From an uncultured Opitutia bacterium (GTDB taxonomy: Bacteria; Verrucomicrobiota; Verrucomicrobiia; Opitutales; UBA953): DNA of 64,000 nt. The DNA is taken from the NCBI GenBank assembly GCA_903855995.1, contig CAIOAN010000007.1, positions 62,001 to 126,000 of the forward strand, written 5' to 3'. The notes under the pieces are model-generated. The model was not told where the DNA came from, did not search any database, and worked only from the letters and a program-made list of their open reading frames with translations. Positions 1 through 64,000 of the stretch are shown piece by piece (position 1 is the first letter of the stretch; each line of letters starts with the position of its first letter). The position numbers and the translations under genes were made by a program.

Positions 1-354
1 TGCCTCGCGGGCTACCGCGCCCACGAGGCCTCGGTGCTGGCGATGGTCGCCCGCCTCCGCGCTGAAGCCGCTTCCTCCGGCGTCTCCGCGGTGAGCCCGT
101 CGCTCATCGCGATCCAGGAGCAATACCCCGACCTCAAGGCGATGGATTCTTTCAATAGCCTGAGCAGCCATCTCATCGAGACCGAGCAGCGCATCGCGCT
201 GGCCCGTAATTATTATAACGACAGCGTGACGTTCTATAATACGCGGATTCAGCGCGTGCCAGATGCCTACGTCGCCCGGATTGTGTCCATGCAGCCAGCT
301 GAACTCTTCCAAGCCCAGGGTTTCGAGCGCGTGGCGGTGGGCGTGAAGTTTTAG
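1..354 (+). CDS. LemA-family protein, C-terminal part (5' end outside window)
   Basis: The frame is open from the first base, so the gene starts upstream of the window; about 117 C-terminal residues are visible. They match the C-terminal helices of the next gene's LemA region: a YRAHEASV helix, the segment LSSHLIETEQRIALARNYYND, then FYNTRIQRVPDAYVARIV and a final F-x-A-x-GFE patch. LemA-like proteins are membrane-associated helical bundles of unclear function. The gene lies 33 bp before a paralogue in the same direction, so the two look like a tandem duplication. Whether this copy also has the N-terminal GIDE-like domain cannot be seen. Confidence 0.85.
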   Translation, partial: CLAGYRAHEASVLAMVARLRAEAASSGVSAVSPSLIAIQEQYPDLKAMDSFNSLSSHLIETEQRIALARNYYNDSVTFYNTRIQRVPDAYVARIVSMQPAELFQAQGFERVAVGVKF

Positions 355-387
355 CGGCCCACTTGCGAAGGCGCCCCGGTTGGGCAT

Positions 388-1695
388 ATGGCTGGGATGG
401 TCCTCTGTAGTTTAGAAGGCGAACCCCTTGGGCTGGCGGTTTTAGTTGTGCTCGTCGGCTTGGGGCTATCGCTCCGGGCTGAGCGGAAACGCCGCTTGAT
501 GGAAGATACCCCCTTGAGCAAGGCCCTCGGTGTTTTTATTGGCGAGGTAGCCCTTGAGGGGGTCTGCTATCTCGAGAAACCGCTGGTGGCCCCGCTTTCA
601 GGCCAGCCTTGCGTGAGGTATACCTGGTCCGTCTCTGAACACTGGGAACGCGAGGAAAAGGAAACTTATACCGATGACGAAGGACGCACCAAGACGCGCA
701 TGGTCACGTGCTATGGCTCGGATGAAATTGCGAGCGGCGAGAAGGACGGCGGCTTCTACCTCCGCGACGAAACGGGAGCCGTCTGGGTTGATCCACAGGG
801 TGCGCCGATCGAGACCACCTGCCTCTTCAGCGAAGAGGCCAGTCGCGGCGATGCCCTCTACTACTCCAAGGGAAGCCGGCGAGCGGTCGAGGGTTCGACG
901 GGGGAGCGTACTTTTGAAGAGTACGGGCTACTCGTTGGGACCCCTCTATTCGTACGCGGCCGGGCGAGCGAACGACGCGATGTCGTCGCCGCGCAAATCA
1001 AGCCGGCGGCGAAAACGGATATTTTCATCATCACGACGCGGACGGCGAAAGCAGTGAGCGCGGAGTGGCGCGAGGCCGCCCGCTTCTGGGGTGTCGTCGG
1101 CGCACTGCCCCCGTTGGGACTCGGCGGGATGCTCGTTATGATGGCGGGCTACGGAAGTTCTCGCTGGCTGTATCCGTTGGCCGTTCTTCCCGTCGCGCTT
1201 TATCTGCTGTTATATTCGGGGGGCTGGGCCTGGATGGCCTTCAATAGTCTGATTGGGTTGCGGCAGCGGGTCTACCAGGCGTCTTCGCTTATCGATGTGC
1301 AGCTCAAGCGCCGCGCGGATCTCATCCGGCGTTTCGTCGCGTGCGTGCAGGGCTTCCGCGAACATGAGGCCTCCGTGCAGACGCTGCTGGCCGCAGCCCG
1401 GGCGCAGGTAGGCGGCGATCCGCTCAAGGCGCTCGCCCCAGGGATCCTCGCGGTCATCGAAAGCTACCCGGAGATTCGCGCCCAGGGTCTCTTCAATGAT
1501 TTGAGTAAGCAACTCATCGAGACGGAAGACCGCATCGCCTTGGCCCGCGGTTATCATAATAACATCGCGACCTTTTATAATACCCGCCTTGAGCGTATTC
1601 CGGACAGCTACCTTGCGAACTTCGTTAAGATGAAGCCGGAACCTTTGTTCGAGGCCGAAGGCTTCACTTACCATCCGTCGGCCGTGGCCTTCTGA
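388..1695 (+). CDS. GIDE-domain plus LemA-domain membrane protein
   Basis: The 435-residue protein has an N-terminal hydrophobic segment (about residues 10-28), then a soluble domain (about 45-225) resembling the bacterial GIDE domain (YLEKPLVAPLSGQPCVRY, VWVDPQGAPIE, later FVRGRASER). Two hydrophobic segments follow (about 235-290). The C-terminal LemA part (about 295-435) has the typical FNSLIGLRQRVYQASSLID and QLKRRADLI helix and FYNTRLERIPDSYLA. GIDE is known from the eukaryotic E3 ligase MUL1 and occurs in bacteria without RING domains, often beside LemA. No catalytic site is visible, so a scaffold or membrane-stress role is only inference. It is a tandem paralogue of the upstream partial gene. 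Confidence 0.8.
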   Translation: MAGMVLCSLEGEPLGLAVLVVLVGLGLSLRAERKRRLMEDTPLSKALGVFIGEVALEGVCYLEKPLVAPLSGQPCVRYTWSVSEHWEREEKETYTDDEGRTKTRMVTCYGSDEIASGEKDGGFYLRDETGAVWVDPQGAPIETTCLFSEEASRGDALYYSKGSRRAVEGSTGERTFEEYGLLVGTPLFVRGRASERRDVVAAQIKPAAKTDIFIITTRTAKAVSAEWREAARFWGVVGALPPLGLGGMLVMMAGYGSSRWLYPLAVLPVALYLLLYSGGWAWMAFNSLIGLRQRVYQASSLIDVQLKRRADLIRRFVACVQGFREHEASVQTLLAAARAQVGGDPLKALAPGILAVIESYPEIRAQGLFNDLSKQLIETEDRIALARGYHNNIATFYNTRLERIPDSYLANFVKMKPEPLFEAEGFTYHPSAVAF

Positions 1696-2973
1696 TTAGG
1701 CTACCCACGCGTCGCGGCCGAGCAGCTGCGAGCACAGGCGGTGCGCCGACCAAAAGCCGTCTTCGTGGAAGCCGTAACGCTGCCATGCCCCGGTGAAATG
1801 CACCCGCGCCCCAAGCCGAGCGTTGAGCGCGGGAATCTCCGCCTGGGCCGCGACGGCTTCGAGCGAGAAGAGCGGATGCTCGACGGGGATCTGGCGGATG
1901 ATCTTGGCGGGGTCGACTTGCTCGGGGTGATTGATGGTGACGACGAAGTCGCCCTGGTCCGTCAGGCCCTGCAGGGAATTCATCCAGTAGTGCGTCGAGG
2001 TGGCGAGGCCGCCGTCCTTGGCCCAGGTACGGTAATTCCACGATGAACGGGCCTGGGTCGCCTGGGGCAGGGGCGACATGTCGGTGTGCACGATGGCCAC
2101 GTTCTCATTGTAGGCAAAGGCTCCGAGGAGCCGGCGTTCTTCGGCGTCGGCGTCCGTCAGCAATCGGAGGGTGATATCCGCATGGGTGGCCAGGATGACG
2201 CGGTCAAAACGCTCTTCGCCGGCGGCCGTGGTGATAATCACCTGCGCACCCTCGCGCCGTACGGCGGTGACCCCCTGGCCGAAGCGGAAGTCGGCAGGAT
2301 ATTTCCTGAGCAACGCGTCGACGTATGTACGCGAGCCACCTTGGAGCGTCAGCCATGCGTGCTGGGTATCGAGCCCGAGGAAGCCGTGGTTATGAAAGAA
2401 GCGCATGAGCGCCGCGGCGGGGAAGCCGAGCATCTTGTCCGCGGGGGTCGACCACACGGCCGCGGACATGGGGATGAGGTATAAGTTCAGGAAATCCTCG
2501 CCGAGGCCTTTCTGGGCGCACCAGTCGCGCAGCGAAGTGGTCTCGGCCGCGGGGGTCTGCCACTCGGTCTTGGCAAGGGTGTTGAACTTATTGATCTGCA
2601 GCAGGAGTTTCCAGAAGCGTAGGCTGAACAGGTTTTTCCGCTGGGCGAAGAGATGGTTGAGTGAGCTTCCGCACCACTCGAGGCCACTGGGGTCGTGTCG
2701 CACGGCGAACGACATGGCGGTGGGCTTAGGTCGCACGCCGAGTTCTTTAAAGAGCCGGCAGAGGTGCGGGTAGGTGACCTCGTTGAACACCATGAAGCCG
2801 GTGTCCATGGGGAGCGCGCGGCCGGTGCCGGGCTCGCTGACGTCAATGGTGTGCGCATGCCCGCCAGGCCGGCTGTCGCGATCGAAGACGGTGACGTCGT
2901 GGTGCGCCGCGAGGAAGCGCAGGCACCCTAGGCCGCCGATACCCGACCCGATGATGGCAATACGTTCACGCAC
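1696..2973 (-). CDS. COG2907-type FAD/NAD-binding amine-oxidase-like protein
   Basis: The 425-residue protein begins with a Rossmann dinucleotide fold, IAIIGSGIGGLGCLRFL, followed by an acidic beta-strand end (VFDRDSRPGGHAHTI) typical of the FAD-dependent amine oxidase/phytoene desaturase superfamily. The C-terminal FTGAWQRYGFHEDGF is the second FAD-contact region of COG2907 proteins. These often sit beside lipid-modifying enzymes (cyclopropane synthase, DUF1365); here the partner is a fatty-acid desaturase just upstream, whose stop overlaps this GTG start by 8 bp. Action on unsaturated acyl chains is therefore inferred; the substrate is unknown. It converges with the GIDE-LemA gene with no gap. 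Confidence 0.85.
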   Translation of the reverse strand: MRERIAIIGSGIGGLGCLRFLAAHHDVTVFDRDSRPGGHAHTIDVSEPGTGRALPMDTGFMVFNEVTYPHLCRLFKELGVRPKPTAMSFAVRHDPSGLEWCGSSLNHLFAQRKNLFSLRFWKLLLQINKFNTLAKTEWQTPAAETTSLRDWCAQKGLGEDFLNLYLIPMSAAVWSTPADKMLGFPAAALMRFFHNHGFLGLDTQHAWLTLQGGSRTYVDALLRKYPADFRFGQGVTAVRREGAQVIITTAAGEERFDRVILATHADITLRLLTDADAEERRLLGAFAYNENVAIVHTDMSPLPQATQARSSWNYRTWAKDGGLATSTHYWMNSLQGLTDQGDFVVTINHPEQVDPAKIIRQIPVEHPLFSLEAVAAQAEIPALNARLGARVHFTGAWQRYGFHEDGFWSAHRLCSQLLGRDAWVA

Positions 2974-3946
2974 GTTGCGCTTCGGCTTCGGCCTTGGTGC
3001 GCGCCGCTTCCTCGTAGACGGAATCCGGCACTCCCTTGAGTCCCCAGATCAGCCCGGTCCACGATAACACTTTGAGCCCATAATAGGTGGGATCAAATTC
3101 CCACCAATAAAACCCCTGCTTGGTCGTGGCCTGGTAGCGGTGGTGATTATTATGCCAGCCTTCACCAAGGGTGATCAGGGTAAGGATCAGGGAGTTGCGC
3201 GATTCGTCACCGGTGGTCTTGAAGCGTTTGCTGCCGAAGACGTGCGCGAGTGAGTTGATGCAGCCGGTGCCGTGGAAAAGCACGACCGTGGAGATGATCC
3301 CCCAGACGAGCATCTGCGGGCCGTTGGTGCCGTAGCCGTGCGCCCCGAGCCACGCGCCAGCGCCGTACACGCCCGCCCCGGCCAGCAAGGGGATAAGGAT
3401 GTCGAAACGATTCAGGAAAACGAGCTCGGGGTATTTCGCGAGGTCCGGAATCTTGGTGTAGTCCGTCGGAAAATTCTTCTTGGCGGTGATCCAGCCGATG
3501 TGCGACCACCAGAAGCCGTCCACGACGGGGGAATGTTTGTCCTCTTCTTCGTCGGAATGTTTGTGGTGATGCCGGTGCGTGCACGCCCACCAGAGGGCAC
3601 CGCGCTGCACGGCCAGGGCGGTCCACACGGCCATGACGAATTGGAAGGCGCGCGAGGTGGAGTAGGTCTTGTGCGAGAAATACCGATGCAGGAAACCGGT
3701 GATCGCGAACATCCGGAAGAAGTACAGGCCGACGGCGGTCCAGACGGCGATCGGACTTGCTCCGACCCAGATGACGGCGAAGCAGACGAGATGGAGCAGG
3801 ATGAATGGAATGGAGCGCACCCAGTCGACCCGCTTGGGCTGGCCCTGTAGCTCCGCGACGCCTTCGGGGATGTAATCCGCATCAAACCAGCGGATGAGGG
3901 CGCGGAAGAAGCCGCTTTCTGGCTGGGAAGGGTGGGGGTCGGCCAT
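2966..3946 (-). CDS. Membrane fatty-acid (acyl-CoA) desaturase, delta-9 type
   Basis: The 326-residue integral membrane protein carries the three histidine boxes of the di-iron desaturase family in order: HRYFSH, HRHHHKH and HNNHH (in GEGWHNNHHRYQ). Hydrophobic stretches lie around residues 47-90 and 180-225. Family members insert a double bond into acyl chains using O2 and an electron donor; position specificity cannot be read here. The length fits bacterial DesC-like desaturases. It is the first gene of a two-gene unit with the COG2907 flavoprotein (8-bp overlap), suggesting joint membrane-lipid modification in an aerobic organism. Confidence 0.92.
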   Translation of the reverse strand: MADPHPSQPESGFFRALIRWFDADYIPEGVAELQGQPKRVDWVRSIPFILLHLVCFAVIWVGASPIAVWTAVGLYFFRMFAITGFLHRYFSHKTYSTSRAFQFVMAVWTALAVQRGALWWACTHRHHHKHSDEEEDKHSPVVDGFWWSHIGWITAKKNFPTDYTKIPDLAKYPELVFLNRFDILIPLLAGAGVYGAGAWLGAHGYGTNGPQMLVWGIISTVVLFHGTGCINSLAHVFGSKRFKTTGDESRNSLILTLITLGEGWHNNHHRYQATTKQGFYWWEFDPTYYGLKVLSWTGLIWGLKGVPDSVYEEAARTKAEAEAQRA

Positions 3947-4070
3947 CTGTCCCGCAGTTAGATAGGGAGCAGAGAGTTCGCAACTGCTTTGACGCTTTTC
4001 TCCCCCCTGCCAGTATTCAAGTCAGGTAGACAAAATCGCCCGCCCGCCCCGCTTCCATTGTAACAAACAA

Positions 4071-4574
4071 ATGTCCGATGCCCACGCCGATCAGGATTGG
4101 CGGGCCTGGTTCGCCGAACACGGCGCCCGGCTCCGACTGATCGCGCGCCAATGGACCCGGAGCGAGGCCGATGCCGATGATGTCGTGCAGGAGGCATTTG
4201 TACGCTTTTGGAAACATCAACGTCACCTGCCGGGTAACCCGAACGCCCTCGTGGTGACCTCCATCCGTCGGGCCGCCCTCGATTTGCTGCGCCGCTCGGA
4301 TCGCCGCGCCGTCCGGGAAAAAGTGGTAGGCGATGAGATGGAGACGGTCTCGTGGTTCGAGCCCGAGGCCGACCCGCGACTGCAGGCGCTCGCGGCTTCA
4401 CTGCAGCTGCTGCCGACGGAACAGCGCGAAGTGGTGGTGCTCAAGGTCTGGGGCGATCTGACGTTTGATCAGATCGGCGAACAACTTTCGATTTCTCCGA
4501 ACACCGCGGCTTCGCGGTGGCGCTATGCCATGGAGGCCCTGCGCAAACACATCACCGTCCGCACCCATGACTGA
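4071..4574 (+). CDS. ECF-type RNA polymerase sigma factor
   Basis: The 167-residue protein has sigma region 2 (about residues 10-75: ARQWTRSEADADDVVQEAFV followed by RFWKH) and region 4 (about 110-160: LLPTEQREVVVLKVWGDLTFD and QIGEQLSISPNTAASRWRYA). It has no region 1 or 3, as expected for extracytoplasmic-function sigma factors. The gene overlaps the next one, a single-span membrane protein, by 8 bp (ATG inside the last codons), which is the usual sigma/anti-sigma arrangement. It faces away from the desaturase. The inducing signal cannot be read from the sequence. Confidence 0.92.
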   Translation: MSDAHADQDWRAWFAEHGARLRLIARQWTRSEADADDVVQEAFVRFWKHQRHLPGNPNALVVTSIRRAALDLLRRSDRRAVREKVVGDEMETVSWFEPEADPRLQALAASLQLLPTEQREVVVLKVWGDLTFDQIGEQLSISPNTAASRWRYAMEALRKHITVRTHD

Positions 4575-4986
4575 CCCCGACCACGATCTCGAACAGGCCC
4601 TCGCCGCGCTCCGCCCGCGTCCGCCCGGACCGGCCGTACTCGCGCGCCTCGCCCGCGACCTCGACGCTCCCGCCTCCCGCCGTGGCGTCCTCATCGCCTG
4701 GTCCGCCGGACTCACCGCCCTGGCCGCCGTCTTCGCCGCGGCCTTCGCTTTCCTGAGCTTCCCGGCGGAGCCCGCCGCACCGAGCTATCAGCTGGTCCGC
4801 GCCGATCAGTCGCCCGCCGCTCTGCAGTTCTACCGCCCGGTGCAGCTCGACGACGGTTCCTTCGTGCGCCCAGTGCGCGTGCGCTGGGATAATACGACCC
4901 GCTGGGAGGACCCGCGCACGAACACCCGGCTGATCAACTACCGCCCGCACGATCAGCTGACGTTGCTAAACCTAGAGACGAATTAA
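4567..4986 (+). CDS. Single-span membrane protein, probable anti-sigma factor
   Basis: The ATG at 4567 was chosen because it overlaps the sigma-factor stop and gives a sensible N-terminus (MTDPDHDLEQALAALRPRPP); the frame is open further upstream but only inside the sigma gene. The 139-residue product has a short cytoplasmic N-terminus of about 42 residues, one membrane helix (about 42-65) and an outer tail of about 75 residues. There is no zinc-type HxxxCxxC anti-sigma motif, so the assignment rests on topology and position. The extracytoplasmic tail (VQLDDGSFVRPVRVRWDNTT) has no recognised fold. Confidence 0.7.
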   Translation: MTDPDHDLEQALAALRPRPPGPAVLARLARDLDAPASRRGVLIAWSAGLTALAAVFAAAFAFLSFPAEPAAPSYQLVRADQSPAALQFYRPVQLDDGSFVRPVRVRWDNTTRWEDPRTNTRLINYRPHDQLTLLNLETN

Positions 4987-5027
4987 ACAAATCCCCCGCC
5001 CGCCGCCGCTCCCTTATAAATCATCTT

Positions 5028-6023
5028 ATGAATACGTTCCGCCAGATTCCGCTCCATATGCTCCTGCTCGCCGGGCTCGTGGGCCCGCTCGCCGCCGAAG
5101 ACAAGCCCGCCCCTTCTGCACGCGCCGCCGCTTCGGCGGAGGCTGTCGCCTACGCGGGTTTGAATGTCGCCGCCCGCCCGGGCTTGGCGGGTCAAGCCAT
5201 CGCGGGCCTGCCCGATGATGTCGGTCTGCAGGTCGGCTTCCTGGATCCGGCGGGCCCGTCCGTCGGCAAGATCGAGGAAGGCGATATCCTGACGCGCCTG
5301 GATGACCAGGTGCTCTTCAACGCCGAGCAGTTCCGCGCGCTGGTGCGTATGCATAAGCCGGGCGATAAGGTGAAGGTGACGCTCGTGCGCGGCGCCGAAC
5401 CGCAGGTGGTCGAACTCACGCTCGGCACGCGCAAGGTGGCGCGCGAAGCCGCGCCGGCCCGCGCCCGCGCCCGCCTCGCCGAGGCGCCGTCCGGTAGCCG
5501 CACGCTTCAAGTCGGCCCGGGTCAGGTGCTCACAATCGGGCCCGACGCGGTCTTGCCGCCGGAGATTCGCCAGCAGCTCGAGGCCCTGGGCTTGGCCGCC
5601 GGCGCGGCCGCGGCTCCCGCCCCCCGACGCTCTCAGGCTCAGGCCGCCGAAGACAGCAGCGCGCGTTCGGCGCCGCCGGTCGGCATGTCTTCTTCGCATT
5701 CCTTCTCCTTCAGCTTCGGCAGCAACCTGGGCTCGAGTTCTCATTCGATGGCCTCAGATGGCGATGGCTCGGTCTCGCTGGAAGAGAAGGACGGTAAGAA
5801 GCGCGCGATCATCAAGGATTCCAGCGGCAAGACGCTCTTCGACGGCGAAGTTACCACGCCCGAACAGTTGAAGGCGATGCCGGCAGAGCTGCGCCGCCGC
5901 TTGAAACTCGTCGAAGGCAAGGGCTTCACTATCCCAGGCTTCCCCGACCGCGGCGCGCCCGGCAACGCGGCTCCGGCCCCCGCCGAGGAACCGAAAAAAT
6001 TCGATCCGAAGCAGGGCGCGTGA
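5028..6023 (+). CDS. Secreted PDZ-domain protein
   Basis: The 331-residue protein starts with a signal peptide (MNTFRQIPLHMLLLAGLVGP, cleavage near LAA-ED). A PDZ domain follows (about residues 60-135: VGLQVGFLDPAGPSVGKIEE, GDILTRLDDQVL, GDKVKVTLVRG). The rest is low-complexity Ala/Pro/Ser sequence with a Ser-rich stretch (SSSHSFSFSFGSNLGSSSHS) and a Lys-rich segment. No protease domain is present, so it is not a DegP-type protease. It is 41 bp downstream of the anti-sigma-like gene and may share its transcript; a periplasmic sensing or scaffold role is inference. A hairpin terminator follows the stop. Confidence 0.82.
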   Translation: MNTFRQIPLHMLLLAGLVGPLAAEDKPAPSARAAASAEAVAYAGLNVAARPGLAGQAIAGLPDDVGLQVGFLDPAGPSVGKIEEGDILTRLDDQVLFNAEQFRALVRMHKPGDKVKVTLVRGAEPQVVELTLGTRKVAREAAPARARARLAEAPSGSRTLQVGPGQVLTIGPDAVLPPEIRQQLEALGLAAGAAAAPAPRRSQAQAAEDSSARSAPPVGMSSSHSFSFSFGSNLGSSSHSMASDGDGSVSLEEKDGKKRAIIKDSSGKTLFDGEVTTPEQLKAMPAELRRRLKLVEGKGFTIPGFPDRGAPGNAAPAPAEEPKKFDPKQGA

Positions 6024-6044
6024 ACGCTCTGTCTTGAGATAAAT

Positions 6045-6074
6045 AAAAAGGCCTCCCGCTCGGGAGGCCTTTTT
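6045..6074. terminator. Bidirectional intrinsic terminator
   Basis: A perfect 8-bp stem (GCCTCCCG / CGGGAGGC) with a 2-base loop is flanked by AAAAAG on the left and CTTTTT on the right, so it can terminate transcripts from both the PDZ gene and the convergent YHYH gene. Confidence 0.9.
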
Positions 6075-6083
6075 GTGGTCGGC

Positions 6084-7145
6084 TTATTTGGGCGCGCCTT
6101 CTTTGGGTGCACCTTCGGGCGGAGGGCCGTCCGGCGGCGTGCCTCCGAAGAGGCCGCCGGGGGGCGGGCCCTTCTTGCCCTTCTTGCCCCCCTTCGCGCC
6201 AGGTCCGCCCTGGCCGCCGAGGTTGGCGTGCGGATCCATGTTCTGTTTGCTGAACGAGGGATCAGGCGTGCCCTTGAATTTGCGCGGGATGAAAGGGTAA
6301 TCCTCGGTGAGCACATAGTAATAAGTGCCCTTAGGGAATTCCGGCGTGAGGCCCGTGCGTCCGCCGAACGCGTCGAGGTCGCCCATCCCCGCGACATATT
6401 CGTAATCGAGACTAAAGGAGCCGTCGGGCTTACCGGTCGGGCTTACCTTGCCGTCGCCGCCGCGGTCGGCGGTCTTGAGCCGGTAGCTGCTCTTCATGAC
6501 TTTGAGCGCGCTCTTGGGGTCGGCGGGATTGGTATACGCGTAGATGGCGTAGACGGGGAAGCCGTCCGCGGCCCAGCCGACGTGGGTCATCTTCTTCTCG
6601 CCGCCGGAGAGCCGCTCGACGAGTAGGGTGGGGAGTCCGTGGTAATGGTAGGCGCCGTTGGGCTGCACGTGACCGTGGTTCTGATCGAGCCCGAGGCCGG
6701 TCTTGATCCGCGGCGTGGTGCCCATCTCGGTGTTGCTCATCAGCGCCTCGTAGTGCCAGGGGTTGCTGCGCTCGCCGTCGTTATAGACTTCGGCGGTGCC
6801 GGGGTCGAAGACCACGCCGTTTAGGGCGACGCCCCAGGCGGACATCATGCGGCCGGTCGCGCCGGCTTCGAGGGGCTGGGGGTTGGCGGGGACTTCGAGG
6901 TGATACTTCTGCTCGGCGATGGCGTTGGGGTTCCCGCGGTTCGGGAACTTGGAGACTTTGTGGTCGGGGATGCCGTTCGACTCGATGACGCGCTTCTCGC
7001 CTTTGACGGTGATGGTCACCTTGTTCTGGGCGGGCGGTTGGGCGTCGGCCGGATTCAAGGCCGGGCCCTTGGCGGTTTCGGCGGCGGCGAGGCCGACGGT
7101 CAGGCAGCTGATGAGCAGGGGGATGAGGAGGCGCGCGGGGGTCAT
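6084..7145 (-). CDS. Secreted YHYH-domain protein
   Basis: The 353-residue precursor has a Sec signal peptide (MTPARLLIPLLISCLTVGLA, cleavage near AAA-ET). The YHYH domain (about residues 90-290) includes the diagnostic NGAYHYHGLPTLLVERL, the aromatic GWAADGFPVYAIYAY segment and the terminal GTYYYVLTEDYPFIPRKFKG. The tail (about 300-353) is low-complexity Gly/Lys/Pro sequence. YHYH proteins are secreted, common in marine and aquatic heterotrophs, and of unknown function; the His/Tyr-rich core suggests metal or ligand binding, which is inference. The gene stands alone between a bidirectional terminator and a divergent DUF420 gene. Confidence 0.88.
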   Translation of the reverse strand: MTPARLLIPLLISCLTVGLAAAETAKGPALNPADAQPPAQNKVTITVKGEKRVIESNGIPDHKVSKFPNRGNPNAIAEQKYHLEVPANPQPLEAGATGRMMSAWGVALNGVVFDPGTAEVYNDGERSNPWHYEALMSNTEMGTTPRIKTGLGLDQNHGHVQPNGAYHYHGLPTLLVERLSGGEKKMTHVGWAADGFPVYAIYAYTNPADPKSALKVMKSSYRLKTADRGGDGKVSPTGKPDGSFSLDYEYVAGMGDLDAFGGRTGLTPEFPKGTYYYVLTEDYPFIPRKFKGTPDPSFSKQNMDPHANLGGQGGPGAKGGKKGKKGPPPGGLFGGTPPDGPPPEGAPKEGAPK

Positions 7146-7242
7146 GGTTGGAGACTAATATCTTAGCATATCCCCCCTTAAGGGGAGGTTAAGTGGGGCT
7201 GGAGGTTTGCTTTTTAACCCTCCGGACCTTCTTTTAGCCCCC

Positions 7243-7716
7243 ATGGCTTCCACCACCGAAATCCTTTCCCGCTCCGTCGCCGGCCTGAACGCCCTCGCGA
7301 CGGTCTTCCTGCTGATCGGCTTCGCCAAGATTAAGTCCGGCGACCGCGTCGGCCACGGCCAGGCGATGCGCAACGCGGTGATCACCTCGGCGCTCTTCCT
7401 GGCGCTCTATCTGGCTTCGAAGGTCCACCTCGTGTTCGCCCTCCATAAGACCAACGTCGTCTACCGCCCTGAGGTGGTCGGCCTGACCTGGGATAAGCTG
7501 CTCTATTATATCATTCTCTTCCCGCACATCCTGCTGGCGATCTTGGTCACCCCCTTCGTCCTCCGGGCGGTCTGGCTGGCCAAGGCGGGTCGCCTCGAGG
7601 AGCACAAGCGGCTCGTCCGCTGGGTCTTCCCGGTCTGGCTCTACGTCTCGGTCACGGGCGTGATCGTCTGGGCGTTCATGGAGTTCAGTGGTTCGCTGGC
7701 CGCGGCGGCGAAGTAA
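7243..7716 (+). CDS. DUF420 membrane protein (CtaM/YozB-like)
   Basis: The ATG at 7243 was preferred over an in-frame TTG at 7207 because it starts the protein just before the first membrane segment. The 157-residue product has four hydrophobic helices (about residues 10-30, 50-70, 90-115, 130-150) with conserved His residues at helix ends (SKVHLVFALH, ILFPHILLAI, KRLVRWVFPVWLYVSVTGV). In firmicutes the DUF420 protein CtaM is needed for aa3-type terminal oxidase activity, so a role in cytochrome-oxidase maturation is plausible by family. No oxidase genes are in this window. Confidence 0.85.
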   Translation: MASTTEILSRSVAGLNALATVFLLIGFAKIKSGDRVGHGQAMRNAVITSALFLALYLASKVHLVFALHKTNVVYRPEVVGLTWDKLLYYIILFPHILLAILVTPFVLRAVWLAKAGRLEEHKRLVRWVFPVWLYVSVTGVIVWAFMEFSGSLAAAAK

Positions 7717-7773
7717 GCAGACGATTTTCCCCTCGCCCCGTAGTTAATTTCTGCTTTCACTTCGGGCGTCGTC

Positions 7774-8148
7774 ATGGAAAGCGAGCCCCAGTCCCGAAAC
7801 CCTCAGACGGAGAAGTTGTTCCTATGGGCTTCCTTCATTCTTTTCTGCGCGGTGCTGGCTTTCACTTGGTCGACCTACGGCGATGAGACGGATCGGCTCG
7901 ATGGCCTGCGCGCTAGCGAGCGGAAGAAAGAACAGGCTTTCGTCACCCTCGAACGCACGCGCGAACAGACGGGTCGATACCTCGATCGCTTCAGTCGCGA
8001 TCCGGAATTCGTCCGTGATCAGGCCCGCGAACGCATGGGCGTCGCTGAGCCCGGTGAGATCGTGATCCGCGTCGACGGTGCCCGCACCATCGCGGCGCCC
8101 GCCAAGCCGGCCGCGACGGCCGCCACTCCCGCTCCCGCAGGACGCTGA
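7774..8148 (+). CDS. Septum-formation initiator protein (FtsB/DivIC-like)
   Basis: The 124-residue protein has a short cytoplasmic N-terminus, one membrane helix (about residues 15-35), a coiled-coil (about 38-75, GLRASERKKEQAFVTLERTR) and the family's closing motif DPEFVRDQARERMGVAEPGE followed by IVIRV. That motif is characteristic of FtsB/DivIC division proteins, which bind FtsL and FtsQ at the septum. The C-terminus is a short Ala/Pro tail. The gene ends 45 bp before argH and may be co-transcribed with it. Confidence 0.85.
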   Translation: MESEPQSRNPQTEKLFLWASFILFCAVLAFTWSTYGDETDRLDGLRASERKKEQAFVTLERTREQTGRYLDRFSRDPEFVRDQARERMGVAEPGEIVIRVDGARTIAAPAKPAATAATPAPAGR

Positions 8149-8193
8149 GCATCCTTGCTTGCCTGCCCGTGGTTCCGCGGGCATTCCTTGCTT

Positions 8194-9600
8194 ATGTCCG
8201 CACGGAAGAAGGCACAGGCAACTTGGGGTGGTCGGTTTTCCGCCGGCCCGGCTGAATTGATGCTCCGTTTCGGAGAATCGGTCTCTTTTGACCACCGCCT
8301 CTGGGCCCAGGATATCCGGGGCTCCCAAGCCCATGCCACGATGCTCGCTCAGGTGGGTATCCTGACGAAGCGCGAGCGCGACGCGATCCTCCGGGGTCTC
8401 GACGGCATCGCGAAGGAGATCGCCGCGGGCAAATTCAAGTGGAGCCGCGAGCTGGAGGATGTGCACATGAACATCGAGAGCGCGCTGACGAAGCGCGTCC
8501 CGGCCGCCGCCAAACTCCATACGGCCCGCTCGCGGAACGACCAGGTCGCCACCGACGTGCGCCTCTGGATCAAGGATCAGTGCGATGCCGCCGACGCGGC
8601 GCTGGTCTCGTTGCTCAAGACTTTGGTGAAACTCGCCGCGGCCAATGCCGACGTCATCCTGCCGGGCTACACGCACCTGCAGCGCGCCCAGCCCGTCTCG
8701 GTCGCCCACCACCTGCTCGCCTACGCTGAGATGTTCGGTCGCGACCGCACTCGCCTCGCCGCCGCTAAGGCCTCGGCCAATTGGTGCCCACTAGGCTCCG
8801 GCGCCATCGCCGGTACGACGCTCCCGATCCGCCGCGAACTCACGGCGAAGCTGCTCGGCTTCGTGGACGCGAAGGGCCGCCCGCAGGTGACGGCCAATTC
8901 GATGGATGCCGTCGCCGACCGCGATCCGGCCACGGAGTTCTGCTTCGCGGCCGCCCTCTGCGGCGTCCACCTCTCACGCCTGGCCGAGGACATGGTCCTC
9001 TGGTCCTCCGCGGAGTTCGGCTTCGCGCGCATGCCCGACGAGTTCTCGACGGGCTCCTCGCTGATGCCGCAGAAGCGCAACCCGGACTCGATGGAACTCC
9101 TGCGTGGCAAGGCCGCCCGCTTCCAGGCTTCGCTGACGCATCTGCTCACGCTCACGAAGGGCCTACCGCTTACGTACAACCGCGACCTGCAAGACGACAA
9201 ACCGCCGCTCTTCGACGCCGCCGACCAGCTCATCCTGTCCGTCGCCGTCGCCGATGCTACGCTCGCGGGCACGAAGTTCCACAAGGCCCGCTGCCTCGCC
9301 GCCGCCTCCGATCCGGCGCTCCTCGCCACCGACCTCGCCGATTGGCTCGTCCGTAAGGGCATGCCTTTCCGTCACGCCCACCATGCGGTCGGGCGGCTCG
9401 TCGCGCTCGCTGAAAAATCCGGCGTGCCGCTCGATAAGGTTTCCGATACCGCCGCGCTGACCGCCGATCAGGCGTTCACGAAGGGCTGGCGCGAAGTCTT
9501 CAGTCTGCCGCGTGGTTTCGCCGCGCGCGAGAACACGGGCATGCCCGGCCCGAAGGCCGTGGCCCGTGAGATCGCCCGCTGGCAGAAGTCGCTCCGCTAA
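8194..9600 (+). CDS. argH: Argininosuccinate lyase
   Basis: The 468-residue cytoplasmic enzyme splits argininosuccinate into arginine and fumarate, the last step of arginine synthesis. It has the fumarase/aspartase superfamily signature [20 protein letters not shown], plus [16 protein letters not shown] and [20 protein letters not shown], which hold the catalytic His and substrate-binding residues. The usual start (WGGRFS follows about ten residues in) supports ATG 8194 rather than an upstream in-frame TTG. A LysE-type exporter begins 6 bp after the stop, suggesting an arginine synthesis/export pair. Confidence 0.97.
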
Positions 9601-9606
9601 GCGCGG

Positions 9607-10239
9607 ATGAACGTCGGCCTGCTCATCGCTTCCTGTCTGATCGCGAGTCTCTCGCCCGGGCCGGCGACGCTATCGACGATCGAGACGTCGCTCCGCTACG
9701 GCCAACGTCGCGCCTTCTGGCACACGCTGGGACTCGCGTTCGGCGAGACGCCGCATCTATTCCTTTCACTCTTCGGGACGCTCTGGTTGCAGGAGCATTT
9801 TCCGTCGGCCCGCTTCCTGATCGCGGCGTCGGGCATGACCTATTTCCTGTACCTCGGCGCGACGCATCTGCTGCGGCCGCGTTCGAGCTTACCCGCGGGC
9901 GCAGCGCTCGAGGCCGGCCCGTGGCGGCTTTTCTTCCGCGGCGCTTGGGTCAATTTTTCTAACCCGAAAACGATCCCTTGGATGATCATTATCATTCAGG
10001 CCGCGAACGTGCCCGCCGATGGCCTCGCTACGCGCACGACGGGTATCTTCCTGCTCTGCACGCTGGGCTCGGAATTATCAGTGATGACGTTCTATGCTTT
10101 TCTCGGCGATCGGTTGCGTGTGCACTTGAAGGACGCCGCGACGATCCGCTGGGTGGATCGCGCGACGGGCGTTCTCTGGACGGCGCTGGGCGTGGTGATG
10201 GCGAGACAGGCGTATCAATTGCTCGAAGTCCTCCGTTAA
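9607..10239 (+). CDS. LysE/RhtB-family amino-acid exporter
   Basis: The 210-residue inner-membrane protein opens with the family motif (LLIASCLIASLSPGPATLST, matching the SPGP signature of LysE/RhtB) and has about six hydrophobic helices, with WVNFSNPKTIPWMIIII in the middle as in the family's conserved N-x-K-x loop. Family members export basic or neutral amino acids. The 6-bp distance to argH suggests translational coupling and arginine or a related compound as a possible substrate; this is inference from position. Confidence 0.85.
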   Translation: MNVGLLIASCLIASLSPGPATLSTIETSLRYGQRRAFWHTLGLAFGETPHLFLSLFGTLWLQEHFPSARFLIAASGMTYFLYLGATHLLRPRSSLPAGAALEAGPWRLFFRGAWVNFSNPKTIPWMIIIIQAANVPADGLATRTTGIFLLCTLGSELSVMTFYAFLGDRLRVHLKDAATIRWVDRATGVLWTALGVVMARQAYQLLEVLR

Positions 10240-10289
10240 CCGGGGCTCCGGGTGCTTGTAAGCTGTCAGGCGCCGATTTATAAAGAGGC

Positions 10290-11309
10290 ATGACCCTCCC
10301 CAGTCTCGCCCGTATGGTCGCCGTCGCGTCCGTCTTTGTCTCCTCGCTCTTCGCCGAAGAAGCCCCGAAGAAAATCGGCATCATCGGCCTCGATACCTCT
10401 CACGTGGTGGCGTTCACGACGGTCTTCAACAAGGGCCCGAAGAACCCCGCCGACGCCGCGAAGTTCGCCGGCTTCCGCGTGACGGCCGCCTTCGCCCAAG
10501 GCAGCAAGGATATCCCGGAGAGCACGGTGCACGTGCCCGACTACACGGCGAAACTCGAGGCGATGGGCGTCAAGGTCTACGACTCGATCGAGCAACTCTG
10601 CGCTCAGGTCGATTTCGTGATGCTCGAATCCAACGACGGCCGCGTCCACCTAGAGCAGGTCCTGCCGGTGTTCAAGGCGGGCAAGACGGTCTTCATCGAC
10701 AAGCCAATCGGTGGCTCGCTGGCCGATGTCATCCGAATCCAGGAAGCCGCGAAGAAGTCCGGCGCGACCTATTTCTGTTCTTCTTCGCTCCGCTTTGCGG
10801 CGAGCACCCAGGCGGTCGCCCAAGGTTCCGTGGGTAAGGTGAAGACGGCCTACACGACCAGCCCGGCCAGCCTCGAGCCGCACCACCCCGACCTCTACTG
10901 GTACGGCGTCCACGGCTGCGAAAGCCTTTACACGGTGATGGGCACGGGCTGCGTCTCGGTAAAGCGCGACAAGTCCGCCGAGGGCATGATCCAGGTCACG
11001 GGGAACTGGGGCGACGGCCGCGTGGGCATCTACCGCGAAGCCGACCGCAAAGCCAAGGGCGGACCCTACGGCGGCAAAGCCGTCGGTGATAAAGGCGAGG
11101 CCGCGATTGGCGCTTTCGATGGCTATGAAGTCCTGCTCGAGTCCGTCGTGAAGATGTTTCGCACGGGCAAGGCGCAGGTCTCTGCCGAAGAGACGCTCGA
11201 ACTTTATACCTTCATGGAAGCCGCCGATGAGAGCAAACGCCAGGGCGGCGCCGAAGTGAAGCTCGCCGACGTCCTCGCCAAGGCCCGCGCCGAAGTCGCC
11301 GGCAAATAA
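10290..11309 (+). CDS. Exported Gfo/Idh/MocA-family oxidoreductase
   Basis: The 339-residue protein begins with a Sec-like signal peptide (MTLPSLARMVAVASVFVSSL, cleavage near FAEE). The Rossmann start is modified (KIGIIGLDTSHVVAF instead of GxGxxG), a form seen in exported members from Planctomycetes/Verrucomicrobia. The catalytic-loop equivalent of EKP is DKPIGGSLADVIRIQ, and the C-terminal half carries HHPDLYWYGVHGCESLYTVM. Family enzymes oxidise or reduce sugars with tightly bound NAD(P). Export by a Sec rather than Tat signal would need the cofactor to be acquired outside or to be absent, which is odd. The substrate is unknown. Confidence 0.8.
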   Translation: MTLPSLARMVAVASVFVSSLFAEEAPKKIGIIGLDTSHVVAFTTVFNKGPKNPADAAKFAGFRVTAAFAQGSKDIPESTVHVPDYTAKLEAMGVKVYDSIEQLCAQVDFVMLESNDGRVHLEQVLPVFKAGKTVFIDKPIGGSLADVIRIQEAAKKSGATYFCSSSLRFAASTQAVAQGSVGKVKTAYTTSPASLEPHHPDLYWYGVHGCESLYTVMGTGCVSVKRDKSAEGMIQVTGNWGDGRVGIYREADRKAKGGPYGGKAVGDKGEAAIGAFDGYEVLLESVVKMFRTGKAQVSAEETLELYTFMEAADESKRQGGAEVKLADVLAKARAEVAGK

Positions 11310-11311
11310 CA

Positions 11312-11640
11312 GGTAGGGATGCGATGACATCGCATTCGCCGCCTCTCTGTCGCTCCCAACCGCTTACCACTGCCACCTGTCATGGGCAAGGACAGCACCA
11401 CATGCTGTCCTCGTCTGCCACCAGGGTAGGGGTGCCACTGCGTGGCGTCCGTGGGCGTACGGATGATGTAGCTCGGATGACTCGCCCGACTCTCTGACGC
11501 TCTCCTCGCGAACGGACGCGACGCCGTCGCGCCCCTACCTTCTACCTCTGCTTCGCAGCCGTTCACCACGCCAGCAGATACTAGGGTGTTTCTACTCCGC
11601 CAATTACGTTGAACTCCTGACGCCCTTCGCAAGATGGCCG
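11312..11640. repeat. Intergenic array of GTAG-tagged palindromes
   Basis: This 330-bp gap has no credible gene. It holds at least four hairpins: tag GGTAGGG (11312-11318) followed by ATGCGATGACATCGCAT (11319-11335); a GACAGCAC/GTGCTGTC-type hairpin (11390-11410); GGTAGGG (11426-11432) running into an imperfect GTGCCAC/GTGGCG hairpin to 11450; and GCGACGCCGTCGC (11518-11530) followed by CCCCTACC. All stems except the second have the tag or its complement at one foot. None has a T-tract, so they are not ordinary terminators. Confidence 0.85.
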
Positions 11641-11641
11641 C

Positions 11642-13714
11642 ATGCGATTCGGTCCAAAAATTAGCCTCCACTTGCTGCTGGCGACCTTGGCAACCTTATC
11701 CCTCTCCGCCGAGACCGTCTGGCTTGATGACCTGAACCTGAAGCCGATCGTCCAAGGCTACGGACGGCCGATGAAAAATCGCTGCGCGGCGAAGAATCCC
11801 GAGGAGGCCAAGCCGCTCAAAATCCACGGCAAGGTGTTCGAGCGCGGCGTGGGCACGGTCGCCGAAAGCGTGTTCGTCGTTCATCTCGACGGGGCAGCGA
11901 AGACGTTCTCGGCCCAGGTCGGACTCGACGACGCCAAGCGCGGCTCCTCCCGTTCGAGCGTGGAGTTCTTTGTCATCGGTGATGGCCAGATGCTTTGGCG
12001 CAGCGGCGTGATGCGTACCGGCACAGAAGCGAAGACCTTTGCGGTGAACGTCGCCGGGGTGAAGCAGCTGCTGCTTAAGGTGGGTGACGCCGAGGATGGC
12101 GATAACGATGACTACGCGGATTGGGCGGATGCTCGTTTCGAGACGACGGGCGCCAAGACGTTCCGCACCTCGGGTGAGCCGACCCCGGCGCCAGTCGCCC
12201 CGTATATCCTGACTCCCCCAGCCCCGGCCACGCCGCGCATCAACGGCCCGGGCGTGTTCGGCGTTCGCCCGGGCTCGCCTTTCCTGTATGCCATCCCCGC
12301 CACCGGTGAGCGTCCGCTGACCTACTCCGCGCAGGGTCTGCCCGCTGGCCTGAAACTGGATCCGCAGACGGGTCGGATCTCGGGAAGCTTGTCCGCCAAG
12401 GGTGAATCCATCGTGACGCTCGGTGCCAAGAACGCCCGCGGTTCGGCCGAGAAACGCTTCCGCATCGTCTGCGGCGATACCATCGCGCTGACTCCGCCGA
12501 TGGGCTGGAACAGCTGGAACTGTTTTGCCCAGACGATCTCAGCCGACAAGGTGAAGGGCGCCGCTGACGCGATGGTCAGTAGCGGGCTCGCCGACCACGG
12601 CTGGTCCTACGTCAACCTCGACGACTACTGGCAGAACCACCTTCCTACGGACGAGAAGCCTCTCCAGGACCTGGTGCGCCCGTTCCGCGACGAACGCGGC
12701 GTCATCGCTTCCAACGTCCGCTTCCCGGATATGAAGGGTCTGGCGGACTACATCCATGACCGCGGCCTCAAGGCTGGCATCTACTCCTCGCCGGGCCCGA
12801 CGACCTGCGGCAAGTGCGCGGGTAGCTGGCTACATGAGGCGCAGGACGCCCGCACTTTTGCTGAATGGGGCTACGACTTCTTGAAGTACGACTGGTGCAG
12901 CTATGGTCAGGTCGTGGGCGGCGAGGTCGCCAATCCGCACGGCGTGCCGATCCGGAAGGGTTCCAAGGACGACGCTTTTATGACGTACCCCTTCAAGGTC
13001 ATGGGAGACCAGCTGCGTGCCCAGAAGCGCGATATCGTCTTCAGCCTCTGCCAATATGGTAACAATGATGTCTGGAAATGGGGCTCAGCCGTCGGTGGCA
13101 GCGCCTGGCGCACCACGGGCGACGTCAACGACTCCTGGCGCAGCGTCAAAGCGATCGGGTTTTCCCAGGACCAGTCCGCCGCCTACACGAAGCCGGGCAG
13201 CTGGACCGACACGGACATGCTCATCCTCGGCTGGATCGGCTGGGGTCGCCTGCGCCCGACGTCGTTGAGCGCCGACGAGCAATATTCCCACGTCAGCCTC
13301 TGGTGTATGCTATCCTCTCCTTTGCTCATCGGTTGCGACATGACGAAACTGGATGCCTTCTCCCTGAATCTGCTGACCAATGATGAGGTCATCGCCGTGA
13401 ATCAGGATGAGCTGGGCAAGCAGGCCACCTGCGTAACTCGGCTCTATGAAGTCGACGGCTTGGTCGCCGACGTCCGCGTGTACGCCAAGGACCTTGCCGA
13501 TGGCAGCCGGGCGGTGGCCTTCTTCAACCTCGGCGCGGAGCCCGTGAAGCTCGACTTCAAGGACTTCGCCAAACTCGGCCTCTCGGGCCGGCAGGTCGCC
13601 CGCGATCTCTGGCGTCAGAAGGACATCATCTCACTCGACACTTCCAAGGACAGCCTCCCGCTGAGCCTCCCTGGCCACGGCGTGATGCTCACGAAGTTCT
13701 CCTCGGCCAAGTAA
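11642..13714 (+). CDS. Secreted alpha-galactosidase, GH27, with NPCBM and Ig-like domains
   Basis: The 690-residue precursor has a signal peptide (about residues 1-23), an NPCBM carbohydrate-binding domain (about 25-170: LNLKPIVQGYGRPMKNR, FERGVGTVAESVFVVHLDG), a putative Ig-like domain (about 195-280: LTYSAQGLPAGLKLDPQTG, RISGSL) and a GH27 TIM barrel (from about 284: LTPPMGWNSWNCFAQTISA). The nucleophile is Asp417 in LKYDWC and the acid/base is Asp494 in GDVNDSW, matched to human GLA; PGSWTDTDMLILG is also conserved. It removes terminal alpha-galactose from oligosaccharides outside the cytoplasm. Repeats flank it on both sides. Confidence 0.93.
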   Translation: MRFGPKISLHLLLATLATLSLSAETVWLDDLNLKPIVQGYGRPMKNRCAAKNPEEAKPLKIHGKVFERGVGTVAESVFVVHLDGAAKTFSAQVGLDDAKRGSSRSSVEFFVIGDGQMLWRSGVMRTGTEAKTFAVNVAGVKQLLLKVGDAEDGDNDDYADWADARFETTGAKTFRTSGEPTPAPVAPYILTPPAPATPRINGPGVFGVRPGSPFLYAIPATGERPLTYSAQGLPAGLKLDPQTGRISGSLSAKGESIVTLGAKNARGSAEKRFRIVCGDTIALTPPMGWNSWNCFAQTISADKVKGAADAMVSSGLADHGWSYVNLDDYWQNHLPTDEKPLQDLVRPFRDERGVIASNVRFPDMKGLADYIHDRGLKAGIYSSPGPTTCGKCAGSWLHEAQDARTFAEWGYDFLKYDWCSYGQVVGGEVANPHGVPIRKGSKDDAFMTYPFKVMGDQLRAQKRDIVFSLCQYGNNDVWKWGSAVGGSAWRTTGDVNDSWRSVKAIGFSQDQSAAYTKPGSWTDTDMLILGWIGWGRLRPTSLSADEQYSHVSLWCMLSSPLLIGCDMTKLDAFSLNLLTNDEVIAVNQDELGKQATCVTRLYEVDGLVADVRVYAKDLADGSRAVAFFNLGAEPVKLDFKDFAKLGLSGRQVARDLWRQKDIISLDTSKDSLPLSLPGHGVMLTKFSSAK

Positions 13715-13934
13715 GTATCTGCCTCAGCCCGTGGCCGCCGGATGGTGGCCGCAAAGGCAGGGGCAGGACTACGTCATGCCCTATTAATCCTAAAGGCCGC
13801 GGCGTAGCCTCGCCCCTACCTTGGCGTTCACCGTTCGGCGGCTTGTCTCTCTCCATACTCCATACTCGATACTCCATACTCTCCCTCGGCGGCATTTGCT
13901 TCGCCACCGATCCCCGCGCCGCGCCCGCCCCGCT
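13715..13934. repeat. Intergenic palindromes and ATACTCN tandem tract
   Basis: No gene is seen in these 220 bp. Degenerate hairpins of the GTAG-tagged type occur (GGCAGGACTACGTCATGCC around 13773; a GGCCGCGGCGTAGCCTCGCC-like one ending in CCCTACC near 13820). At 13853-13882 a tract of four copies of a 7-bp unit, ATACTC plus one variable base, is found. Confidence 0.7.
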
Positions 13935-14261
13935 TCACTCCTCCGTAAATCCATACTCCTTCAACATCCTCGCGACCGCCTCCGATAACGCGGGGCGAAT
14001 CGCGGTCGGCACGACCTTCTGCGCCTCAACGGTACAATGAATATACCCGAGCTTGCGCTCGGCGTCGGCGTCGCGTCCGGCGGCCTCGAGCCAGCGCTGC
14101 AGTACGGCGGCGGCTCGCGCCCACTCGGGCCAGTCGCTGTCGGCGCCATCCGCGGCCTCGACGAGCTTACACAAAGCGCACCCACGGAGGAATCGTTCGA
14201 CTACAGCGGCATCCTCCGCGCCGACGATCGTGACAAGCTTCTCCCTTTCACGCGCTTCCAT
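13935..14261 (-). CDS. Small protein of unknown function, coupled to metH
   Basis: The 108-residue soluble protein starts at ATG 14261, two bases after the metH stop, so translation is probably coupled. It is predicted all-helical, with MEAREREKLVTIVGAEDAAV, FLRGCALCKLVEAADG (CxxC) and KLGYIHCTVEAQKVVPTAIR. I do not recognise the family. The CxxC pair and a third Cys at IHC could be a metal or redox site, but this is speculation. Codon use looks like its neighbours. The position suggests a job linked to methionine or cobalamin metabolism. Confidence 0.65.
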   Translation of the reverse strand: MEAREREKLVTIVGAEDAAVVERFLRGCALCKLVEAADGADSDWPEWARAAAVLQRWLEAAGRDADAERKLGYIHCTVEAQKVVPTAIRPALSEAVARMLKEYGFTEE

Positions 14262-14263
14262 GG

Positions 14264-17200
14264 TCAGGTCTTGTAACCAAGCACGGGGCGCAGCCACTTC
14301 TCGGCCTGCTCAATGCTCCAGCCCTTGCGCTTGGCGTAGTCCTCGACCTGGTCGCGGCCGAGATGATCGACGTCGAAGTAGATAGACTTGGGGTTGCCGA
14401 AGTAGAGGCCCGACACTGACGCCGCCGGATTCATGGCAAACGATTCGGTCAGGGTGCAACCAAGGCGATCCGCATCGAGCAAGCGCCAGATTTCGGCTTT
14501 CTCGGTGTGCTCGGGGCACGCGGGATAGCCAGCGGCGGGACGACGGCCGGCATACTTCTCGTCGACGAGTTCTTCGACGGTGAGGGCTTCGCTCGGTGCG
14601 TAACCCCAAAGTTTCATGCGCACTTCGCGGTGCAGCCACTCGGCACAGCCTTCGGCCAAGCGATCGGCGAGGGCCTGGATGAGAATCTGGCGGAAGGGGT
14701 CGGTATGCTTGAACGAGGCGGCGTAATCTTCGATCTCTTGGCCAGCCGTGACGGCGAACGCCCCAAGGTGGTCGCCCTGGTCGCCCGATACGAGATCCGC
14801 CAGTGAGCGACAGGTGTCCACCTTCGGACGCTGACGCTGGTCGCGCAGGAAGTGGAAGCGGCCGAGTTTCTTGGTCTGGGCCGCATCACCGAAGACTTCG
14901 ACGTCATCTCCGACGCGCCGCGCCGCCCACACGCCGGCGACGCCGCGCAGGCGGAAGCGTTTCTCGCGGATCAGTCCGTCGAGCTCGACCCGGGCCGCAT
15001 CAAAGAGCTTGCGCGCTTCATGACCATATTTGGCCGACTTAAAGATCTGCGGGAAAGCGCCCTTGAGCGACCACGTGACGAAGAAAGGTGTCCAATCGAT
15101 GAGCTCGGCGACGGCGGCCGGGTCGATGTTGTCAAACACGGTGACACCCGGCTGACGTGGCGCGGGCTGCACGGGTGCGGCGGTCAGGAGCGGACGGGTG
15201 CGCGCCTCGGCGAGCGGAATGACCACGGCTGGCTGCTGCTTGTCGTAGGCGACACGCATCTCGGCCTGGCTGGTGCGGAGTTCAGCGATAAAGCTGTCTC
15301 GCTTCGCGGGGTTGAGGAGGTCGCTGCACACGGTCGTGACGAGCGAGGCATCCCCGACATGGACCATGGGGCCATCGTAATGCTCAGCGATCTTGATGGC
15401 GGTGTGCTCCTTGGAAGTCGTGGCCCCGCCGATGAGGAGCGGGGTGTTGATGCCGACGCGCTTCAGTTCCTTGGCGACGGTCACCATCTCTTCAAGCGAA
15501 GGGGTGATCAGACCGGACAGGCCGATGAAATCGGGTTTCAGACGCTGGGCTTCGCTGACAATCTTCTGCGTGGGCGTCATGACTCCCAGGTCGGTGACGG
15601 CGTAATTATTACACGAGAGCACCACGCCGACGATATTCTTGCCGATGTCGTGGACGTCGCCGCGCACGGTCGCGATGAGGAAGTTGCCCTGGGTGGAGCC
15701 GCCGACTTTCTCGGCGGCCATGAAGGGCTCGAGGTGGGCGACGGCGGTCTTCATGACCTTGGCCGACTTGACCACCTGCGGGAGGAACATCTTCCCTTCA
15801 CCAAAGAGCTGACCGACGACACGCATGCCGTCCATCAGCGGGCCTTCAATCACGAGCAATGGGCGGCCAAGGGCGACGCGCGCTTCCTCGGTGTCAGCGA
15901 CGACGAAGTCATCGATGCCCCGCACCAGCGCATGGGCGAGGCGTCCCGCCACCGGCAGCGAACGCCATTCGTTCTTCTTGGAGGTATCGACTTCGGTCTT
16001 GGTGCCGGCGAACCGCGGGGCAGCCTCCATCAGGCGGTCCGTGGCATCTTCACGGCGGCACAACACGAGGTCTTCGACGAGGTCGCGCAGCTCGGGGTTG
16101 ATCTCAGTGTAGACCTCGAGCATCCCGGCGTTGACGATCGCCATGTCCAATCCGGCCTTAATCGCGTGGTAGAGGAAGACGGAGTGGATGGCCTCGCGCA
16201 CGGGGTTGTTGCCGGCAAAAGCGAAGGAGACGTTCGACAGGCCACCCGAGGTGCGGGCGCCCGGGCATAGGCGTTTGATTTCCGTGACGGCTTCGATGAA
16301 ATCGAGCGCGTAACGGTTGTGCTCCTTCATCCCCGTGCCGACGGTCAGGATGTTCGCATCAAAGATGATGTCTTGCGGATCGACGCCCGCCTGTTCGGTG
16401 AGAATGCCGAAGGCGCGCACGCAGATGCGGACCTTATCGATGAGCGTCGCGGCCTGTCCCTTTTCATCGAATGCCATGACGATCATGGCCGCACCGTAGC
16501 GACGGCAAAGGCGCGCCCGGCGGATAAACTCCGCTTCGCCTTCCTTGAGGGAAATTGAATTCACGATGGCCTTGCCCTGCACGCAGCGCAGGCCGGCTTC
16601 GATGATGTCGAAATTCGACGAATCGATCATGAACGGCACACGCGCGATGTCCGGCTCGGTCGCCGCCATGTTCAGGAACTTCGTCATCGCGGCCGCACCG
16701 TCCAGGAGGCCCGCGTCGAAATTGATATCGATGATGCTGGCGCCAGCTTCGATCTGCTGCTTGGCCACGCGGAGGGCGGAACGATAGTCGTCCGACTCGA
16801 TCATCTTCTTGAAGATCTTCGAGCCGGCCACGTTCGTACGTTCGCCGACATTTACAAAAGTGCCTGGGCCGCCGACGATGTTCAACGGCTCGAGGCCAGA
16901 GAGCTGCAACGCCGGGGCGGTGGCGACCGCCGGGCGGGGTGGGTATTTCTCGGTGCGGCGGCGGATGGCGGCGATGTGGCCGGGCGTGGTGCCGCAGCAA
17001 CCGCCGACGATGTTGACGAGCCCGTCGCGGGCGAAGGTCTCGAGAATGGCCGCCGTATCTTCCGGGCCTTCGGGGAAGCCCGTCGGGGAAAGCGGATTGG
17101 GCAGGCCGGCGTTCGGGTAGCAGGAGACAAAGATATCGGCCTTCTTCGCCAGCTCGGCGATGTGCGGGCGCATTTGCTCGCCCCCGAGGGCGCAGTTCAT

Positions 17201-17953
17201 GCCGATACTCATCGGCTGCGCGTGGCGCACGGAATTCCAAAAGGCTTCGGTGGTCTGGCCAGTCAGCGTGCGCCCGGAGGCATCGGTGATGGTGCCGGAA
17301 ATCATCAACGGCAGGCGGAAGCCGCGGGCCTCGAAGGCTTCGTCGATCGCAAACAGCGCCGCCTTCAGTACGAGGGTGTCGAAGACCGTCTCGCACAGAA
17401 TTAGGTCCGCCCCGGCATCGATCAGGGCGTCGACTTGTTCGCGGTAAGCATCGCGCACCTGGGTGTACGTGACATCGCGCTTGGCGGAGTCATTGACGTC
17501 ACGCGACATCGAGAGGGTCTTGTTCGTCGGACCAATGGCCCCGGCGACGAACGCGTCCTTGCCCGGATTTGCGGCCTTGAAGGCATCGACGGCCTCGCGG
17601 GCGACTTTGACGGCGGCGGTGTTCAGCTCGCGGACGAGGTGGCCCATCTTATAATCCTCCATCGCGATGGAGGTGCCGTTGAAAGTGTTCGTCTCGAGGA
17701 TGTCAGCCCCGGCGTCGAGGTACGCGCGGTGGATATTGCGGACGACTTCCGGCTTGGTGATGACGAGGAGGTCGTTGTTGCCCTTGAGCTCGCCGGGGTG
17801 GTCCGCGAAACGCGTGCCGCGGTAGTCCTGCTCCTGCAGCTTGAACTGCTGGATCATCGTGCCCATCGCGCCGTCGAGATAGACGATGCGTTGGCGCAGG
17901 AGGGCCTCAAGGCGCTCGCCGGCGGGGTTCAAAGGGAGTCTCTGACGGGACAT
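14264..17953 (-). CDS. metH: Cobalamin-dependent methionine synthase
   Basis: The 1229-residue cytoplasmic enzyme moves a methyl group from 5-methyltetrahydrofolate to homocysteine via methylcobalamin. All four modules are present: homocysteine-binding (about 10-335, zinc ligands in [14 protein letters not shown]), pterin-binding (about 355-630, [20 protein letters not shown]), cap/B12-binding (about 650-900, [11 protein letters not shown] with the cobalt-ligand His768) and the S-adenosylmethionine reactivation domain (about 925-1229, [19 protein letters not shown]). The length equals the family norm. Only 49 bp separate it from rsmG and no cobalamin or SAM riboswitch is visible there. Confidence 0.98.
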
Positions 17954-18002
17954 CGACCCTACCGTGCGGTTTGCCGCCCAAGGGTCAAGGCACGGGGCGG
18001 AC

Positions 18003-18710
18003 CTATTGCGTCATCCCCGGCAGATCGGGCTTCTTGCAACGCAGGAGGTCCTGGCTGCGGTAGAGCACGATCCGCTTCCCCTCGAACTTCTCGTCGTCCC
18101 AGAGGAGTGGGCGGAGTTCAAAACTGAAGACGGGGTTCAAAAAAGAAACCTCGGCCTCGACCGCGGCGTCGCCGCCCTGCCAATAGAGGATGCCGTTGGG
18201 TAGCGAATGCTTCGCGCCTTTGCACAGGAGCTGGCGCGTGTTGTGGACAAACGTGCGCAGGTCCGCCACGGCCCGGCCGGTGACGAAATCATGCTCGTGG
18301 TTCATGGTCTCAGCGCGGGCATTCTTGACGTCGACGTTCTTGAGGCCGAGGCGCGTAGCGATGTCCTGGACGACGGTGATTTTCTTGCCCACGGAGTCGA
18401 CGAGGGTGAAGCGGGCCTTGGGGTACAGGACGGCCATGATGAGTCCGGGGAAGCCGCCGCCGGTGCCCACGTCCATGACGCGGCAGCCATCCATGAGCTT
18501 GAGGAATTTCACCGGGGCGATCGATGGCGCGTAGTGGTGGCGCTCGAGGTTCTCGATGTCCTTCCGCGAGACCAGGTTGATCTTCTCATTCCATTCGCGG
18601 TGGAGCGCGGCCATGGCGGTCAGCTGTTCCCACTGGGCGGGCGTGACTTCCGGGAAGAGAGGGATGAGGGACTGCATTGCGAGGCCGTCAGCGTGGGGTT
18701 CATCGGGCAT
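18003..18710 (-). CDS. rsmG: 16S rRNA (guanine527-N7)-methyltransferase
   Basis: The 235-residue protein (start ATG 18710; MQSL at 18677 is an alternative) methylates G527 of 16S rRNA with S-adenosylmethionine. The class I methyltransferase motif [20 protein letters not shown] and the preceding [19 protein letters not shown] are diagnostic. The MetH-supplied methionine/SAM link with the downstream gene may be coincidental. It is divergent from the Dabb gene at 18784. Confidence 0.95.
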
Positions 18711-18783
18711 GAGGCAAGGACGCCTTTGACCCGCGCACTTTGCTGTTTCCTTCCGTCGGGAGTTCTCCAAACCTACCCGCCTC

Positions 18784-19083
18784 ATGTTTCACCACATCGT
18801 CTTCTTCTACCTTAAAAAGGATATCACCGCCGCCCAGCGCGCGGAATTCGAAACCAAGCTCCGCGGCCTGCTTGCCATCAAGTCCATCCACAGCGGCTAC
18901 GTCGGCATCCCCAGCACCCACGCTGTCCGCCCGATCATCGACACCACGTATGACTTCGCTGAGTTCTTCGTCTTCAAGAGCCACGCCGACCATGATGCCT
19001 ACCAGATCGACCAGATCCACCAGGACTTCATCAAGGACTGCAAGAACTACTGGGACTCCGTCAAAATCTACGACTTCGAATAA
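18784..19083 (+). CDS. Dabb-domain (stress-responsive alpha/beta-barrel) protein
   Basis: The 99-residue single-domain protein has the dimeric alpha/beta-barrel pattern: MFHHIVFFYLKKDITAAQRA at the N-terminus with the HxVFF strand, SGYVGIPSTHAVRP, then FAEFFVFKSHADHDAYQIDQ and a final DSVKIYDFE strand. The family is small, cytoplasmic, and mostly uncharacterised; relatives include plant stress proteins and cyclases. A second Dabb gene lies at 42112. A strong terminator follows. Confidence 0.9.
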   Translation: MFHHIVFFYLKKDITAAQRAEFETKLRGLLAIKSIHSGYVGIPSTHAVRPIIDTTYDFAEFFVFKSHADHDAYQIDQIHQDFIKDCKNYWDSVKIYDFE

Positions 19084-19105
19084 GTCATCCCTGACTCCCT
19101 TCATC

Positions 19106-19130
19106 AGGCGCCGCCCCCGGCGCCTTTTTT
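19106..19130 (+). terminator. Intrinsic terminator after the Dabb gene
   Basis: A 7-bp stem (AGGCGCC / GGCGCCT) with a 6-base loop runs into seven T residues. Confidence 0.88.
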
Positions 19131-19140
19131 GTGTCCGCAG

Positions 19141-19366
19141 GGTAGGGATGCGATGACATCGCATCCGCTGTCTCTTTGCCGCTCCCAACCGCCAACCGCT
19201 AACCGCCAATACCTCGCGGCTCCGCCGCGCAGGTAGGGACAGCACCGCGTGCTGCCCTACTTGTGTCTTGCCTCCAGCCCGCCGTGCATGAAAACTGATT
19301 ACGAGTCCGAGAGCGCGCCAGTCGCGTGAGTAGCACTCCCTAGGGGCCGCGAAAACGCGGCCCCTC
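19141..19366. repeat. Intergenic palindrome array
   Basis: Tag GGTAGGG (19141-19147) leads into GATGCGATGACATCGCATC (19147-19165), nearly identical to the copy at 11312. CGCGGCTCCGCCGCG is at 19215-19229, a second tag at 19232-19238 leads into a GACAGCAC/GTGCTGCC hairpin, and a perfect 9-bp stem with AAAA loop (GGGGCCGCG/CGCGGCCCC) is at 19343-19364, where it could also end transcripts of the DUF3800 gene. The spacer text CGCTCCCAACCGC between elements also recurs at about 11350 and 20126. Confidence 0.85.
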
Positions 19367-19374
19367 CCTATTTA

Positions 19375-20034
19375 TCAAGCCAACCAGCGGGCGGGTGGGG
19401 ATATCTTATCTAGTTCGGCAAAAACTTCCTCCGGCCGCTTGTCCCTGAATAAAGCATTTGGATGCAGGCGTTGGCGTTGTAAGTAGGCGATCAAGTCGAC
19501 GGACTGTAGAAAATAGGAATGTCGGGAATCCCGGTGGAAGGAATCCTCAATGATTAAGGCCTGCCGTGGATGACTGGAGCGAAACTCCATGATGGCCTGT
19601 TTGATGGCTGCGGCTTCACCAACGTCCGCGATGAGGAGCATTGGGCGGTCCGAAGTTGCGCTGAGATCAGCCGCTAGATGTTTCCAACAGGCCTGCATTG
19701 GCTCTGACTCGCTATGTTTCAGGCAAGCCACCGAGCAAGAACTGAGACCTTCGATTTGTCGAAGCTCTCGCAGCAACCATAGCGCTATGCGCAGGCGCTG
19801 GCGGGGTTCCAGTCCGAGAAATCGCTTTGCGCCGCCAAGGAATTCGGCTGCATGGATTTCCGCCGAGAGTTTCAGGCCTAATTGGTCGCGCATGCGTTGC
19901 CGGAACGACACCAAGCGTGCTTGAGCTTCATGCCAATGCTCAGACGGGATTTTCAGTCCGGATAAGATATATGATGCCGTCGGGGAATTGATTGCACCTG
20001 GATCCCCGCTCTCGTCGATATAGACCAATTCCAT
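19375..20034 (-). CDS. DUF3800 domain protein
   Basis: The 219-residue protein starts with the DUF3800 signature MELVYIDESGDPGAINS and ends with the conserved SVDLIAYLQRQRLHPNALFR segment. The acidic residues of the first strand (YIDESGD) and the internal LLIADVGE and LIIEDSFHRDS resemble an RNase H-like arrangement, so nuclease activity has been suggested for the family. It is common in mobile and defence contexts. Here it is a single gene bounded by repeat arrays, with no adjacent toxin or restriction gene; the island at 28-38 kb is 8 kb away. Confidence 0.85.
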   Translation of the reverse strand: MELVYIDESGDPGAINSPTASYILSGLKIPSEHWHEAQARLVSFRQRMRDQLGLKLSAEIHAAEFLGGAKRFLGLEPRQRLRIALWLLRELRQIEGLSSCSVACLKHSESEPMQACWKHLAADLSATSDRPMLLIADVGEAAAIKQAIMEFRSSHPRQALIIEDSFHRDSRHSYFLQSVDLIAYLQRQRLHPNALFRDKRPEEVFAELDKISPPARWLA

Positions 20035-20090
20035 CCCCCACCTATCACCCGCACCCCTCGCCCCCTCAACCCCGGGAATTACCCAGGGCA

Positions 20091-20482
20091 GGGATGCGAT
20101 GACATCGCCTCCGCTGCATCTCTGCCGCTCCCAACCGCTTACCGCTAACCGCCACCACCTCGCGACACCGTCGCGCCGGTAGGGACAGCACCAAGTGCTG
20201 TCCTCTGCATCTAGGGTAGGGTCGGCACTGCGTGCCGACCTAGTCTGACTCCGTTCGCCGCAGGGCGAACCCAGGTAGGGGCGAGACTACGTCGCGCCCT
20301 CCTGTCTCTCTGCCGCTCCCACCCGCCAACCGCTAACCGCCAATACCTGATGCGGAGTGCACGATAAATCGTGCCCCTACCTTCGGCCGCCCTGCGGCGG
20401 CCCCGCCACCCGCCACCCGTAACTCTGTCTCTGCTTCGCAGCATGCCAGCGTGCCAGCATATCCCCTCGCGGCTCCGCCGCG
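20091..20482. repeat. Dense array of GTAG-tagged palindromes
   Basis: The 460-bp gap holds about nine hairpins and no gene: GATGCGATGACATCGC (from 20093); CGCGACACCGTCGCG (20161-20175); tag 20178-20184 plus GACAGCACCAAGTGCTGTC; tag 20215-20221 plus GTCGGCACTGCGTGCCGAC; TTCGCCGCAGGGCGAA (20254-20269); tag 20274-20280 plus GGCGAGACTACGTCGCGCC; GCACGATAAATCGTGC (20359-20374) then CCCTACC; GGCCGCCCTGCGGCGGCC (20385-20402); CGCGGCTCCGCCGCG (20468-20482). Several arm sequences differ completely while the tag is constant. Confidence 0.88.
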
Positions 20483-20496
20483 CCTGCTTCGCCACC

Positions 20497-21000
20497 CTAC
20501 TCCTTCGGCGCACCGCAGAACTGACAGCAGGCCGTACCTTGATATTCCACGTTGGCGTTCTGAGCGCCACAGGCGCCGCACTTGAAAGAGATCGTCCGGA
20601 TTCTCGGCGCATCCGACTGACGGGCCCGCTCCCAGGATTCAGGAAGGGTAGGGGGCGTATAAGTCGTCGGGCTCGGCTGAACAGGCGCAGGCTGGTTGGC
20701 GCCTAGGCGGGGGTTCGGTCCGTAGGCGTTGGCGCCCTGGTCCCCGCCGACGAAAAGCAGGACGAAGTTCACATAGGGAATCACGCTGATGATGCCATGC
20801 CACCCGGCATCCTGGGACCGTTTCCATCCCTGGGCGATAACCACCCAGAATGCGATTAGCATGATAATTACCCCGAAAAACTCGCCGTCGCCGCGCATGA
20901 AGGAGCTGGAAAGGCCTGCGGTAAAAATTAGCCCGAGCACTGTTAGCAGGTACTCCAGGCGGCCAATCCGGCCAGTAAAGGAAAAGGGGGCTTTGAACAT
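20497..21000 (-). CDS. DUF805 membrane protein with C-terminal zinc ribbon
   Basis: The 167-residue protein has the DUF805 core (FSFTGRIGRLEYLLTVLGLI, then QGWKRSQDAGWHGIISVIPY, closing with NAYGPNP) with about four membrane helices over residues 10-90. A Pro-rich linker (about 100-130) leads to a C-terminal zinc ribbon, CGACG...CCQFCGAPKE. The ribbon is not a usual part of DUF805 and resembles the C-termini of proteins encoded divergently at 23151, 23840 and 24130, suggesting one functional group. Function unknown. Confidence 0.85.
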   Translation of the reverse strand: MFKAPFSFTGRIGRLEYLLTVLGLIFTAGLSSSFMRGDGEFFGVIIMLIAFWVVIAQGWKRSQDAGWHGIISVIPYVNFVLLFVGGDQGANAYGPNPRLGANQPAPVQPSPTTYTPPTLPESWERARQSDAPRIRTISFKCGACGAQNANVEYQGTACCQFCGAPKE

Positions 21001-21211
21001 GAAAAGGCCTAATCTGCCCCTTTTTCCTGCGATTACAATAGCAAGGCCTCATTATCATGAAGCATCTCCTGTTCAGTATTGATACCAATGGCCTTATTGA
21101 AGATTTCTCTGACACGGGTAAACTTCCTTAACCCATTAAACCCCTCCGCCCCCTCTCTAGTCCCTCGCTGACCTCAGCAAAGAATCCTTAACCCTCTTAT
21201 ATCATACCAAC

Positions 21212-22378
21212 ATGGCTATCGTAGACGTAATCAAGTGTCCCCCCCCTGCCGGAAGCGGCATCATGGCTCCGCCGACCGACGCGCTCGCCTGGAAGTGGCC
21301 TTCCGAAGAGCTCGGCACGTGGACCCAGATGATCGTGGCGGAGTCCCAAGAGGCCTTCCTATTTAAGGGCGGCCAGCCGGTCGGACCCTTCCTCGCCGGC
21401 CGTCACACGCTCGACACGGCTAATTACCCGATCCTCAGTGAAGTTCTCAAGATCGCCACGGGCCGCTCGCCGTTCACCGCCGAGGTCTGGTACGTCAACA
21501 AGGTCATCAGCCTCGACATCAAGTGGGGCACGCCGACCGCCATCCAGGCCCTCGACCCGCAGTACCGCATCATGCTCCCGGTGCGAGCCTACGGTCAGCT
21601 CGGCCTCCAGGTCGTCGATTCTGGCAAGTTCCTCGTGAAGCTCGTCGGCACGATGGGCTCGTTCGACCGCGAGCGCTTCAATAACTACTTCCGCGGAGTC
21701 ATCGTCACCCGCGCCAAGGACGCCGTCGCCAATCTTCTTGGCGCCAAGAAGATCTCCATCCTCGAGATTTCCGCCCACCTCAACGAGATCTCCGAAGAGC
21801 TGAAGAACCAGCTCGCCCCCGAGCTCGAAGAGTTCGGCCTCGGGCTGACGAAGTTCTTCGTCAATTCGATCGACACCCCGGAAGACGATCCCGCCGTGGC
21901 GCGCCTCAAGTCCGCCCTCGCCCGTAAGGCCGAGATGGATATCGTCGGTTATAACTATCAGCAGGAGCGTACGTTCGACACACTGCAGGAAGCCGCCGGC
22001 AACACGGGCTCCCCCGGCACCGTGATGGGCGCTGGCCTCGGCCTCGGCATGGGTCTCGGTGCTGGTCCCGCTTTCGGCGGCGCGATGGCTTCGATGGGCA
22101 GCCAGCTCCAGCCGCAGAATCAGGGTGCCCCTTGCCCCAAGTGCCAGGCCTCCAATCCGGCCGGCGCGAAGTTCTGCGTCTCCTGCGGTCACGGCCTCCA
22201 GGTCGTCGCCATCGCCGGCGTCGCCTGTCCTTCTTGTAAGGTTTCTTCGCCCGCCAGTGCTGCCTTCTGCGTTTCCTGCGGCACCGCGCTCAAGGCCAAG
22301 TGCTCCAAGTGCTCCGCCCAGCTCCCGGCCGGCGCGAAGTTCTGCCTCGATTGCGGCACCCCGGTCACCAAGGCCTAA
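21212..22378 (+). CDS. SPFH-domain protein with three zinc ribbons (YdjI-like)
   Basis: The 388-residue cytoplasmic protein has an SPFH/band-7-like domain of the YdjI (virion-core-like) type (about residues 1-250: EELGTWTQMIVAESQEAFLF, GPFLAGRHTLDTANYP, FGLGLTKFFVNSIDTPEDDP), a Gly/Met-rich linker (about 270-300), then three CxxC...CxxC ribbons (CPKCQASNPAGAKFCVSCGH; CPSCKVSSPASAAFCVSCG; CSKCSAQLPAGAKFCLDCG). SPFH proteins form membrane-associated oligomers. In Bacillus the YdjI homologue sits in the PspA-containing ydjFGHI operon; no pspA is here. It leads a same-strand run to 24384. Confidence 0.88.
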   Translation: MAIVDVIKCPPPAGSGIMAPPTDALAWKWPSEELGTWTQMIVAESQEAFLFKGGQPVGPFLAGRHTLDTANYPILSEVLKIATGRSPFTAEVWYVNKVISLDIKWGTPTAIQALDPQYRIMLPVRAYGQLGLQVVDSGKFLVKLVGTMGSFDRERFNNYFRGVIVTRAKDAVANLLGAKKISILEISAHLNEISEELKNQLAPELEEFGLGLTKFFVNSIDTPEDDPAVARLKSALARKAEMDIVGYNYQQERTFDTLQEAAGNTGSPGTVMGAGLGLGMGLGAGPAFGGAMASMGSQLQPQNQGAPCPKCQASNPAGAKFCVSCGHGLQVVAIAGVACPSCKVSSPASAAFCVSCGTALKAKCSKCSAQLPAGAKFCLDCGTPVTKA

Positions 22379-22393
22379 CCGAGACTCCTTACC

Positions 22394-23116
22394 ATGAACC
22401 AACAGACCTTCATCAAGATCTTCGGCCTCACGCTCCTCGTGGTCGCCGCCACGGTCGGCATCGCGTTCATCGCGGCGCCGAGCCCGATCAACGGCGGCCG
22501 CTTCTGCCTCGGCCTTCTACCGATCGTCTTCGCCGAGTTCCTGCTCGGTGGCGTCATCCTTATGACGAGCACGGACAACATCAAGTCGGCCCGCCTGCTG
22601 TTCGGCATCAGCCGTGCTTGGACAGCGTGGCTCTATCTCGGGTTCACCGTGGTCGCGGCCATGCTCGTCGCGATCGGCGCCCATGGCGCGTTCCTCGCCG
22701 TCCTGCACATCCTCGCCGCCGTCGCGCTGATCCTCTGGAACGTCCTTGGCTCCTCGCTCGCCGAACACGCCGACCAGACCGAGAACGTGCATCCGGTCGA
22801 CTCCCCGCTCAGCCAGTTCAAGGCCGGCCTTAGCCGCCTCAACGCACGCCTGCAGCTCAATAACGCCTCCGAGCTCTCGGCTGCACGCACCGCACTCGCC
22901 AAGGTCGCCGACGAACTGCGCTACGTCTACATCGAGTCCACCCCGGCCTCCGCCGAGGACGACGCCGAGATCGGCGCGCTGCTGCAGTCGCTCCAGGCCG
23001 CGCTCGCCGAAGTCGAGTCCGCCGGCGCCGCCGCCGGTCAGGGCATCGCCGGCCAGGCCGCCCAGCTCTCCGCCGTCATCAAGCGCCGCTCCGCGACGCT
23101 GGCCCGCCGCCTTTGA
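22394..23116 (+). CDS. Four-helix membrane protein with cytoplasmic helical tail
   Basis: The 240-residue protein begins 15 bp after the SPFH gene. It has about four membrane helices (residues about 8-28, 37-57, 77-97, 100-118) and a long Ala-rich helical tail (about 140-240: LSRLNARLQLNNASELSAAR, LLQSLQAALAEVESAGAAAG) likely to form a coiled-coil. There is no recognised domain. Spacing argues for co-expression with the SPFH protein, which it may recruit to the membrane (inference). Confidence 0.75.
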   Translation: MNQQTFIKIFGLTLLVVAATVGIAFIAAPSPINGGRFCLGLLPIVFAEFLLGGVILMTSTDNIKSARLLFGISRAWTAWLYLGFTVVAAMLVAIGAHGAFLAVLHILAAVALILWNVLGSSLAEHADQTENVHPVDSPLSQFKAGLSRLNARLQLNNASELSAARTALAKVADELRYVYIESTPASAEDDAEIGALLQSLQAALAEVESAGAAAGQGIAGQAAQLSAVIKRRSATLARRL

Positions 23117-23150
23117 TGACAGGGGGAGTCAAATTTCTGCCTGATCGATC

Positions 23151-23831
23151 ATGGAAGTCCTCGCTGCATTGATGATTTTTGGCGGGGTGCTCTGGCTGGC
23201 CGTATTCGTGGTTGGCAAGTTCACCGCAGACGAACGCGCCCGCGAGGATGCGCTCACTCCTCCGCCCTCCCTGCCGACCAATACTAAGCCGCTGTTCAAT
23301 CTCACACGTGACGCGCGCGGTTCCTCTCCGTTGTTCGGCTTCCCGGTCATCTTCTCCTCGAAGCTCGATGCCGATAAGCATCCGAATGTCGTCACGGGAC
23401 TCACGCTGAACCGCGACTACGTCGCGATTCGCCGAGGCTCCTACGGCGTGAAGGCATTCCTCCTCGACGAGTCGCTGACCTTGGGCGTCTCGCCCGGTTG
23501 CCCGCCTGGCTTCCACGAGAATTCCGACTTCATGATGGAACTGGAGTCCGAGACCGAGGTGGCGCGCTTCCCGATTTCCTTCGGCGGCTGGCTCCAGATC
23601 GTCGATGCGGCCCGCCGCGGTGGATCGACCATCGAGGTCGACGCCGACCTACCCGCGCACCTCAAGGACCTGATCGAGACCGTCCTGCCAGGCGACGAAG
23701 ACATCAAGCCGGTGCGCACGAAGGCGCGCGGCTCCCAGCAAACAACGCCCCGCGAAGTGGGCCGCTGCAAGGCCTGCGGCGCTGGCATCGGACGCAAATC
23801 CAGCTGCGACTACTGCGGCGCCAGCCAGTAA
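23151..23831 (+). CDS. Membrane-anchored protein with C-terminal zinc ribbon
   Basis: The 226-residue protein has one N-terminal membrane helix (about residues 3-22), a Pro-rich linker, a soluble beta-rich domain (about 45-180, with GLTLNRDYVAIRRGSYGVKA and DFMMELESETEVARFPISF) and a terminal ribbon CKACGAGIGRKSSCDYCG. I do not recognise the central domain. The ribbon is almost the same as in the next protein, so the two share a module. Confidence 0.75.
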   Translation: MEVLAALMIFGGVLWLAVFVVGKFTADERAREDALTPPPSLPTNTKPLFNLTRDARGSSPLFGFPVIFSSKLDADKHPNVVTGLTLNRDYVAIRRGSYGVKAFLLDESLTLGVSPGCPPGFHENSDFMMELESETEVARFPISFGGWLQIVDAARRGGSTIEVDADLPAHLKDLIETVLPGDEDIKPVRTKARGSQQTTPREVGRCKACGAGIGRKSSCDYCGASQ

Positions 23832-23839
23832 GCACTGCC

Positions 23840-24109
23840 ATGGAAGCCATCTGTTGTATCTTGGGCGGCCTTGTGATCTGGGGCATCTTACGAAGTGTCT
23901 TCTCCGGCTCTAAGGAGGAGAAGACAGTCGAAACGAGGATCGTGCGCGTCGTGGTCGAACCGCCGCCACCCCTTCCAAGGCCTGCCCCCGAGCCGAGGCA
24001 GCCTGCGCCGGAGCCCCAGCCAGAAGCCCCGCGTCCTACTAAGTGCCCCTCCTGCGGCGCCAGTCTCGGCCGTAAGCCCAGCTGCGACTACTGCGGGGAT
24101 GGTCAGTAG
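23840..24109 (+). CDS. Small membrane-anchored zinc-ribbon protein
   Basis: ATG 23840 was chosen over longer in-frame options because it follows the previous stop by 8 bp and gives a membrane helix at once (MEAICCILGGLVIWGILRSV). The 89-residue product then has a Pro/Glu-rich spacer (about residues 40-68) and the ribbon CPSCGASLGRKPSCDYCGDG. It is basically a membrane anchor plus zinc ribbon with no enzymatic domain. Confidence 0.75.
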   Translation: MEAICCILGGLVIWGILRSVFSGSKEEKTVETRIVRVVVEPPPPLPRPAPEPRQPAPEPQPEAPRPTKCPSCGASLGRKPSCDYCGDGQ

Positions 24110-24129
24110 GCGTACCTGTTGTCCCTGCC

Positions 24130-24384
24130 ATGGACGAACTCACCTTTATCTTCTTGGTCATCGTCGCAGGTATCCTGCTGGGGATGGCCTGCAATAGCAT
24201 GAGCGCATCAGATGAGGAAAAGGTCGATGCCACCCAAGCTGATCAATCGGCTAGTCAGCCTACTCCCGGTCTGTCCGAGGCTCACGCGCTAGCGCCTGCT
24301 GATTTGAATACCAAGGACTGTAAGTCTTGCGGCGGCCATTCGCAGCCCGGGCGACTCTGCTCCTTCTGCGGCCGGGCCTTATAA
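24130..24384 (+). CDS. Small membrane-anchored zinc-ribbon protein
   Basis: The 84-residue protein repeats the layout of its upstream neighbour: a membrane helix (about residues 5-22, FIFLVIVAGILLGMAC), a polar linker and the ribbon CKSCGGHSQPGRLCSFCGRA at the very end. It is the last gene of the same-strand run from the SPFH gene. The Cys spacing differs slightly from the other ribbons, so it is a diverged copy, not a recent duplication. Confidence 0.7.
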   Translation: MDELTFIFLVIVAGILLGMACNSMSASDEEKVDATQADQSASQPTPGLSEAHALAPADLNTKDCKSCGGHSQPGRLCSFCGRAL

Positions 24385-24449
24385 TCCGGCGGGGCGGATT
24401 ATAATCTCGGATTGGGCGAAAAGTGCCAAGAAAGCCCCACTTTCGGGCG

Positions 24450-24477
24450 TTCGAGGTTACATGTTTCCTTGTATAAT
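24450..24477 (+). promoter_or_regulatory. Putative sigma70-type promoter for the Sel1-repeat gene
   Basis: A perfect TATAAT lies at 24472-24477, 26 bp before the gene start, with TTCGAG 16 bp upstream as a weak -35. The surrounding AT-rich sequence contrasts with the GC-rich genes. Confidence 0.5.
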
Positions 24478-24503
24478 GCATACGGCATTTCTTATGTAAA
24501 CGG

Positions 24504-26435
24504 ATGAACCCCCCGATTGCGCCCATCCCGGTCCCCCCTGAGCCCCCGAAGCCCGTCGTGCCTCCGCAGCCGATGTCCATCAAGAAGCTCGTGCTCTTCG
24601 TCGTGGTCGGCCTGCTGTTCATTGGCGGCATCACCCTCGCCGCCTGGGAAGAAGGCCGCGTCGGCCTGTTCTCCAGCTTCGGCCTAAAGGGCTACAAGCG
24701 CCGCGAAGCCGACGGCCTGATGGTCGCCTCGAAGGGCAAGAAGCCTGACTACAAGGAAGCCTTCCGCCTCTACCAGCTTGACGCCGAGAAGGGCGATGGC
24801 GTCGCCCTCCGTAAGATCGGTGAGATGTATCGCGACGGCAAAGGCGTACCGCAGAGCTACGACAAGGCGCGCGAAAGCTGGGTCAAGGCCGCCGCCCCCG
24901 GCGATGTCGGCACGCTTCTCTGGCTCGCGGATAAGTATCGCACCGGAGACGGCCGTGCCCTCCCGGTTAATCACCCCGAAGGCATCCGTCTGCTCCGTCG
25001 CGCCGCGAGCCAAGGCGATGCAGCCGCCCAGGCTAAGCTGGCCCGTCAGCTGCTGGCCTACGTCGACGATTACCAGATGAAGCTCGATTTCGACGAGGTG
25101 CTTTCGGCCCGCCAGCGCGAAGAGCTCCTGTCGCTGCCGAAGATTGCCGAGCTCCTTAAGGCCAATTCCGACGGCAGCCTCGAGAAGATGACCAGCGGTC
25201 AGCTTAACGAGAAGGTGGCGGCAGCCATTGCTGAGCTCGGTCAAACCCTCAAAGAGAAGTTCAATTGGGAGGCCTACTTCTGGCTCAGCCTTTCCGCCGC
25301 CAGCAATGATGATGCCGATCTGCGTGCCACCCGCGAAGGCGTCGGAGCGAAGTTGAAGGACAAGACCCTCGAGCGCATCCAGGGCTTGGTTGGCAAGTGG
25401 AGCCAGTCCGACGCCCCGGGTAATGCCGAGTCTCCGTTCACGCTCGACGAAGGTCCCGTCCTCGACGCCCCGGCCGTCAATAAGCAGACCCTCTCGGCGC
25501 TCCTGCAGGAGATCTCCGCCAAGGCCGCCAAGCTACCTGAGTCTCACCCTGAGCCCGCTAAGCCTGCTGCCGCTAAGCCTGCGGAATCTGCGACCTCTGC
25601 CGCCCCCGCCCCGGCCCCTGCCGCCCAGCAGAAGCCGGCCAGCGTGAGCTCGGTCATCGCCTCGATGCCGGTTCAGTCGGTCGATCCGGAGAAGACCAAG
25701 AAATACATCGATTCGATGTATGAAGCCCAGTTCGAGATGGCTGTTCGACGTAATGTTCTCGTTAACGGAAAGCACAATGCGACCTACGGAACGCTCGCGC
25801 GTTCCTATGCTTCCGCGGTCTTCGAAATCAAGCTCTGCGAGGGTAAGCTTAAGTCGCTGCGTGCTGACTCGAAGCTCGTTCATCCGGCCGTGCTCGCTTA
25901 CTCCGATCGCATGGGGCAGCTGGCGGCCGGCCGAGTCGCCTATTTGACGGGTCTTCAGCAGGCGGCCACGATTGCGGATCAGGATGCGTCTCAGATTCCG
26001 GGCTTCCAGACTAAGTTCAAGGATTTCGAAGCCTGGTCCTCTCGCGAGCTCGTGGGACTGGATGCCGCCGAGGCCATGATGACAAAGCGCGTCGGAGACG
26101 AGCTCTCGATTGCCATCCCTGACCGTAACCGACGCTACGCCGAAGCGGTCCGCACGCACGAGCAGGCGGTCATTACCCAGCTCAGGGGCAAGTCGGGCAG
26201 CGACCTCTACGCAATGCTGGTCGGAGGAAAGTGGAATTATGGAGGCTGGACGTTTGAGTTCGGCGAACTGCGCGAGTCCCGCGTTGGCAGACCCGTGGTT
26301 ACGGATGGAGAGGTCAGCGTCCCTCTCTCCCTGGCCGTAGTCGGCAGCCTGTCGCGCAGTAATCGAACCTTCGATCTCACGCTTTATTTCACTGTGTCGT
26401 CGAGGGGCACCCTCCGCCTCATCGGCGTCAAGTAA
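24504..26435 (+). CDS. Membrane-anchored Sel1-repeat protein with shared C-terminal module
   Basis: The 643-residue protein has a Pro-rich N-terminus, one membrane helix (about residues 27-48), three or so Sel1 repeats (about 77-180: ALRKIGEMYRDGKGVPQSYD, LLWLADKYRTGDGRALPVNH, AQAKLARQLL), a helical region, an Ala/Pro linker (about 350-380) and a second helical region. The last 75 residues (LYAMLVGGKWNYGGWTFEFG ... GTLRLIGVK) form a beta-rich module also seen at the end of the secreted protein at 27386. Sel1 repeats bind protein partners. A strong terminator follows. Confidence 0.8.
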   Translation: MNPPIAPIPVPPEPPKPVVPPQPMSIKKLVLFVVVGLLFIGGITLAAWEEGRVGLFSSFGLKGYKRREADGLMVASKGKKPDYKEAFRLYQLDAEKGDGVALRKIGEMYRDGKGVPQSYDKARESWVKAAAPGDVGTLLWLADKYRTGDGRALPVNHPEGIRLLRRAASQGDAAAQAKLARQLLAYVDDYQMKLDFDEVLSARQREELLSLPKIAELLKANSDGSLEKMTSGQLNEKVAAAIAELGQTLKEKFNWEAYFWLSLSAASNDDADLRATREGVGAKLKDKTLERIQGLVGKWSQSDAPGNAESPFTLDEGPVLDAPAVNKQTLSALLQEISAKAAKLPESHPEPAKPAAAKPAESATSAAPAPAPAAQQKPASVSSVIASMPVQSVDPEKTKKYIDSMYEAQFEMAVRRNVLVNGKHNATYGTLARSYASAVFEIKLCEGKLKSLRADSKLVHPAVLAYSDRMGQLAAGRVAYLTGLQQAATIADQDASQIPGFQTKFKDFEAWSSRELVGLDAAEAMMTKRVGDELSIAIPDRNRRYAEAVRTHEQAVITQLRGKSGSDLYAMLVGGKWNYGGWTFEFGELRESRVGRPVVTDGEVSVPLSLAVVGSLSRSNRTFDLTLYFTVSSRGTLRLIGVK

Positions 26436-26457
26436 TCGCCATTTCCCTTAGTTAGGC

Positions 26458-26498
26458 GGCCGAAGGCGTTGATTGACGCCTTCGGCCACTTCTTTTTA
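26458..26498 (+). terminator. Intrinsic terminator after the Sel1-repeat gene
   Basis: An 11-bp perfect stem (GGCCGAAGGCG / CGCCTTCGGCC) with an 8-base loop is followed after 4 bases by a T-rich run. The GTG start of the next gene is 9 bp further on. Confidence 0.88.
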
Positions 26499-26506
26499 AT
26501 CTGCTC

Positions 26507-27298
26507 GTGAGCGCACCCCGGCCCGATCTCCGATATCGTCACGAGCGCCTAGCCAAAGCGCTTTGCATCGGCATAGGTGCCTTTGTCTTAGTCCTGGCAT
26601 GCTGGGGCGCTTATCTGCGTCCAGACTTCCTGAAGCTGCTCGCGCCGCTGAGCATCACGGCGATCGGTGCCGTCTACTGGCTCAACGTCCGGGCTGCCCG
26701 CGTGCGCGGCAATGCTATCCTCGTCTCCGCGGAACACTGGCCGGAACTCCATGCGCTGGTGCAGGAATGCCAGGAGCGACTGGGGCTCCATGGCCTCAAG
26801 GCCTACGTGGTGCAGGATCTCGTGCTTGAACAGGCCGGCCTGCGTCTCGGTGGCGGCGACTGCCTCATGCTTAGAGCGAGCATGGTGGATACCGCGCTCA
26901 ATCGTGGAGACCTCGACATGCTGCGTTTCCACATCGGACGGAAGTGTGGGCAGATCGCCTTTGGGCACTATCGCTTCAGTTCTAACACCTTGGCCGTCCT
27001 CGGTCGGCTCATCTATCCGCTCTACGCCTGGTATCGCCGATGTCAGGAGCGCTCCGCCGATCGTGCCGGACTCTGGGCGGCCGGACATCGGCAGCTCGCG
27101 CACCATGGCCTGTCAGTTCTAGCCGCCGGCGTGCAGATCGGCGGACATCTCACGCCCGCCGCGGCGCGCACACAGTTACGGGCCACCAAGCATAGCTTCT
27201 GGGTCCGCCTCGTCGGCTGGCACACCGAGCGCGTCTTCTATCCGCAGCGCATCGTCGCCCTCGACGACGCCGCCAAGGAACTCGGCATCGCCGAATGA
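26507..27298 (+). CDS. M48-like membrane protein lacking the HExxH zinc motif
   Basis: The 263-residue protein starts with GTG. Two membrane helices (about residues 20-58) precede a domain with the layout of M48 peptidases: AILVSAEHWPELHALVQECQ, then LRFHIGRKCGQIAFGHYRF where active enzymes have HELGHI, and ERSADRAGLWAAG with the usual third-ligand Glu (Glu181). The HExxH positions are Arg145-Lys146-Cys147-Gly148-Gln149, so both zinc His and the catalytic Glu are lost. It is probably a non-catalytic, perhaps binding, homologue. It sits at the end of the membrane/zinc-ribbon cluster. Confidence 0.72.
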   Translation: MSAPRPDLRYRHERLAKALCIGIGAFVLVLACWGAYLRPDFLKLLAPLSITAIGAVYWLNVRAARVRGNAILVSAEHWPELHALVQECQERLGLHGLKAYVVQDLVLEQAGLRLGGGDCLMLRASMVDTALNRGDLDMLRFHIGRKCGQIAFGHYRFSSNTLAVLGRLIYPLYAWYRRCQERSADRAGLWAAGHRQLAHHGLSVLAAGVQIGGHLTPAAARTQLRATKHSFWVRLVGWHTERVFYPQRIVALDDAAKELGIAE

Positions 27299-27303
27299 CC
27301 CTA

Positions 27304-27329
27304 GGTAGGGACAGTACCACGTGCTGTCC
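27304..27329. repeat. Single GTAG-tagged palindrome
   Basis: Tag GGTAGGG (27304-27310) overlaps GACAGTACCACGTGCTGTC, then CTAGTC. This is the same family as 11390, 20178, 41839 and 44784, here alone in a convergent gap of 87 bp. Confidence 0.85.
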
Positions 27330-27385
27330 TAGTCTGTCTTTGGGATACCCGTTTATCCCTGCAAGGGCTGCGTAGCTCGCCGGCT

Positions 27386-28288
27386 TCAGTTCGTTCCGAT
27401 GAGGCCTAAAGAGCCGTCCTTGAAGACCGTGAATGCGGCGCGGATCTTGATGGTCTTAGGGCCGGCCGACTGTCCGACGAGATTCAATGTCAGGTCAGTC
27501 ATGACGCAGTGCCCTTTGAATGACACGGAGTCCGCTTTCAGGGAGCGGAGCTCGCCGTCGAGGAAGGTCCATAGTCCGGCTTTGCTGCTGGTGCCGATGA
27601 GCAGGGAGTAGATCTGTTCCTGACTTAGGCGCCTCCAGGAGGCCTTTGCCCGGGATTCTTGCTCTTCGATGATGGAATCGACCGCATCACGAACCCTGGC
27701 CGACTTGGAGGCGAAGATGCTTTCGGCTCCAAGGGATGGGTCGATGACCCCAGCAATCTCATTCTCCGTGTCGGCGATATTCTTCATGTTGGCAATGAAC
27801 GAGAATCGCTGCTCCAGATTGCCGGAGAATTGCGACTTCAATTGCTCCTCGACCCGGCGTTCGGCGACCCGCTTATCTTTTTCCGTCATGTTGATCGCGA
27901 TGCTATTCGCCAGGAACATGCCAAGCTCAGAGCCAAAAGTGGATGGGGCCTTGAGTGATGCGCAATTGCCCGCCTGTTTCTCGCGGCTCAGCGCGAGCCG
28001 ATAGGCCAGAAGCCTTGCCTGAGGATCCTTAAGGAGGTCGTTTTGGACGTAGAGGAAGTTGGCCGCGTGCCGGCTGGCCGCCCCCATGCGTTCGATGCAT
28101 CCCATGGCCTGCTTCATCTTTGCCTCTTCATTCTTAGTATCGATGAACTCGATGGCAGCGGCTTCGGAGCGAGCCGTCACCGCCGGCCGGATCGCATAGA
28201 CGACCGGGTCGTCGCTGATGGAGAGGCCGGCTTTGGCCGAAGCAGCGACAAGGCAAAGCGTTAACAGGGCAGGGAAGAGGCGGGGCAT
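27386..28288 (-). CDS. Secreted protein sharing a C-terminal module with the Sel1 protein
   Basis: The 300-residue precursor has a signal peptide (MPRLFPALLTLCLVAASAKA). The mature part is mostly helical up to about residue 220 (LLAYRLALSREKQAGNCASL, NIADTENEIAGVID). The end (IYSLLIGTSSKAGLWTFLDG ... GSLGLIGTN) aligns by eye with the last 75 residues of the Sel1-repeat protein at 24504: Y-x-hydrophobic-L-hydrophobic-G, G-x-WTF, GEL, and a closing G-x-L-x-LIG. No known family recognised. It converges with the M48-like gene. Confidence 0.7.
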   Translation of the reverse strand: MPRLFPALLTLCLVAASAKAGLSISDDPVVYAIRPAVTARSEAAAIEFIDTKNEEAKMKQAMGCIERMGAASRHAANFLYVQNDLLKDPQARLLAYRLALSREKQAGNCASLKAPSTFGSELGMFLANSIAINMTEKDKRVAERRVEEQLKSQFSGNLEQRFSFIANMKNIADTENEIAGVIDPSLGAESIFASKSARVRDAVDSIIEEQESRAKASWRRLSQEQIYSLLIGTSSKAGLWTFLDGELRSLKADSVSFKGHCVMTDLTLNLVGQSAGPKTIKIRAAFTVFKDGSLGLIGTN

Positions 28289-28387
28289 GGCCGGAATCTA
28301 ACCCCGGCTTACCACGCATAAAGCATAATAAGGTTACAATACGTCCTAGAAATAGTAGTCCTGTTGCTGATTCGACTCCGCTTTCCG

Positions 28388-29152
28388 ATGAAGCCTCCTC
28401 CCCATCTCCGCTCCCTGAAGACCGGTATGGCCGAGAAGCTGGGGTATTACGTCTACCTGTATGTCGATCCGCGGGATGGGAAGGTGTTCTACATCGGTAA
28501 AGGAAAGGATGAGCGTTGCTTGGACCATCTGTTCGAGGATGACGACCACCCGAAGGTGAAGCGCATCCGAGAGATTTTCGCCGCGGGGCTTGAGCCGCGC
28601 ATCGAGATGCTGGCGCATGGGTTAAGGTCGGAGCAGGAGGCCTACAACATCGAGGCCGCGGCCATCGGCCTGCTGGGCCTGGAGAACCTGACTAATCGCG
28701 TCGTGGGCAAGGACAGCCTTCGCTTCGGCCGCAAGCGATTGTCCGAACTCGAGGGTTACTACGCCGCCAAGCCGGTGAAGATCACGGACCCAGTCATCCT
28801 GATTCGTGTGAACCAGCTTTATCGTCACAGCATGCCGGCCGAGGAGCTGTATGAAATCACCCGTGGGGTCTGGAGGCTGGTTTTTGAAAGAGCCAGTGCC
28901 ATGAAGTATGCCTTCGCCGTCTATGAGGGGGTTGTCCGCGAGGTTTATGAAGTCGAGAAGTGGCGTCCCGCCCTGATTAACGGTTACACAACCCGGACCG
29001 ACCTCTTGCCCGAAGACGCCAAAGGCCGCATTGAATTCGTCGGCAAGGTCGCGCCCGAAGCCATACGCCAGAAGTATCTCCTCGGAGACGTTACCGCCTA
29101 TACCAAGGTCAGCCTACAGGCTCCCTGCCTTTATATCAACGAACCTGCCTAG
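28388..29152 (+). CDS. LEM-3-like GIY-YIG nuclease
   Basis: Two ATG starts are plausible (28388, or 28427 just before the domain). The GIY-YIG domain is at the N-terminus: YYVYLYVDPRDGKVFYIGKG, then DHLFEDDDHPKVKRI and the Glu of SEQEAYNIEAAAI as the metal ligand. A second domain of about 100 residues follows (YEITRGVWRLVFERASAMKY, AFAVYEGVVREVYEVEKW), also found after GIY-YIG in bacterial homologues. Family members cut DNA; the target is unknown. It is convergent with the GmrSD-like gene, one base apart, and forms the left end of a defence island. Confidence 0.82.
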   Translation: MKPPPHLRSLKTGMAEKLGYYVYLYVDPRDGKVFYIGKGKDERCLDHLFEDDDHPKVKRIREIFAAGLEPRIEMLAHGLRSEQEAYNIEAAAIGLLGLENLTNRVVGKDSLRFGRKRLSELEGYYAAKPVKITDPVILIRVNQLYRHSMPAEELYEITRGVWRLVFERASAMKYAFAVYEGVVREVYEVEKWRPALINGYTTRTDLLPEDAKGRIEFVGKVAPEAIRQKYLLGDVTAYTKVSLQAPCLYINEPA

Positions 29153-29153
29153 C

Positions 29154-30869
29154 TCAGGAGGCAGCCAGGAACTCGTTGAGGCGAGCGGCAATCAGCTTGC
29201 GACGCGCGCTCAGGAACTCCTTGTAGTTCTCGGTCTTCAGGAGCCTTGGGTCAGTCGGGATGCACTGGGCATCGAAAGCGGACTGACCTGCCGACTCGAT
29301 GAGGGCAGGGAAGTAGTCGGCGGGCGACTTATCGCTGATGTTGCGATTAGTCTTACCTCCGATGAACGAGAGATTCGCGATGTCGTCCGCCTCGCGAGAA
29401 GAATACGACTTCTTGAGCAAGGCCTTGGGGAAGATGTGATGGAACTGGAGCTTGTGCTGCACGCCGGAATGGTCGAAGGCGATGGACAGGTTGGACTTCC
29501 AGTCTTTGGCGCCAGCGGCCCTGAAGGCCAGGAACATGGTTTTGAACAGCGCGCTACGCTGGTTTCGTCCTTCGAGTTCCTCGGGCGAAACCTGCAGAAG
29601 GCCGACCTGTTGCCTTAGTTTCTCGACGAGATCCGCGACGCCGCCGCCATCGCGGATGATCGCCAGGTCCTGGTCGAGTAATGTCTCGCTCGATCCTCGG
29701 GAGTAGCGGCCCTTGGCATTGGCAAGCAGGCACCAGCGACGCAGCAGCTCGGCCTCTTCCTTGGAGAACTGGAAGTCGCGGCGATGCCCGTAATAAGCCA
29801 GCGCCACCATTAGGGACGAGGAGGACATCAGCGCAGGGCTATCGATCTTCGCGTTATTCCGAACGAAGTTCGAAGCGAACTCCATCCCCTTGACTGAATC
29901 ACTCCAGCCGGACTGTAGCTTGTCGACGCCGATGGTGTTGACGGTGATGAATCGTGACTGATTGGTGATAAAAGCGACCAGGCTTCGCAGGAAGACGCCC
30001 AGCTCGAGGTCCAGGCCTTCGTCGGCACATTGGCTTTGGAACGACTGGAAGGTCTTGAGCGCACCGCGCCACTTGGCGGTAATCTGCGCCAGCGCCAGGT
30101 CAGAGCTACGCAGTTTGGCGCCCAGAGAATTCACTCGGACAAAGATTTCCGTGACCTCGTCATAGGAGAGCGTCCGCTCGAGCACGTCCATGCGGTAGAC
30201 ATACTTCTTGATGCCACGAAGCTGCGCCAGACGTTGGCTATATTTATGGAAACGCGGGTCGCTAACCTCCTTGATGCCGGCCCGGGTGAGAAAGATGGCG
30301 TCGGTCTGAGACTTGAAAACATCGGTTACACTCACCCACTGCGGTAGTTGCTCGAGTTTCCGGGTGGCCACCACGAAGGTCTTCTTGTCGAAGCGCTGCT
30401 GGAGTTCGTCATCGGAAGAATCCGCTTCGTCCGAGATGGCTTCGCGCTCGTTGTCTTCTTCGTCGTCATCCTGCTCGTCGTCCTCGTCGATATCAGTCGC
30501 GCCGGTAAGCTGATCTGGGTGGTCTAGGTTGAAGAGGATATCGATGGGCTTCTTCCTGCCACGCACTGAAACGGGCTCCCCGCGGATGACAGAGGAGAGG
30601 GAGGTTAGGCGTTGCTGGCCGTCAAGCAGCAGGCGGGTGCTCTTGTAGGGGTTTGCCTCCTGTTTCACGGAGAAGTCCTGCAGCGGGACATCCTCATCGG
30701 TCTCCCAAAGCAGGATGGCGCCGGACGGGTATCCGCGGTAAAGGGAGTCCAACAGGTCGCGCACCCTGGTGGAGCGCCAGACGTAGCGACGCTGCATCTC
30801 CGGCAGCCGCAGCTCGCCCCTTTCGATCATGCTGACCAGTTCTTCTACGGATGCTTCGGATTTGGCCAT
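29154..30869 (-). CDS. GmrSD-like protein, DUF262 with C-terminal HNH (DUF1524-like)
   Basis: The 571-residue protein has the DUF262 motifs RLPEMQRRYVWRSTRVRDLL, YRGYPSGAILLWE and LLLDGQQRLTSL (a ParB-like NTP-binding fold) at residues about 20-95. It continues to a C-terminal HNH region, LQFHHIFPKALLKKS, with NLSFIGGKTNRNISDKSPAD near residue 510. A very acidic insert (about 125-155, DIDEDDEQDDDEEDNE) separates the first motifs from the rest. GmrSD proteins are type IV restriction enzymes against modified DNA. It is divergent from hsdM and tail-to-tail with the GIY-YIG gene. Confidence 0.85.
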   Translation of the reverse strand: MAKSEASVEELVSMIERGELRLPEMQRRYVWRSTRVRDLLDSLYRGYPSGAILLWETDEDVPLQDFSVKQEANPYKSTRLLLDGQQRLTSLSSVIRGEPVSVRGRKKPIDILFNLDHPDQLTGATDIDEDDEQDDDEEDNEREAISDEADSSDDELQQRFDKKTFVVATRKLEQLPQWVSVTDVFKSQTDAIFLTRAGIKEVSDPRFHKYSQRLAQLRGIKKYVYRMDVLERTLSYDEVTEIFVRVNSLGAKLRSSDLALAQITAKWRGALKTFQSFQSQCADEGLDLELGVFLRSLVAFITNQSRFITVNTIGVDKLQSGWSDSVKGMEFASNFVRNNAKIDSPALMSSSSLMVALAYYGHRRDFQFSKEEAELLRRWCLLANAKGRYSRGSSETLLDQDLAIIRDGGGVADLVEKLRQQVGLLQVSPEELEGRNQRSALFKTMFLAFRAAGAKDWKSNLSIAFDHSGVQHKLQFHHIFPKALLKKSYSSREADDIANLSFIGGKTNRNISDKSPADYFPALIESAGQSAFDAQCIPTDPRLLKTENYKEFLSARRKLIAARLNEFLAAS

Positions 30870-31026
30870 GGGGTTGGTCTAGGTCTAATGAACCTGCCAT
30901 TGGCACAAAACCAAGCCCAATTCAGGATGTTCGGAATAGTAAAGCCGCCGGGTGTTGGGACCTATTGTTGAATGACAAAAGGACAGATGGTCGTCGGCGG
31001 GGACGTGGCTGACGAACTGCCGTGGA

Positions 31027-31032
31027 TATAAT
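31027..31032 (+). promoter_or_regulatory. Possible -10 element for the hsd operon
   Basis: A perfect TATAAT lies 46 bp before the hsdM ATG in the 209-bp gap between the divergent GmrSD-like gene and hsdM. No convincing -35 hexamer is seen at 16-18 bp. Confidence 0.35.
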
Positions 31033-31078
31033 GGGCTTACAAGTAACTCGCGGTTGCAAAGGGTAGGGTGCGGGGCAT

Positions 31079-32622
31079 ATGACGAAGGGACCCAATTTCA
31101 TGCCTCCTTCGCAAGACAACCAGATACATATGGATCAAATCAAGCGAGCCGCTTGGGCCGCTTGCGACACCTTCCGAGGCGCCGTCGATGCGGGCCAGTA
31201 TAAGGACTACATCTTGGTGATGTTGTTCTTGAAATACATTTCGGATACCAATCGGGCGCACAGGAAGCAGCTGGAGGTGAAATATGCCGGCGATACTGTT
31301 CGGCTCGCTCGCGAGCTTCAGCGTGAACGCTTCCAGATTCCAGCCGGCGCCTCGTTCTACGACCTCTATGCGCAGCGTGGGGCCGACAACGTCGGTGAGC
31401 TGATCAACGCCGCCCTTGAATCGATCGAAGCCGCAAACCGCACGAAGCTGGGCGGCGTTTTCAGGAACATCGATTTCAATAGCGAGTCGAACCTTGGCCG
31501 TAAAGCCGACAGAAACCGTCGCTTAAAGGCCGTATTGGAGGATTTCGGCAAGCCTGAGCTCGATCTCGATCCTTCCCGCGTAAGCGAGGACATCATCGGC
31601 GAGTGCTACATTTACCTGATTTCTCAGTTCGCCTCCGACGCGGGAAAGAAGGCCGGCGAATTCTACACGCCATCGAGCATGTCAGTGCTGCTTGCCAAAC
31701 TCGCTGCGCCGAAGCCGGGCGATAAGATCTTCGACCCCTCCTGCGGTTCCGGCTCATTGCTCCTGAAGGCAGCCGCCGAGGTCGGTAGTCCGAACTTCGC
31801 GCTCTTTGGGCAGGAAGTAAACGGTGCCACGTGGGCCTTGGCTCGGATGAACATGTTCCTCCACGCCCAGGACTCGTCGGTCATCAAGTGGTGTGACACG
31901 CTGAATAGTCCTGAGCTGACCGAGAATGGCAGGCTCATGCAGTTCGACCGTGTCGTTGCCAACCCGCCGTTTTCTTTGGATAAATGGGGACATGAGGGGG
32001 CGGCCGCAGATCCTTTTGCGCGCTATTCGCGAGGCATCCCTCCGAAGTCTGCAGCGGACTATGCTTTCGTCACGCACGTCGTCGAATCTTTGAAGCCAGG
32101 CAAGGGAGTCGGCGCGATGATCGTGCCGCACGGGGTACTCTTCCGCGGAGCTGCCGAAGGGAAGATCCGCAAGGCGCTCCTCGAAGAAAACCTCATCGAT
32201 GCGGTGATCGGACTGCCTGAGGGCATGTTCAGTTCCACGGGGATCCCTGTCGCGATTCTCGTCATTGATCGCAGCCGTGAGCAGGGGGGGCTAACGCCAA
32301 CCGTAAGGATGTGCTGTTCATCGATGCGTCACGTGAATTCCTCGAAGGAAAGGCCCAGAACGTCCTTACGTCCGCACATATCGACAAGATCGTCGCCGTC
32401 TTCCGTGAGCGCCGAGAGGTCGAGAAGTATTCGCACTCCGCGATCCTCGACGAGATCAAGGAGAACGACTTCAACCTAAATATCCCCCGTTACGTCGACA
32501 CTTTCGAAGCCGAAGCCGTGGTCGATATCGCAAAGGTCCAACAGGAGATTGTCGCCCTCGAGAAGAAACAGGCCGAACTCCGCGTGAAGATGAACCAGTA
32601 TCTGAAGGAGCTGGGACTGTGA
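31079..32622 (+). CDS. hsdM: Type I restriction-modification DNA methyltransferase, frameshifted at a G7 tract
   Basis: Type I HsdM methylates adenine in the site chosen by HsdS. The N-terminal helical domain (WAACDTFRGAVDAGQYKDYI), SAM motif (FDPSCGSGSLLLKAA) and catalytic NPPF (Asn295) are intact. After residue 401 the frame runs into aberrant Ser/Arg-rich sequence ending at 32479. The true C-terminus (DVLFIDASREFLEGKAQNVL ... YLKELGL) is in the frame one base back, ending at 32622. Seven G residues (32284-32290) mark the switch; eight would restore one protein of about 515 residues. ATG 31100 is an alternative start. The stop overlaps hsdS by one base. Confidence 0.88.
32284..32290 (+). 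repeat. G7 homopolymer at the hsdM frame switch
   Basis: The tract reads as G-GGG-GGG relative to the hsdM frame, so a -1 slip places the ribosome on GCT-AAC-GCC and on into the correct C-terminus. One added G has the same effect. See the finding on hsdM. Confidence 0.9.
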
Positions 32623-33794
32623 TGATGAATGGTCCGCAAAAAGTATTGTTGTCCAAACTAGGCACCCTCAAGAAGGGCGGTGCCATTCTTCGCGAGAAAT
32701 TGCGCCCAGAAGGGGCAGCGGTTATTCTCTATGGCGATATCTACACTAAGTACGCCGAAATTGTGACTAGGTTAGTTTCCCGGGTAGATCCCTCTGCTGT
32801 AGTCGATGGTGTGCGACTTAACTCTGGAGATATCGTTTTCGCCGGTTCGGGTGAAACTGCCGAAGAAATTGGTAAGTGCATCGCATATGTTGGGAGAGAA
32901 GAGGCGTATGCTGGCGGCGACGTCGTTATTCTAAGCAATCATGGCCAGGACGCTCGTTACCTCGGCTATGCTCTAAATGCGGAAGATGCCATTCGGCAAA
33001 AGATGCGACTCGGGCAGGGCAGTTCAGTCATGCATCTTTATAAGGATGATGTGGGTAGTATCCAAATCCCTCTCCCGCCGCTAGCCGAACAGCGCAAGAT
33101 CGCAGAAATCATCCGGACCTGGGACGAGGCCATCGAGACCGCCGAAGCCGAACTCAAGGCCAAGCAGGAGCGGAAGCGATGGATGATGAAAAGAGTCTTC
33201 GAGGGGGCGTTTCAGACCATTAGCCAAGGCTGGAACAAGGTGTTGTTAGGAGACTGCTTCTTTGAGCGGTCGGAAGCTGGAAACACAGGACTTCCTCTCC
33301 TGTCTATCACTAGTGGCAATGGAGTCGTAGATAGAGAAGAAATTGGGCGAAGGGATACGTCGGCGGCCGATAAAGGCAAGTACCTGCGAATTTGCCCAGG
33401 CGACATCGGCTATAATACCATGAGAATGTGGCAAGGCGTATGCGGCCTATCCAAACACGAGGGGATTGTTAGCCCTGCCTACACCATCTTAAGGCCGCGC
33501 TCCGAAACTAACCCGGCCTTTATGTACTATCTTTTCAAGTGTCCTCCGATGGTTTCTAGGTTCCATCGTAGATCTCAAGGGCTTGTTAAGGACACCCTTA
33601 ACTTGAAGTTTCCTGCTTTCGCCAAAATTAGCGTAAATATCCCCAGCCAAAAAGAGCAGACAAAGATTGTGCAAATCCTGGAGGCCGCAGACGAAGAATT
33701 GGAATGGCTTAAAAGGCACCTCGAATCCCTGCGCACTCAAAAGCGCGGGCTGATGCAAAAGCTGGTGACCGGAGAGGTCCGGGTCGCGGTATAA
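32622..33794 (+). CDS. hsdS: Type I restriction-modification specificity subunit
   Basis: The ATG at 32622 overlaps the hsdM stop (TGATG); a GTG three bases earlier is an alternative. The 390-residue protein has two target-recognition domains, each closed by a conserved helix: IQIPLPPLAEQRKIAEIIRT (about 148-200) and VNIPSQKEQTKIVQILEAAD (about 340-385). These helices form the spacer that sets the distance between half-sites. The domains have lower GC and less regular codon use than neighbouring genes, in line with the frequent exchange of these domains. The recognition sequence cannot be predicted. Confidence 0.93.
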   Translation: MMNGPQKVLLSKLGTLKKGGAILREKLRPEGAAVILYGDIYTKYAEIVTRLVSRVDPSAVVDGVRLNSGDIVFAGSGETAEEIGKCIAYVGREEAYAGGDVVILSNHGQDARYLGYALNAEDAIRQKMRLGQGSSVMHLYKDDVGSIQIPLPPLAEQRKIAEIIRTWDEAIETAEAELKAKQERKRWMMKRVFEGAFQTISQGWNKVLLGDCFFERSEAGNTGLPLLSITSGNGVVDREEIGRRDTSAADKGKYLRICPGDIGYNTMRMWQGVCGLSKHEGIVSPAYTILRPRSETNPAFMYYLFKCPPMVSRFHRRSQGLVKDTLNLKFPAFAKISVNIPSQKEQTKIVQILEAADEELEWLKRHLESLRTQKRGLMQKLVTGEVRVAV

Positions 33795-33807
33795 ATTTAC
33801 AAAACCA

Positions 33808-36800
33808 ATGAGCAACAAACGCGAACTATCGGCTACCACCGAGAAACATGTATCACAGGTCCCGGCGCTAGCGCTGCTGTCAGCGCTGGGTTGGGAGATC
33901 GTCCCGCAGGCCGAGTCAGACGTGTTACGAGGCTCCAACACAAAGGTGCTTTTTCCGGAAGTCGCCGTCGATCAGCTGCTCCGCATCAACCGTTTTACGG
34001 CAAAGGGTCGTGAGCACTCTTTCGACAGATCTGATGCCGAAGAGGCGCTGCGTCAGCTCAATCCCACGTCGGACAGGAGCCTGAGGCTGGTCGACATCAA
34101 TCGCCATACGCACGAGACGCTGATTCTCGGCGCAACCATCGTGAAGACGGTGGAAGGCGACAAGAAGAGCCATGGGATGCGCTACGTGGATTGGGATAAC
34201 CCGGAAAACAACCGGTTCCAGGCGACAGCCGAATTCAGCGTGATGCGTAACGACGGAAAGAATACCAATCGCTGTGATATCGTGCTTTTGGTGAACGGTA
34301 TCCCGTTCGGTGTGATCGAGAACAAGGCTCCTGGTGTGGAGATGAGCAAGGGTGCCTATCAGCTGATCGCGTATCAGGCTCCAGATGCTATCCCGAGCCT
34401 CTTTCACACAGCTCAGCTATTGATCGCAGCCAATAAGAATGACGCGAGCTATACCTCGGTAGGCGGAAGCCGTAAGTCTTATGCGAAATGGCGCGAACAT
34501 CATGACGAAGCGGCCCTGTCTAAGCTCGTGAATCAGGCGCTGCCCTTGGAGGTCGAAAACGCGTTGTTCGCTCAGCCTCTCGCCGATGCTCGGCGCTTCT
34601 TCAAAGAACAGCGCGCCGCTGGCGAGATTTCGGTGACTGAACAAGACCGGCTTATCTATGGGCTTTGCCAGAAGGGAAGATTTCTGGAGTTCGCACGGAT
34701 TTACTCCCTGTTCGATGATGGCGACGAAGGCCGGAGAAAGATCGCCCGTCATCAGCAGTATTTTGGCGTAAAGGCCGTCGTGGAGCGTATCTCGGAACTG
34801 GGCCCGGATGGCGCCCGTAGGGGTGGTGTTGTGTGGCACACCCAGGGGTCGGGCAAATCGCTGACCATGGTCATGCTAGGCGTTGCCCTGTCCTATGAGA
34901 AGAAGATCACTAATCCGCGTATCGTCATCGTGACGGACAGGACGGATCTGGATGACCAGATTTCTTCCACTTTCAAGAATTGCCGGAAAGGCGTGAAGAA
35001 GGCCGATTCAGGTGCGCAGCTCCTCAAGCTGATTCAAAGCAAGACAACGGACGTCATCACTTCGGTGATCAATAAGTTCGAATCAGCGATGGAACATGCG
35101 TCCGATTTCAGGGATGATGATCCGAACATCATCGTCCTAGTGGACGAAGGGCACCGTACTCAGCACGGAAGCCTTGCCGCGCAGATGCGGCGTCTGATGC
35201 CTAGGGCCTGCTATATTGGCTTCACCGGCACTCCTATCCTGCGCAAGGACAAGGAGACGGCCGACCGTTTCGGCGGTATCATCCATAAGTATACCATCGA
35301 AGATGCGGTGAAGGACGGCGCCATCGTGCCGCTGATCTACGAGGGCCGACTGGTCGCGATGCATTCCAAGAAAGACGACCTGGATGCGATGTTCGAGCTC
35401 ATCTCTGCCGGATTGACCGACTTACAGAAGATCGACCTGAAGAAGAAGTTCACGAAGATGTCCGTCGTGGGCCGCACTGAGCCAGCCCTGTATGCGCGTG
35501 CATTTGACATCTCGGAGCACTTTTCGAAGAACTGGAAGGGAACGGGCTATAAAGGACAGGTGGTAGCCCCGACCAAGGCGGCCGCCATCCGCATGAAGGA
35601 GCTGTTCGAACAGTTTGGCCAGATCACTTCTGAAGTCATCATCTCGGGCCCTAATCAGCGCGAGGGCGATGAAGAGGTCGAAGGCGAAGGTAGCCCGGAA
35701 GATGAAGATAGCGTCAAGGTGTTCTGGAACCAGATGATGGCCAAGTACGGCGACGAGGAGAAATACAACCGACAAGTCATCAAAGCCTTCAAGGGCGAAG
35801 GAGGCCCTGACGTCATCATCGTCGTCTCCAAGCTGCTCACCGGATTCGACTGCCCTAGGAACGTCGCTATGTACATCTGCAAGCAGATGAAGGAAGAAAA
35901 CCTTCTCCAGGCTATCGCCCGAGTGAACCGTAACTGTGAAATCGCACGCCCTGGACGCGAAATCGATCATGACGACGACACCTCCGCCGATGTGAAGACT
36001 AACGGCTATATCTACGACTACGAAGGCCTTCTGTGTGAGCTCAACACGGCTATGCTGAACTATCGTAACCTTCAGGGTTACGACACTAAGGATATTCAAG
36101 GCGTGGTGACGCCGATCGTCGACGAGATCCGCAAGCTCCCGGCCCTATGCGCCGCGGTCCACGACATCTTCAAGGCAGTGAAGAACAAGCTGGATCACGA
36201 GCAGCTCGAGCAGGCGCTTCGCAACGATGATACGAGAAAAGAGTTTTCAGACCGCCTTGGCAGGTTTGCCAAGACCCTTGCTAAGGCTCTTGGCTCAACG
36301 CAGGCCTACGACATCTTCAAGGCCGAAGAGATCGAGAAGTTCAAGGGCGACTGGAAGCGCTTCTCTAATCTTCGTCGATCGGCGGCACTCCGCTATCAGG
36401 ATGCCGTTGATATGCGCGAGTTCGAGCCGAAGCTCCTCCAGCTCCTGAACAATAACATGGTGGCCGATCCTGCCAGGCAGATCATCAAGCCAGTGGACAT
36501 GAGCAACCCGGTGAAATTCCAGGAAGCCGTTGAAGAGGCTGGCGGCAGTCAGAGCGCTAAGAACGAGGGCAGAGGTCGTGCCATGAGGCGGTATCTAGAT
36601 GGTCATCTTAAGCACGAGGATCCCGCGCTATACCGCAAGTTCTCTGAGATGTTGGATGAGTCGCTCGCCAAATATGAGAGCGGACGTATCGATGCGCAGG
36701 AGCTGGCTAGACAGCTCGAGCAGCTGGCCAAGGACATTTTGGCAGGCAAACGCGAAAAGCCGCTGCCCGCCTCTATCGCCGGTAACGGCGACGCCGAGGC

Positions 36801-37092
36801 GTTCTATGGTATTTTGCTTCCTGAAATCCAGGAGATCTTGGGCGTCGGCGACAAGTCCGAGGAGTTCACGGCTACCGCGGCATTGGAGATTTTGGCTATC
36901 TTGAACCGATACAGGAAAGTTAACTTCTGGGCGGATGAAGACGCGCAGAAGCGCCTGGCGACCGCGCTGGATGAATACTTCTTCGAGACCCTGGCGCGAG
37001 ATCGCAACGTGAAGATCGACGTCCCACGCTTGGATCAGACTTACGAGTTGCTACTGAGCACCGCCCGCCGCCGATTCGGTAAAGATGGCTGA
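33808..37092 (+). CDS. hsdR: Type I restriction endonuclease subunit R
   Basis: The 1094-residue motor and nuclease subunit has an N-terminal PD-(D/E)xK nuclease (Asp157 and Glu171-x-Lys173 in DIVLLVNGIPFGVIENK), then a superfamily 2 translocase: Walker A HTQGSGKSLTM (Lys350), DEGH box (Asp446-His449), GFTGTPI, and the C-terminal helicase half with LLTGFDCPRNVAMYICKQMK and QAIARVNR. Full length and uninterrupted. It pumps DNA toward the bound enzyme and cuts unmodified DNA. It starts 13 bp after hsdS and overlaps the next gene by 8 bp. If hsdM is truly off, an active HsdR still needs the M/S complex, so restriction would also be off. Confidence 0.97.
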   Translation: MSNKRELSATTEKHVSQVPALALLSALGWEIVPQAESDVLRGSNTKVLFPEVAVDQLLRINRFTAKGREHSFDRSDAEEALRQLNPTSDRSLRLVDINRHTHETLILGATIVKTVEGDKKSHGMRYVDWDNPENNRFQATAEFSVMRNDGKNTNRCDIVLLVNGIPFGVIENKAPGVEMSKGAYQLIAYQAPDAIPSLFHTAQLLIAANKNDASYTSVGGSRKSYAKWREHHDEAALSKLVNQALPLEVENALFAQPLADARRFFKEQRAAGEISVTEQDRLIYGLCQKGRFLEFARIYSLFDDGDEGRRKIARHQQYFGVKAVVERISELGPDGARRGGVVWHTQGSGKSLTMVMLGVALSYEKKITNPRIVIVTDRTDLDDQISSTFKNCRKGVKKADSGAQLLKLIQSKTTDVITSVINKFESAMEHASDFRDDDPNIIVLVDEGHRTQHGSLAAQMRRLMPRACYIGFTGTPILRKDKETADRFGGIIHKYTIEDAVKDGAIVPLIYEGRLVAMHSKKDDLDAMFELISAGLTDLQKIDLKKKFTKMSVVGRTEPALYARAFDISEHFSKNWKGTGYKGQVVAPTKAAAIRMKELFEQFGQITSEVIISGPNQREGDEEVEGEGSPEDEDSVKVFWNQMMAKYGDEEKYNRQVIKAFKGEGGPDVIIVVSKLLTGFDCPRNVAMYICKQMKEENLLQAIARVNRNCEIARPGREIDHDDDTSADVKTNGYIYDYEGLLCELNTAMLNYRNLQGYDTKDIQGVVTPIVDEIRKLPALCAAVHDIFKAVKNKLDHEQLEQALRNDDTRKEFSDRLGRFAKTLAKALGSTQAYDIFKAEEIEKFKGDWKRFSNLRRSAALRYQDAVDMREFEPKLLQLLNNNMVADPARQIIKPVDMSNPVKFQEAVEEAGGSQSAKNEGRGRAMRRYLDGHLKHEDPALYRKFSEMLDESLAKYESGRIDAQELARQLEQLAKDILAGKREKPLPASIAGNGDAEAFYGILLPEIQEILGVGDKSEEFTATAALEILAILNRYRKVNFWADEDAQKRLATALDEYFFETLARDRNVKIDVPRLDQTYELLLSTARRRFGKDG

Positions 37093-37795
37093 AGCTCTGG
37101 TATTCACGCTCAAGGGTGAGTCCGTTCCGTTCACTATCAGGCGCTCGGATAGGAAGACTTATCGTGTCTCTGTGGACATCGATGGCTCTATCCGCCTGCT
37201 GGCCCCCCACCTTGCCTCTGATAAAAAGTGCGCAGCTTTTCTTCGGCAAAGCCGGCGCTGGATCGAGAGACAAAGGGCGGCGATGCTCAGACTGCCTAAG
37301 GCTCCCAAGCTGAAATATGTAGCCGGCGAATCCCACTTGTATCTAGGAAAGCCCAGGCGGCTTAAGACGCCATTAGCCTCCAAGGCATCGGTAAAGCTCG
37401 ATCGTTCACAGTTGATCGTATCTTCGCGCCAAGAGCCTGAGCCATCTGCCGTAAAGGCGGCGCTTGAAAAGTGGTATAGATTACAGGCTCTGGATGTATT
37501 TCAGGTGAGGCTCATGGCATGCCTGCAAAACAGTTGTTTCAACGAAGGAGACAGGCCTTCCGCCATCAGGATCAAGAAGCTCAAATCTAGCTGGGGGTCG
37601 ATGAGTCGCTCAGGCGTGCTCACGTTAAGCGCCGATCTCATTAAGGCTCCGATCGAGTGTATCGATTATGTGATCACACACGAGCTCTGCCATATCAGGA
37701 TTCCGAGCCATGGGCCCGATTTTTGGAAGGCACTCACACGGGCCATGCCTGATTGGAAGGCCCGCAGGAACACTCTCGAACAAATGCTAGGCTGA
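37085..37795 (+). CDS. YgjP-like (SprT/DUF45) zinc metallopeptidase
   Basis: The 236-residue protein ends with the zinc motif HELCH (His199-Glu200-His203) followed by IPSHGPDFWKALTRAMPDW, where the third His ligand lies. The N-terminal half (RRSDRKTYRVSVDIDGSIRL) and KKLKSSWGSMSRSGVLTLSA are typical of the DUF45/YgjP family. The gene overlaps hsdR by 8 bp, and this family is often found at the 3' end of type I operons. Its substrate is unknown; removal or turnover of the restriction complex is a guess. Confidence 0.9.
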   Translation: MAEALVFTLKGESVPFTIRRSDRKTYRVSVDIDGSIRLLAPHLASDKKCAAFLRQSRRWIERQRAAMLRLPKAPKLKYVAGESHLYLGKPRRLKTPLASKASVKLDRSQLIVSSRQEPEPSAVKAALEKWYRLQALDVFQVRLMACLQNSCFNEGDRPSAIRIKKLKSSWGSMSRSGVLTLSADLIKAPIECIDYVITHELCHIRIPSHGPDFWKALTRAMPDWKARRNTLEQMLG

Positions 37796-37839
37796 GGACC
37801 CGGCCGAATGCCCGGTCAGGTCGCACCATGGACGAACAC

Positions 37840-37931
37840 GGGGTCAGGCCGTACCTTTGGATTGCTGAACCGAAATTCGCCTAAATGACACGGTTTTTGG
37901 TTCAGGCTGCGGGTGGGTACGGCCTGACCCC
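37840..37931. repeat. Long inverted element, copy 1 (GGGGTCAGGCCGTACC arms)
   Basis: Perfect 16-bp arms at 37840-37855 and 37916-37931 enclose 60 bp that itself has an inner CTGAACC/GGTTCAG stem. Three more copies lie at 39252, 40317 and 41692. No coding sequence is inside. Confidence 0.9.
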
Positions 37932-37954
37932 ATGGGCCTTTCGCGGGGTGGGGC

Positions 37955-38100
37955 GCGACGGCGTCGCGACCGACGGTAGGGCGTGGCTCTCCGAGCCCGC
38001 CACAGAGATATGGGGCGGACAGCTCGGAGAGCCGTCCCTACCTGGGGTGCCGCCGGCTCTTTGGCTCGCCCCGATAGTCCATACTCGATACTCCATACTC
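37955..38100. repeat. Tagged palindromes and ATACTCN tract before the lyase gene
   Basis: GCGACGGCGTCGC lies at 37955-37967, tag GGTAGGG at 37975-37981, a 12-bp inverted repeat GGCTCTCCGAGC/GCTCGGAGAGCC at 37985-37996 and 38022-38033 ending in CCCTACC, and a three-unit ATACTCN tract at 38080-38100. The tract ends 15 bp before the polysaccharide-lyase start, so it takes the place of a normal 5' leader. Confidence 0.8.
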
Positions 38101-38115
38101 ACACCACCCACCCCC

Positions 38116-38982
38116 ATGCTTCGCTCGTTTGCCCTCCTCGTCATGGTCGTCGGCGCTTTCGCCGCGGACGCCCCGAAGGCCAAGTTCAAGGCCCCGTCGG
38201 CCGCGGAGGTTTTTGATCTGAAGACGCCGGTGATCTTCGCCGATGATTTCTCGGCGGGCATCTTTTCGAAGAAGTGGCATTTTTCCGAGAACGCCAACTA
38301 CGAGGTCGTCGTCCCGAATCCGGACCTGATCCAGATCGTCGACGCGCCGGATCTGCCGGGAAAGAAGGCCGTCCGCTTTTCGGTCGTGCGGGCCCCGGAT
38401 GTCTTCCGATCGGAGATTTCTTTGCCCCATGAGAACGGCTGGAACGAGCGCTGGTATGGCGAACGTGTGCTGATCCCCAAGGAGTGGGTGCGCGATCCGG
38501 CGAAGCCGGTCGACATCGTGATGCAATGGCATGGCATCCCCGGGAATTTCCGCGCCACCTATCCCAATTTGGAGATCTCGGTCAGCGACGACCGCTGGCT
38601 CATGCGCCAGAGTTTCGGCGATCCGAAGACCAAGCCGACCCGTCGGGAGACGAAGTTCGAGGACCGCGTCCAGCCGGGCGTCTGGACGGCCTGGGTCATC
38701 CACGCGAAGTGGTCGCCGAACGACGACGGCCTCATCCAGGTCTGGAAGGACGGCAAGCTGGTCGCCGACCTCAAAGGCCCGAACACGTACGGGACCATCG
38801 GGCTGGAGTATACGCCGTATATGAAGACCGGTATCTATCATCCTGAGTGGCATGTCTCTCAAGAGGGCGTGAGGCGCCGCTTTGATGCCGATAAGCCTGT
38901 CGCCACGCACAAGATCGTCTACATCACCGACCTTAAGGTCGGTGACGCGCGCGCGAAGTTCGAGGACGTGGTGCCGAAGTGA
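38116..38982 (+). CDS. Secreted polysaccharide-lyase-like protein
   Basis: ATG 38116 gives a signal peptide (MLRSFALLVMVVGAFAADAP); the frame is open farther upstream only through repeats. The 288-residue protein has the beta-jelly-roll pattern of the heparin-lyase-like Polysacc_lyase family: VIFADDFSAGIFSKKWHFSE, then SEISLPHENGWNERWYGERV, VMQWHGIP, and WTAWVIHAKWSPNDDGLIQV with a terminal KTGIYHPEW. Conserved residues of the groove (QWHG, KTGIY) are present. Substrate is unknown; glucuronan and alginate are family options. It is a lone gene between repeat arrays. Confidence 0.8.
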   Translation: MLRSFALLVMVVGAFAADAPKAKFKAPSAAEVFDLKTPVIFADDFSAGIFSKKWHFSENANYEVVVPNPDLIQIVDAPDLPGKKAVRFSVVRAPDVFRSEISLPHENGWNERWYGERVLIPKEWVRDPAKPVDIVMQWHGIPGNFRATYPNLEISVSDDRWLMRQSFGDPKTKPTRRETKFEDRVQPGVWTAWVIHAKWSPNDDGLIQVWKDGKLVADLKGPNTYGTIGLEYTPYMKTGIYHPEWHVSQEGVRRRFDADKPVATHKIVYITDLKVGDARAKFEDVVPK

Positions 38983-38984
38983 GC

Positions 38985-39231
38985 GCGGCCAAAGGCCGCA
39001 AGGGGGAACTTGGCGCAAAGCGCCAAGAGGGGACACGCTGGCATGGGGACACGTGGACAAGGGGGAGACACATGAGGCACAGAGGCTCGGAGGCTCAGTG
39101 GATCAGAACGATGCAGTGTTAGGTGACCGGTTGACCAGGGAGACAATGTTCGAGGACCGACAGCATCGTCCCCGTGTCACCGTTACTCGTGCCCACATGT
39201 CCCCGCGCGGCTTCGCCGCGCCCCTACCTCG
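38985..39231. repeat. Repeat array with a composite block
   Basis: The 470-bp gap 38983-39452 has no gene. It contains GCGGCCAAAGGCCGC (38985-38999), CTTGGCGCAAAGCGCCAAG (39008-39026), a block with ACACGTGGACAAGGGGGAGA and GAGGCACAGAGGCTCGGAGG (39047-39100) that is repeated at 40600 and 41900, and GCGCGGCTTCGCCGCGC followed by CCCTACC (39205-39228). Confidence 0.8.
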
Positions 39232-39251
39232 ACGCCGCAGGGGCCGAACAC

Positions 39252-39343
39252 GGGGTCAGGCCGTACCCTGGTTTAGGGTGTAACAAAAAACGCCTGAAAT
39301 ACGCGAATCTAGTTACGCTTACTTTAGGGTACGGCCTGACCCC
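39252..39343. repeat. Long inverted element, copy 2
   Basis: 17-bp arms GGGGTCAGGCCGTACCC (39252-39268) and their complement (39327-39343) flank about 58 bp. The inner segment (TTTAGGGTGTAAC, AAATACGCGAATCTAGTTA) is nearly the same as in copy 3, so these two copies are recent relatives. Confidence 0.9.
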
Positions 39344-39452
39344 ATTATGCATCGACCCCTCATTGCTACATAGCCTTACAATCCAGATCTAGACCATTAG
39401 GATGAGCCCGAACCCTTGTTGGGCCTCCCTCGGCCCGGAGTGATGGCGCGAG

Positions 39453-40235
39453 TCACTCCTGGAATGTCCGAAGGATCAGAGGGGCGAGCTCTTCGGCGAC
39501 TTCCGGGGGCCAGGCTTTGAGCTCCTCGGTGAGATGTCCCAAGGCCGCAAGGATGCTGAATCGAGGAGTCGACTTTCCTTTCAGGACGAAATCCAGGTCA
39601 TCGGGATTATCTGCATAATCCTTCCTCAATATCGCCTGATCGTCCGCTAAACGCTGAAATAAACCGCGGAATGATTTTAGTGGGTCTGGGTTGGTTGAGC
39701 CGGGTTGCTTGGCGAGTCGTAAGGCCCATCGCGAAATCATATCCTCTACGACCATATGCTCGGTCCGTCTATCGCGATATGCACCCGTGCCTCCGCCAAC
39801 AGCACAATACTCTGCCTCAGACCAGTTGAGCTCAGTCAAAATCACGCGGAGCTTGGCGACGCGATCCCGATGTTCGCTTGGTGCCCCCTTGAGCAGATGT
39901 GCCGTGAGCAAAGCCTGTGCGTCGATGTAGCGATTCGCATAGGACTCGACCTGGTAGCCGCCAAGGTATGGTTCGCCGTAGCGCTCGTGCAGCATCACGA
40001 TGGCAAGCAGATGCTCCGTAGCACTCGCGGGATAATTGGTGTCTATGCCGGACAAGAAGCGGGAGGCCTCCTGCTCCAGCCCAGGATCCCGGACCACATC
40101 AACGTAATCTATCTCAGCCAGTGGTGCGCTCTGACGGACCGGCGTCTTACCGGCGGCCCACGGCGACCATGCGTGCAACAGGAACCCGCTCGCGAACCCA
40201 CCCAACACGAGCATCAGACGCCAAGGTAAAGACAT
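39453..40235 (-). CDS. Membrane-anchored protein of unknown function
   Basis: The 260-residue protein has one N-terminal hydrophobic segment (MSLPWRLMLVLGGFASGFLL) acting as signal or anchor; the rest is soluble and helical (TEHLLAIVMLHERYGEPYLG, AYRDRRTEHMVVEDMISRWA, SILAALGHLTEELKAWPPEV). No family recognised. Both flanks are inverted elements (copies 2 and 3), so it may have been carried in with them, but codon use is not clearly foreign. Confidence 0.65.
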   Translation of the reverse strand: MSLPWRLMLVLGGFASGFLLHAWSPWAAGKTPVRQSAPLAEIDYVDVVRDPGLEQEASRFLSGIDTNYPASATEHLLAIVMLHERYGEPYLGGYQVESYANRYIDAQALLTAHLLKGAPSEHRDRVAKLRVILTELNWSEAEYCAVGGGTGAYRDRRTEHMVVEDMISRWALRLAKQPGSTNPDPLKSFRGLFQRLADDQAILRKDYADNPDDLDFVLKGKSTPRFSILAALGHLTEELKAWPPEVAEELAPLILRTFQE

Positions 40236-40316
40236 TCTACAATTAAATCCACCGACCCGTGTCGGTGCAAATTTAAAAGGCCACGGCTCTCCCCATCACC
40301 TTGGGGGGCCGAGCAC

Positions 40317-40407
40317 GGGGTCAGGCCGTACCCTGGTTTAGGGTGTAACTAAAAACGCCTTAAATACGCGAATCTAGTTATGCCCACGTTAGGGTACGGC
40401 CTGACCC
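40317..40407. repeat. Long inverted element, copy 3
   Basis: Arms at 40317-40333 and 40392-40407 match copy 2, as does the inner sequence apart from a few substitutions (for example AACTAAAAACGCCTTAAATA). Confidence 0.9.
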
Positions 40408-40449
40408 TATTGTCGCGAGCGGATAGGGACGTGATCATATCGCGTCGGC

Positions 40450-40730
40450 GGTCGAGCAGGGCCGCTCGACCCTACCTTGCGCGGCGGAGCCGCGAGGGGG
40501 CACGTTGACACGGGGATGTAGTTAGTTGACCAGTTGATTAGTTGGCCGGTTGACAAGGGAGACACGCTAGCTGGCAGGCTGGCAAGGTGACACGTTGGCA
40601 AGGGGTGCAAACGCAGAGGCCCAGAGGCTCAGTGGACCAGAAGCGGCATCGTTTCGGGCGGCGGGCGAGAAACTTGAAGTCGCAATTTGCGACTTCAAAG
40701 GGAGAGGTAGGGCTGACCGGCCTGGTCAGC
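40450..40730. repeat. Repeat array with composite block, copy 2
   Basis: The array holds GGTCGAGC/GCTCGACC ending in CCTACC (40450-40476), a GCGCGGCGGAGCCGCG hairpin (about 40480), a tract of TTGACCRGTTG-like repeats (40520-40555), the block GAGGCCCAGAGGCTCAGTGG (about 40615), a 25-bp palindrome made of GAAGTCGCAA and TTGCGACTTC (40674-40698), then tag GGTAGGG (40706-40712) and GCTGACCGGCCTGGTCAGC. The remaining 170 bp up to the terminator hold no recognised gene. Confidence 0.82.
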
Positions 40731-40907
40731 TGCGCATGACACATTCCCCTTAGGTTTGTCGCATTGAGCCGCAGGTCACGCGTGGCATCGTCGCGGCGTG
40801 CCGACTTTCCGCTTACGTGAAAAATCTTGCCGTGCGGCTTCCAGGGGCTTTCACTTTCATCTTCCTCCCTGTGGGTATGCTGGACTTAGTGCCACGCCCC
40901 CACAGCC

Positions 40908-40940
40908 CCCCGCGGGTTACGATCCGCGGGGTTTTTCTTT
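40908..40940 (+). terminator. Strong intrinsic terminator with no gene upstream
   Basis: An 8-bp perfect stem (CCCCGCGG / CCGCGGGG) with loop GTTACGAT is followed by TTTTTCTTT. It lies 16 bp before the NYN gene; the nearest upstream + strand gene ends near 38982. It may end an unannotated short RNA (see findings). Confidence 0.8.
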
Positions 40941-40955
40941 TGCGGGGCTTGCGGC

Positions 40956-41633
40956 ATGAGTCCGCGTGTTGGTTTCTTCGTGGATGGCTTCAACTTGTAC
41001 CACAGTGTCACCAAGGTCGCCCAAGAGACTTCCGATGAATCGGTCAAGTGGTTGGACCTGCAGGGCTTGGCCCTTGGTATCCTGCCGTTGATCAGCCCGA
41101 CGGCTTCCTTGGCCTCAATTCACTATTTCACGGCCTTACCCGAGCATCTGTACTTAAGCGACCCGGGGAGGCTCCAGCGGCATCGGACGTACTTGCGTGC
41201 GATTACGGCCCACGGAAGCCTGCGACCTTCCATTATCCTCGGTCGGATTGCCCAGCAACAGGTGCAGGTGAGGACAGCGTCAGGCGAAATCACGGGGAGC
41301 ATCTGGCGAGAGAAGGGAACAGACGTGGCCCTCGCGATGGCCTTGCTGCGAGAGGCGAGCAAAGGCGACATGGATGAAGCTGTCATTGTTTCAGGAGATG
41401 CGGACTATCTCCCGGCGGTGAAGGTATTTCGAGAGATGTATCCGGATATCGGCCTTCGCTTCGCCTTCCCGCGTGGCCGGGCGAGCAAGGAGCTGCTCCG
41501 CGAGGCGCCAAACTCGTTCACGCTGACCTCGGCTGCTTATCTGTCCCATCGATTATCTGAGCGGATCCGCCTGCCGAGCGGCAAGTTCCTGCACTGTCCG
41601 GCGGAGTGGAGACGAAAGCCCCCTATGTCGTGA
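40956..41633 (+). CDS. NYN-domain (PIN-like) ribonuclease
   Basis: The 225-residue protein has all family motifs: N-terminal VGFFVDGFNLYHS, GTDVALAMALLREASKGDMD in the middle, and VSGDADYLPAVKVFREMYPD, giving the acidic residues of the metal-dependent PIN-like fold. NYN proteins act on RNA or serve as toxins/defence nucleases. No antitoxin is adjacent; repeat arrays lie on both sides. The start 16 bp after a terminator hairpin implies a promoter inside or overlapping that hairpin, or attenuation. Confidence 0.88.
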   Translation: MSPRVGFFVDGFNLYHSVTKVAQETSDESVKWLDLQGLALGILPLISPTASLASIHYFTALPEHLYLSDPGRLQRHRTYLRAITAHGSLRPSIILGRIAQQQVQVRTASGEITGSIWREKGTDVALAMALLREASKGDMDEAVIVSGDADYLPAVKVFREMYPDIGLRFAFPRGRASKELLREAPNSFTLTSAAYLSHRLSERIRLPSGKFLHCPAEWRRKPPMS

Positions 41634-41691
41634 CGCGGTCCCGACCCTACCTACGCGGCGCGCCGAACATGGGGTCAGGCAGGCCGAACAC

Positions 41692-41784
41692 GGGGTCAGG
41701 CCGTACCTTTTGAGTGCTGAACCAAAACTCGCGTGAAAGGAGCGAATTTCGGTGCAGGTGATTTCCAGGTATGGCCTGACCTCA
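41692..41784. repeat. Long inverted element, copy 4, diverged
   Basis: The left arm GGGGTCAGGCCGTACC is at 41692-41707 and a diverged right arm (GGTATGGCCTGACCTCA) at 41768-41784. An extra partial left arm (GGGGTCAGGC) lies at 41671. The inner part, with GAGTGCTGAACC, resembles copy 1 rather than copies 2 and 3. Confidence 0.85.
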
Positions 41785-41796
41785 TTGGCGCGTGCG

Positions 41797-42067
41797 GGTA
41801 GGGGCGTGATGACATCGCGTCCGCGGTCGAGTTGATTAGGACAGCACGTGGTGCTGTCCCTACCTGCGCGGCGAAGCCGCGAGGGGGGCACGTGGGCACG
41901 GGGGCACGTGGGCAAGGGGGAGACATAAGAGGCACAGAGGCTCGGAGGCTCAGTGGACCAGAAGAGGCATCGTTTCAGGCGGAGGGCGGGAAACTTGAAG
42001 TCGCAATTTGCGACTTCAAGAGGGGGAGGTAGAGGCAACTAGGGCAGCACGCGGTGCTGCCCCTACC
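41797..42067. repeat. Repeat array with composite block, copy 3
   Basis: Contents: tag (41797-41803) plus GCGTGATGACATCGCGT; GGACAGCACGTGGTGCTGTCC ended by CCCTACC (41839-41864); GCGCGGCGAAGCCGCG (41866-41881); GAGGCACAGAGGCTCGGAGG (41930-41949); the 25-bp GAAGTCGCAA/TTGCGACTTC palindrome (41995-42019); and GGCAGCACGCGGTGCTGCC plus CCCTACC (42043-42067). No gene is seen in 41634-42111. Confidence 0.85.
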
Positions 42068-42111
42068 TCGAGACAACTTGACGGCAGGGATTCGATATAC
42101 TCGCTACACGC

Positions 42112-42420
42112 ATGAGCTCCTATCGCCATATCGTGATCTTTCAGTTCAAGGCCGATGCTTCGGCGGAGAAGGTCCGCGGGGTGGTCGAGGCATTTAAGGC
42201 GCTACCGGGCAAGCTGCCGGCGATCCAGGCTTTCGAGTGGGGCACAAATGTGAGCCCGGAAGGATTGGACCAGGGCTTCACCCATATCTTTACGCTGACG
42301 TTCGCCTCAAAGGAAGCGCTGGAGAAGCAGTATCTCCACGAGCCTGCGCATCAGGAGTTTGTCGCCCTCTTGCCCGACATACTCGAGAAAGTACTCGTCG
42401 TTGATTACGTCGGGCAGTGA
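42112..42420 (+). CDS. Dabb-domain protein, second copy
   Basis: The 102-residue protein shows the Dabb pattern: MSSYRHIVIFQFKADASAEK, then FEWGTNVSPEGLDQGFTHIF, TLTFASKEALEKQYLHEPAH and a closing VLVVDYVG strand. It resembles DABB proteins of the A/B-barrel type more than the copy at 18784 does. No enzymatic function can be assigned. It starts 45 bp after a tagged palindrome and ends just before an ATACTCN tract. Confidence 0.9.
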   Translation: MSSYRHIVIFQFKADASAEKVRGVVEAFKALPGKLPAIQAFEWGTNVSPEGLDQGFTHIFTLTFASKEALEKQYLHEPAHQEFVALLPDILEKVLVVDYVGQ

Positions 42421-42430
42421 GGGCGACGAA

Positions 42431-42714
42431 AGTATGGAGTATCGAGTATAGAGTATAGGGCGCGGCGGAGCCGCGTGCAAAAGTGCAAAGGTGGAGGCAT
42501 CCGTTTCGGGTGGCGGGTGGCAGCCCCGGGTGGCAGGTGGCGGAACGAGTCAGCGTTAGTTGACCGGTTGACCAGCTGGCCAGTTGACAAGGGAGACACG
42601 TTTCCTGGTTGGGCGGGCGGGAAACTTGCAGTAGCAATTTGCGACTTCAAAGGAAGAGGTAGGGCTGACCGGCCCGGTCAGGCGCGCGGTCGAGCAGGGC
42701 CGCTCGACCCTACC
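42431..42714. repeat. ATACTCN tract and repeat array with composite block, copy 4
   Basis: GAGTATN-type tract (42433-42458), GCGCGGCGGAGCCGCG (42459-42474), TTGACCNGTTG-like tract (42555-42588), a diverged GTAGCAATTTGCGACTTC palindrome (about 42630), tag (42658-42664) plus CTGACCGGCCCGGTCAG, and GGTCGAGC/GCTCGACC with CCTACC (42688-42714). Confidence 0.8.
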
Positions 42715-42721
42715 TCAATAC

Positions 42722-42817
42722 ATGGATGCACTATTCAATCATCAAGCGGAGCAGCGGGCTTTAATCGATGCAGTCATCGATTCAGTCATCACTTCTGCAC
42801 AATATATTCGCTCTTAG
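42722..42817 (+). CDS. Possible 31-residue small ORF before yeiH-like gene
   Basis: ATG 42722 opens a 31-codon frame ending in TAG; the product includes MDALFNHQAEQRALIDAVID and is predicted to be one amphipathic helix. The segment is clearly AT-richer than the surrounding repeats and lies 33 bp before the YeiH-like gene. It may be a small protein, a leader peptide or the remnant of a lost gene. No Shine-Dalgarno is seen. Confidence 0.3.
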   Translation: MDALFNHQAEQRALIDAVIDSVITSAQYIRS

Positions 42818-42850
42818 TTTTGAAATGCTTGGAATGACGCCACTACCCCC

Positions 42851-44221
42851 ATGGCTACGCCTGACTCTCCTTCCCCGACCCGGTCCTGGTTTCGCACCGA
42901 AGACTTCTGGGCTATCCTGCTGGGCCTAGGGCTCGTCATCGCGGCGGCAATCTTGTTGTTCGCCGGTAGCAGCCTGAAGTGGTTGGCGGTCATGCCGGCT
43001 AAATGGTCCGATCCGAGCATTGCGATTCAAAAGCTATTCCAGGATTTACCGCGCTACCTGGTGCTCTTCGCACTCTTGGCCGTCGTGCTTGGATTCGGCG
43101 CCCGGGCGATCGGTCTCTCGCTCCAGCGTTTTCTAGGCTCCTTCGCGGTCATCTTCGCGGTCACGACGGTCATCATCTTGCTGGGTATGTGGTCCGAAGC
43201 CGGCCGCTACACCCTCGAGCCACCGCTGGTCGCCCTCGCGATCGGTTTGCTGCTCTCCAATTTCGTTCGCCTGCCTGCATGGCTCAACGAAGGCCTGCGC
43301 GTGGAATATTATGTGAAGGTGGGTATCGTGCTCCTCGGGGCGACCTTGCCACTCAACCTCTTGTTGTCGGCCGGCCCGGTCGCTATGGGCCAAGCCGCAG
43401 TTATCTCATTGGCTACCTTCGGCACGATCTTCTTCGTGGCTCGTCGACTCGGGCTGGATCAGCGCTTCGCGGCCACGCTGGGCGCCGGGGGTGCGGTCTG
43501 CGGCGTCTCGGCCTCCATTGCCGTCGCCGGCGCCGTCGGCGCGAAGAAAGAGCAGGGTCCGGTCGCCATCACGATCGTGGTGTTCTGGGCCATCGTCATG
43601 GTCTTCGCGCTGCCTCTCGTTTCCCGCTGGCTCGGCCTCTCGACCGGCGTCGCCGGCGCCTGGATCGGCACCTCCGAGTTCGCCGACGCCGCGGGCTTCG
43701 CCGCTGCGCAGACTTACGGTGGTTACGCTGGTAAGGTCGCCGGTATCACGGGTACGCCCGACGACGCCGTGAACGCCTTCACGCTGATGAAGGTGATCGG
43801 CCGCGACCTCTGGGTCGGCATCTGGGCCTTCGTGCTCTCGTTCATCGCGGTGAGCCGCTGGAGCGATACCGGCGTCGACACGCGCGTCGGGGCCGGCGAA
43901 GTCTGGCGCCGCTTCCCGAAGTTCGTCATCGGCTTCGTCCTGAGCTCCCTGATCGTCGCCTGGGTCGCTTCCGGTTATCCGGCGGCCGACTTCAAGCGCG
44001 TCCTCGATCCCGAACTCATCGGTCCGCTCAAGAACCTGCGTGTCTGGGCGTTCACCTTCTGCTTCCTGAGCATCGGGCTCTCGACGCGCTGGCGTGACTT
44101 GGCCGCGATCGGCCGCAAGCCGTTCCTCGCCTTTACGGCCGGCGTAATCGTCAATGTGATTCTGGGCTACTTCCTCTCGGTGGTGGTCTTCGGTAAGTAT
44201 TGGTCGACCCTCGGCCACTAA
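42851..44221 (+). CDS. YeiH/UPF0324-family membrane transporter
   Basis: The 456-residue protein has about ten hydrophobic helices and the family core: PPLVALAIGLLLSNFVRLPA, YYVKVGIVLLGATLPLNLLL, GAGGAVCGVSASIAVAG and the terminal GLSTRWRDLAAIGRKPFLAF. The N-terminal 110 residues add an extra pair of helices. YeiH homologues are annotated as putative sulfate exporters, and some act with taurine or sulfite metabolism. A Cys-rich small protein follows 7 bp later. Confidence 0.9.
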   Translation: MATPDSPSPTRSWFRTEDFWAILLGLGLVIAAAILLFAGSSLKWLAVMPAKWSDPSIAIQKLFQDLPRYLVLFALLAVVLGFGARAIGLSLQRFLGSFAVIFAVTTVIILLGMWSEAGRYTLEPPLVALAIGLLLSNFVRLPAWLNEGLRVEYYVKVGIVLLGATLPLNLLLSAGPVAMGQAAVISLATFGTIFFVARRLGLDQRFAATLGAGGAVCGVSASIAVAGAVGAKKEQGPVAITIVVFWAIVMVFALPLVSRWLGLSTGVAGAWIGTSEFADAAGFAAAQTYGGYAGKVAGITGTPDDAVNAFTLMKVIGRDLWVGIWAFVLSFIAVSRWSDTGVDTRVGAGEVWRRFPKFVIGFVLSSLIVAWVASGYPAADFKRVLDPELIGPLKNLRVWAFTFCFLSIGLSTRWRDLAAIGRKPFLAFTAGVIVNVILGYFLSVVVFGKYWSTLGH

Positions 44222-44228
44222 GACGCCG

Positions 44229-44459
44229 ATGCGCGCGTGGCTTCGTCAACTGTTTCGCTCCGGGTCATCGGAGAAGACCTGCGCTCGGTGCGTGCACTTC
44301 GATAATCGCCCACGTCAGATGGAGAAAGATTCACCGGGGCTCAGTAGCTTGAGCTCTGGTTATGGCGCGGTGCGTGGTGGCGATGGCCAGTGCGCCCGTC
44401 ATCAACGGTACGTCTCGCCGGGTTCGAGCTGCGGGGAGTTTGTGGGTAGGCGCAGCTAG
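44229..44459 (+). CDS. Small cysteine-rich protein next to the YeiH-like transporter
   Basis: The 76-residue protein starts 7 bp after the transporter stop. It has a CxxC (CARCVHFDNRPRQ) near residue 18, DGQCARHQ in the middle and a final SSCGEF, giving four Cys and one His that could bind zinc. The pattern C-x2-C ... GxCxxH ... C-G-x-F also occurs in small uncharacterised bacterial proteins. Function unknown; probably co-expressed with the transporter. Confidence 0.65.
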   Translation: MRAWLRQLFRSGSSEKTCARCVHFDNRPRQMEKDSPGLSSLSSGYGAVRGGDGQCARHQRYVSPGSSCGEFVGRRS

Positions 44460-44814
44460 AGTATAGAGTATAGGGAGAGGCTAGGGGCACGGACAGGGTA
44501 GGCGCAATTTGTTGTGAGGGCGGGACGGCTGTCCTCAGCCGTCCGTTCGTCAGATGAGTTGCGGATGTCGATCGGCTCAACGGCGGGTTGGGGACAACCC
44601 GCCCTACCCGAGGCAGACGAGGGTGCAGAGCACTCCCATCAACCTACCCACCCTACACTTGCCGCTAGGTAGGGACGGCTGTCCTCAGCCGTCCGTTCGT
44701 CGAGAGGCCTGCGCACCACGTGAGAGATTCTATTCTCGATCGGCTCAACGGCGGGTTGGGGACAACCCGCCCTACCCGAGGCAGACTAGGACAGCACGTG
44801 GTGCTGTCCTAGTC
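44458..44814. repeat. Duplicated composite repeat block
   Basis: The 430-bp gap starts with GAGTATN units (44458-44472). It then holds two copies of a composite made of GACGGCTGTCCTCAGCCGTC (44524-44543; 44674-44693), a spacer with CGATCGGCTCAACGG, and GCGGGTTGGGGACAACCCGC followed by CCTACC (44583-44608; 44751-44776). A third, diverged composite lies at 59504-59586. The gap ends with a 31-bp perfect palindrome (44784-44814, core GACAGCACGTGGTGCTGTC). No gene. Confidence 0.87.
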
Positions 44815-44893
44815 TTCGATGCAGCGATACAGCGAGATAGCTTGGGATGGACGGGGGTGGGAACTAGGCTTAGGTTCTCGTGACATACCCCTT

Positions 44894-46375
44894 ATGAACA
44901 GCAAGACCACGTCTCTCGGTGCGGCGATAGGGCTGAGTGCAGCGGCGTTGTTCGGCCAGGTGCCGGTGAGCGACGCGCCGCTGGCGGCGCTACGGTCGTT
45001 GAAGATCGACACGGCGACGAGCACGCAGGTGGAGCGCGATCCATCCGGCGGCCGCGTCATCGTGAAGCTGATTCTTCAGCCGGCAAAGGGCTCGCATATT
45101 AACGTGGAGATCTGGCTGCCCGCGGCGGCGAAATGGAACGGGCGCTTCCTGGGGCTGGGTAATGGCGGGGCGGCGGGAAAAATCAATCCGGCGGGCTTGG
45201 CGGGCGCGAGCGCCGCAGGCTTCGCGGTGGCGACGACGGACATGGGCACGGCCCCGAACGCCGACTCGGGCGTGGGCAATCCGGAGGTCTGGAAAGATTT
45301 CGGCTACCGCGCGACGCATCTGATGACGGTCACCGGTAAGCAGGTCGCGCAGGCCTATTACGGCAAGGCGCCGGAGCTTGCTTATTTCAGCGGCGGTTCG
45401 ACCGGCGGCCAGCAGGCCCTGCAGGAGGCGCAGCGTTATCCCGAAGACTACGATGGCATCGCCGCCGCGGTGGCCGCGCATTGTCGCACGCCGCTCCACG
45501 CCTACTTCCTGTGGAACGACCAGATTTTGAAAAAGTGCCCGTTCACGAAGGCGCAGGATGCGAACATCATGGCCGCCGCAAACGAATTTATGGCGGCACG
45601 GGAAATCCCGGCGAGCGCCGGAAAGTTCGTGTCGGACCCGCGCTGCACGCCGCCGGATATCGAAGCGGTGATCGCGCTGGCGCGGAAGAAAGACGCGTCG
45701 CTCACCGACGATCACGCCGCGGCCCTGCGCAAACTCTTTGCCGGCCCGCGCCATGCGGTGACGGGTGAGCGGATTTTCAACGGCATCCCGCTCGGGAGTT
45801 CGCTCGAGGCTTCCCACGGCCACCTGTATCTCTTCAAGTGGGTCTTCGGGGCCGAGAAGAACCTGGACGATATTAATTTCGGGGCCGATATCGATACCTA
45901 CACCGCGAAGCTCGCGCCTTACCTTAATGCGGAGAACCCCGACCTCAGTGCGTTCCAAAAGCGCGGGGGCAAGTTGGTGATGACGCTCGGTACCGCGGAT
46001 TCGGTCGTGCCGTATCACGCGTCGATCGATTATTATGAACGGGTCACGGAACGTCTCGGCGGACTGGAGAAGACCCAGGCATGCTTCCGCTTCTTCCTTG
46101 TGCCCGGGCTTTCTCACGGAGGCGGCCCGGGGATCAATCAACCCCCCAATCTACTCGAGGCCGTGCGGGCTTGGCGCGAGCAGGGGACGGCGCCAGATGG
46201 TCTGCTCGGACGACACGTCGAAAACGGCCGGATGACTTTGCTGATGCCGATTTATCCCTATCCGCAGCGCACCGGATGGGATGCGAAGGCGCGGATTTTC
46301 GAGCCCATGGATGGACCTCGCGGCGGCGTGGAACGTATCGCCGAGCGATTCCGTCCGGCCGCGGCCGGGGAGTGA
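44894..46375 (+). CDS. Secreted tannase/feruloyl-esterase-family protein
   Basis: ATG 44894 gives a signal-like N-terminus (SLGAAIGLSAAALFGQVPVS); upstream codons fall in repeats. The 493-residue protein shows the family's GGAAGKINPAGLAGASAAGF and the nucleophile elbow YFSGGSTGGQQALQEAQRYP with Ser169, later LVMTLGTADSVVPYHASIDY (Asp) and FLVPGLSHGGGPG (His), i.e. a full Ser-Asp-His triad. Two Cys near the triad, as in tannases, may form the family's disulfide. It hydrolyses gallate or ferulate esters in plant or algal matter; substrate choice is not clear. Confidence 0.87.
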   Translation: MNSKTTSLGAAIGLSAAALFGQVPVSDAPLAALRSLKIDTATSTQVERDPSGGRVIVKLILQPAKGSHINVEIWLPAAAKWNGRFLGLGNGGAAGKINPAGLAGASAAGFAVATTDMGTAPNADSGVGNPEVWKDFGYRATHLMTVTGKQVAQAYYGKAPELAYFSGGSTGGQQALQEAQRYPEDYDGIAAAVAAHCRTPLHAYFLWNDQILKKCPFTKAQDANIMAAANEFMAAREIPASAGKFVSDPRCTPPDIEAVIALARKKDASLTDDHAAALRKLFAGPRHAVTGERIFNGIPLGSSLEASHGHLYLFKWVFGAEKNLDDINFGADIDTYTAKLAPYLNAENPDLSAFQKRGGKLVMTLGTADSVVPYHASIDYYERVTERLGGLEKTQACFRFFLVPGLSHGGGPGINQPPNLLEAVRAWREQGTAPDGLLGRHVENGRMTLLMPIYPYPQRTGWDAKARIFEPMDGPRGGVERIAERFRPAAAGE

Positions 46376-46585
46376 GGGCGGCGGCTGGAGGCGCGTGATG
46401 AGAGGCCCGGAGGCTCCGAGCTAATATCCAGATTAACTCAAAGGGAAACCGGAGGCCGGATGATTGGCGTAGGGTGATAATGCCCGCAGCACGGCCCCCT
46501 TGAGTTCCTGCATCTGATCTATCCCGCCCCCGATTCAGTCCTCTACGCAGACCGCGACTCAGGAATCGATTCCGAGGGGCGTGGA

Positions 46586-46617
46586 TTGTAAACCTAGCGG
46601 TAGTTCGGGCTTAACAA
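46586..46617 (+). promoter_or_regulatory. Putative BirA operator upstream of bioA
   Basis: The site reads TTGTAAACC (46586-46594), a 14-base spacer, then GCTTAACAA (46609-46617). The known bacterial BirA box is TTGTAAACC-N14..16-GGTTTACAA; the left half is perfect and the right half matches 7 of 9. It ends 40 bp before bioA, at the place expected for biotin-dependent repression. The rest of the gap (46376-46585) holds no feature. Confidence 0.72.
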
Positions 46618-46657
46618 TGGACGGAATAGGGCCTAGGGATGGGGTGTGCCGACTGCC

Positions 46658-48028
46658 ATGCCAGCCGCCTCGCCCGCCCAGGGCTCACTCGACGCCGCCG
46701 ACCGGCGCTTCGGGTGGCATCCGTTTACCCAGATGCGGGAATATCAGGACAACCCCCGCCTACACCTGGTGCGCGGAGAGGGTAGCTGGTTAATTGATGG
46801 GGAAGGGAAGCGCTACCTCGATGGCAATGCGTCCGTCTGGACGAATGTGCACGGCCACAACGACCCGGATCTGAACCGTGCTTTGAAGGACCAGCTGGAG
46901 AAAGTCGCCCACGTGACGCTCCTCGGCATGAACCATCCGATCGCGACCGAGCTGGCCGAAGATCTCGCCGGGCTGACGGACGGGGCGCTTCCGCGCTGCT
47001 TCTTCACCGACAACGGCAGCAATGCGGTGGAGGTCGCCCTGAAACTTTCATTCCAGTATTGGCAGCTCGTCGGCCAGGAAGCCAAACGTGGCGTCATCTC
47101 GATGGAAGGTGCCTACCATGGTGACACCTTCGGGACGATGTCGGTGGGTGAACGCTCTGAGTTCCATCGTCGCTTCAACCCTTGGCTCTTCTCGGCGCAG
47201 GCTTTCCCCGCGCCGACTCATTCGGAATGCGCCGGCAAGGTCGCGTGCTCCGATACTTCGGCCTCGCTGACGGCGCTTAAGGCACTCCTCGAGCGCGATG
47301 CCACCACGACCGCCTGCGTGATCCTCGAGCCGCGCGTGCAGGGTGCCGCCGGGATGGTCCAGCAGCCCGCAGGCTTCGTGAAGGCGGTCGCGGCGCTCTG
47401 TCATCAGTACCGGGTGCACCTGATTTTAGACGAAGTCTTCACGGGATTTGGCCGCGTTGGTGCGCTGACGGTTTCGGAACTCGAAGGCGTCGCCCCGGAT
47501 TTCCTCTGCCTCGCGAAGGGCCTCGCCGCGGGCTACCTGCCGTTGGCCGCCACGCTGACGTCCGAAAAGATTTACGAGGCCTTCCTCGGTACGTTCTCCG
47601 AAGGGAAGACCTTCTTCCATGGCCACACCTTCTCGGGCAACCCGCTTGGTTGCGCGGTCGCCCGCGAGTCGTTGCGCAAGCTGAAGCCCATGCTGTCCTC
47701 GGGGCAGGTCGCTGAGCGCGCCGCGTTGCTCGGACGCGAGATGGAAGCCGCCTTCGCCGGCCACGCCCAGGTGCGCACGTTCCGTCAGCTTGGCCTCACA
47801 GGCTCAGTCGAATTCAAGCCCGCCTCCGCTGAGCGCTGGCCGATCGATACCCGCGCCGGCTATCGCGTCGCCTTGGCCGCGCGCCGTCACGGACTCGTGA
47901 TTCGTCCGTTGGGCGATTCGATCCTGTTCGTGCCGCCGATCTCCATTCAGCCCGACGAAGTGAAACACCTCGTCCGTGCCGTCCGCCTCGCCATGGACGA
48001 CGTGCTGCCGAGCCTCAAAGCAGACTAG
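46658..48028 (+). CDS. bioA: Adenosylmethionine-8-amino-7-oxononanoate aminotransferase
   Basis: ATG 46658 is preferred (a GTG at 46646 is an alternative). The 456-residue PLP enzyme turns KAPA into DAPA using S-adenosylmethionine as amino donor, the step before dethiobiotin. WHPFTQMREY at the start is the BioA substrate-site motif; the PLP Lys is Lys287 in CLAKGLAAGYLPLAATLT, with LILDEVFTGFGRVG before it and GHTFSGNPLGCAVA after. It is first in the operon behind a BirA-like box. A 67-bp gap with repeats separates it from bioB. Confidence 0.96.
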   Translation: MPAASPAQGSLDAADRRFGWHPFTQMREYQDNPRLHLVRGEGSWLIDGEGKRYLDGNASVWTNVHGHNDPDLNRALKDQLEKVAHVTLLGMNHPIATELAEDLAGLTDGALPRCFFTDNGSNAVEVALKLSFQYWQLVGQEAKRGVISMEGAYHGDTFGTMSVGERSEFHRRFNPWLFSAQAFPAPTHSECAGKVACSDTSASLTALKALLERDATTTACVILEPRVQGAAGMVQQPAGFVKAVAALCHQYRVHLILDEVFTGFGRVGALTVSELEGVAPDFLCLAKGLAAGYLPLAATLTSEKIYEAFLGTFSEGKTFFHGHTFSGNPLGCAVARESLRKLKPMLSSGQVAERAALLGREMEAAFAGHAQVRTFRQLGLTGSVEFKPASAERWPIDTRAGYRVALAARRHGLVIRPLGDSILFVPPISIQPDEVKHLVRAVRLAMDDVLPSLKAD

Positions 48029-48092
48029 GGCAACACGCGGTGCTACCCCTACCTTTCCCCGATACTCGATACTCTAAACTCCATACTCTAAA
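48029..48092. repeat. Palindrome and ATACTCN tract inside the biotin operon
   Basis: Between bioA and bioB lie a GCAACACGCGGTGCTACC hairpin ended by CCCTACC, then the tract GATACTCGATACTCTAAACT continuing to 48092. The bioB ATG is 3 bp beyond. Confidence 0.8.
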
Positions 48093-48095
48093 CAT

Positions 48096-49166
48096 ATGCC
48101 CCACCTCACCGAAGCCCGAGCGCTCTACGACCTGCCGCTCAACACGCTGATCTTCAAGGCTCAGCAAGTCCACCAGACCAACCAGGATCCGGCCGGCGTG
48201 CAGCTCTGTACGCTGAAGTCGATCAAGACCGGCGCGTGCCCCGAAGACTGCGCCTATTGCCCGCAGTCGGTGCACAACAACACCTTCGTCGAGGCCGAGG
48301 CCTTGATGGAGACCGAGACGATTCTCGTCGACGCCCGTCGGGCGAAGGCTGGCGGGGCGACCCGTTTCTGCATGGGTGCTGCCTGGCGCCGCGTGAATGA
48401 CGGCAAGCAGTTCGACAGCGTCCTGAACACCGTCTCGGGCGTGAAGGCCCTCGGCCTCGAAGTCTGCTGTACCCTCGGCATGGTGAGCGAGCAGCAGGCG
48501 GGTCGCCTCAAGCAGGCCGGCTGCGACGTGTATAACCACAACCTCGACACCTCCCGCGAGCACTACTCCAAGATCATCACCACCCGCACATACGATGACC
48601 GTCTCCAGACGCTTTCAAACGTCCGTAAGGCTGGTCTCGAAGTCTGCTCCGGTGGCATCATCGGCATGGGCGAAACCGTCGACGATCGTCTGAAGATGCT
48701 CGTCGAGCTGGCTCAGCTTGATCCCCAGCCCGATTCCGTGCCGATCAATGCCCTCGTGGCCGTCGAAGGTACGCCCCTCGCCGGTCGGAAGTTTGTGGAT
48801 AGCATCGAATTCGTCCGCACCGTCGCCGTCGCCCGCATTCTGATGCCCAAGGCCATGGTGCGCCTCTCGGCTGGTCGCGGGAATATGAACGACGAGACCC
48901 AAGCGCTCTGCTACCTCGCCGGCGCCAATTCTATCTTCCTCGGAGAGAAGCTGCTCACCACCGGCAATCCCGACATCGAAGAAGACATGAATCTTATGAA
49001 GCGTCTCGGCCTGCATCCGATGCATCCCGATGAAGCCCGCCGAATTCATCGCGGTGAAATCGCGCCAGCGAACGCTCAGCCCGCTGAATGGCCGAGCGTC
49101 GCCGAGTTTGCCGCCGCCAACGCCTCTGAAGAATCCTGCGGCCAGGGCGGTTGCGGCTGCAAATAA
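48096..49166 (+). CDS. bioB: Biotin synthase
   Basis: The 356-residue radical-SAM enzyme inserts sulfur into dethiobiotin. The [4Fe-4S] ligands are Cys48, Cys52 and Cys55 in CPEDCAYC, followed by [34 protein letters not shown] and the MVRLSAGR segment with the [2Fe-2S] Arg. The C-terminus ends with an extra Cys-rich tail ([11 protein letters not shown]), which may hold a cluster or be regulatory. It lies 1 bp before bioD. Confidence 0.98.
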
Positions 49167-49167
49167 C

Positions 49168-49794
49168 ATGGCCCTCATTTTTGTCACCGGCAGCGACACG
49201 GGCGTGGGTAAGACCCACGTCGCTCGCCTGCTCGCCCAGCGCCTTGCGCGGGACGGCTTCACCCAGGTCATCAAGCCCGTGGAGTCGGGGGCTGGGGCGG
49301 GTCGCGCGGCCGATGCGCCGAAAGCCGCGGGCAAGTGGGCCGAAGCCCACACGCTGATGACGCTCGCGGCGCCCATTGCACCGCTCGCCGCGGCCAAGAA
49401 AGCTCGCAAGCAGCTCGACCTCGAAACGCTTCTGAAACTCTACCGAGCTGTGCCGCATGCGCCCTGTCGCGTTGTTGAAAGCGCCGGCGGTGTCGCCGTA
49501 CCCATCGACCCTAAGGGTAAGGATTGGGCCGACTTCGCCGCGGCGATCAAGCCCACCGTCGCCATTGTCGTCGTCGAGGATCGCCTCGGCGCCATCAACC
49601 AGGCCCGCCTCGCCATCGCTTACCTCCGTCGTCGTTACGATGGCCCGATCGGCGTCTGGCTCAATGCGATCAAGAAGCCCTCGCCCGCGGTCGCGAAGGC
49701 GAATCGTGATGGTCTGGCCGAATCCTGGATCCCGCTGCTTGGGGAATCGGGCAAGGGTGATAAGTCGGCCCGCTTCCACTTCCTGCCGCGATGA
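49168..49794 (+). CDS. bioD: Dethiobiotin synthetase
   Basis: The 208-residue ATP-dependent carboxylase closes the ureido ring to give dethiobiotin. ALIFVTGSDTGVGKTHVARL contains the P-loop, followed by QVIKPVESG, and VVESAGGVAVPI is the Walker-B-like segment. ATG 49168 starts 1 bp after bioB. It is slightly shorter than E. coli BioD. The last bases overlap bioF (ATGA). Confidence 0.94.
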   Translation: MALIFVTGSDTGVGKTHVARLLAQRLARDGFTQVIKPVESGAGAGRAADAPKAAGKWAEAHTLMTLAAPIAPLAAAKKARKQLDLETLLKLYRAVPHAPCRVVESAGGVAVPIDPKGKDWADFAAAIKPTVAIVVVEDRLGAINQARLAIAYLRRRYDGPIGVWLNAIKKPSPAVAKANRDGLAESWIPLLGESGKGDKSARFHFLPR

Positions 49795-50936
49795 ACGCGG
49801 CCCTATTGCAGCGCTTGCAGCGATCCCTCGCCCAGCGCGAAGGGTCGTCGCTGCGCCGCAAGCTTGCCGCCCGCGCTTCGGACGACCTGCGCGTCAACCT
49901 CGCCGATAACGATTACCTCGGCCTGTCGCGCGATCCCGCGGTCATCGCTGCGGGCGTGGCCGCACTCCACGAATGGGGTGCGTCTTCCTCCGCTTCACCG
50001 CTGGTCACGGGCTACACCGTGGTGCACCAGCAACTTGAGCACGCGCTCGCCGCGTGGCAGGGTTATGAGCATGGGCTCGTGATGAATACTGGCTTCGCGG
50101 CCAACTCCGCCGTGCTTGGCGGTTTGCCCAAGAAGGGCGACCTCATCCTCGCCGACCGCTTGGTCCATGCGAGCATGCTGGAGGGCATTGCTGCCTCGGG
50201 GGCACGCCTGCGCCGCTTTGCGCATAATGATTTGGATGCCCTGGAGCTCATGTTGCACGAAGAGCCCGCGTTGGAGGGTGTCATCTTCGTGGTCACGGAA
50301 AGCGTTTACTCCATGGACGGAGATAGTCCGGATTTGAAGCGGCTTGCCTCGCTTCGTAAGCGTTTCGGGTTTTGTTGGGTACTCGATGAAGCCCATGCCA
50401 CGGGTTGGTATGGTGCGACCGGTTCTGGCCTGCAGGAAGAGCAGGGTGCTTTCGCCGCGGCCGATATCGTCGTCGGGACGTTGGGCAAAGGCCTCGGTTC
50501 GCAAGGGGCGTACGTGTTGTCGCATGCACCCGAAGTGCGCGATGCCCTGATCAACTTTGCCGGCGAGTTTGTCTACTCGACGTATTTGGCGCCGTCGTGC
50601 GCTGCCGCCGCGCTCGCCGCCGTGGAGCGTGTCAAGGGCATGTCGGCCGAACGGGGCCAGCTCCATGCCCTTTCGCATGCTTGGCGTGATGGGTTGGTCG
50701 AAGCCGGCTTCGCGGTACCCTCCGGCGATTCGCCGATCATCCCGCTCATCCTCGGCGATTCCGATGTCACCCTGAAATATGCCGCCGCCCTCCGGGCTGC
50801 TGGCTTCATGGTCTCCGCGATTCGTCCGCCGACCGTGCCTGAGCGGACGGGACGGATTCGCATCTCGCTGCGTCGCGGGCTTACCCCGACGGCGTTGGCG
50901 AACTTCCTCCAAGCCTTGAAAGGTGTCCGCGAATGA
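49791..50936 (+). CDS. bioF: 8-amino-7-oxononanoate synthase
   Basis: The 381-residue PLP enzyme condenses pimeloyl-ACP (or CoA) with alanine to give KAPA. The PLP Lys is Lys233 in VGTLGKGLGSQGAYV, with the His motif LDEAHATGWYG before it and NDYLGLSRDP near the start. It overlaps bioD by 4 bp and the next gene by 4 bp, indicating translational coupling. Confidence 0.96.
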   Translation: MNAALLQRLQRSLAQREGSSLRRKLAARASDDLRVNLADNDYLGLSRDPAVIAAGVAALHEWGASSSASPLVTGYTVVHQQLEHALAAWQGYEHGLVMNTGFAANSAVLGGLPKKGDLILADRLVHASMLEGIAASGARLRRFAHNDLDALELMLHEEPALEGVIFVVTESVYSMDGDSPDLKRLASLRKRFGFCWVLDEAHATGWYGATGSGLQEEQGAFAAADIVVGTLGKGLGSQGAYVLSHAPEVRDALINFAGEFVYSTYLAPSCAAAALAAVERVKGMSAERGQLHALSHAWRDGLVEAGFAVPSGDSPIIPLILGDSDVTLKYAAALRAAGFMVSAIRPPTVPERTGRIRISLRRGLTPTALANFLQALKGVRE

Positions 50937-51538
50937 AGATCGGCTGGCTAGGCGGCTGGGGCGTCTCGCTCGAGGAGATGAAGGCCATCGCCGTGGCGCA
51001 TGTGCCCGACGCGGAGCATCTCATTTACCCGCCCGTGATGGGGGCGGCGGAGAACCTTGCCGGATGCGATGCCATTATCGCGTGGTCGCTTGGGGCGCAC
51101 CTCGTGCTCGAAGCGGGTGCCCGTGGCGTGAAGTTCCCTGCCAAGGTGCTGCTCTTCGCTCCCTTTACCTCTTTTTGCGCTGAGCACGGCCTGGGTGGGA
51201 AGCACTCAGAGTCCCAGGTGAAGTATCTCCGCCGCTGGATGGAGACGGATGCCCCGGCGGCCTTGGCCGACTTCCGTCAGCGCGCCGGCCTGGCCCCGAT
51301 GGTGGGCGACGCCTTGCCTTACGAGAAGGAATACCTTCAGGCTGGCTTGGAAATCCTCGTCCAGCCCGCGGGCATCTCGCTGATCACCTTTGGTCGCCAG
51401 GGGCTCAGCCCCGGATGGGAGGCCTATGTCGGCGACCAAGATACCTTGTTAAATCCGGAGGGCGTTTGCCAAGCCATCGTCGGCTGTCATATTGTTGAAG
51501 GGCTCGGGCACGACCTGCGCGAGTTCCTCACCCCCTGA
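50933..51538 (+). CDS. Short alpha/beta hydrolase in the BioH position
   Basis: The 201-residue protein overlaps bioF by 4 bp and precedes bioC by 4 bp. A Ser-Asp-His triad is in the right order: Ser52 in IAWSLGAHLVLEAG, Asp168 or Asp170 in VGDQDTLLNP, and His193 in EGLGHDLREFL. There is almost no cap domain. Biotin operons need a pimeloyl-ACP methyl-ester esterase after BioC (BioH, BioG, BioK, BioJ, BioV are known solutions); this protein fits that gap best by position. BioG is about this size, so it may be a distant BioG; I cannot tell. Confidence 0.78.
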   Translation: MKIGWLGGWGVSLEEMKAIAVAHVPDAEHLIYPPVMGAAENLAGCDAIIAWSLGAHLVLEAGARGVKFPAKVLLFAPFTSFCAEHGLGGKHSESQVKYLRRWMETDAPAALADFRQRAGLAPMVGDALPYEKEYLQAGLEILVQPAGISLITFGRQGLSPGWEAYVGDQDTLLNPEGVCQAIVGCHIVEGLGHDLREFLTP

Positions 51539-51542
51539 CCCC

Positions 51543-52247
51543 ATGCGTTTCGACCAGCGAGCCGATAGCTATGAGGCGCACGCCGCGCCGCAGAAGCGCT
51601 TTGCGGAAGCCCTGGCCGCTTTCGCGCCCCTGCGTCGTGGGGCACGCGTGACGGAACTTGGTGCCGGGACCGGATTTCTCACCGCCGCGTTGTTGGCTCA
51701 GGGGGTGAATGTCGACGCCACTGATTCCTCGCCGGCGATGGTGGAAGTCGGCCGCGAATCTGTGCCGGCGGCGAACTGGTCGGTGCACAATGCCTTCGGA
51801 CCCATTGAAAAAGCGAACGCCCTTGCCTCGAGCGGATTGCTGCATTGGGCGGCGGATCCGGCGGCCGTCTTGAGGCATTGGCGGGCCGCGTTGCCCGAAG
51901 GTGGCCGACTGCTGCTCGGCGTGCCGTGTGATCCTTGCCTGAACGAACTGCGTGACCTTATCGGCGAAGGCCCCGTCCGCTGGCGCGATGAGTCGCAGTG
52001 GTTGGCGCTACTCAAAGGGGCTAAGTTTGACGTCCATGCGCATGGCGTCTTGGAGTCGGAGGAAATTTATCCGAGCGCGTTGGATTTCCTGCGCTCGCTG
52101 CATCGCAGCGGCGTGACCGGCGATCCGCGGATGTCGGCCGGCGAATTGCGTTCCATGATCCGGGATTACGACCGCCTAAATGCGCGCCCCGACGGCGTCG
52201 TCGCCACGTGGGCGTGGTTATTGGTGGATGCGACGGCGCACGCTTAA
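51543..52247 (+). CDS. bioC: Malonyl-ACP O-methyltransferase (BioC)
   Basis: The 234-residue class I methyltransferase has the SAM motif VTELGAGTGFLTAALLAQG, the acidic strand DATDSSPAM, and a BioC-like N-terminus RFDQRADSYEAHAAPQKRFA. BioC methylates malonyl-ACP to start pimelate synthesis on the fatty-acid pathway. It is last in the operon. With bioA, B, D, F and the hydrolase the set is complete for de novo biotin from malonyl-ACP. Confidence 0.88.
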   Translation: MRFDQRADSYEAHAAPQKRFAEALAAFAPLRRGARVTELGAGTGFLTAALLAQGVNVDATDSSPAMVEVGRESVPAANWSVHNAFGPIEKANALASSGLLHWAADPAAVLRHWRAALPEGGRLLLGVPCDPCLNELRDLIGEGPVRWRDESQWLALLKGAKFDVHAHGVLESEEIYPSALDFLRSLHRSGVTGDPRMSAGELRSMIRDYDRLNARPDGVVATWAWLLVDATAHA

Positions 52248-52255
52248 GCGGCGCA

Positions 52256-52422
52256 TCAGTTGATCGGTTGGCCAGTTGGCAAGGCATGCAGAAGGTAGGG
52301 ATGTGATGACATCGCATCCGTTTGCGTCGAGGTAGGGCGAACGGACGTTCATTGGTCCAATAGCTTGCGCGGCTCGTCGCCGATCTCGCTGCGAACGGAC
52401 GCGACGCCGTCGCGCCCCTACC
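52256..52422. repeat. Palindrome array after the biotin operon
   Basis: It holds a TTGATCGGTTGGCCAGTTGG tract (52259-52278), tag (52294-52300) plus ATGTGATGACATCGCAT (52301-52317), another tag at 52331-52337, and GCGACGCCGTCGC with CCCCTACC (about 52399-52422). Confidence 0.85.
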
Positions 52423-52492
52423 CAAGGCAGAGAGACGAACTCAAAGGGAGACCGGGAACCGGGAAGGATGCTGCGGGCATATCATTACTTCA

Positions 52493-52633
52493 GGTGACGG
52501 GTGACGGCCACCGGGGCATCGGCCTCTCAGGGGTCGGCTTTTCAGCCTTCGGCCATCGGCTTCGGGTTCCCGCGGCTGGTTCCCGAATGGGCGGAGCCTG
52601 AACTCCTGGCTCCCGTGCCTGTCACCTGTCACC
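52493..52633. repeat. 141-bp inverted element
   Basis: Arms GGTGACGGGTGAC (52493-52505) and GTCACCTGTCACC (52621-52633) pair with one mismatch. The inside has CGGCCATCGGC and GGTTCCCGCGGCTGGTTCCC. No coding sequence is evident. The gap 52423-52648 holds nothing else. Confidence 0.6.
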
Positions 52634-52648
52634 CGGAAAATGTCTTTC

Positions 52649-53398
52649 TCACTCGAAACTAAACTCGCCGTCCGTGGATTCGGGCGGAGGGGCGTCGCCG
52701 GCGAGGATGGTGCGGACGAAGAGGTCGCGGTGCTCGGGGCAGGAGCCATGTTTGCGCAGGGCTTCGACGTGCTCGGGGGTGCCGTAGCCTTTATGCGTCG
52801 CGAAGCCGTATTGCGGATAGCGGTCGTGCATTTCGACGAGCATCCGGTCGCGTTCGACCTTGGCGATGATCGAGGCAAGGGCGATGGCGAGGCTCTTGCC
52901 GTCGCCCCCTTTGATGGATTCGTGGGCCCAGGCGAAGGGGCGGAGCGGTAAGCCATCGACGAGCACGAGGAACGTACGGGCGTCGGAGCGGCCGAATAAT
53001 TCACCCTCTGTGCCCGCGGCGGCGAAGAGCGGGGCCATCGCGCCCGTGGCGAGTTTGGCGATGCAGCGGGCCATCGCGAGGCGGGTAGCGCCGAGAATAT
53101 TGTGGGCGGAGATTTCCATCACCGAGCCTGCGGCCCACGTGGTCTTCAGTTTGCCTTCGGCCTCCATCTCGGCGATGCGGGCGCGCAGTTCGGCCCGCTT
53201 CTCGGGGGTGAGTTTCTTGGAATCGTTGGCGCCCGAAAGCTTCCGCAACCAGGCGGGTTCGCCGTAGAAGCCGGCGTCGAGGAGCACCGCGGCCGCAATC
53301 ACCGGGCCGCAGAGGGAGCCACGGCCCGCTTCATCCACTCCCGCGATGCCTGGACGATCGGCACCTTTTTTGCGGTCGAATGATGCCAGCGAGGCCAC
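52649..53398 (-). CDS. rnhB: Ribonuclease HII
   Basis: The 249-residue enzyme removes RNA from RNA-DNA hybrids and misincorporated ribonucleotides. It has the active-site GVDEAGRGSLCGPVIAAAVL (Asp-Glu), LVLVDGLPLRPF with the third Asp, and AIALASIIAKVERDRML with the final Asp. An unusual insert of about 20 residues (FAAAGTEGELFGRSDAR) is in the middle. The gene starts 3 bp after the RNase HIII stop. Confidence 0.93.
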   Translation of the reverse strand: MASLASFDRKKGADRPGIAGVDEAGRGSLCGPVIAAAVLLDAGFYGEPAWLRKLSGANDSKKLTPEKRAELRARIAEMEAEGKLKTTWAAGSVMEISAHNILGATRLAMARCIAKLATGAMAPLFAAAGTEGELFGRSDARTFLVLVDGLPLRPFAWAHESIKGGDGKSLAIALASIIAKVERDRMLVEMHDRYPQYGFATHKGYGTPEHVEALRKHGSCPEHRDLFVRTILAGDAPPPESTDGEFSFE

Positions 53399-53401
53399 GG
53401 G

Positions 53402-54421
53402 TTACTCCGCCTTCTTGCGGCGGACGAAGGGTTTGGTGGCCGGTGGCTCGAGCCCACGGACCTCGTAGGCGGTCTTAAAATGCAGCTTGGCGAAATTCAC
53501 CAGAATTGCCGGGCCCAAGCGGCCGACGAGTTCGATCCCGGCGTTCTTGGCTTCGGAGCCGGAGCCCTTGGGCAGTTCCACGCCACCATCTTGCGAGAGA
53601 CGGTCCAGTTCACGAACAAAGGCTGCGCGGGCGACGATGGAAGCGGCTGCCACGACCGGATCGGATTCCGCTTTGGTGCGCATACGCAGGTCGAACTCGA
53701 CGCCTTTGCGGGCGAGTTCCTTCTGCACGAGGGGCTCTTCGGAGAATTGGTCGAGCAGGCCCCACTGCGGGCGGCGCTGGTGTTGGAGTTCGAAATCCTT
53801 GAGGGCTTCCTCGCACGATGTCGCGTGCATCCAGCCCAGCAGGCGGTTGAGGTTCTTGCCGAAGCGTGAGTGCAGCTCGTTATACTTCGCCATGCGCATG
53901 AACGTCGTCTTCACCGCCACGCCAGGGGTGGAGCGGATGACGCGGTCCAGTTCGGCGATCTTCGTATCCGTGAGTTTCTTGGAATCCTTGATGCCGAGGT
54001 CGATCCACTCGCGCGTCATCTCGCCCGTGGCGATGACGCAGGCGGAGACCACGGGGCCGAAGAGGTCGCCCTTGCCGGACTCGTCGAGGCCGGCGTGTTC
54101 TTCGAACCACTCCGGATTGTTCTCGGCTTCATAGCCGAGGATCGCCTCGCCGGTGACATCGGGCTCGAGGGTGAACTTCACGAAATCTTCGGTGCCCTTG
54201 CCCGAGATGACGCACTTGCCGGATTTATAATGGACGATGTTCAGGTTATCGCCCTTGAAGGCGAAGGCCGCATGGTCGACGACGAAGGAGACCCAGCCCT
54301 TGGCGACGAGGATGGTGCGGAGCTTCGCGGCCTGGGCAGCATCGAGCTTCAGCGTATGCATCGCTACTTTCTTCGGCTCGTCGTCGGAGTCCTGCTTTGC
54401 CTTTCGTGCCATGAGTCCCAT
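53402..54421 (-). CDS. rnhC: Ribonuclease HIII
   Basis: The 339-residue protein (start at 54421 or ATG 54412) has the N-terminal TBP-like domain of RNase HIII (about 15-100, AAKLRTILVAKGWVSFVVDH) and the catalytic LDESGKGDLFGPVVSACVIA (Asp-Glu), plus SIVARAAFVRELDRLS. It acts on the same kinds of hybrids as RNase HII but prefers longer ones. The two paralogues form one operon here. It is divergent from mutY, 38 bp apart. Confidence 0.93.
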   Translation of the reverse strand: MGLMARKAKQDSDDEPKKVAMHTLKLDAAQAAKLRTILVAKGWVSFVVDHAAFAFKGDNLNIVHYKSGKCVISGKGTEDFVKFTLEPDVTGEAILGYEAENNPEWFEEHAGLDESGKGDLFGPVVSACVIATGEMTREWIDLGIKDSKKLTDTKIAELDRVIRSTPGVAVKTTFMRMAKYNELHSRFGKNLNRLLGWMHATSCEEALKDFELQHQRRPQWGLLDQFSEEPLVQKELARKGVEFDLRMRTKAESDPVVAAASIVARAAFVRELDRLSQDGGVELPKGSGSEAKNAGIELVGRLGPAILVNFAKLHFKTAYEVRGLEPPATKPFVRRKKAE

Positions 54422-54459
54422 GGTCTACCCGAGTTGGCGTCCAAATCCAGCCCCATCCC

Positions 54460-55527
54460 ATGCCTGTCCGTAAACCCGCCCTGCGCAGCGCCGCTCCCGC
54501 GATAAGACGGGCGCTTTTGGCCTGGTTTGCCCGGCACCGGCGGGCGATGCCTTGGCGGGAGGAGGTTTCGGCTTACCGGACCGTGGTGTCGGAGCTCATG
54601 TGTCAGCAGACGCAGATTGCGACCGCGATTCCGTATTTCGAACGTTGGGTGTCGCGTTGGCCCGATTTCAAATCGCTCGCGAAAGCGGATGAGGCCGCCG
54701 TGCTCAAACTTTGGGCTGGGCTCGGGTATTATTCGCGGGCGCGGAATCTCCTCAACCTCGCGAAGCAAGTCGCCGTGCTCAAGGAGCCGCCGCAGATCGC
54801 CGCCGAGTGGCAGAAGTTTAAAGGGGTCGGGCCGTATACCGCCGCCGCCATCGCCAGCATCGCTTACCGCCAGCCCGTCGCCGTCGTCGACGGCAACGTC
54901 GTGCGGGTCTTGTCGCGGCTCGATGGGTATCGTGAAAAACTTAAAGATGCCGCTTCGGCCGCGAAGCAGTTCACCGAGCTCGCCGATGCACTCGTCGACC
55001 CGAAGCAACCTGGAGATTTTAATCAGGCCATGATGGAACTCGGCGCCACCGTGTGCCGCAAGGCCGGGCCGGAGTGCGGGAAGTGTCCGTTGGCGAAGTG
55101 GTGCGACGCGCGGCAGCAGGGGGACGCCGAAAGCCTGCCGCGTTTTATCAGCAAGGTGCGCAAGACGGCGGTGGTGCAGCGTGCCTTGGTTGTGAGGGCG
55201 GGGAAGTTATTGCTGCGGCGTTATGGGCCGGGCTCGCGTCGGCTCGTCGGCATGGCCGAGATTCCGGAAGTCACCACGCTGGGCGTCGAACTGGCGGGCG
55301 AGCCCGCGCTGATCCGTCGGCGCACGATCGGGACCATCACTTACGAGGAGCGCCTGCACGTCGTGTCGGCAGCGGCGACGGAAGTACGGCGCTGGACGCG
55401 CGACGGCGAGCTTGAATGGGTCGCCACCGAGTCGCTGGAGCAGGCTGCGCTGACGGGGCCGCACCTGCGTTGGTTGCGCGAGTGGCTTAGTCCAAGCGGT
55501 CCGAAAGCGCGCGGCAGACTGCCTTGA
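54460..55527 (+). CDS. mutY: A/G-specific adenine DNA glycosylase
   Basis: The 355-residue repair enzyme removes adenine opposite 8-oxoguanine. The catalytic Glu is in SELMCQQTQIATAIP, the helix-hairpin-helix is LPGVG-like FKGVGPYTAAAIASIAY, and the Asp is in VVDGNVVRVLSRL. The [4Fe-4S] ligands follow the C-x6-C-x2-C-x5-C spacing in CRKAGPECGKCPLAKWC. A C-terminal NUDIX-like 8-oxoG recognition domain is present. Its 3' end overlaps the convergent ppk2 gene by 41 bp. Confidence 0.95.
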   Translation: MPVRKPALRSAAPAIRRALLAWFARHRRAMPWREEVSAYRTVVSELMCQQTQIATAIPYFERWVSRWPDFKSLAKADEAAVLKLWAGLGYYSRARNLLNLAKQVAVLKEPPQIAAEWQKFKGVGPYTAAAIASIAYRQPVAVVDGNVVRVLSRLDGYREKLKDAASAAKQFTELADALVDPKQPGDFNQAMMELGATVCRKAGPECGKCPLAKWCDARQQGDAESLPRFISKVRKTAVVQRALVVRAGKLLLRRYGPGSRRLVGMAEIPEVTTLGVELAGEPALIRRRTIGTITYEERLHVVSAAATEVRRWTRDGELEWVATESLEQAALTGPHLRWLREWLSPSGPKARGRLP

Positions 55528-56917
55528 GGGCGGCCACGCGGGCGAAGCGCTTATCATTGCCCGAGATCACGTGCCAAGGGGCATGCGGCGTATCGGTGCG
55601 GGCGATCATGTCCTCGGCCGCGCGGATATTATCATCCCACTTCCGGCGGTTACGGTAATCTTCCAGCGTCATCTTATGGCGCTTATGCGGGGAACCCTCG
55701 CGCGCCTTGAAGCGGTTGAGCTGTTCTTCCTTTGAGATGTTAATCCAGAGTTTGAGCACGACGGCGCCGGATTCCGCCAGCCGGGCCTCAAAGTCGTTGA
55801 TCTCGGCGTAGGCGCGGGCCCATTCGGAATCTTTGGCGAAGCCCTCGACCCGTTCGACCATCACGCGGCCATACCAGGAGCGGTCGAAGATGGCGAGGTG
55901 GCCGGCGTGGGGCGTCTTATTCCAGAAGCGCCAGAGGTAGTGGCGGGCCTTTTCTTCCGGCGTCGGGGCGGGCGTCGGGTGCACCTGATAGTGAGCAGCG
56001 TCGAGCATGCCGCAAAGACGACGGATGGCGCCGCCTTTGCCGGCGGCATCGGGTCCTTCCAGGGCGAGCACCGTCGCGATGCCTTTCTGGGAGGCGAGGC
56101 GGCTCAGTCGGCCGAGGCGGGCCTGCAGTTTCGCGATCTGTTGACTGTAGCCTTTCTTATCAAGTGTCGGGTGGGGGGTGGCGCTTTCGAGCAGGCCGCG
56201 CGGGCGGCTGCCGGGTTTCTTGACGGAGTTGGCGGCGCGTCGGCGGGAAGCCTGGGCGAGTTGCGCGGCGATGACCTGGCCCGCGTGGAGATCGCGCTGT
56301 TTCGTCTCGGCGGCCGACACGATGACTTTCCAGGGGAGATTCTTACCGCTGCCCAGGAGGCGGAGCTCGCGGGTCTTCCGGTGCACCGAGGGTTTTGTGA
56401 GCAGCAGGTCGGAGGGTGTGACCACCCAGCCTTCCGCGTCGGTATCCTCCGCTTCGCGGAGCCGTTTACGGAGCAGTTTATCGGGCGACTCGATCCACAG
56501 CTTGACCACGGAGGTGCCATCGGCGGCGAGCATCTCTTCGAACTGGCGCAGCGACTTCAGGCGCAGGCGGAGCGCTTCGTCTGAAAGTTGGTCGGTAGCG
56601 GCCGCGACCGCCGTGTGGGTGAGCCAATCGCCTACCACAATCGTGATATGGCCTTTGGCTGGCATGTGCTGCCAGTAGGGCCAGAGGAAGGGGTGGCCCA
56701 CGTTTTCCTTCGCGTGAGGCAGTGGGGCGCAGATACGGACCGAGCGCGAGTCGAACCATTCCGTCAGCTGATTGGCCAGTTCCGAGGCGGCGAAGCGGTC
56801 ATTGCCGCCGATCAGGATCACCGCGGACTGTTTTTTCGTGGTCAGCCGGCGCTGCGCGGCGAGCAACCGCAGGTGCAGGGCGGAGCGGGATCGTTCAAGT
56901 GCGCTGCGGGTGGCCAT
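55487..56917 (-). CDS. Two-domain PPK2, probable polyphosphate:AMP phosphotransferase
   Basis: The 476-residue protein has two PPK2 domains. The C-terminal one (about residues 260-476) is intact: Walker A EGPDAAGKGGAIRRL, lid FDRSWYGRVMVERVEGF, and EEQLNRFKAREGSPHKRHKM. The N-terminal one (about 30-215) has ILIGGNDRFAASELANQL, which lacks the Lys of the Walker motif, and so is probably structural. This is the class II layout known to make ADP from AMP and polyphosphate. The two-base-opposed end overlaps mutY. Confidence 0.9.
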   Translation of the reverse strand: MATRSALERSRSALHLRLLAAQRRLTTKKQSAVILIGGNDRFAASELANQLTEWFDSRSVRICAPLPHAKENVGHPFLWPYWQHMPAKGHITIVVGDWLTHTAVAAATDQLSDEALRLRLKSLRQFEEMLAADGTSVVKLWIESPDKLLRKRLREAEDTDAEGWVVTPSDLLLTKPSVHRKTRELRLLGSGKNLPWKVIVSAAETKQRDLHAGQVIAAQLAQASRRRAANSVKKPGSRPRGLLESATPHPTLDKKGYSQQIAKLQARLGRLSRLASQKGIATVLALEGPDAAGKGGAIRRLCGMLDAAHYQVHPTPAPTPEEKARHYLWRFWNKTPHAGHLAIFDRSWYGRVMVERVEGFAKDSEWARAYAEINDFEARLAESGAVVLKLWINISKEEQLNRFKAREGSPHKRHKMTLEDYRNRRKWDDNIRAAEDMIARTDTPHAPWHVISGNDKRFARVAALKAVCRALSDRLD

Positions 56918-56989
56918 CGTCGGGTGCGGACACTATGGAGCGGGCATACACCGATGGGAAGCGCGATTGAGTGACAGAACCGTGACGGC

Positions 56990-58255
56990 TCAGGCCAGCA
57001 GCCCGGCGATGTCGGCCACGTAGACCTGGCGGCCGCCGGCATGGGCGGAGTCGAAGCAGAACTGACGGCCGCTACGATTGGCGGACGGGTGGGTGTCGCA
57101 GCGCCATTCGCCCGTGTAGGCGGGCGGGGCGGGGAAGGAGCCGACCGGGACGCGACGATTCGTTGGGATATGATACAGGTACGGATTCTGCAGGCGGTCC
57201 TTACCCTGCGGGTAGGTGTCATTGAGCACCCACTCGCTGTTCGTGTTCGGCAGGTAGGTATTATGGCCGTTGGCCGGCATCGCGTCCTTGCCGATGACCG
57301 TGACCTCGTCGGAGAGGTCCTTGAAGAGGTAGAAGCGTTCGCCGTGCGTCGGGTGCCAGGCCCACGCGAAGATGTGCTGCGGATCGCGCCAGACAAAGTG
57401 CGACGTGCCGCCATTGGGATCCATCACGTGGACCTTGCCGCCGTTGACGTCAATGGTCAGCGCGCGCGTGCGGAAGCCCGCCTTGTCTCCCGGCGTGCGC
57501 CAGCGGTGTAGGAAGAAGAGGCGGGTGCCGTCGGTATTGCAGAGCAGGTGATTAAACCAGTGGACCGAGTCGGGCTTGAAGGCCGCGGCCGCTGGGCCGG
57601 TGAACGGGAGTTTCGCCGCGTCGGCGAGCGAGAAGAGCAGGCGCTGCTGGCCCGTGGCGACGTCCATGCGCCAGATGCCGATGTCGGTGGGCGCCTTCAC
57701 GAGTTTCCACGGATCCCGTTCCGCGCCGGTGGCGTAGCCGTAGCCCGGGCGGGTGACGTCGAGTCGGGCGAAGTCGGGCGCAAAGGCCGTCTTGCCGTCC
57801 GGGCTGAACGTGTAGAACGGATGGGGCAGCGTGCGGGTGTGGCCGGATTTCACGTCGAGGATCCGGGTGACGAACTGGCCATCTTCGCGGTCATTCCAGG
57901 CCACATCGGTGGTCGAGCCCGGGACCCATTGGAGCATGCAGCCTTGCTGCCAGTTCCAGGCGCTGGAGCCGCCGAGGTCGATCCAGCGGTCGCCGTCTTG
58001 AGTATCGACCATTCCGACGCGGATGGAGTCGGCCTTCGTCGGCGATCGGCCCTCGAAGCTTGTCTCATTTGCGAGCACGAAGCGGTCGTCCGCGGAGAAT
58101 AGGAACTTATCGTAGTAACCGCGCCAGTGGAATTTCGGACCGCGGGTGATCGGGCGGATGTGAGCGGTGGCCGGCTGCGAAGCGCAGCCGGCGAGTGTAC
58201 CGAAGGCAGCGAGCGAGGCCGTCGCGAGAAAAGAGCGCCGATCCAGGGGGGCCAT
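56990..58255 (-). CDS. Tat-exported lipoprotein with beta-propeller fold
   Basis: The 421-residue protein begins with a Tat signal that is also a lipobox: DRRSFLATASLAAFGTLAGC, so it should be lipidated at Cys24 and exported folded. The rest has repeated W-x-W/D-G beta strands (FLFSADDRFVLANETSFEGR, YTFSPDGKTAFAPDFARLDV, HWFNHLLCNTDGTRLFFLHR), matching the oligogalacturonate-lyase-like propellers common in Planctomycetes and Verrucomicrobia. No catalytic residues can be assigned. It ends 73 bp from ppk2. Confidence 0.72.
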   Translation of the reverse strand: MAPLDRRSFLATASLAAFGTLAGCASQPATAHIRPITRGPKFHWRGYYDKFLFSADDRFVLANETSFEGRSPTKADSIRVGMVDTQDGDRWIDLGGSSAWNWQQGCMLQWVPGSTTDVAWNDREDGQFVTRILDVKSGHTRTLPHPFYTFSPDGKTAFAPDFARLDVTRPGYGYATGAERDPWKLVKAPTDIGIWRMDVATGQQRLLFSLADAAKLPFTGPAAAAFKPDSVHWFNHLLCNTDGTRLFFLHRWRTPGDKAGFRTRALTIDVNGGKVHVMDPNGGTSHFVWRDPQHIFAWAWHPTHGERFYLFKDLSDEVTVIGKDAMPANGHNTYLPNTNSEWVLNDTYPQGKDRLQNPYLYHIPTNRRVPVGSFPAPPAYTGEWRCDTHPSANRSGRQFCFDSAHAGGRQVYVADIAGLLA

Positions 58256-58263
58256 GCGGTGGT

Positions 58264-59382
58264 CTACTTGTCGTCGTCTTCCGCCGGTTCGGCTTTGGGG
58301 AGGACCCCTTTCTCCATCGAATCAAGGGTCTTCTGCAACAGCTTCTGCATGCGGGCGTCGGCGGCCGCGGCGGCTACGGCCTTCTTCTGTAAGGACAGGG
58401 ATTCCTCCTTGCGGCCCTGCAGCCAGCGGACGCGCGCGAGCGTATCGAGCTTGTCGGGGTGGGCTTCCTTCGTGAGTTTCACCGCCTGCACCGCGAACTT
58501 TTCCGCGAGAGGCAGATTGAGGAATTTCGTGTAGGAAGGGTTCGTGATGAGTTCCCAGGCCAGTTCATTCATCGTCTCGGCGTCGTCGAAGTCTTCCTGG
58601 CCGGCCTTTTCGATCTGCGCGTAGGCCTTCGAAGGATCGCCGTTGGCGAAAGCGATCTGCGCCTCGACCATATCGATCAGATCCTTGCGTTCTTCGGGAG
58701 GAAGCACCGCGGCGGCCGCAGGCAGGGCCTTCTTCGCGGCCTCCCAATCTTTGCGGCCCATCGCTTTCGCTAGGGCATCGAGCTTTGCCTGGGCCTCGGC
58801 AATTTCCGAATCCGCCAGCGCGGGTTTCACGGCGGCCTTCTTGCCGCGGAGCGGCGTGTCGAGGGCGAGCGGATCACCGGCGAGCGGGGAGCCGGTGAGA
58901 ATGTCGCCGAGCATTTCCATCGTCAGCTGGGCCGGGTGGCCGGCCCAGGCGATCTTGCCTTCCGCGACGACGAACGCGTGCGGGATGCCGTTGACGCCCG
59001 CGGCTTCGAGCCAGTCCTTGATGAAGGCCTTGCCGCCGAGGGCGATGCGGTAGGACATCTTATCGCCCTGGCTCTTTACGAAATCTTTGGCGCGCTGCGC
59101 GGAGGCTGCGTCGCGTTCGGCTTCCCAGACATTCACGCCCGTGATCACCACGCCCTTCTTGGACATCTTCTGGTGCAACTCATTGAGGTGTGGGATTGAG
59201 GCGACGCACGGACCGCACCAGCTTGCCCAGCATTCGAAGACATAGACTTCGCCCTTCTTGAATTCTTTCACCGCTTCGCCTTGGAGCATCGACTCTGGGC
59301 GAGTGGTGGGAGCTGGGTCGCCTACTTTGAGGCCGGCGGCGGAAAGGGTGGCCGTGAGCAGCAGCAGGAGCAGGGCGCGCAT
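58264..59382 (-). CDS. Secreted TlpA-like thioredoxin with TPR-like tail
   Basis: The 372-residue precursor has a short signal peptide (MRALLLLLLTATLSAAGLKV), a thioredoxin domain (about 20-160) with active site WCGPC in ECWASWCGPCVASIP and the cis-Pro loop NGIPHAFVV, then a helical tail (about 190-372) with tetratricopeptide-like repeats (EAQIAFANGDPSKAYAQIEK, DKLDTLARVRWLQGRKEESL). TlpA-like proteins reduce disulfides in the periplasm. It lies 8 bp before the propeller lipoprotein, likely in the same operon. Confidence 0.9.
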   Translation of the reverse strand: MRALLLLLLTATLSAAGLKVGDPAPTTRPESMLQGEAVKEFKKGEVYVFECWASWCGPCVASIPHLNELHQKMSKKGVVITGVNVWEAERDAASAQRAKDFVKSQGDKMSYRIALGGKAFIKDWLEAAGVNGIPHAFVVAEGKIAWAGHPAQLTMEMLGDILTGSPLAGDPLALDTPLRGKKAAVKPALADSEIAEAQAKLDALAKAMGRKDWEAAKKALPAAAAVLPPEERKDLIDMVEAQIAFANGDPSKAYAQIEKAGQEDFDDAETMNELAWELITNPSYTKFLNLPLAEKFAVQAVKLTKEAHPDKLDTLARVRWLQGRKEESLSLQKKAVAAAAADARMQKLLQKTLDSMEKGVLPKAEPAEDDDK

Positions 59383-59436
59383 GGGGAAGGAATAGGGGGT
59401 GGGCTGGCGGGAGGCAAATAGGCAAATAGGTAAATA

Positions 59437-59740
59437 GAGTATGGAGTATAGAGTATGGAGTATTGGGGTGAGTTAGGGGAGAGGGGTTGGCTTATTAGGG
59501 TGGGGCGGCTGTCCCCGGCTGTCTGTTCGTCAGATGAGGTGCGGATGTGGATCTGCTCAACGGCGGGTTGGGGACAGCCCGCCCTATCGGCGAAGCAGAG
59601 GTGCCAGTTTGACGAGACAGAGGGAAGGGATGCGATGACATCGCATCCGGAGGTCTCTTCGCGAACGGACGCGACGCAGTCGCGCCCCTACCCAAAGACA
59701 GCTAGGGCGGCGCGCGGTGCTGCCCGTGCCTGCGAGCCAG
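59437..59740. repeat. Repeat array before acsA 3' end
   Basis: The 360-bp gap 59383-59742 has no gene. It contains GAGTATN units (59437-59466), a diverged composite block (GGCGGCTGTCCCCGGCTGTC, then GCGGGTTGGGGACAGCCCGC, 59504-59586), GATGCGATGACATCGCATC (59629-59647), GCGACGCAGTCGC plus CCCCTACC (about 59669-59691), and GGCGGCGCGCGGTGCTGCC (59706-59724). Confidence 0.85.
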
Positions 59741-59742
59741 AA

Positions 59743-61893
59743 TCAGGCCTTGGTGGTATTGAACTTCGTGCGGATGGCTTCGACCACGGCCGGATCGGCC
59801 AGGGTGGAGACATTGCCCAATTCGCGGCCTTCGGAGATGTCGCGGAGCAGGCGGCGCATGATCTTGCCCGAGCGGGTCTTCGGGAGGTCGGGGACGAACA
59901 CGATGCGTTCTGGGCGGGCGAACTTGCCAATCTTCGCGTCGACCATGCCATTAAGCTTCTTGGCGAGGGCGGCTTCGTCGATGTTCTTGGCGGCGGCAGA
60001 CTTCAGGATGACGAAGGCCATCAGGCCCTGACCCTTGAGTTCGTGCTTCACGCCGATGACGGCCGATTCGGCCACGGCGGCGTCTTCGATGAAGATCGCT
60101 TCCAGCTCAGCCGTGCCGATGCGATGGCCCGAGACATTGACCACGTCGTCGACGCGGCCCGTGATCCAGAGATAGCCGTCCTTGTCGCGGATGGCGCCGT
60201 CGCCCGGGAAGTAATATTTACCGCCCCAGCGATTCCAATAGGTGTCCACGTAGCGCTGTTCGTCGCCGAAGATGCCTTGCGTGATGCCCGGCCAAGGCTT
60301 GCGGATCGCGAGGATGCCGTGGTCGGTCTCGTTACCGTTTTCGTCGAGCACCGCGGCATCGACGCCGAAGAAGGGCAACGTCGCCGAGCCCGGCTTCGTG
60401 GGGGTGCAGCCTGGGATGGGAGTGATCATGTGGCCGCCGGTTTCGGTCTGCCACCAGGTGTCGACGATCGGGCAGCGTTCCGCACCGATGTTGCGGCGAT
60501 ACCAGAGCCAGGCTTCCGGATTGATGGGTTCGCCGACGGAGCCCAGGAGACGCAGCGAGGAGAGGTCGTGTTTCTTCACCCACTCATCGCCCCATTTCAT
60601 GAAAGCGCGGATCGCGGTCGGGGCCGTGTAGAAGACCGACACCTTGTGGTCTTGGACGATTTTCCAGAAGCGGCCGAAGTCCGGCGCATCGGGGGCGCCT
60701 TCATACATCAGCACCGAAGCGCCGTTGAGGAGCGGACCGTAGACCACGTAGGTGTGTCCCGTGACCCAGCCCACGTCGGCCGTGCACCAGAAGAGGTCGT
60801 CGGCACGCAGGTCGAAGACATATTTATTGGTCGCGTAGGCGTGGACCATGTAACCGCCGACGCTGTGCATGATGCCCTTGGGCTTGCCGGTGGAGCCGGA
60901 GGTGTAGAGCAGGAAGAGCATTTCATTGGCCTCCTGTTGGACGGCCTCGCATTGATCGGAGACCTGGGCCGCGGCTTCGTGGTACCAGATATCGCGCCCC
61001 GGCTGCATCGCGCAGGCCGCGTCGGGTTTGCCCGGGTGGCGCTGGAGCACGAGCACGTGGGCGCAGCTCGGGCAATCCTTCACCGCTTCGTCGACGGTCT
61101 GTTTCAGCGGGAGGAATTTACCGCGGCGGTAGCCACCATCCATCGTGATGACCGCCTTCGATTTCGCGTCATTGACGCGGTCGCGAATCGATTCGGCCGA
61201 GAAGCCGCCGAAGACCACCGAGTGGACGATGCCGAGGCGGGCGCAGGCGAGAACGGCCATCGCGAGTTCCGGCACCATCGGCATGTAGATTGCGACCGTG
61301 TCGCCGCGCTGGAGGCCCATGCCCTTGAGCACATTGGCGAAGCGGCTGACTTCGGAGAGTAGTTCGCGGTAGGTGATGCGGCGGACTTCGACGGCCTGGC
61401 CCTCGGCCGTGGGTTCGCCTTCGTAGACGATGGCGATCTTATCGCCGAGGCCCTTGGCGACCTGGGCGTCGAGGCAGTTATAGGCCACGTTGGTCTTGCC
61501 GTCGACGAACCAGCGGAAGAAAGGCTTCTTCGATTCATCGACGACTTTCGTCCACGGCTGGAACCAAGAGAGTTCCTTCGCTTCGTCGGCCCAGAAGCCA
61601 TCGGGGTCTTGGATGGAGCGTTTATAAAGCGCATTATAACCGTCCATTCCTTTGACGCGGGCCTTGGCGACGAATTCGGCGCTCGGAGGAAAGATTTGTT
61701 CGTTGGAGCCGAAGCCTTCGGCGCTCGCCTGCATCACGTCGGCGATTTCTTCGCTGACCGGTGCCGCCGCTTTGCGCTTGGCGCGTAGGATGAGGTAGAT
61801 CGCGAAGGCGACGAGGACCGCGAGCGAGAGGACGAGCCACGGGGAGTCGCTGATATCGGGGTCGAGCGCGGCGAAAGGCAGGAGGGAGGCCAT
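59743..61893 (-). CDS. acsA: Acetyl-CoA synthetase with N-terminal membrane helix
   Basis: The 716-residue enzyme turns acetate, ATP and CoA into acetyl-CoA. The AMP-binding motif is LLYTSGSTGKPKGIMH, with WWQTETGGHM, YFPGDGAIRDKDGYLWITGR and the regulatory acetylation Lys677 in PKTRSGKIMRRLL. The usual Acs body starts near residue 70. The first 40 residues add a clear membrane helix (WLVLSLAVLVAFAIYLIL) and a basic RAKRK stop, which is not usual. An ATG at 61734 would remove the helix but has no better ribosome site. The gap upstream holds a possible terminator. Confidence 0.93.
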   Translation of the reverse strand: MASLLPFAALDPDISDSPWLVLSLAVLVAFAIYLILRAKRKAAAPVSEEIADVMQASAEGFGSNEQIFPPSAEFVAKARVKGMDGYNALYKRSIQDPDGFWADEAKELSWFQPWTKVVDESKKPFFRWFVDGKTNVAYNCLDAQVAKGLGDKIAIVYEGEPTAEGQAVEVRRITYRELLSEVSRFANVLKGMGLQRGDTVAIYMPMVPELAMAVLACARLGIVHSVVFGGFSAESIRDRVNDAKSKAVITMDGGYRRGKFLPLKQTVDEAVKDCPSCAHVLVLQRHPGKPDAACAMQPGRDIWYHEAAAQVSDQCEAVQQEANEMLFLLYTSGSTGKPKGIMHSVGGYMVHAYATNKYVFDLRADDLFWCTADVGWVTGHTYVVYGPLLNGASVLMYEGAPDAPDFGRFWKIVQDHKVSVFYTAPTAIRAFMKWGDEWVKKHDLSSLRLLGSVGEPINPEAWLWYRRNIGAERCPIVDTWWQTETGGHMITPIPGCTPTKPGSATLPFFGVDAAVLDENGNETDHGILAIRKPWPGITQGIFGDEQRYVDTYWNRWGGKYYFPGDGAIRDKDGYLWITGRVDDVVNVSGHRIGTAELEAIFIEDAAVAESAVIGVKHELKGQGLMAFVILKSAAAKNIDEAALAKKLNGMVDAKIGKFARPERIVFVPDLPKTRSGKIMRRLLRDISEGRELGNVSTLADPAVVEAIRTKFNTTKA

Positions 61894-61941
61894 GGGGGTA
61901 AGGGAGGGGAATATGAACCCGCGGAGTGGCCGGAGGGCAAC

Positions 61942-61978
61942 AAAAACGCGGGGCTTGTGAGCAGTTTGACCCGCCCCG
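61942..61978 (-). terminator. Possible terminator after the HAD gene
   Basis: On the minus strand a CGGGGC/GCCCCG stem with an 18-base loop is followed by CGTTTTTG. The long loop makes it weak. Confidence 0.4.
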
Positions 61979-61992
61979 GCGGGCTTTGTTGC

Positions 61993-62643
61993 CTAAAGTT
62001 CGGCCGTCAGTTCGGCGAAGCTCTCGACCACCCGCACGCCTGCGCCCGTGAGCCGATCGCGGTGTTGGTGGCCGTGGGCGACCAGAACGCAGTCGACGCC
62101 CATGGCGGCGGCGGCCTCGGCGTCGTGAGCGGTATCCCCGATATAAATCACCTCCTCGGGGTGCACCGCGAGGTCGGCCAGGTGGCGCCGCGCGCGCTCT
62201 TCCTTACTGCCCGCGTGGATGTCGCTGCCGCCGCAGGTCTTGATGAAGTGCCGGGATAGATTGTACTGTGCGAGTGTGGTCGTGAGCAGGTTGAGCTCAT
62301 AGGCCGAGAGCACCGAGTGCGTGAGGCCGGCGGCCGTGAGGCCGGCGAGGAGCGACTCCGCGTGCGGGTGGAGTTGGCACTCGTGCTTGCGGGCTTCATA
62401 GGCGGCCATGAAGCGCACGGACATCGCGCGGAAAGAGGTCTCGTCGGGGGTGAAGCCGATGGCTTGGTAGACCTTGATGACTGGGAATTGGAAGATTTGG
62501 CGATAGCGGACCGGGTCGACGAGCGGGTGGCCGTCTTCTTGCAGCAGCAAGTTCAGTGATTCACAGCAGAGCCAGGTGTCGTCGAGCAGCGTACCGTTCC
62601 AATCCCAGACCGCGTGGCGGTAGTCTTTGAGTTTCTTACGCAT
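61993..62643 (-). CDS. HAD-family phosphatase (phosphoglycolate-phosphatase-like)
   Basis: The 216-residue protein has the HAD motifs: DWNGTLLDDTWL (nucleophile Asp; the usual DGT has become NGT), SVLSAYE for motif II, GSKEERARRHL with the Lys of motif III, and YIGDTAHDAEAAAAMG for motif IV. A small helical cap (about residues 25-90) puts it with Gph/pyrophosphatase-type enzymes. Substrate unknown. It overlaps the DUF2071 gene by 8 bp and is downstream of it. Confidence 0.88.
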   Translation of the reverse strand: MRKKLKDYRHAVWDWNGTLLDDTWLCCESLNLLLQEDGHPLVDPVRYRQIFQFPVIKVYQAIGFTPDETSFRAMSVRFMAAYEARKHECQLHPHAESLLAGLTAAGLTHSVLSAYELNLLTTTLAQYNLSRHFIKTCGGSDIHAGSKEERARRHLADLAVHPEEVIYIGDTAHDAEAAAAMGVDCVLVAHGHQHRDRLTGAGVRVVESFAELTAEL

Positions 62644-63367
62644 GGCCGGGCACTAGGGAGAAAGCCTCGATGGCGACGCCTTGGCAACAGTGGGCTAGGT
62701 CAGGCGCCCGGCCGCCGACGTCAAAGCCATCCCAGCGGAGCGGCAGGTCGCTCCAGTCTTTGGAGACGGCCTGACTCAGTTCGTAGGGGGCGTGATGGAC
62801 TTGGCCGCGCAGAAGCCGTCCGCCGCGCACGCAGAAGAAATTATAGCGTTCCGCCAGATGGAACTCGAGTGAGCCCGGGGGGGCGGCCTGTGGGGCCGAC
62901 GTAGCCGACCAGGCGTAGCGGGCGACCTCGGTCGCACCTTGCCGGCGGCAGGTCAGCGCAAGCCCCGGGCCGAAGGCCATCGTCGCGTGTTCGTAGGGCA
63001 GGCCGAAGAGCTTGCGGGCGATCGCCACGGCAGGAGCCCGGTCGCAGTCGAGGGAGAAGAACCATACGCCTGGCTCGCCAGCGGCGTCGCGGACGTAGGT
63101 GCGGACGTTGAGTTCTTTAAAATATGAAAGCCAGGGTAAGGCCGGCAGAAAGGCTGGGCGCACCGCGTTCATGCGAAAGCCGACGACACCGAGGTGGGCT
63201 TTACCTGCGAACGTATCGACGGTCAGACCGGCGGGGAGCCGTGCCTGCATCGCTTCCGGAGCGTATTCCCAATGCAGGAACAGCAGGTCATCCCAGCGTT
63301 GGCGCATGACTGGCGGCCGCCTCGGCCGGACGCGGGCGCGGAGGATTCTTTCAGTGGCATCGCTCAC
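62636..63367 (-). CDS. DUF2071 (YqjF-like) protein
   Basis: The 243-residue cytoplasmic protein has the family pattern: QRWDDLLFLHWEYAPEAMQA, RLPAGLTVDTFAGKAHLGVV, then YFKELNVRTYVRDAAGEPGV, FFSLDCDR, and HLAERYNFFCVRGGRLLRGQ near the end. The fold is acetoacetate-decarboxylase-like, but no catalytic Lys is known for the family and the function is not established. It is first in a two-gene unit with the HAD phosphatase. Confidence 0.88.
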   Translation of the reverse strand: MSDATERILRARVRPRRPPVMRQRWDDLLFLHWEYAPEAMQARLPAGLTVDTFAGKAHLGVVGFRMNAVRPAFLPALPWLSYFKELNVRTYVRDAAGEPGVWFFSLDCDRAPAVAIARKLFGLPYEHATMAFGPGLALTCRRQGATEVARYAWSATSAPQAAPPGSLEFHLAERYNFFCVRGGRLLRGQVHHAPYELSQAVSKDWSDLPLRWDGFDVGGRAPDLAHCCQGVAIEAFSLVPGHA

Positions 63368-63414
63368 GCCATCACCCTCGCCGGAGGCTGGCGGCGGTCA
63401 AGCGGGTGGGGGGC

Positions 63415-64000
63415 TTATTTTCCTTTGGCGAAAGGCGGCTGCGAGAGGTCGAGCTGATAGAGCACCTGATTATATTCCCAGCGCGGGGTCGGCTGCTTGT
63501 TTGAGGAGAACATCACCGTGTACGTGCCCTCGAAGTGGATGATCGGCGAATCCTCGCGGAAGAATTCCGGATGCAGCACCGGATTGTAGAACGTGTAGTT
63601 GTCGTGCGAGAGCACCCGGCGGGCGTTGACCCAAGGGCCCGTGGGGGCGTCGGCTTCGGCGAGCCAGATTTCGCCGAGGAACGAGGACTGGCCGACCTTC
63701 TGCGTGAAGAGCGCGAGCCATTTGCGACTCCAGGGGTGCCAGGCGAGGTGGCCGCCGTGCACGGTGATATTCTCCCCTTGCGGCGTGCGGGCGACCGGGT
63801 CGGGGCTGATTGCGCGCCAGTTGGCTGGGTCTTGCCAGCCTTCGTAAGTGGCCGGCGTGCGCAGGAACGGGAATGGATTGCAGAACAGGATCCACTTGCG
63901 GCCGGCCGCATCGGTCCAGGGCACCGCGTGGCCATCGGGGACCGGGGGGGCCTTCGGTTGCTCGGCCGACTCCGTCCAGACCGTCGAGAGCGGATGGAAC
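63415..64000 (-). CDS. Beta-propeller-like protein, C-terminal part (5' end outside window)
   Basis: The frame stays open to the last base, so the gene continues beyond the window; about 194 residues are visible. They show WD/GH43-like blades: PWTDAAGRKWILFCNPFPFL, HGGHLAWHPWSRKWLALFTQ, GEIWLAEADAPTGPWVNARR and HDNYTFYNPVLHPEFFREDS, followed by a TPRWEYNQVLYQLDLS end. The alternation DxPxGPW ... NP ... D resembles glycosyl-hydrolase family 43-type propellers, but no catalytic residue can be named with confidence. Its signal peptide, if any, is outside. Confidence 0.65.
   Translation of the reverse strand, partial: FHPLSTVWTESAEQPKAPPVPDGHAVPWTDAAGRKWILFCNPFPFLRTPATYEGWQDPANWRAISPDPVARTPQGENITVHGGHLAWHPWSRKWLALFTQKVGQSSFLGEIWLAEADAPTGPWVNARRVLSHDNYTFYNPVLHPEFFREDSPIIHFEGTYTVMFSSNKQPTPRWEYNQVLYQLDLSQPPFAKGK

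Follow-up and report, generated by a model that had tools for sequence, protein, structure and literature searches.

The hsdM gene of the type I restriction-modification locus in the window (the whole stretch of DNA analysed, 64 kb) loses its reading frame at a run of seven Gs (G7), and it is very probably a single ordinary type I methyltransferase gene that is one G short in the assembled sequence. The coincidence of the frame break with the G7 run is not due to chance. hsdS and hsdR downstream are intact. In 89 homologous loci, hsdM passes through the same site in a single frame, and a second one-base break was found at a seven-base run in an unrelated gene of this genome.

The hsdM frame break

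The G7 run is read as GAG CAG GGG GGG CTA ACG, with E401, Q402, G403, and G404 as the residues at the break. The frame opened by the ATG at 31079 continues through the run to a stop codon at 32477-32479 and encodes 466 aa, the final ca. 62 of which are out of frame. The conserved C-terminal part of HsdM (RKDVLFIDASREF...NIPRYVDTFE) is held in the -1 frame and extends to the TGA at 32620-32622. Across the locus (31079-32622), the frame is lost at about residues 402-404 and followed by ca. 110 residues in the -1 frame. The initial annotation of this DNA had described hsdM as interrupted at this G7 run, and the reading frames, Pfam, TIGR00497, and tblastn all agree with it. Its description of a frame intact to residue 401 was right as to the loss of frame there and accurate to within 1-3 residues as to the position. 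Its further points, that the frame resumes one base back for about 110 conserved residues up to the overlap with hsdS and that eight Gs would give a full-length protein, also held, as one added G restores the whole hsdM frame.

The two frames share out the Pfam N6_Mtase profile and the NCBIfam hsdM model TIGR00497 between them (Table 1). Jointly they span the whole of the latter model, while either piece by itself scores under its cut-off. When the joined HsdM protein was used as a tblastn query, it was recovered as two 100% pieces in two frames with their junction at the G7 tract.

Table 1 Features of the hsd locus in the window.
Feature	Position	Strand	Matches and remarks
hsdM, upstream frame	31079..32479	+	HsdM_N and N6_Mtase (2-237 of 311); TIGR00497 (4-422 of 515)
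G7 run, site of frame loss	32284..32290	+	Homologues: GGN-GGN, at most six Gs, single open frame
hsdM, downstream (-1) frame, conserved C-terminal ca. 110 residues	32281..32622	+	N6_Mtase (242-309 of 311); TIGR00497 (420-515 of 515); 3lkd_A 408-507
hsdS, 391 aa, intact	32619..33794	+	Methylase_S, two stretches; PADLOC Specificity_I, 7.9e-72
hsdR, 1094 aa, intact	33808..37092	+	HSDR_N, SWI2_SNF2; PADLOC REase_I, 1.1e-162; TIGR00348
YgjP-like metallopeptidase gene	37085..37795	+	PF01863, 2.2e-52; 8-nt overlap with the hsdR end

The hsd operon and its neighbourhood

hsdM, hsdS, and hsdR carry the domains that define a type I restriction-modification system according to Pfam, with PADLOC and NCBIfam in agreement. 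As in the type I systems covered by TIGR00497 (EcoR124II M, 7bst; 7vru; 3lkd), the gene order is hsdM-hsdS-hsdR and the subunit families are all matched. The locus differs from them in that HsdM lies in two frames in the assembly, joined at the G7 run, where an assembly error is possible. The start of hsdS and the hsdM stop share 4 nt, and AAGGAG is found immediately 5' of hsdS. The YgjP-like gene probably belongs to the same operon as hsdR.

Beside hsdM, a divergent gene pair at 28364-30869 encodes a GIY-YIG protein similar to PADLOC PD-T4-3 (+ strand) and a GmrSD_N/HEC-05 protein (- strand). Together with hsdMSR, the pair has the look of a small defence island, one that varies among genomes of the genus. 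By flank matches, hsd orthologues occupy the same neighbourhood in two genomes (G074 and G030), and no hsd genes lie between those flanks in another (G068). The hsd locus lies in a variable defence region, and it would be no surprise if a system were lost there through chance mutation. A second type I-like system is present elsewhere in this genome (G000:C2:118250-124814; L002, L028) and also in the relative G050. Its HsdM relative is an 838-aa open frame with an HsdR relative downstream. Two short intergenic stretches of the window, at about 27303-27340 and at 44520-44810, occur in dozens of copies in same-genus genomes and are dispersed repeats typical of the genus. Two contigs of the assembly (G000:C4 and G000:C5; L151, L152) have exactly 2904 bases each, all N.

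Comparison with homologues

We searched 79 genomes family-wide for hsdM orthologues and drew 80 further loci from the genome collection. The DNA at the break site was read in 89 homologous loci, including both same-genus orthologues (G030, L005/L095; G074, L006), which are 73-74% identical to the hsdM studied here and have open frames. A single frame passes through the site in all 89. The homologues carry GGN-GGN there (CAG/CCG GGC GGG GCG in the same-genus copies). The longest G run at the site was most commonly two and at most six, and none of the 89 had a run of more than six Gs. A conserved repeat of varying length among related alleles was not observed in these 89 homologues and the one assembly of the species. 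Judged from these sequences, the G run is private to this genome and new in the lineage. GGG accounts for a minor share (11%) of the glycine codons of this genome.

Identity of hsdM to its relatives was 76-77% after the break versus 72-73% before it, and the C-terminal part is free of stops. Since conservation does not drop after the break, the break is either very recent or not real. The intact and conserved hsdS, hsdR, and hsdM C-terminal part led us to reject an old decay of the restriction system, in line with the initial annotation, which had argued against old decay from the intact HsdS and HsdR. No exact copy of this hsdM allele was found in the viral contigs searched. DNA searches of 387 further genomes of the phylum yielded nothing close either, the best matches having 66-71% identity. 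In G030, the hsdR orthologue is itself in two frames near residues 130-142 (L141, about position 11165; G030:C8, minus strand) and is apparently one G short in GACTGGGATAA. This is possibly an assembly error, as the contig is named like those of a long-read assembly (tig).

G/C runs and frame breaks in the genome

Classic phase-variable genomes accumulate poly-G or poly-C tracts. An order-3 Markov model predicts ca. 4.9 G/C runs of at least seven bases for the window, which contains four. Counts of 7-, 8-, and 9-base G/C runs over 900 kb of this genome were 25, 3, and 1. The corresponding expectations were 24.4, 3.0, and 1.2 with an order-5 model, and models of lower order predict more long runs. 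Thus, G/C runs in these 900 kb are at or below expectation and show no such enrichment.

Frame breaks were scanned with a codon model in ca. 910 kb of this genome, and for each homopolymer the best coding frames on either side of the run were compared. Two strong breaks at long homopolymers emerged from the scan, one in hsdM and one in a PF00144 serine hydrolase gene (G000:C2:7272; L125:7272-7278). In the hydrolase gene, a surplus C in a C7 run shifts the frame, and the two pieces correspond to profile positions 1-89 and 94-313. In G047 and G068 (89-90% identical), this gene is intact, encodes 419 aa, and has C6. The hydrolase was also the sole convincing frame break in the ca. 270 kb comparable with G068 (protein identity of at least 65%). 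In the 900 kb, frame breaks were found at 2 of 11 clearly coding seven-base G/C runs, a rate resting on small counts, at none of 59 six-base runs, and at one of 442 five-base runs, the last being a weak case. In G050, none of the 15 seven-base and none of the 85 six-base runs had a break. Long G/C runs within genes are mostly intact, among them C8 at 21239 of the window and C9 at L157:16073, and about 15 other coding runs of 7-9 bases stay in frame.

Several apparent breaks were dismissed. The top one (L123:8519) was the clpX-hisA junction read antisense, and another (L211:10816) was the rplK-rplA junction. The other weak candidates, inspected by eye, were short pieces, stop codons, or gene junctions.

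Interpretation of the missing G

That the single gene is one G short is best explained by a generic homopolymer-length indel, which would be neither a programmed nor a conserved device. In the proposed course, a synonymous change from GGC to GGG in the first glycine codon would have joined the Gs into one run, which would then have lost one G in the sequence as assembled. The two breaks at seven-base runs lie in unrelated genes, one being a base short and the other having a base extra, which suggests undirected change in homopolymer length. Known assembly homopolymer indels and fresh pseudogenes have the same appearance, namely a one-base change in a seven-base run with intact relatives and a second case in the genome, and nothing found distinguishes the hsdM case from them.

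Two forms of such an indel were considered. A consensus error, with hsdM really intact, is close to an even proposition. Replication slippage could instead have produced a real, recent mutation, not subject to selection, in the strain or population sampled, a substantial possibility that we hold more tentatively. The initial annotation had listed a homopolymer sequencing error among its readings, and the independent one-base break at C7 in an unrelated gene strengthened an error or indel as the cause. More than 80% of the residual errors of long-read-only assemblies are in homopolymers, and an unpolished long-read assembly contains one error per 5 kb (PMC8442456). Against an error, frame breaks amount to about two in 900 kb, far under the unpolished long-read rate, the assembly is otherwise clean, and many other long runs stay in frame. 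The two seven-base-run breaks do not by themselves separate consensus error from real slippage.

If the base were truly missing, the product would be a 466-aa HsdM that lacks its last ca. 110 residues and ends in 62 wrong residues. Alignment to the solved HsdM chains (3lkd, 7bst, 7vru) indicates that this truncation would take away the last portion of the methyltransferase domain together with the helical C-terminal region, and the M2S methyltransferase would presumably be missing or inactive. hsdS, having its own AAGGAG, could still be made. Type I HsdR acts solely within the complete complex. Restriction would therefore be lost too, with HsdR idle rather than toxic, and such an OFF state is likely to be harmless and tolerable for the cell.

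Other readings of the break

An evolved phasevarion, with reversible slippage between G7 and G8 turning HsdM, and thereby both methylation and restriction, on or off within a population, is unlikely. The geometry fits, as the G run lies in the reading frame, one added G gives the full gene, and hsdS and hsdR are intact. G7, or G8 if on, also reaches the phase-variation cut-off of at least seven G/C used in Campylobacter (PMC6321876). Repeat switching is known for hsdM in non-typeable Haemophilus influenzae and poly-G switching for hsdS in NgoAV (PMC7394358, PMC9577141), and repeats considered capable of switching occur in ca. 2% of the hsdM genes of REBASE (PMC7394358). However, the G run is conserved in none of the 89 homologues, G/C runs of at least seven bases are not in excess in 900 kb, and the other coding runs of 7-9 bases are in frame. 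A tract of G7-G8 also falls short of the nine-base cut-off applied to Neisseria (PMC5953494) and is at the lower edge of switchable tracts. Of the ON/OFF phase variation put forward in the initial annotation, the tract geometry stood, whereas the tract proved to be lineage-private and short, in a genome with no excess of G/C runs.

The known switches differ from this locus. In the hsdM of non-typeable H. influenzae (cited in PMC7394358), a change in repeat length sets the downstream frame, as it would here, but switching has been demonstrated there, whereas the present run, a mononucleotide tract of 7 bases, is private to a single genome represented by one assembly. NgoAV of Neisseria gonorrhoeae (PMC9577141; PMC6789123) likewise has a poly-G run in a type I gene, where a one-base change alters the protein. 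That run is in hsdS instead of hsdM, it changes specificity rather than switching the system ON or OFF, and many strains are documented to differ in its length.

Full-length HsdM, perhaps together with a truncated form, would result if G GGG GGG caused programmed -1 ribosomal frameshifting or transcriptional slippage. To our knowledge, no role has been described for an HsdM truncated in this way. The run does form a slippery heptamer of the X XXY YYZ type whose phase is correct and from which the conserved frame continues with GCT AAC, exactly as the initial annotation had read it, and a downstream stem of -24.2 kcal/mol can be drawn. This stem is not exceptional, as the fold of the 90 nt downstream had z = -1.44 and 17 of 200 shuffles were equally or more stable. 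No Shine-Dalgarno-like stimulator lies immediately upstream of the heptamer, and neither the heptamer nor a split gene occurs in any of the 89 homologues. A frameshift that makes an essential enzyme subunit would be expected to be conserved, yet the relatives do without the heptamer, which disfavours frameshifting. On the homologue comparison and the fold we rejected this proposal of the initial annotation and regard it as very improbable. A functional split, in which the C-terminal ca. 100 residues would be translated from an in-frame GTG at 32311, the earliest start codon of the downstream frame, and would complement the truncated HsdM as a second polypeptide, is hardly credible. Such a fragment would start inside a conserved methyltransferase-domain strand, and the upstream frame has no stop near this GTG, making coupling unlikely. 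As no homologue among the 89 is split at this site, a two-chain HsdM was also rejected.

Implications

If the missing G is an error or a chance mutation, which is likelier, this hsdM calls for caution against annotating a restriction system as broken or phase-variable from one assembly. There is a slim chance that a G7/G8 switch of a whole type I system has newly arisen in an environmental member of the Verrucomicrobiota through one synonymous substitution. A real switch would add one more member to the known phase-variable hsdM genes. If the run truly varied, it would be a newborn contingency locus in the restriction system of a free-living bacterium and would offer a chance to watch phase variation begin from a single synonymous change.
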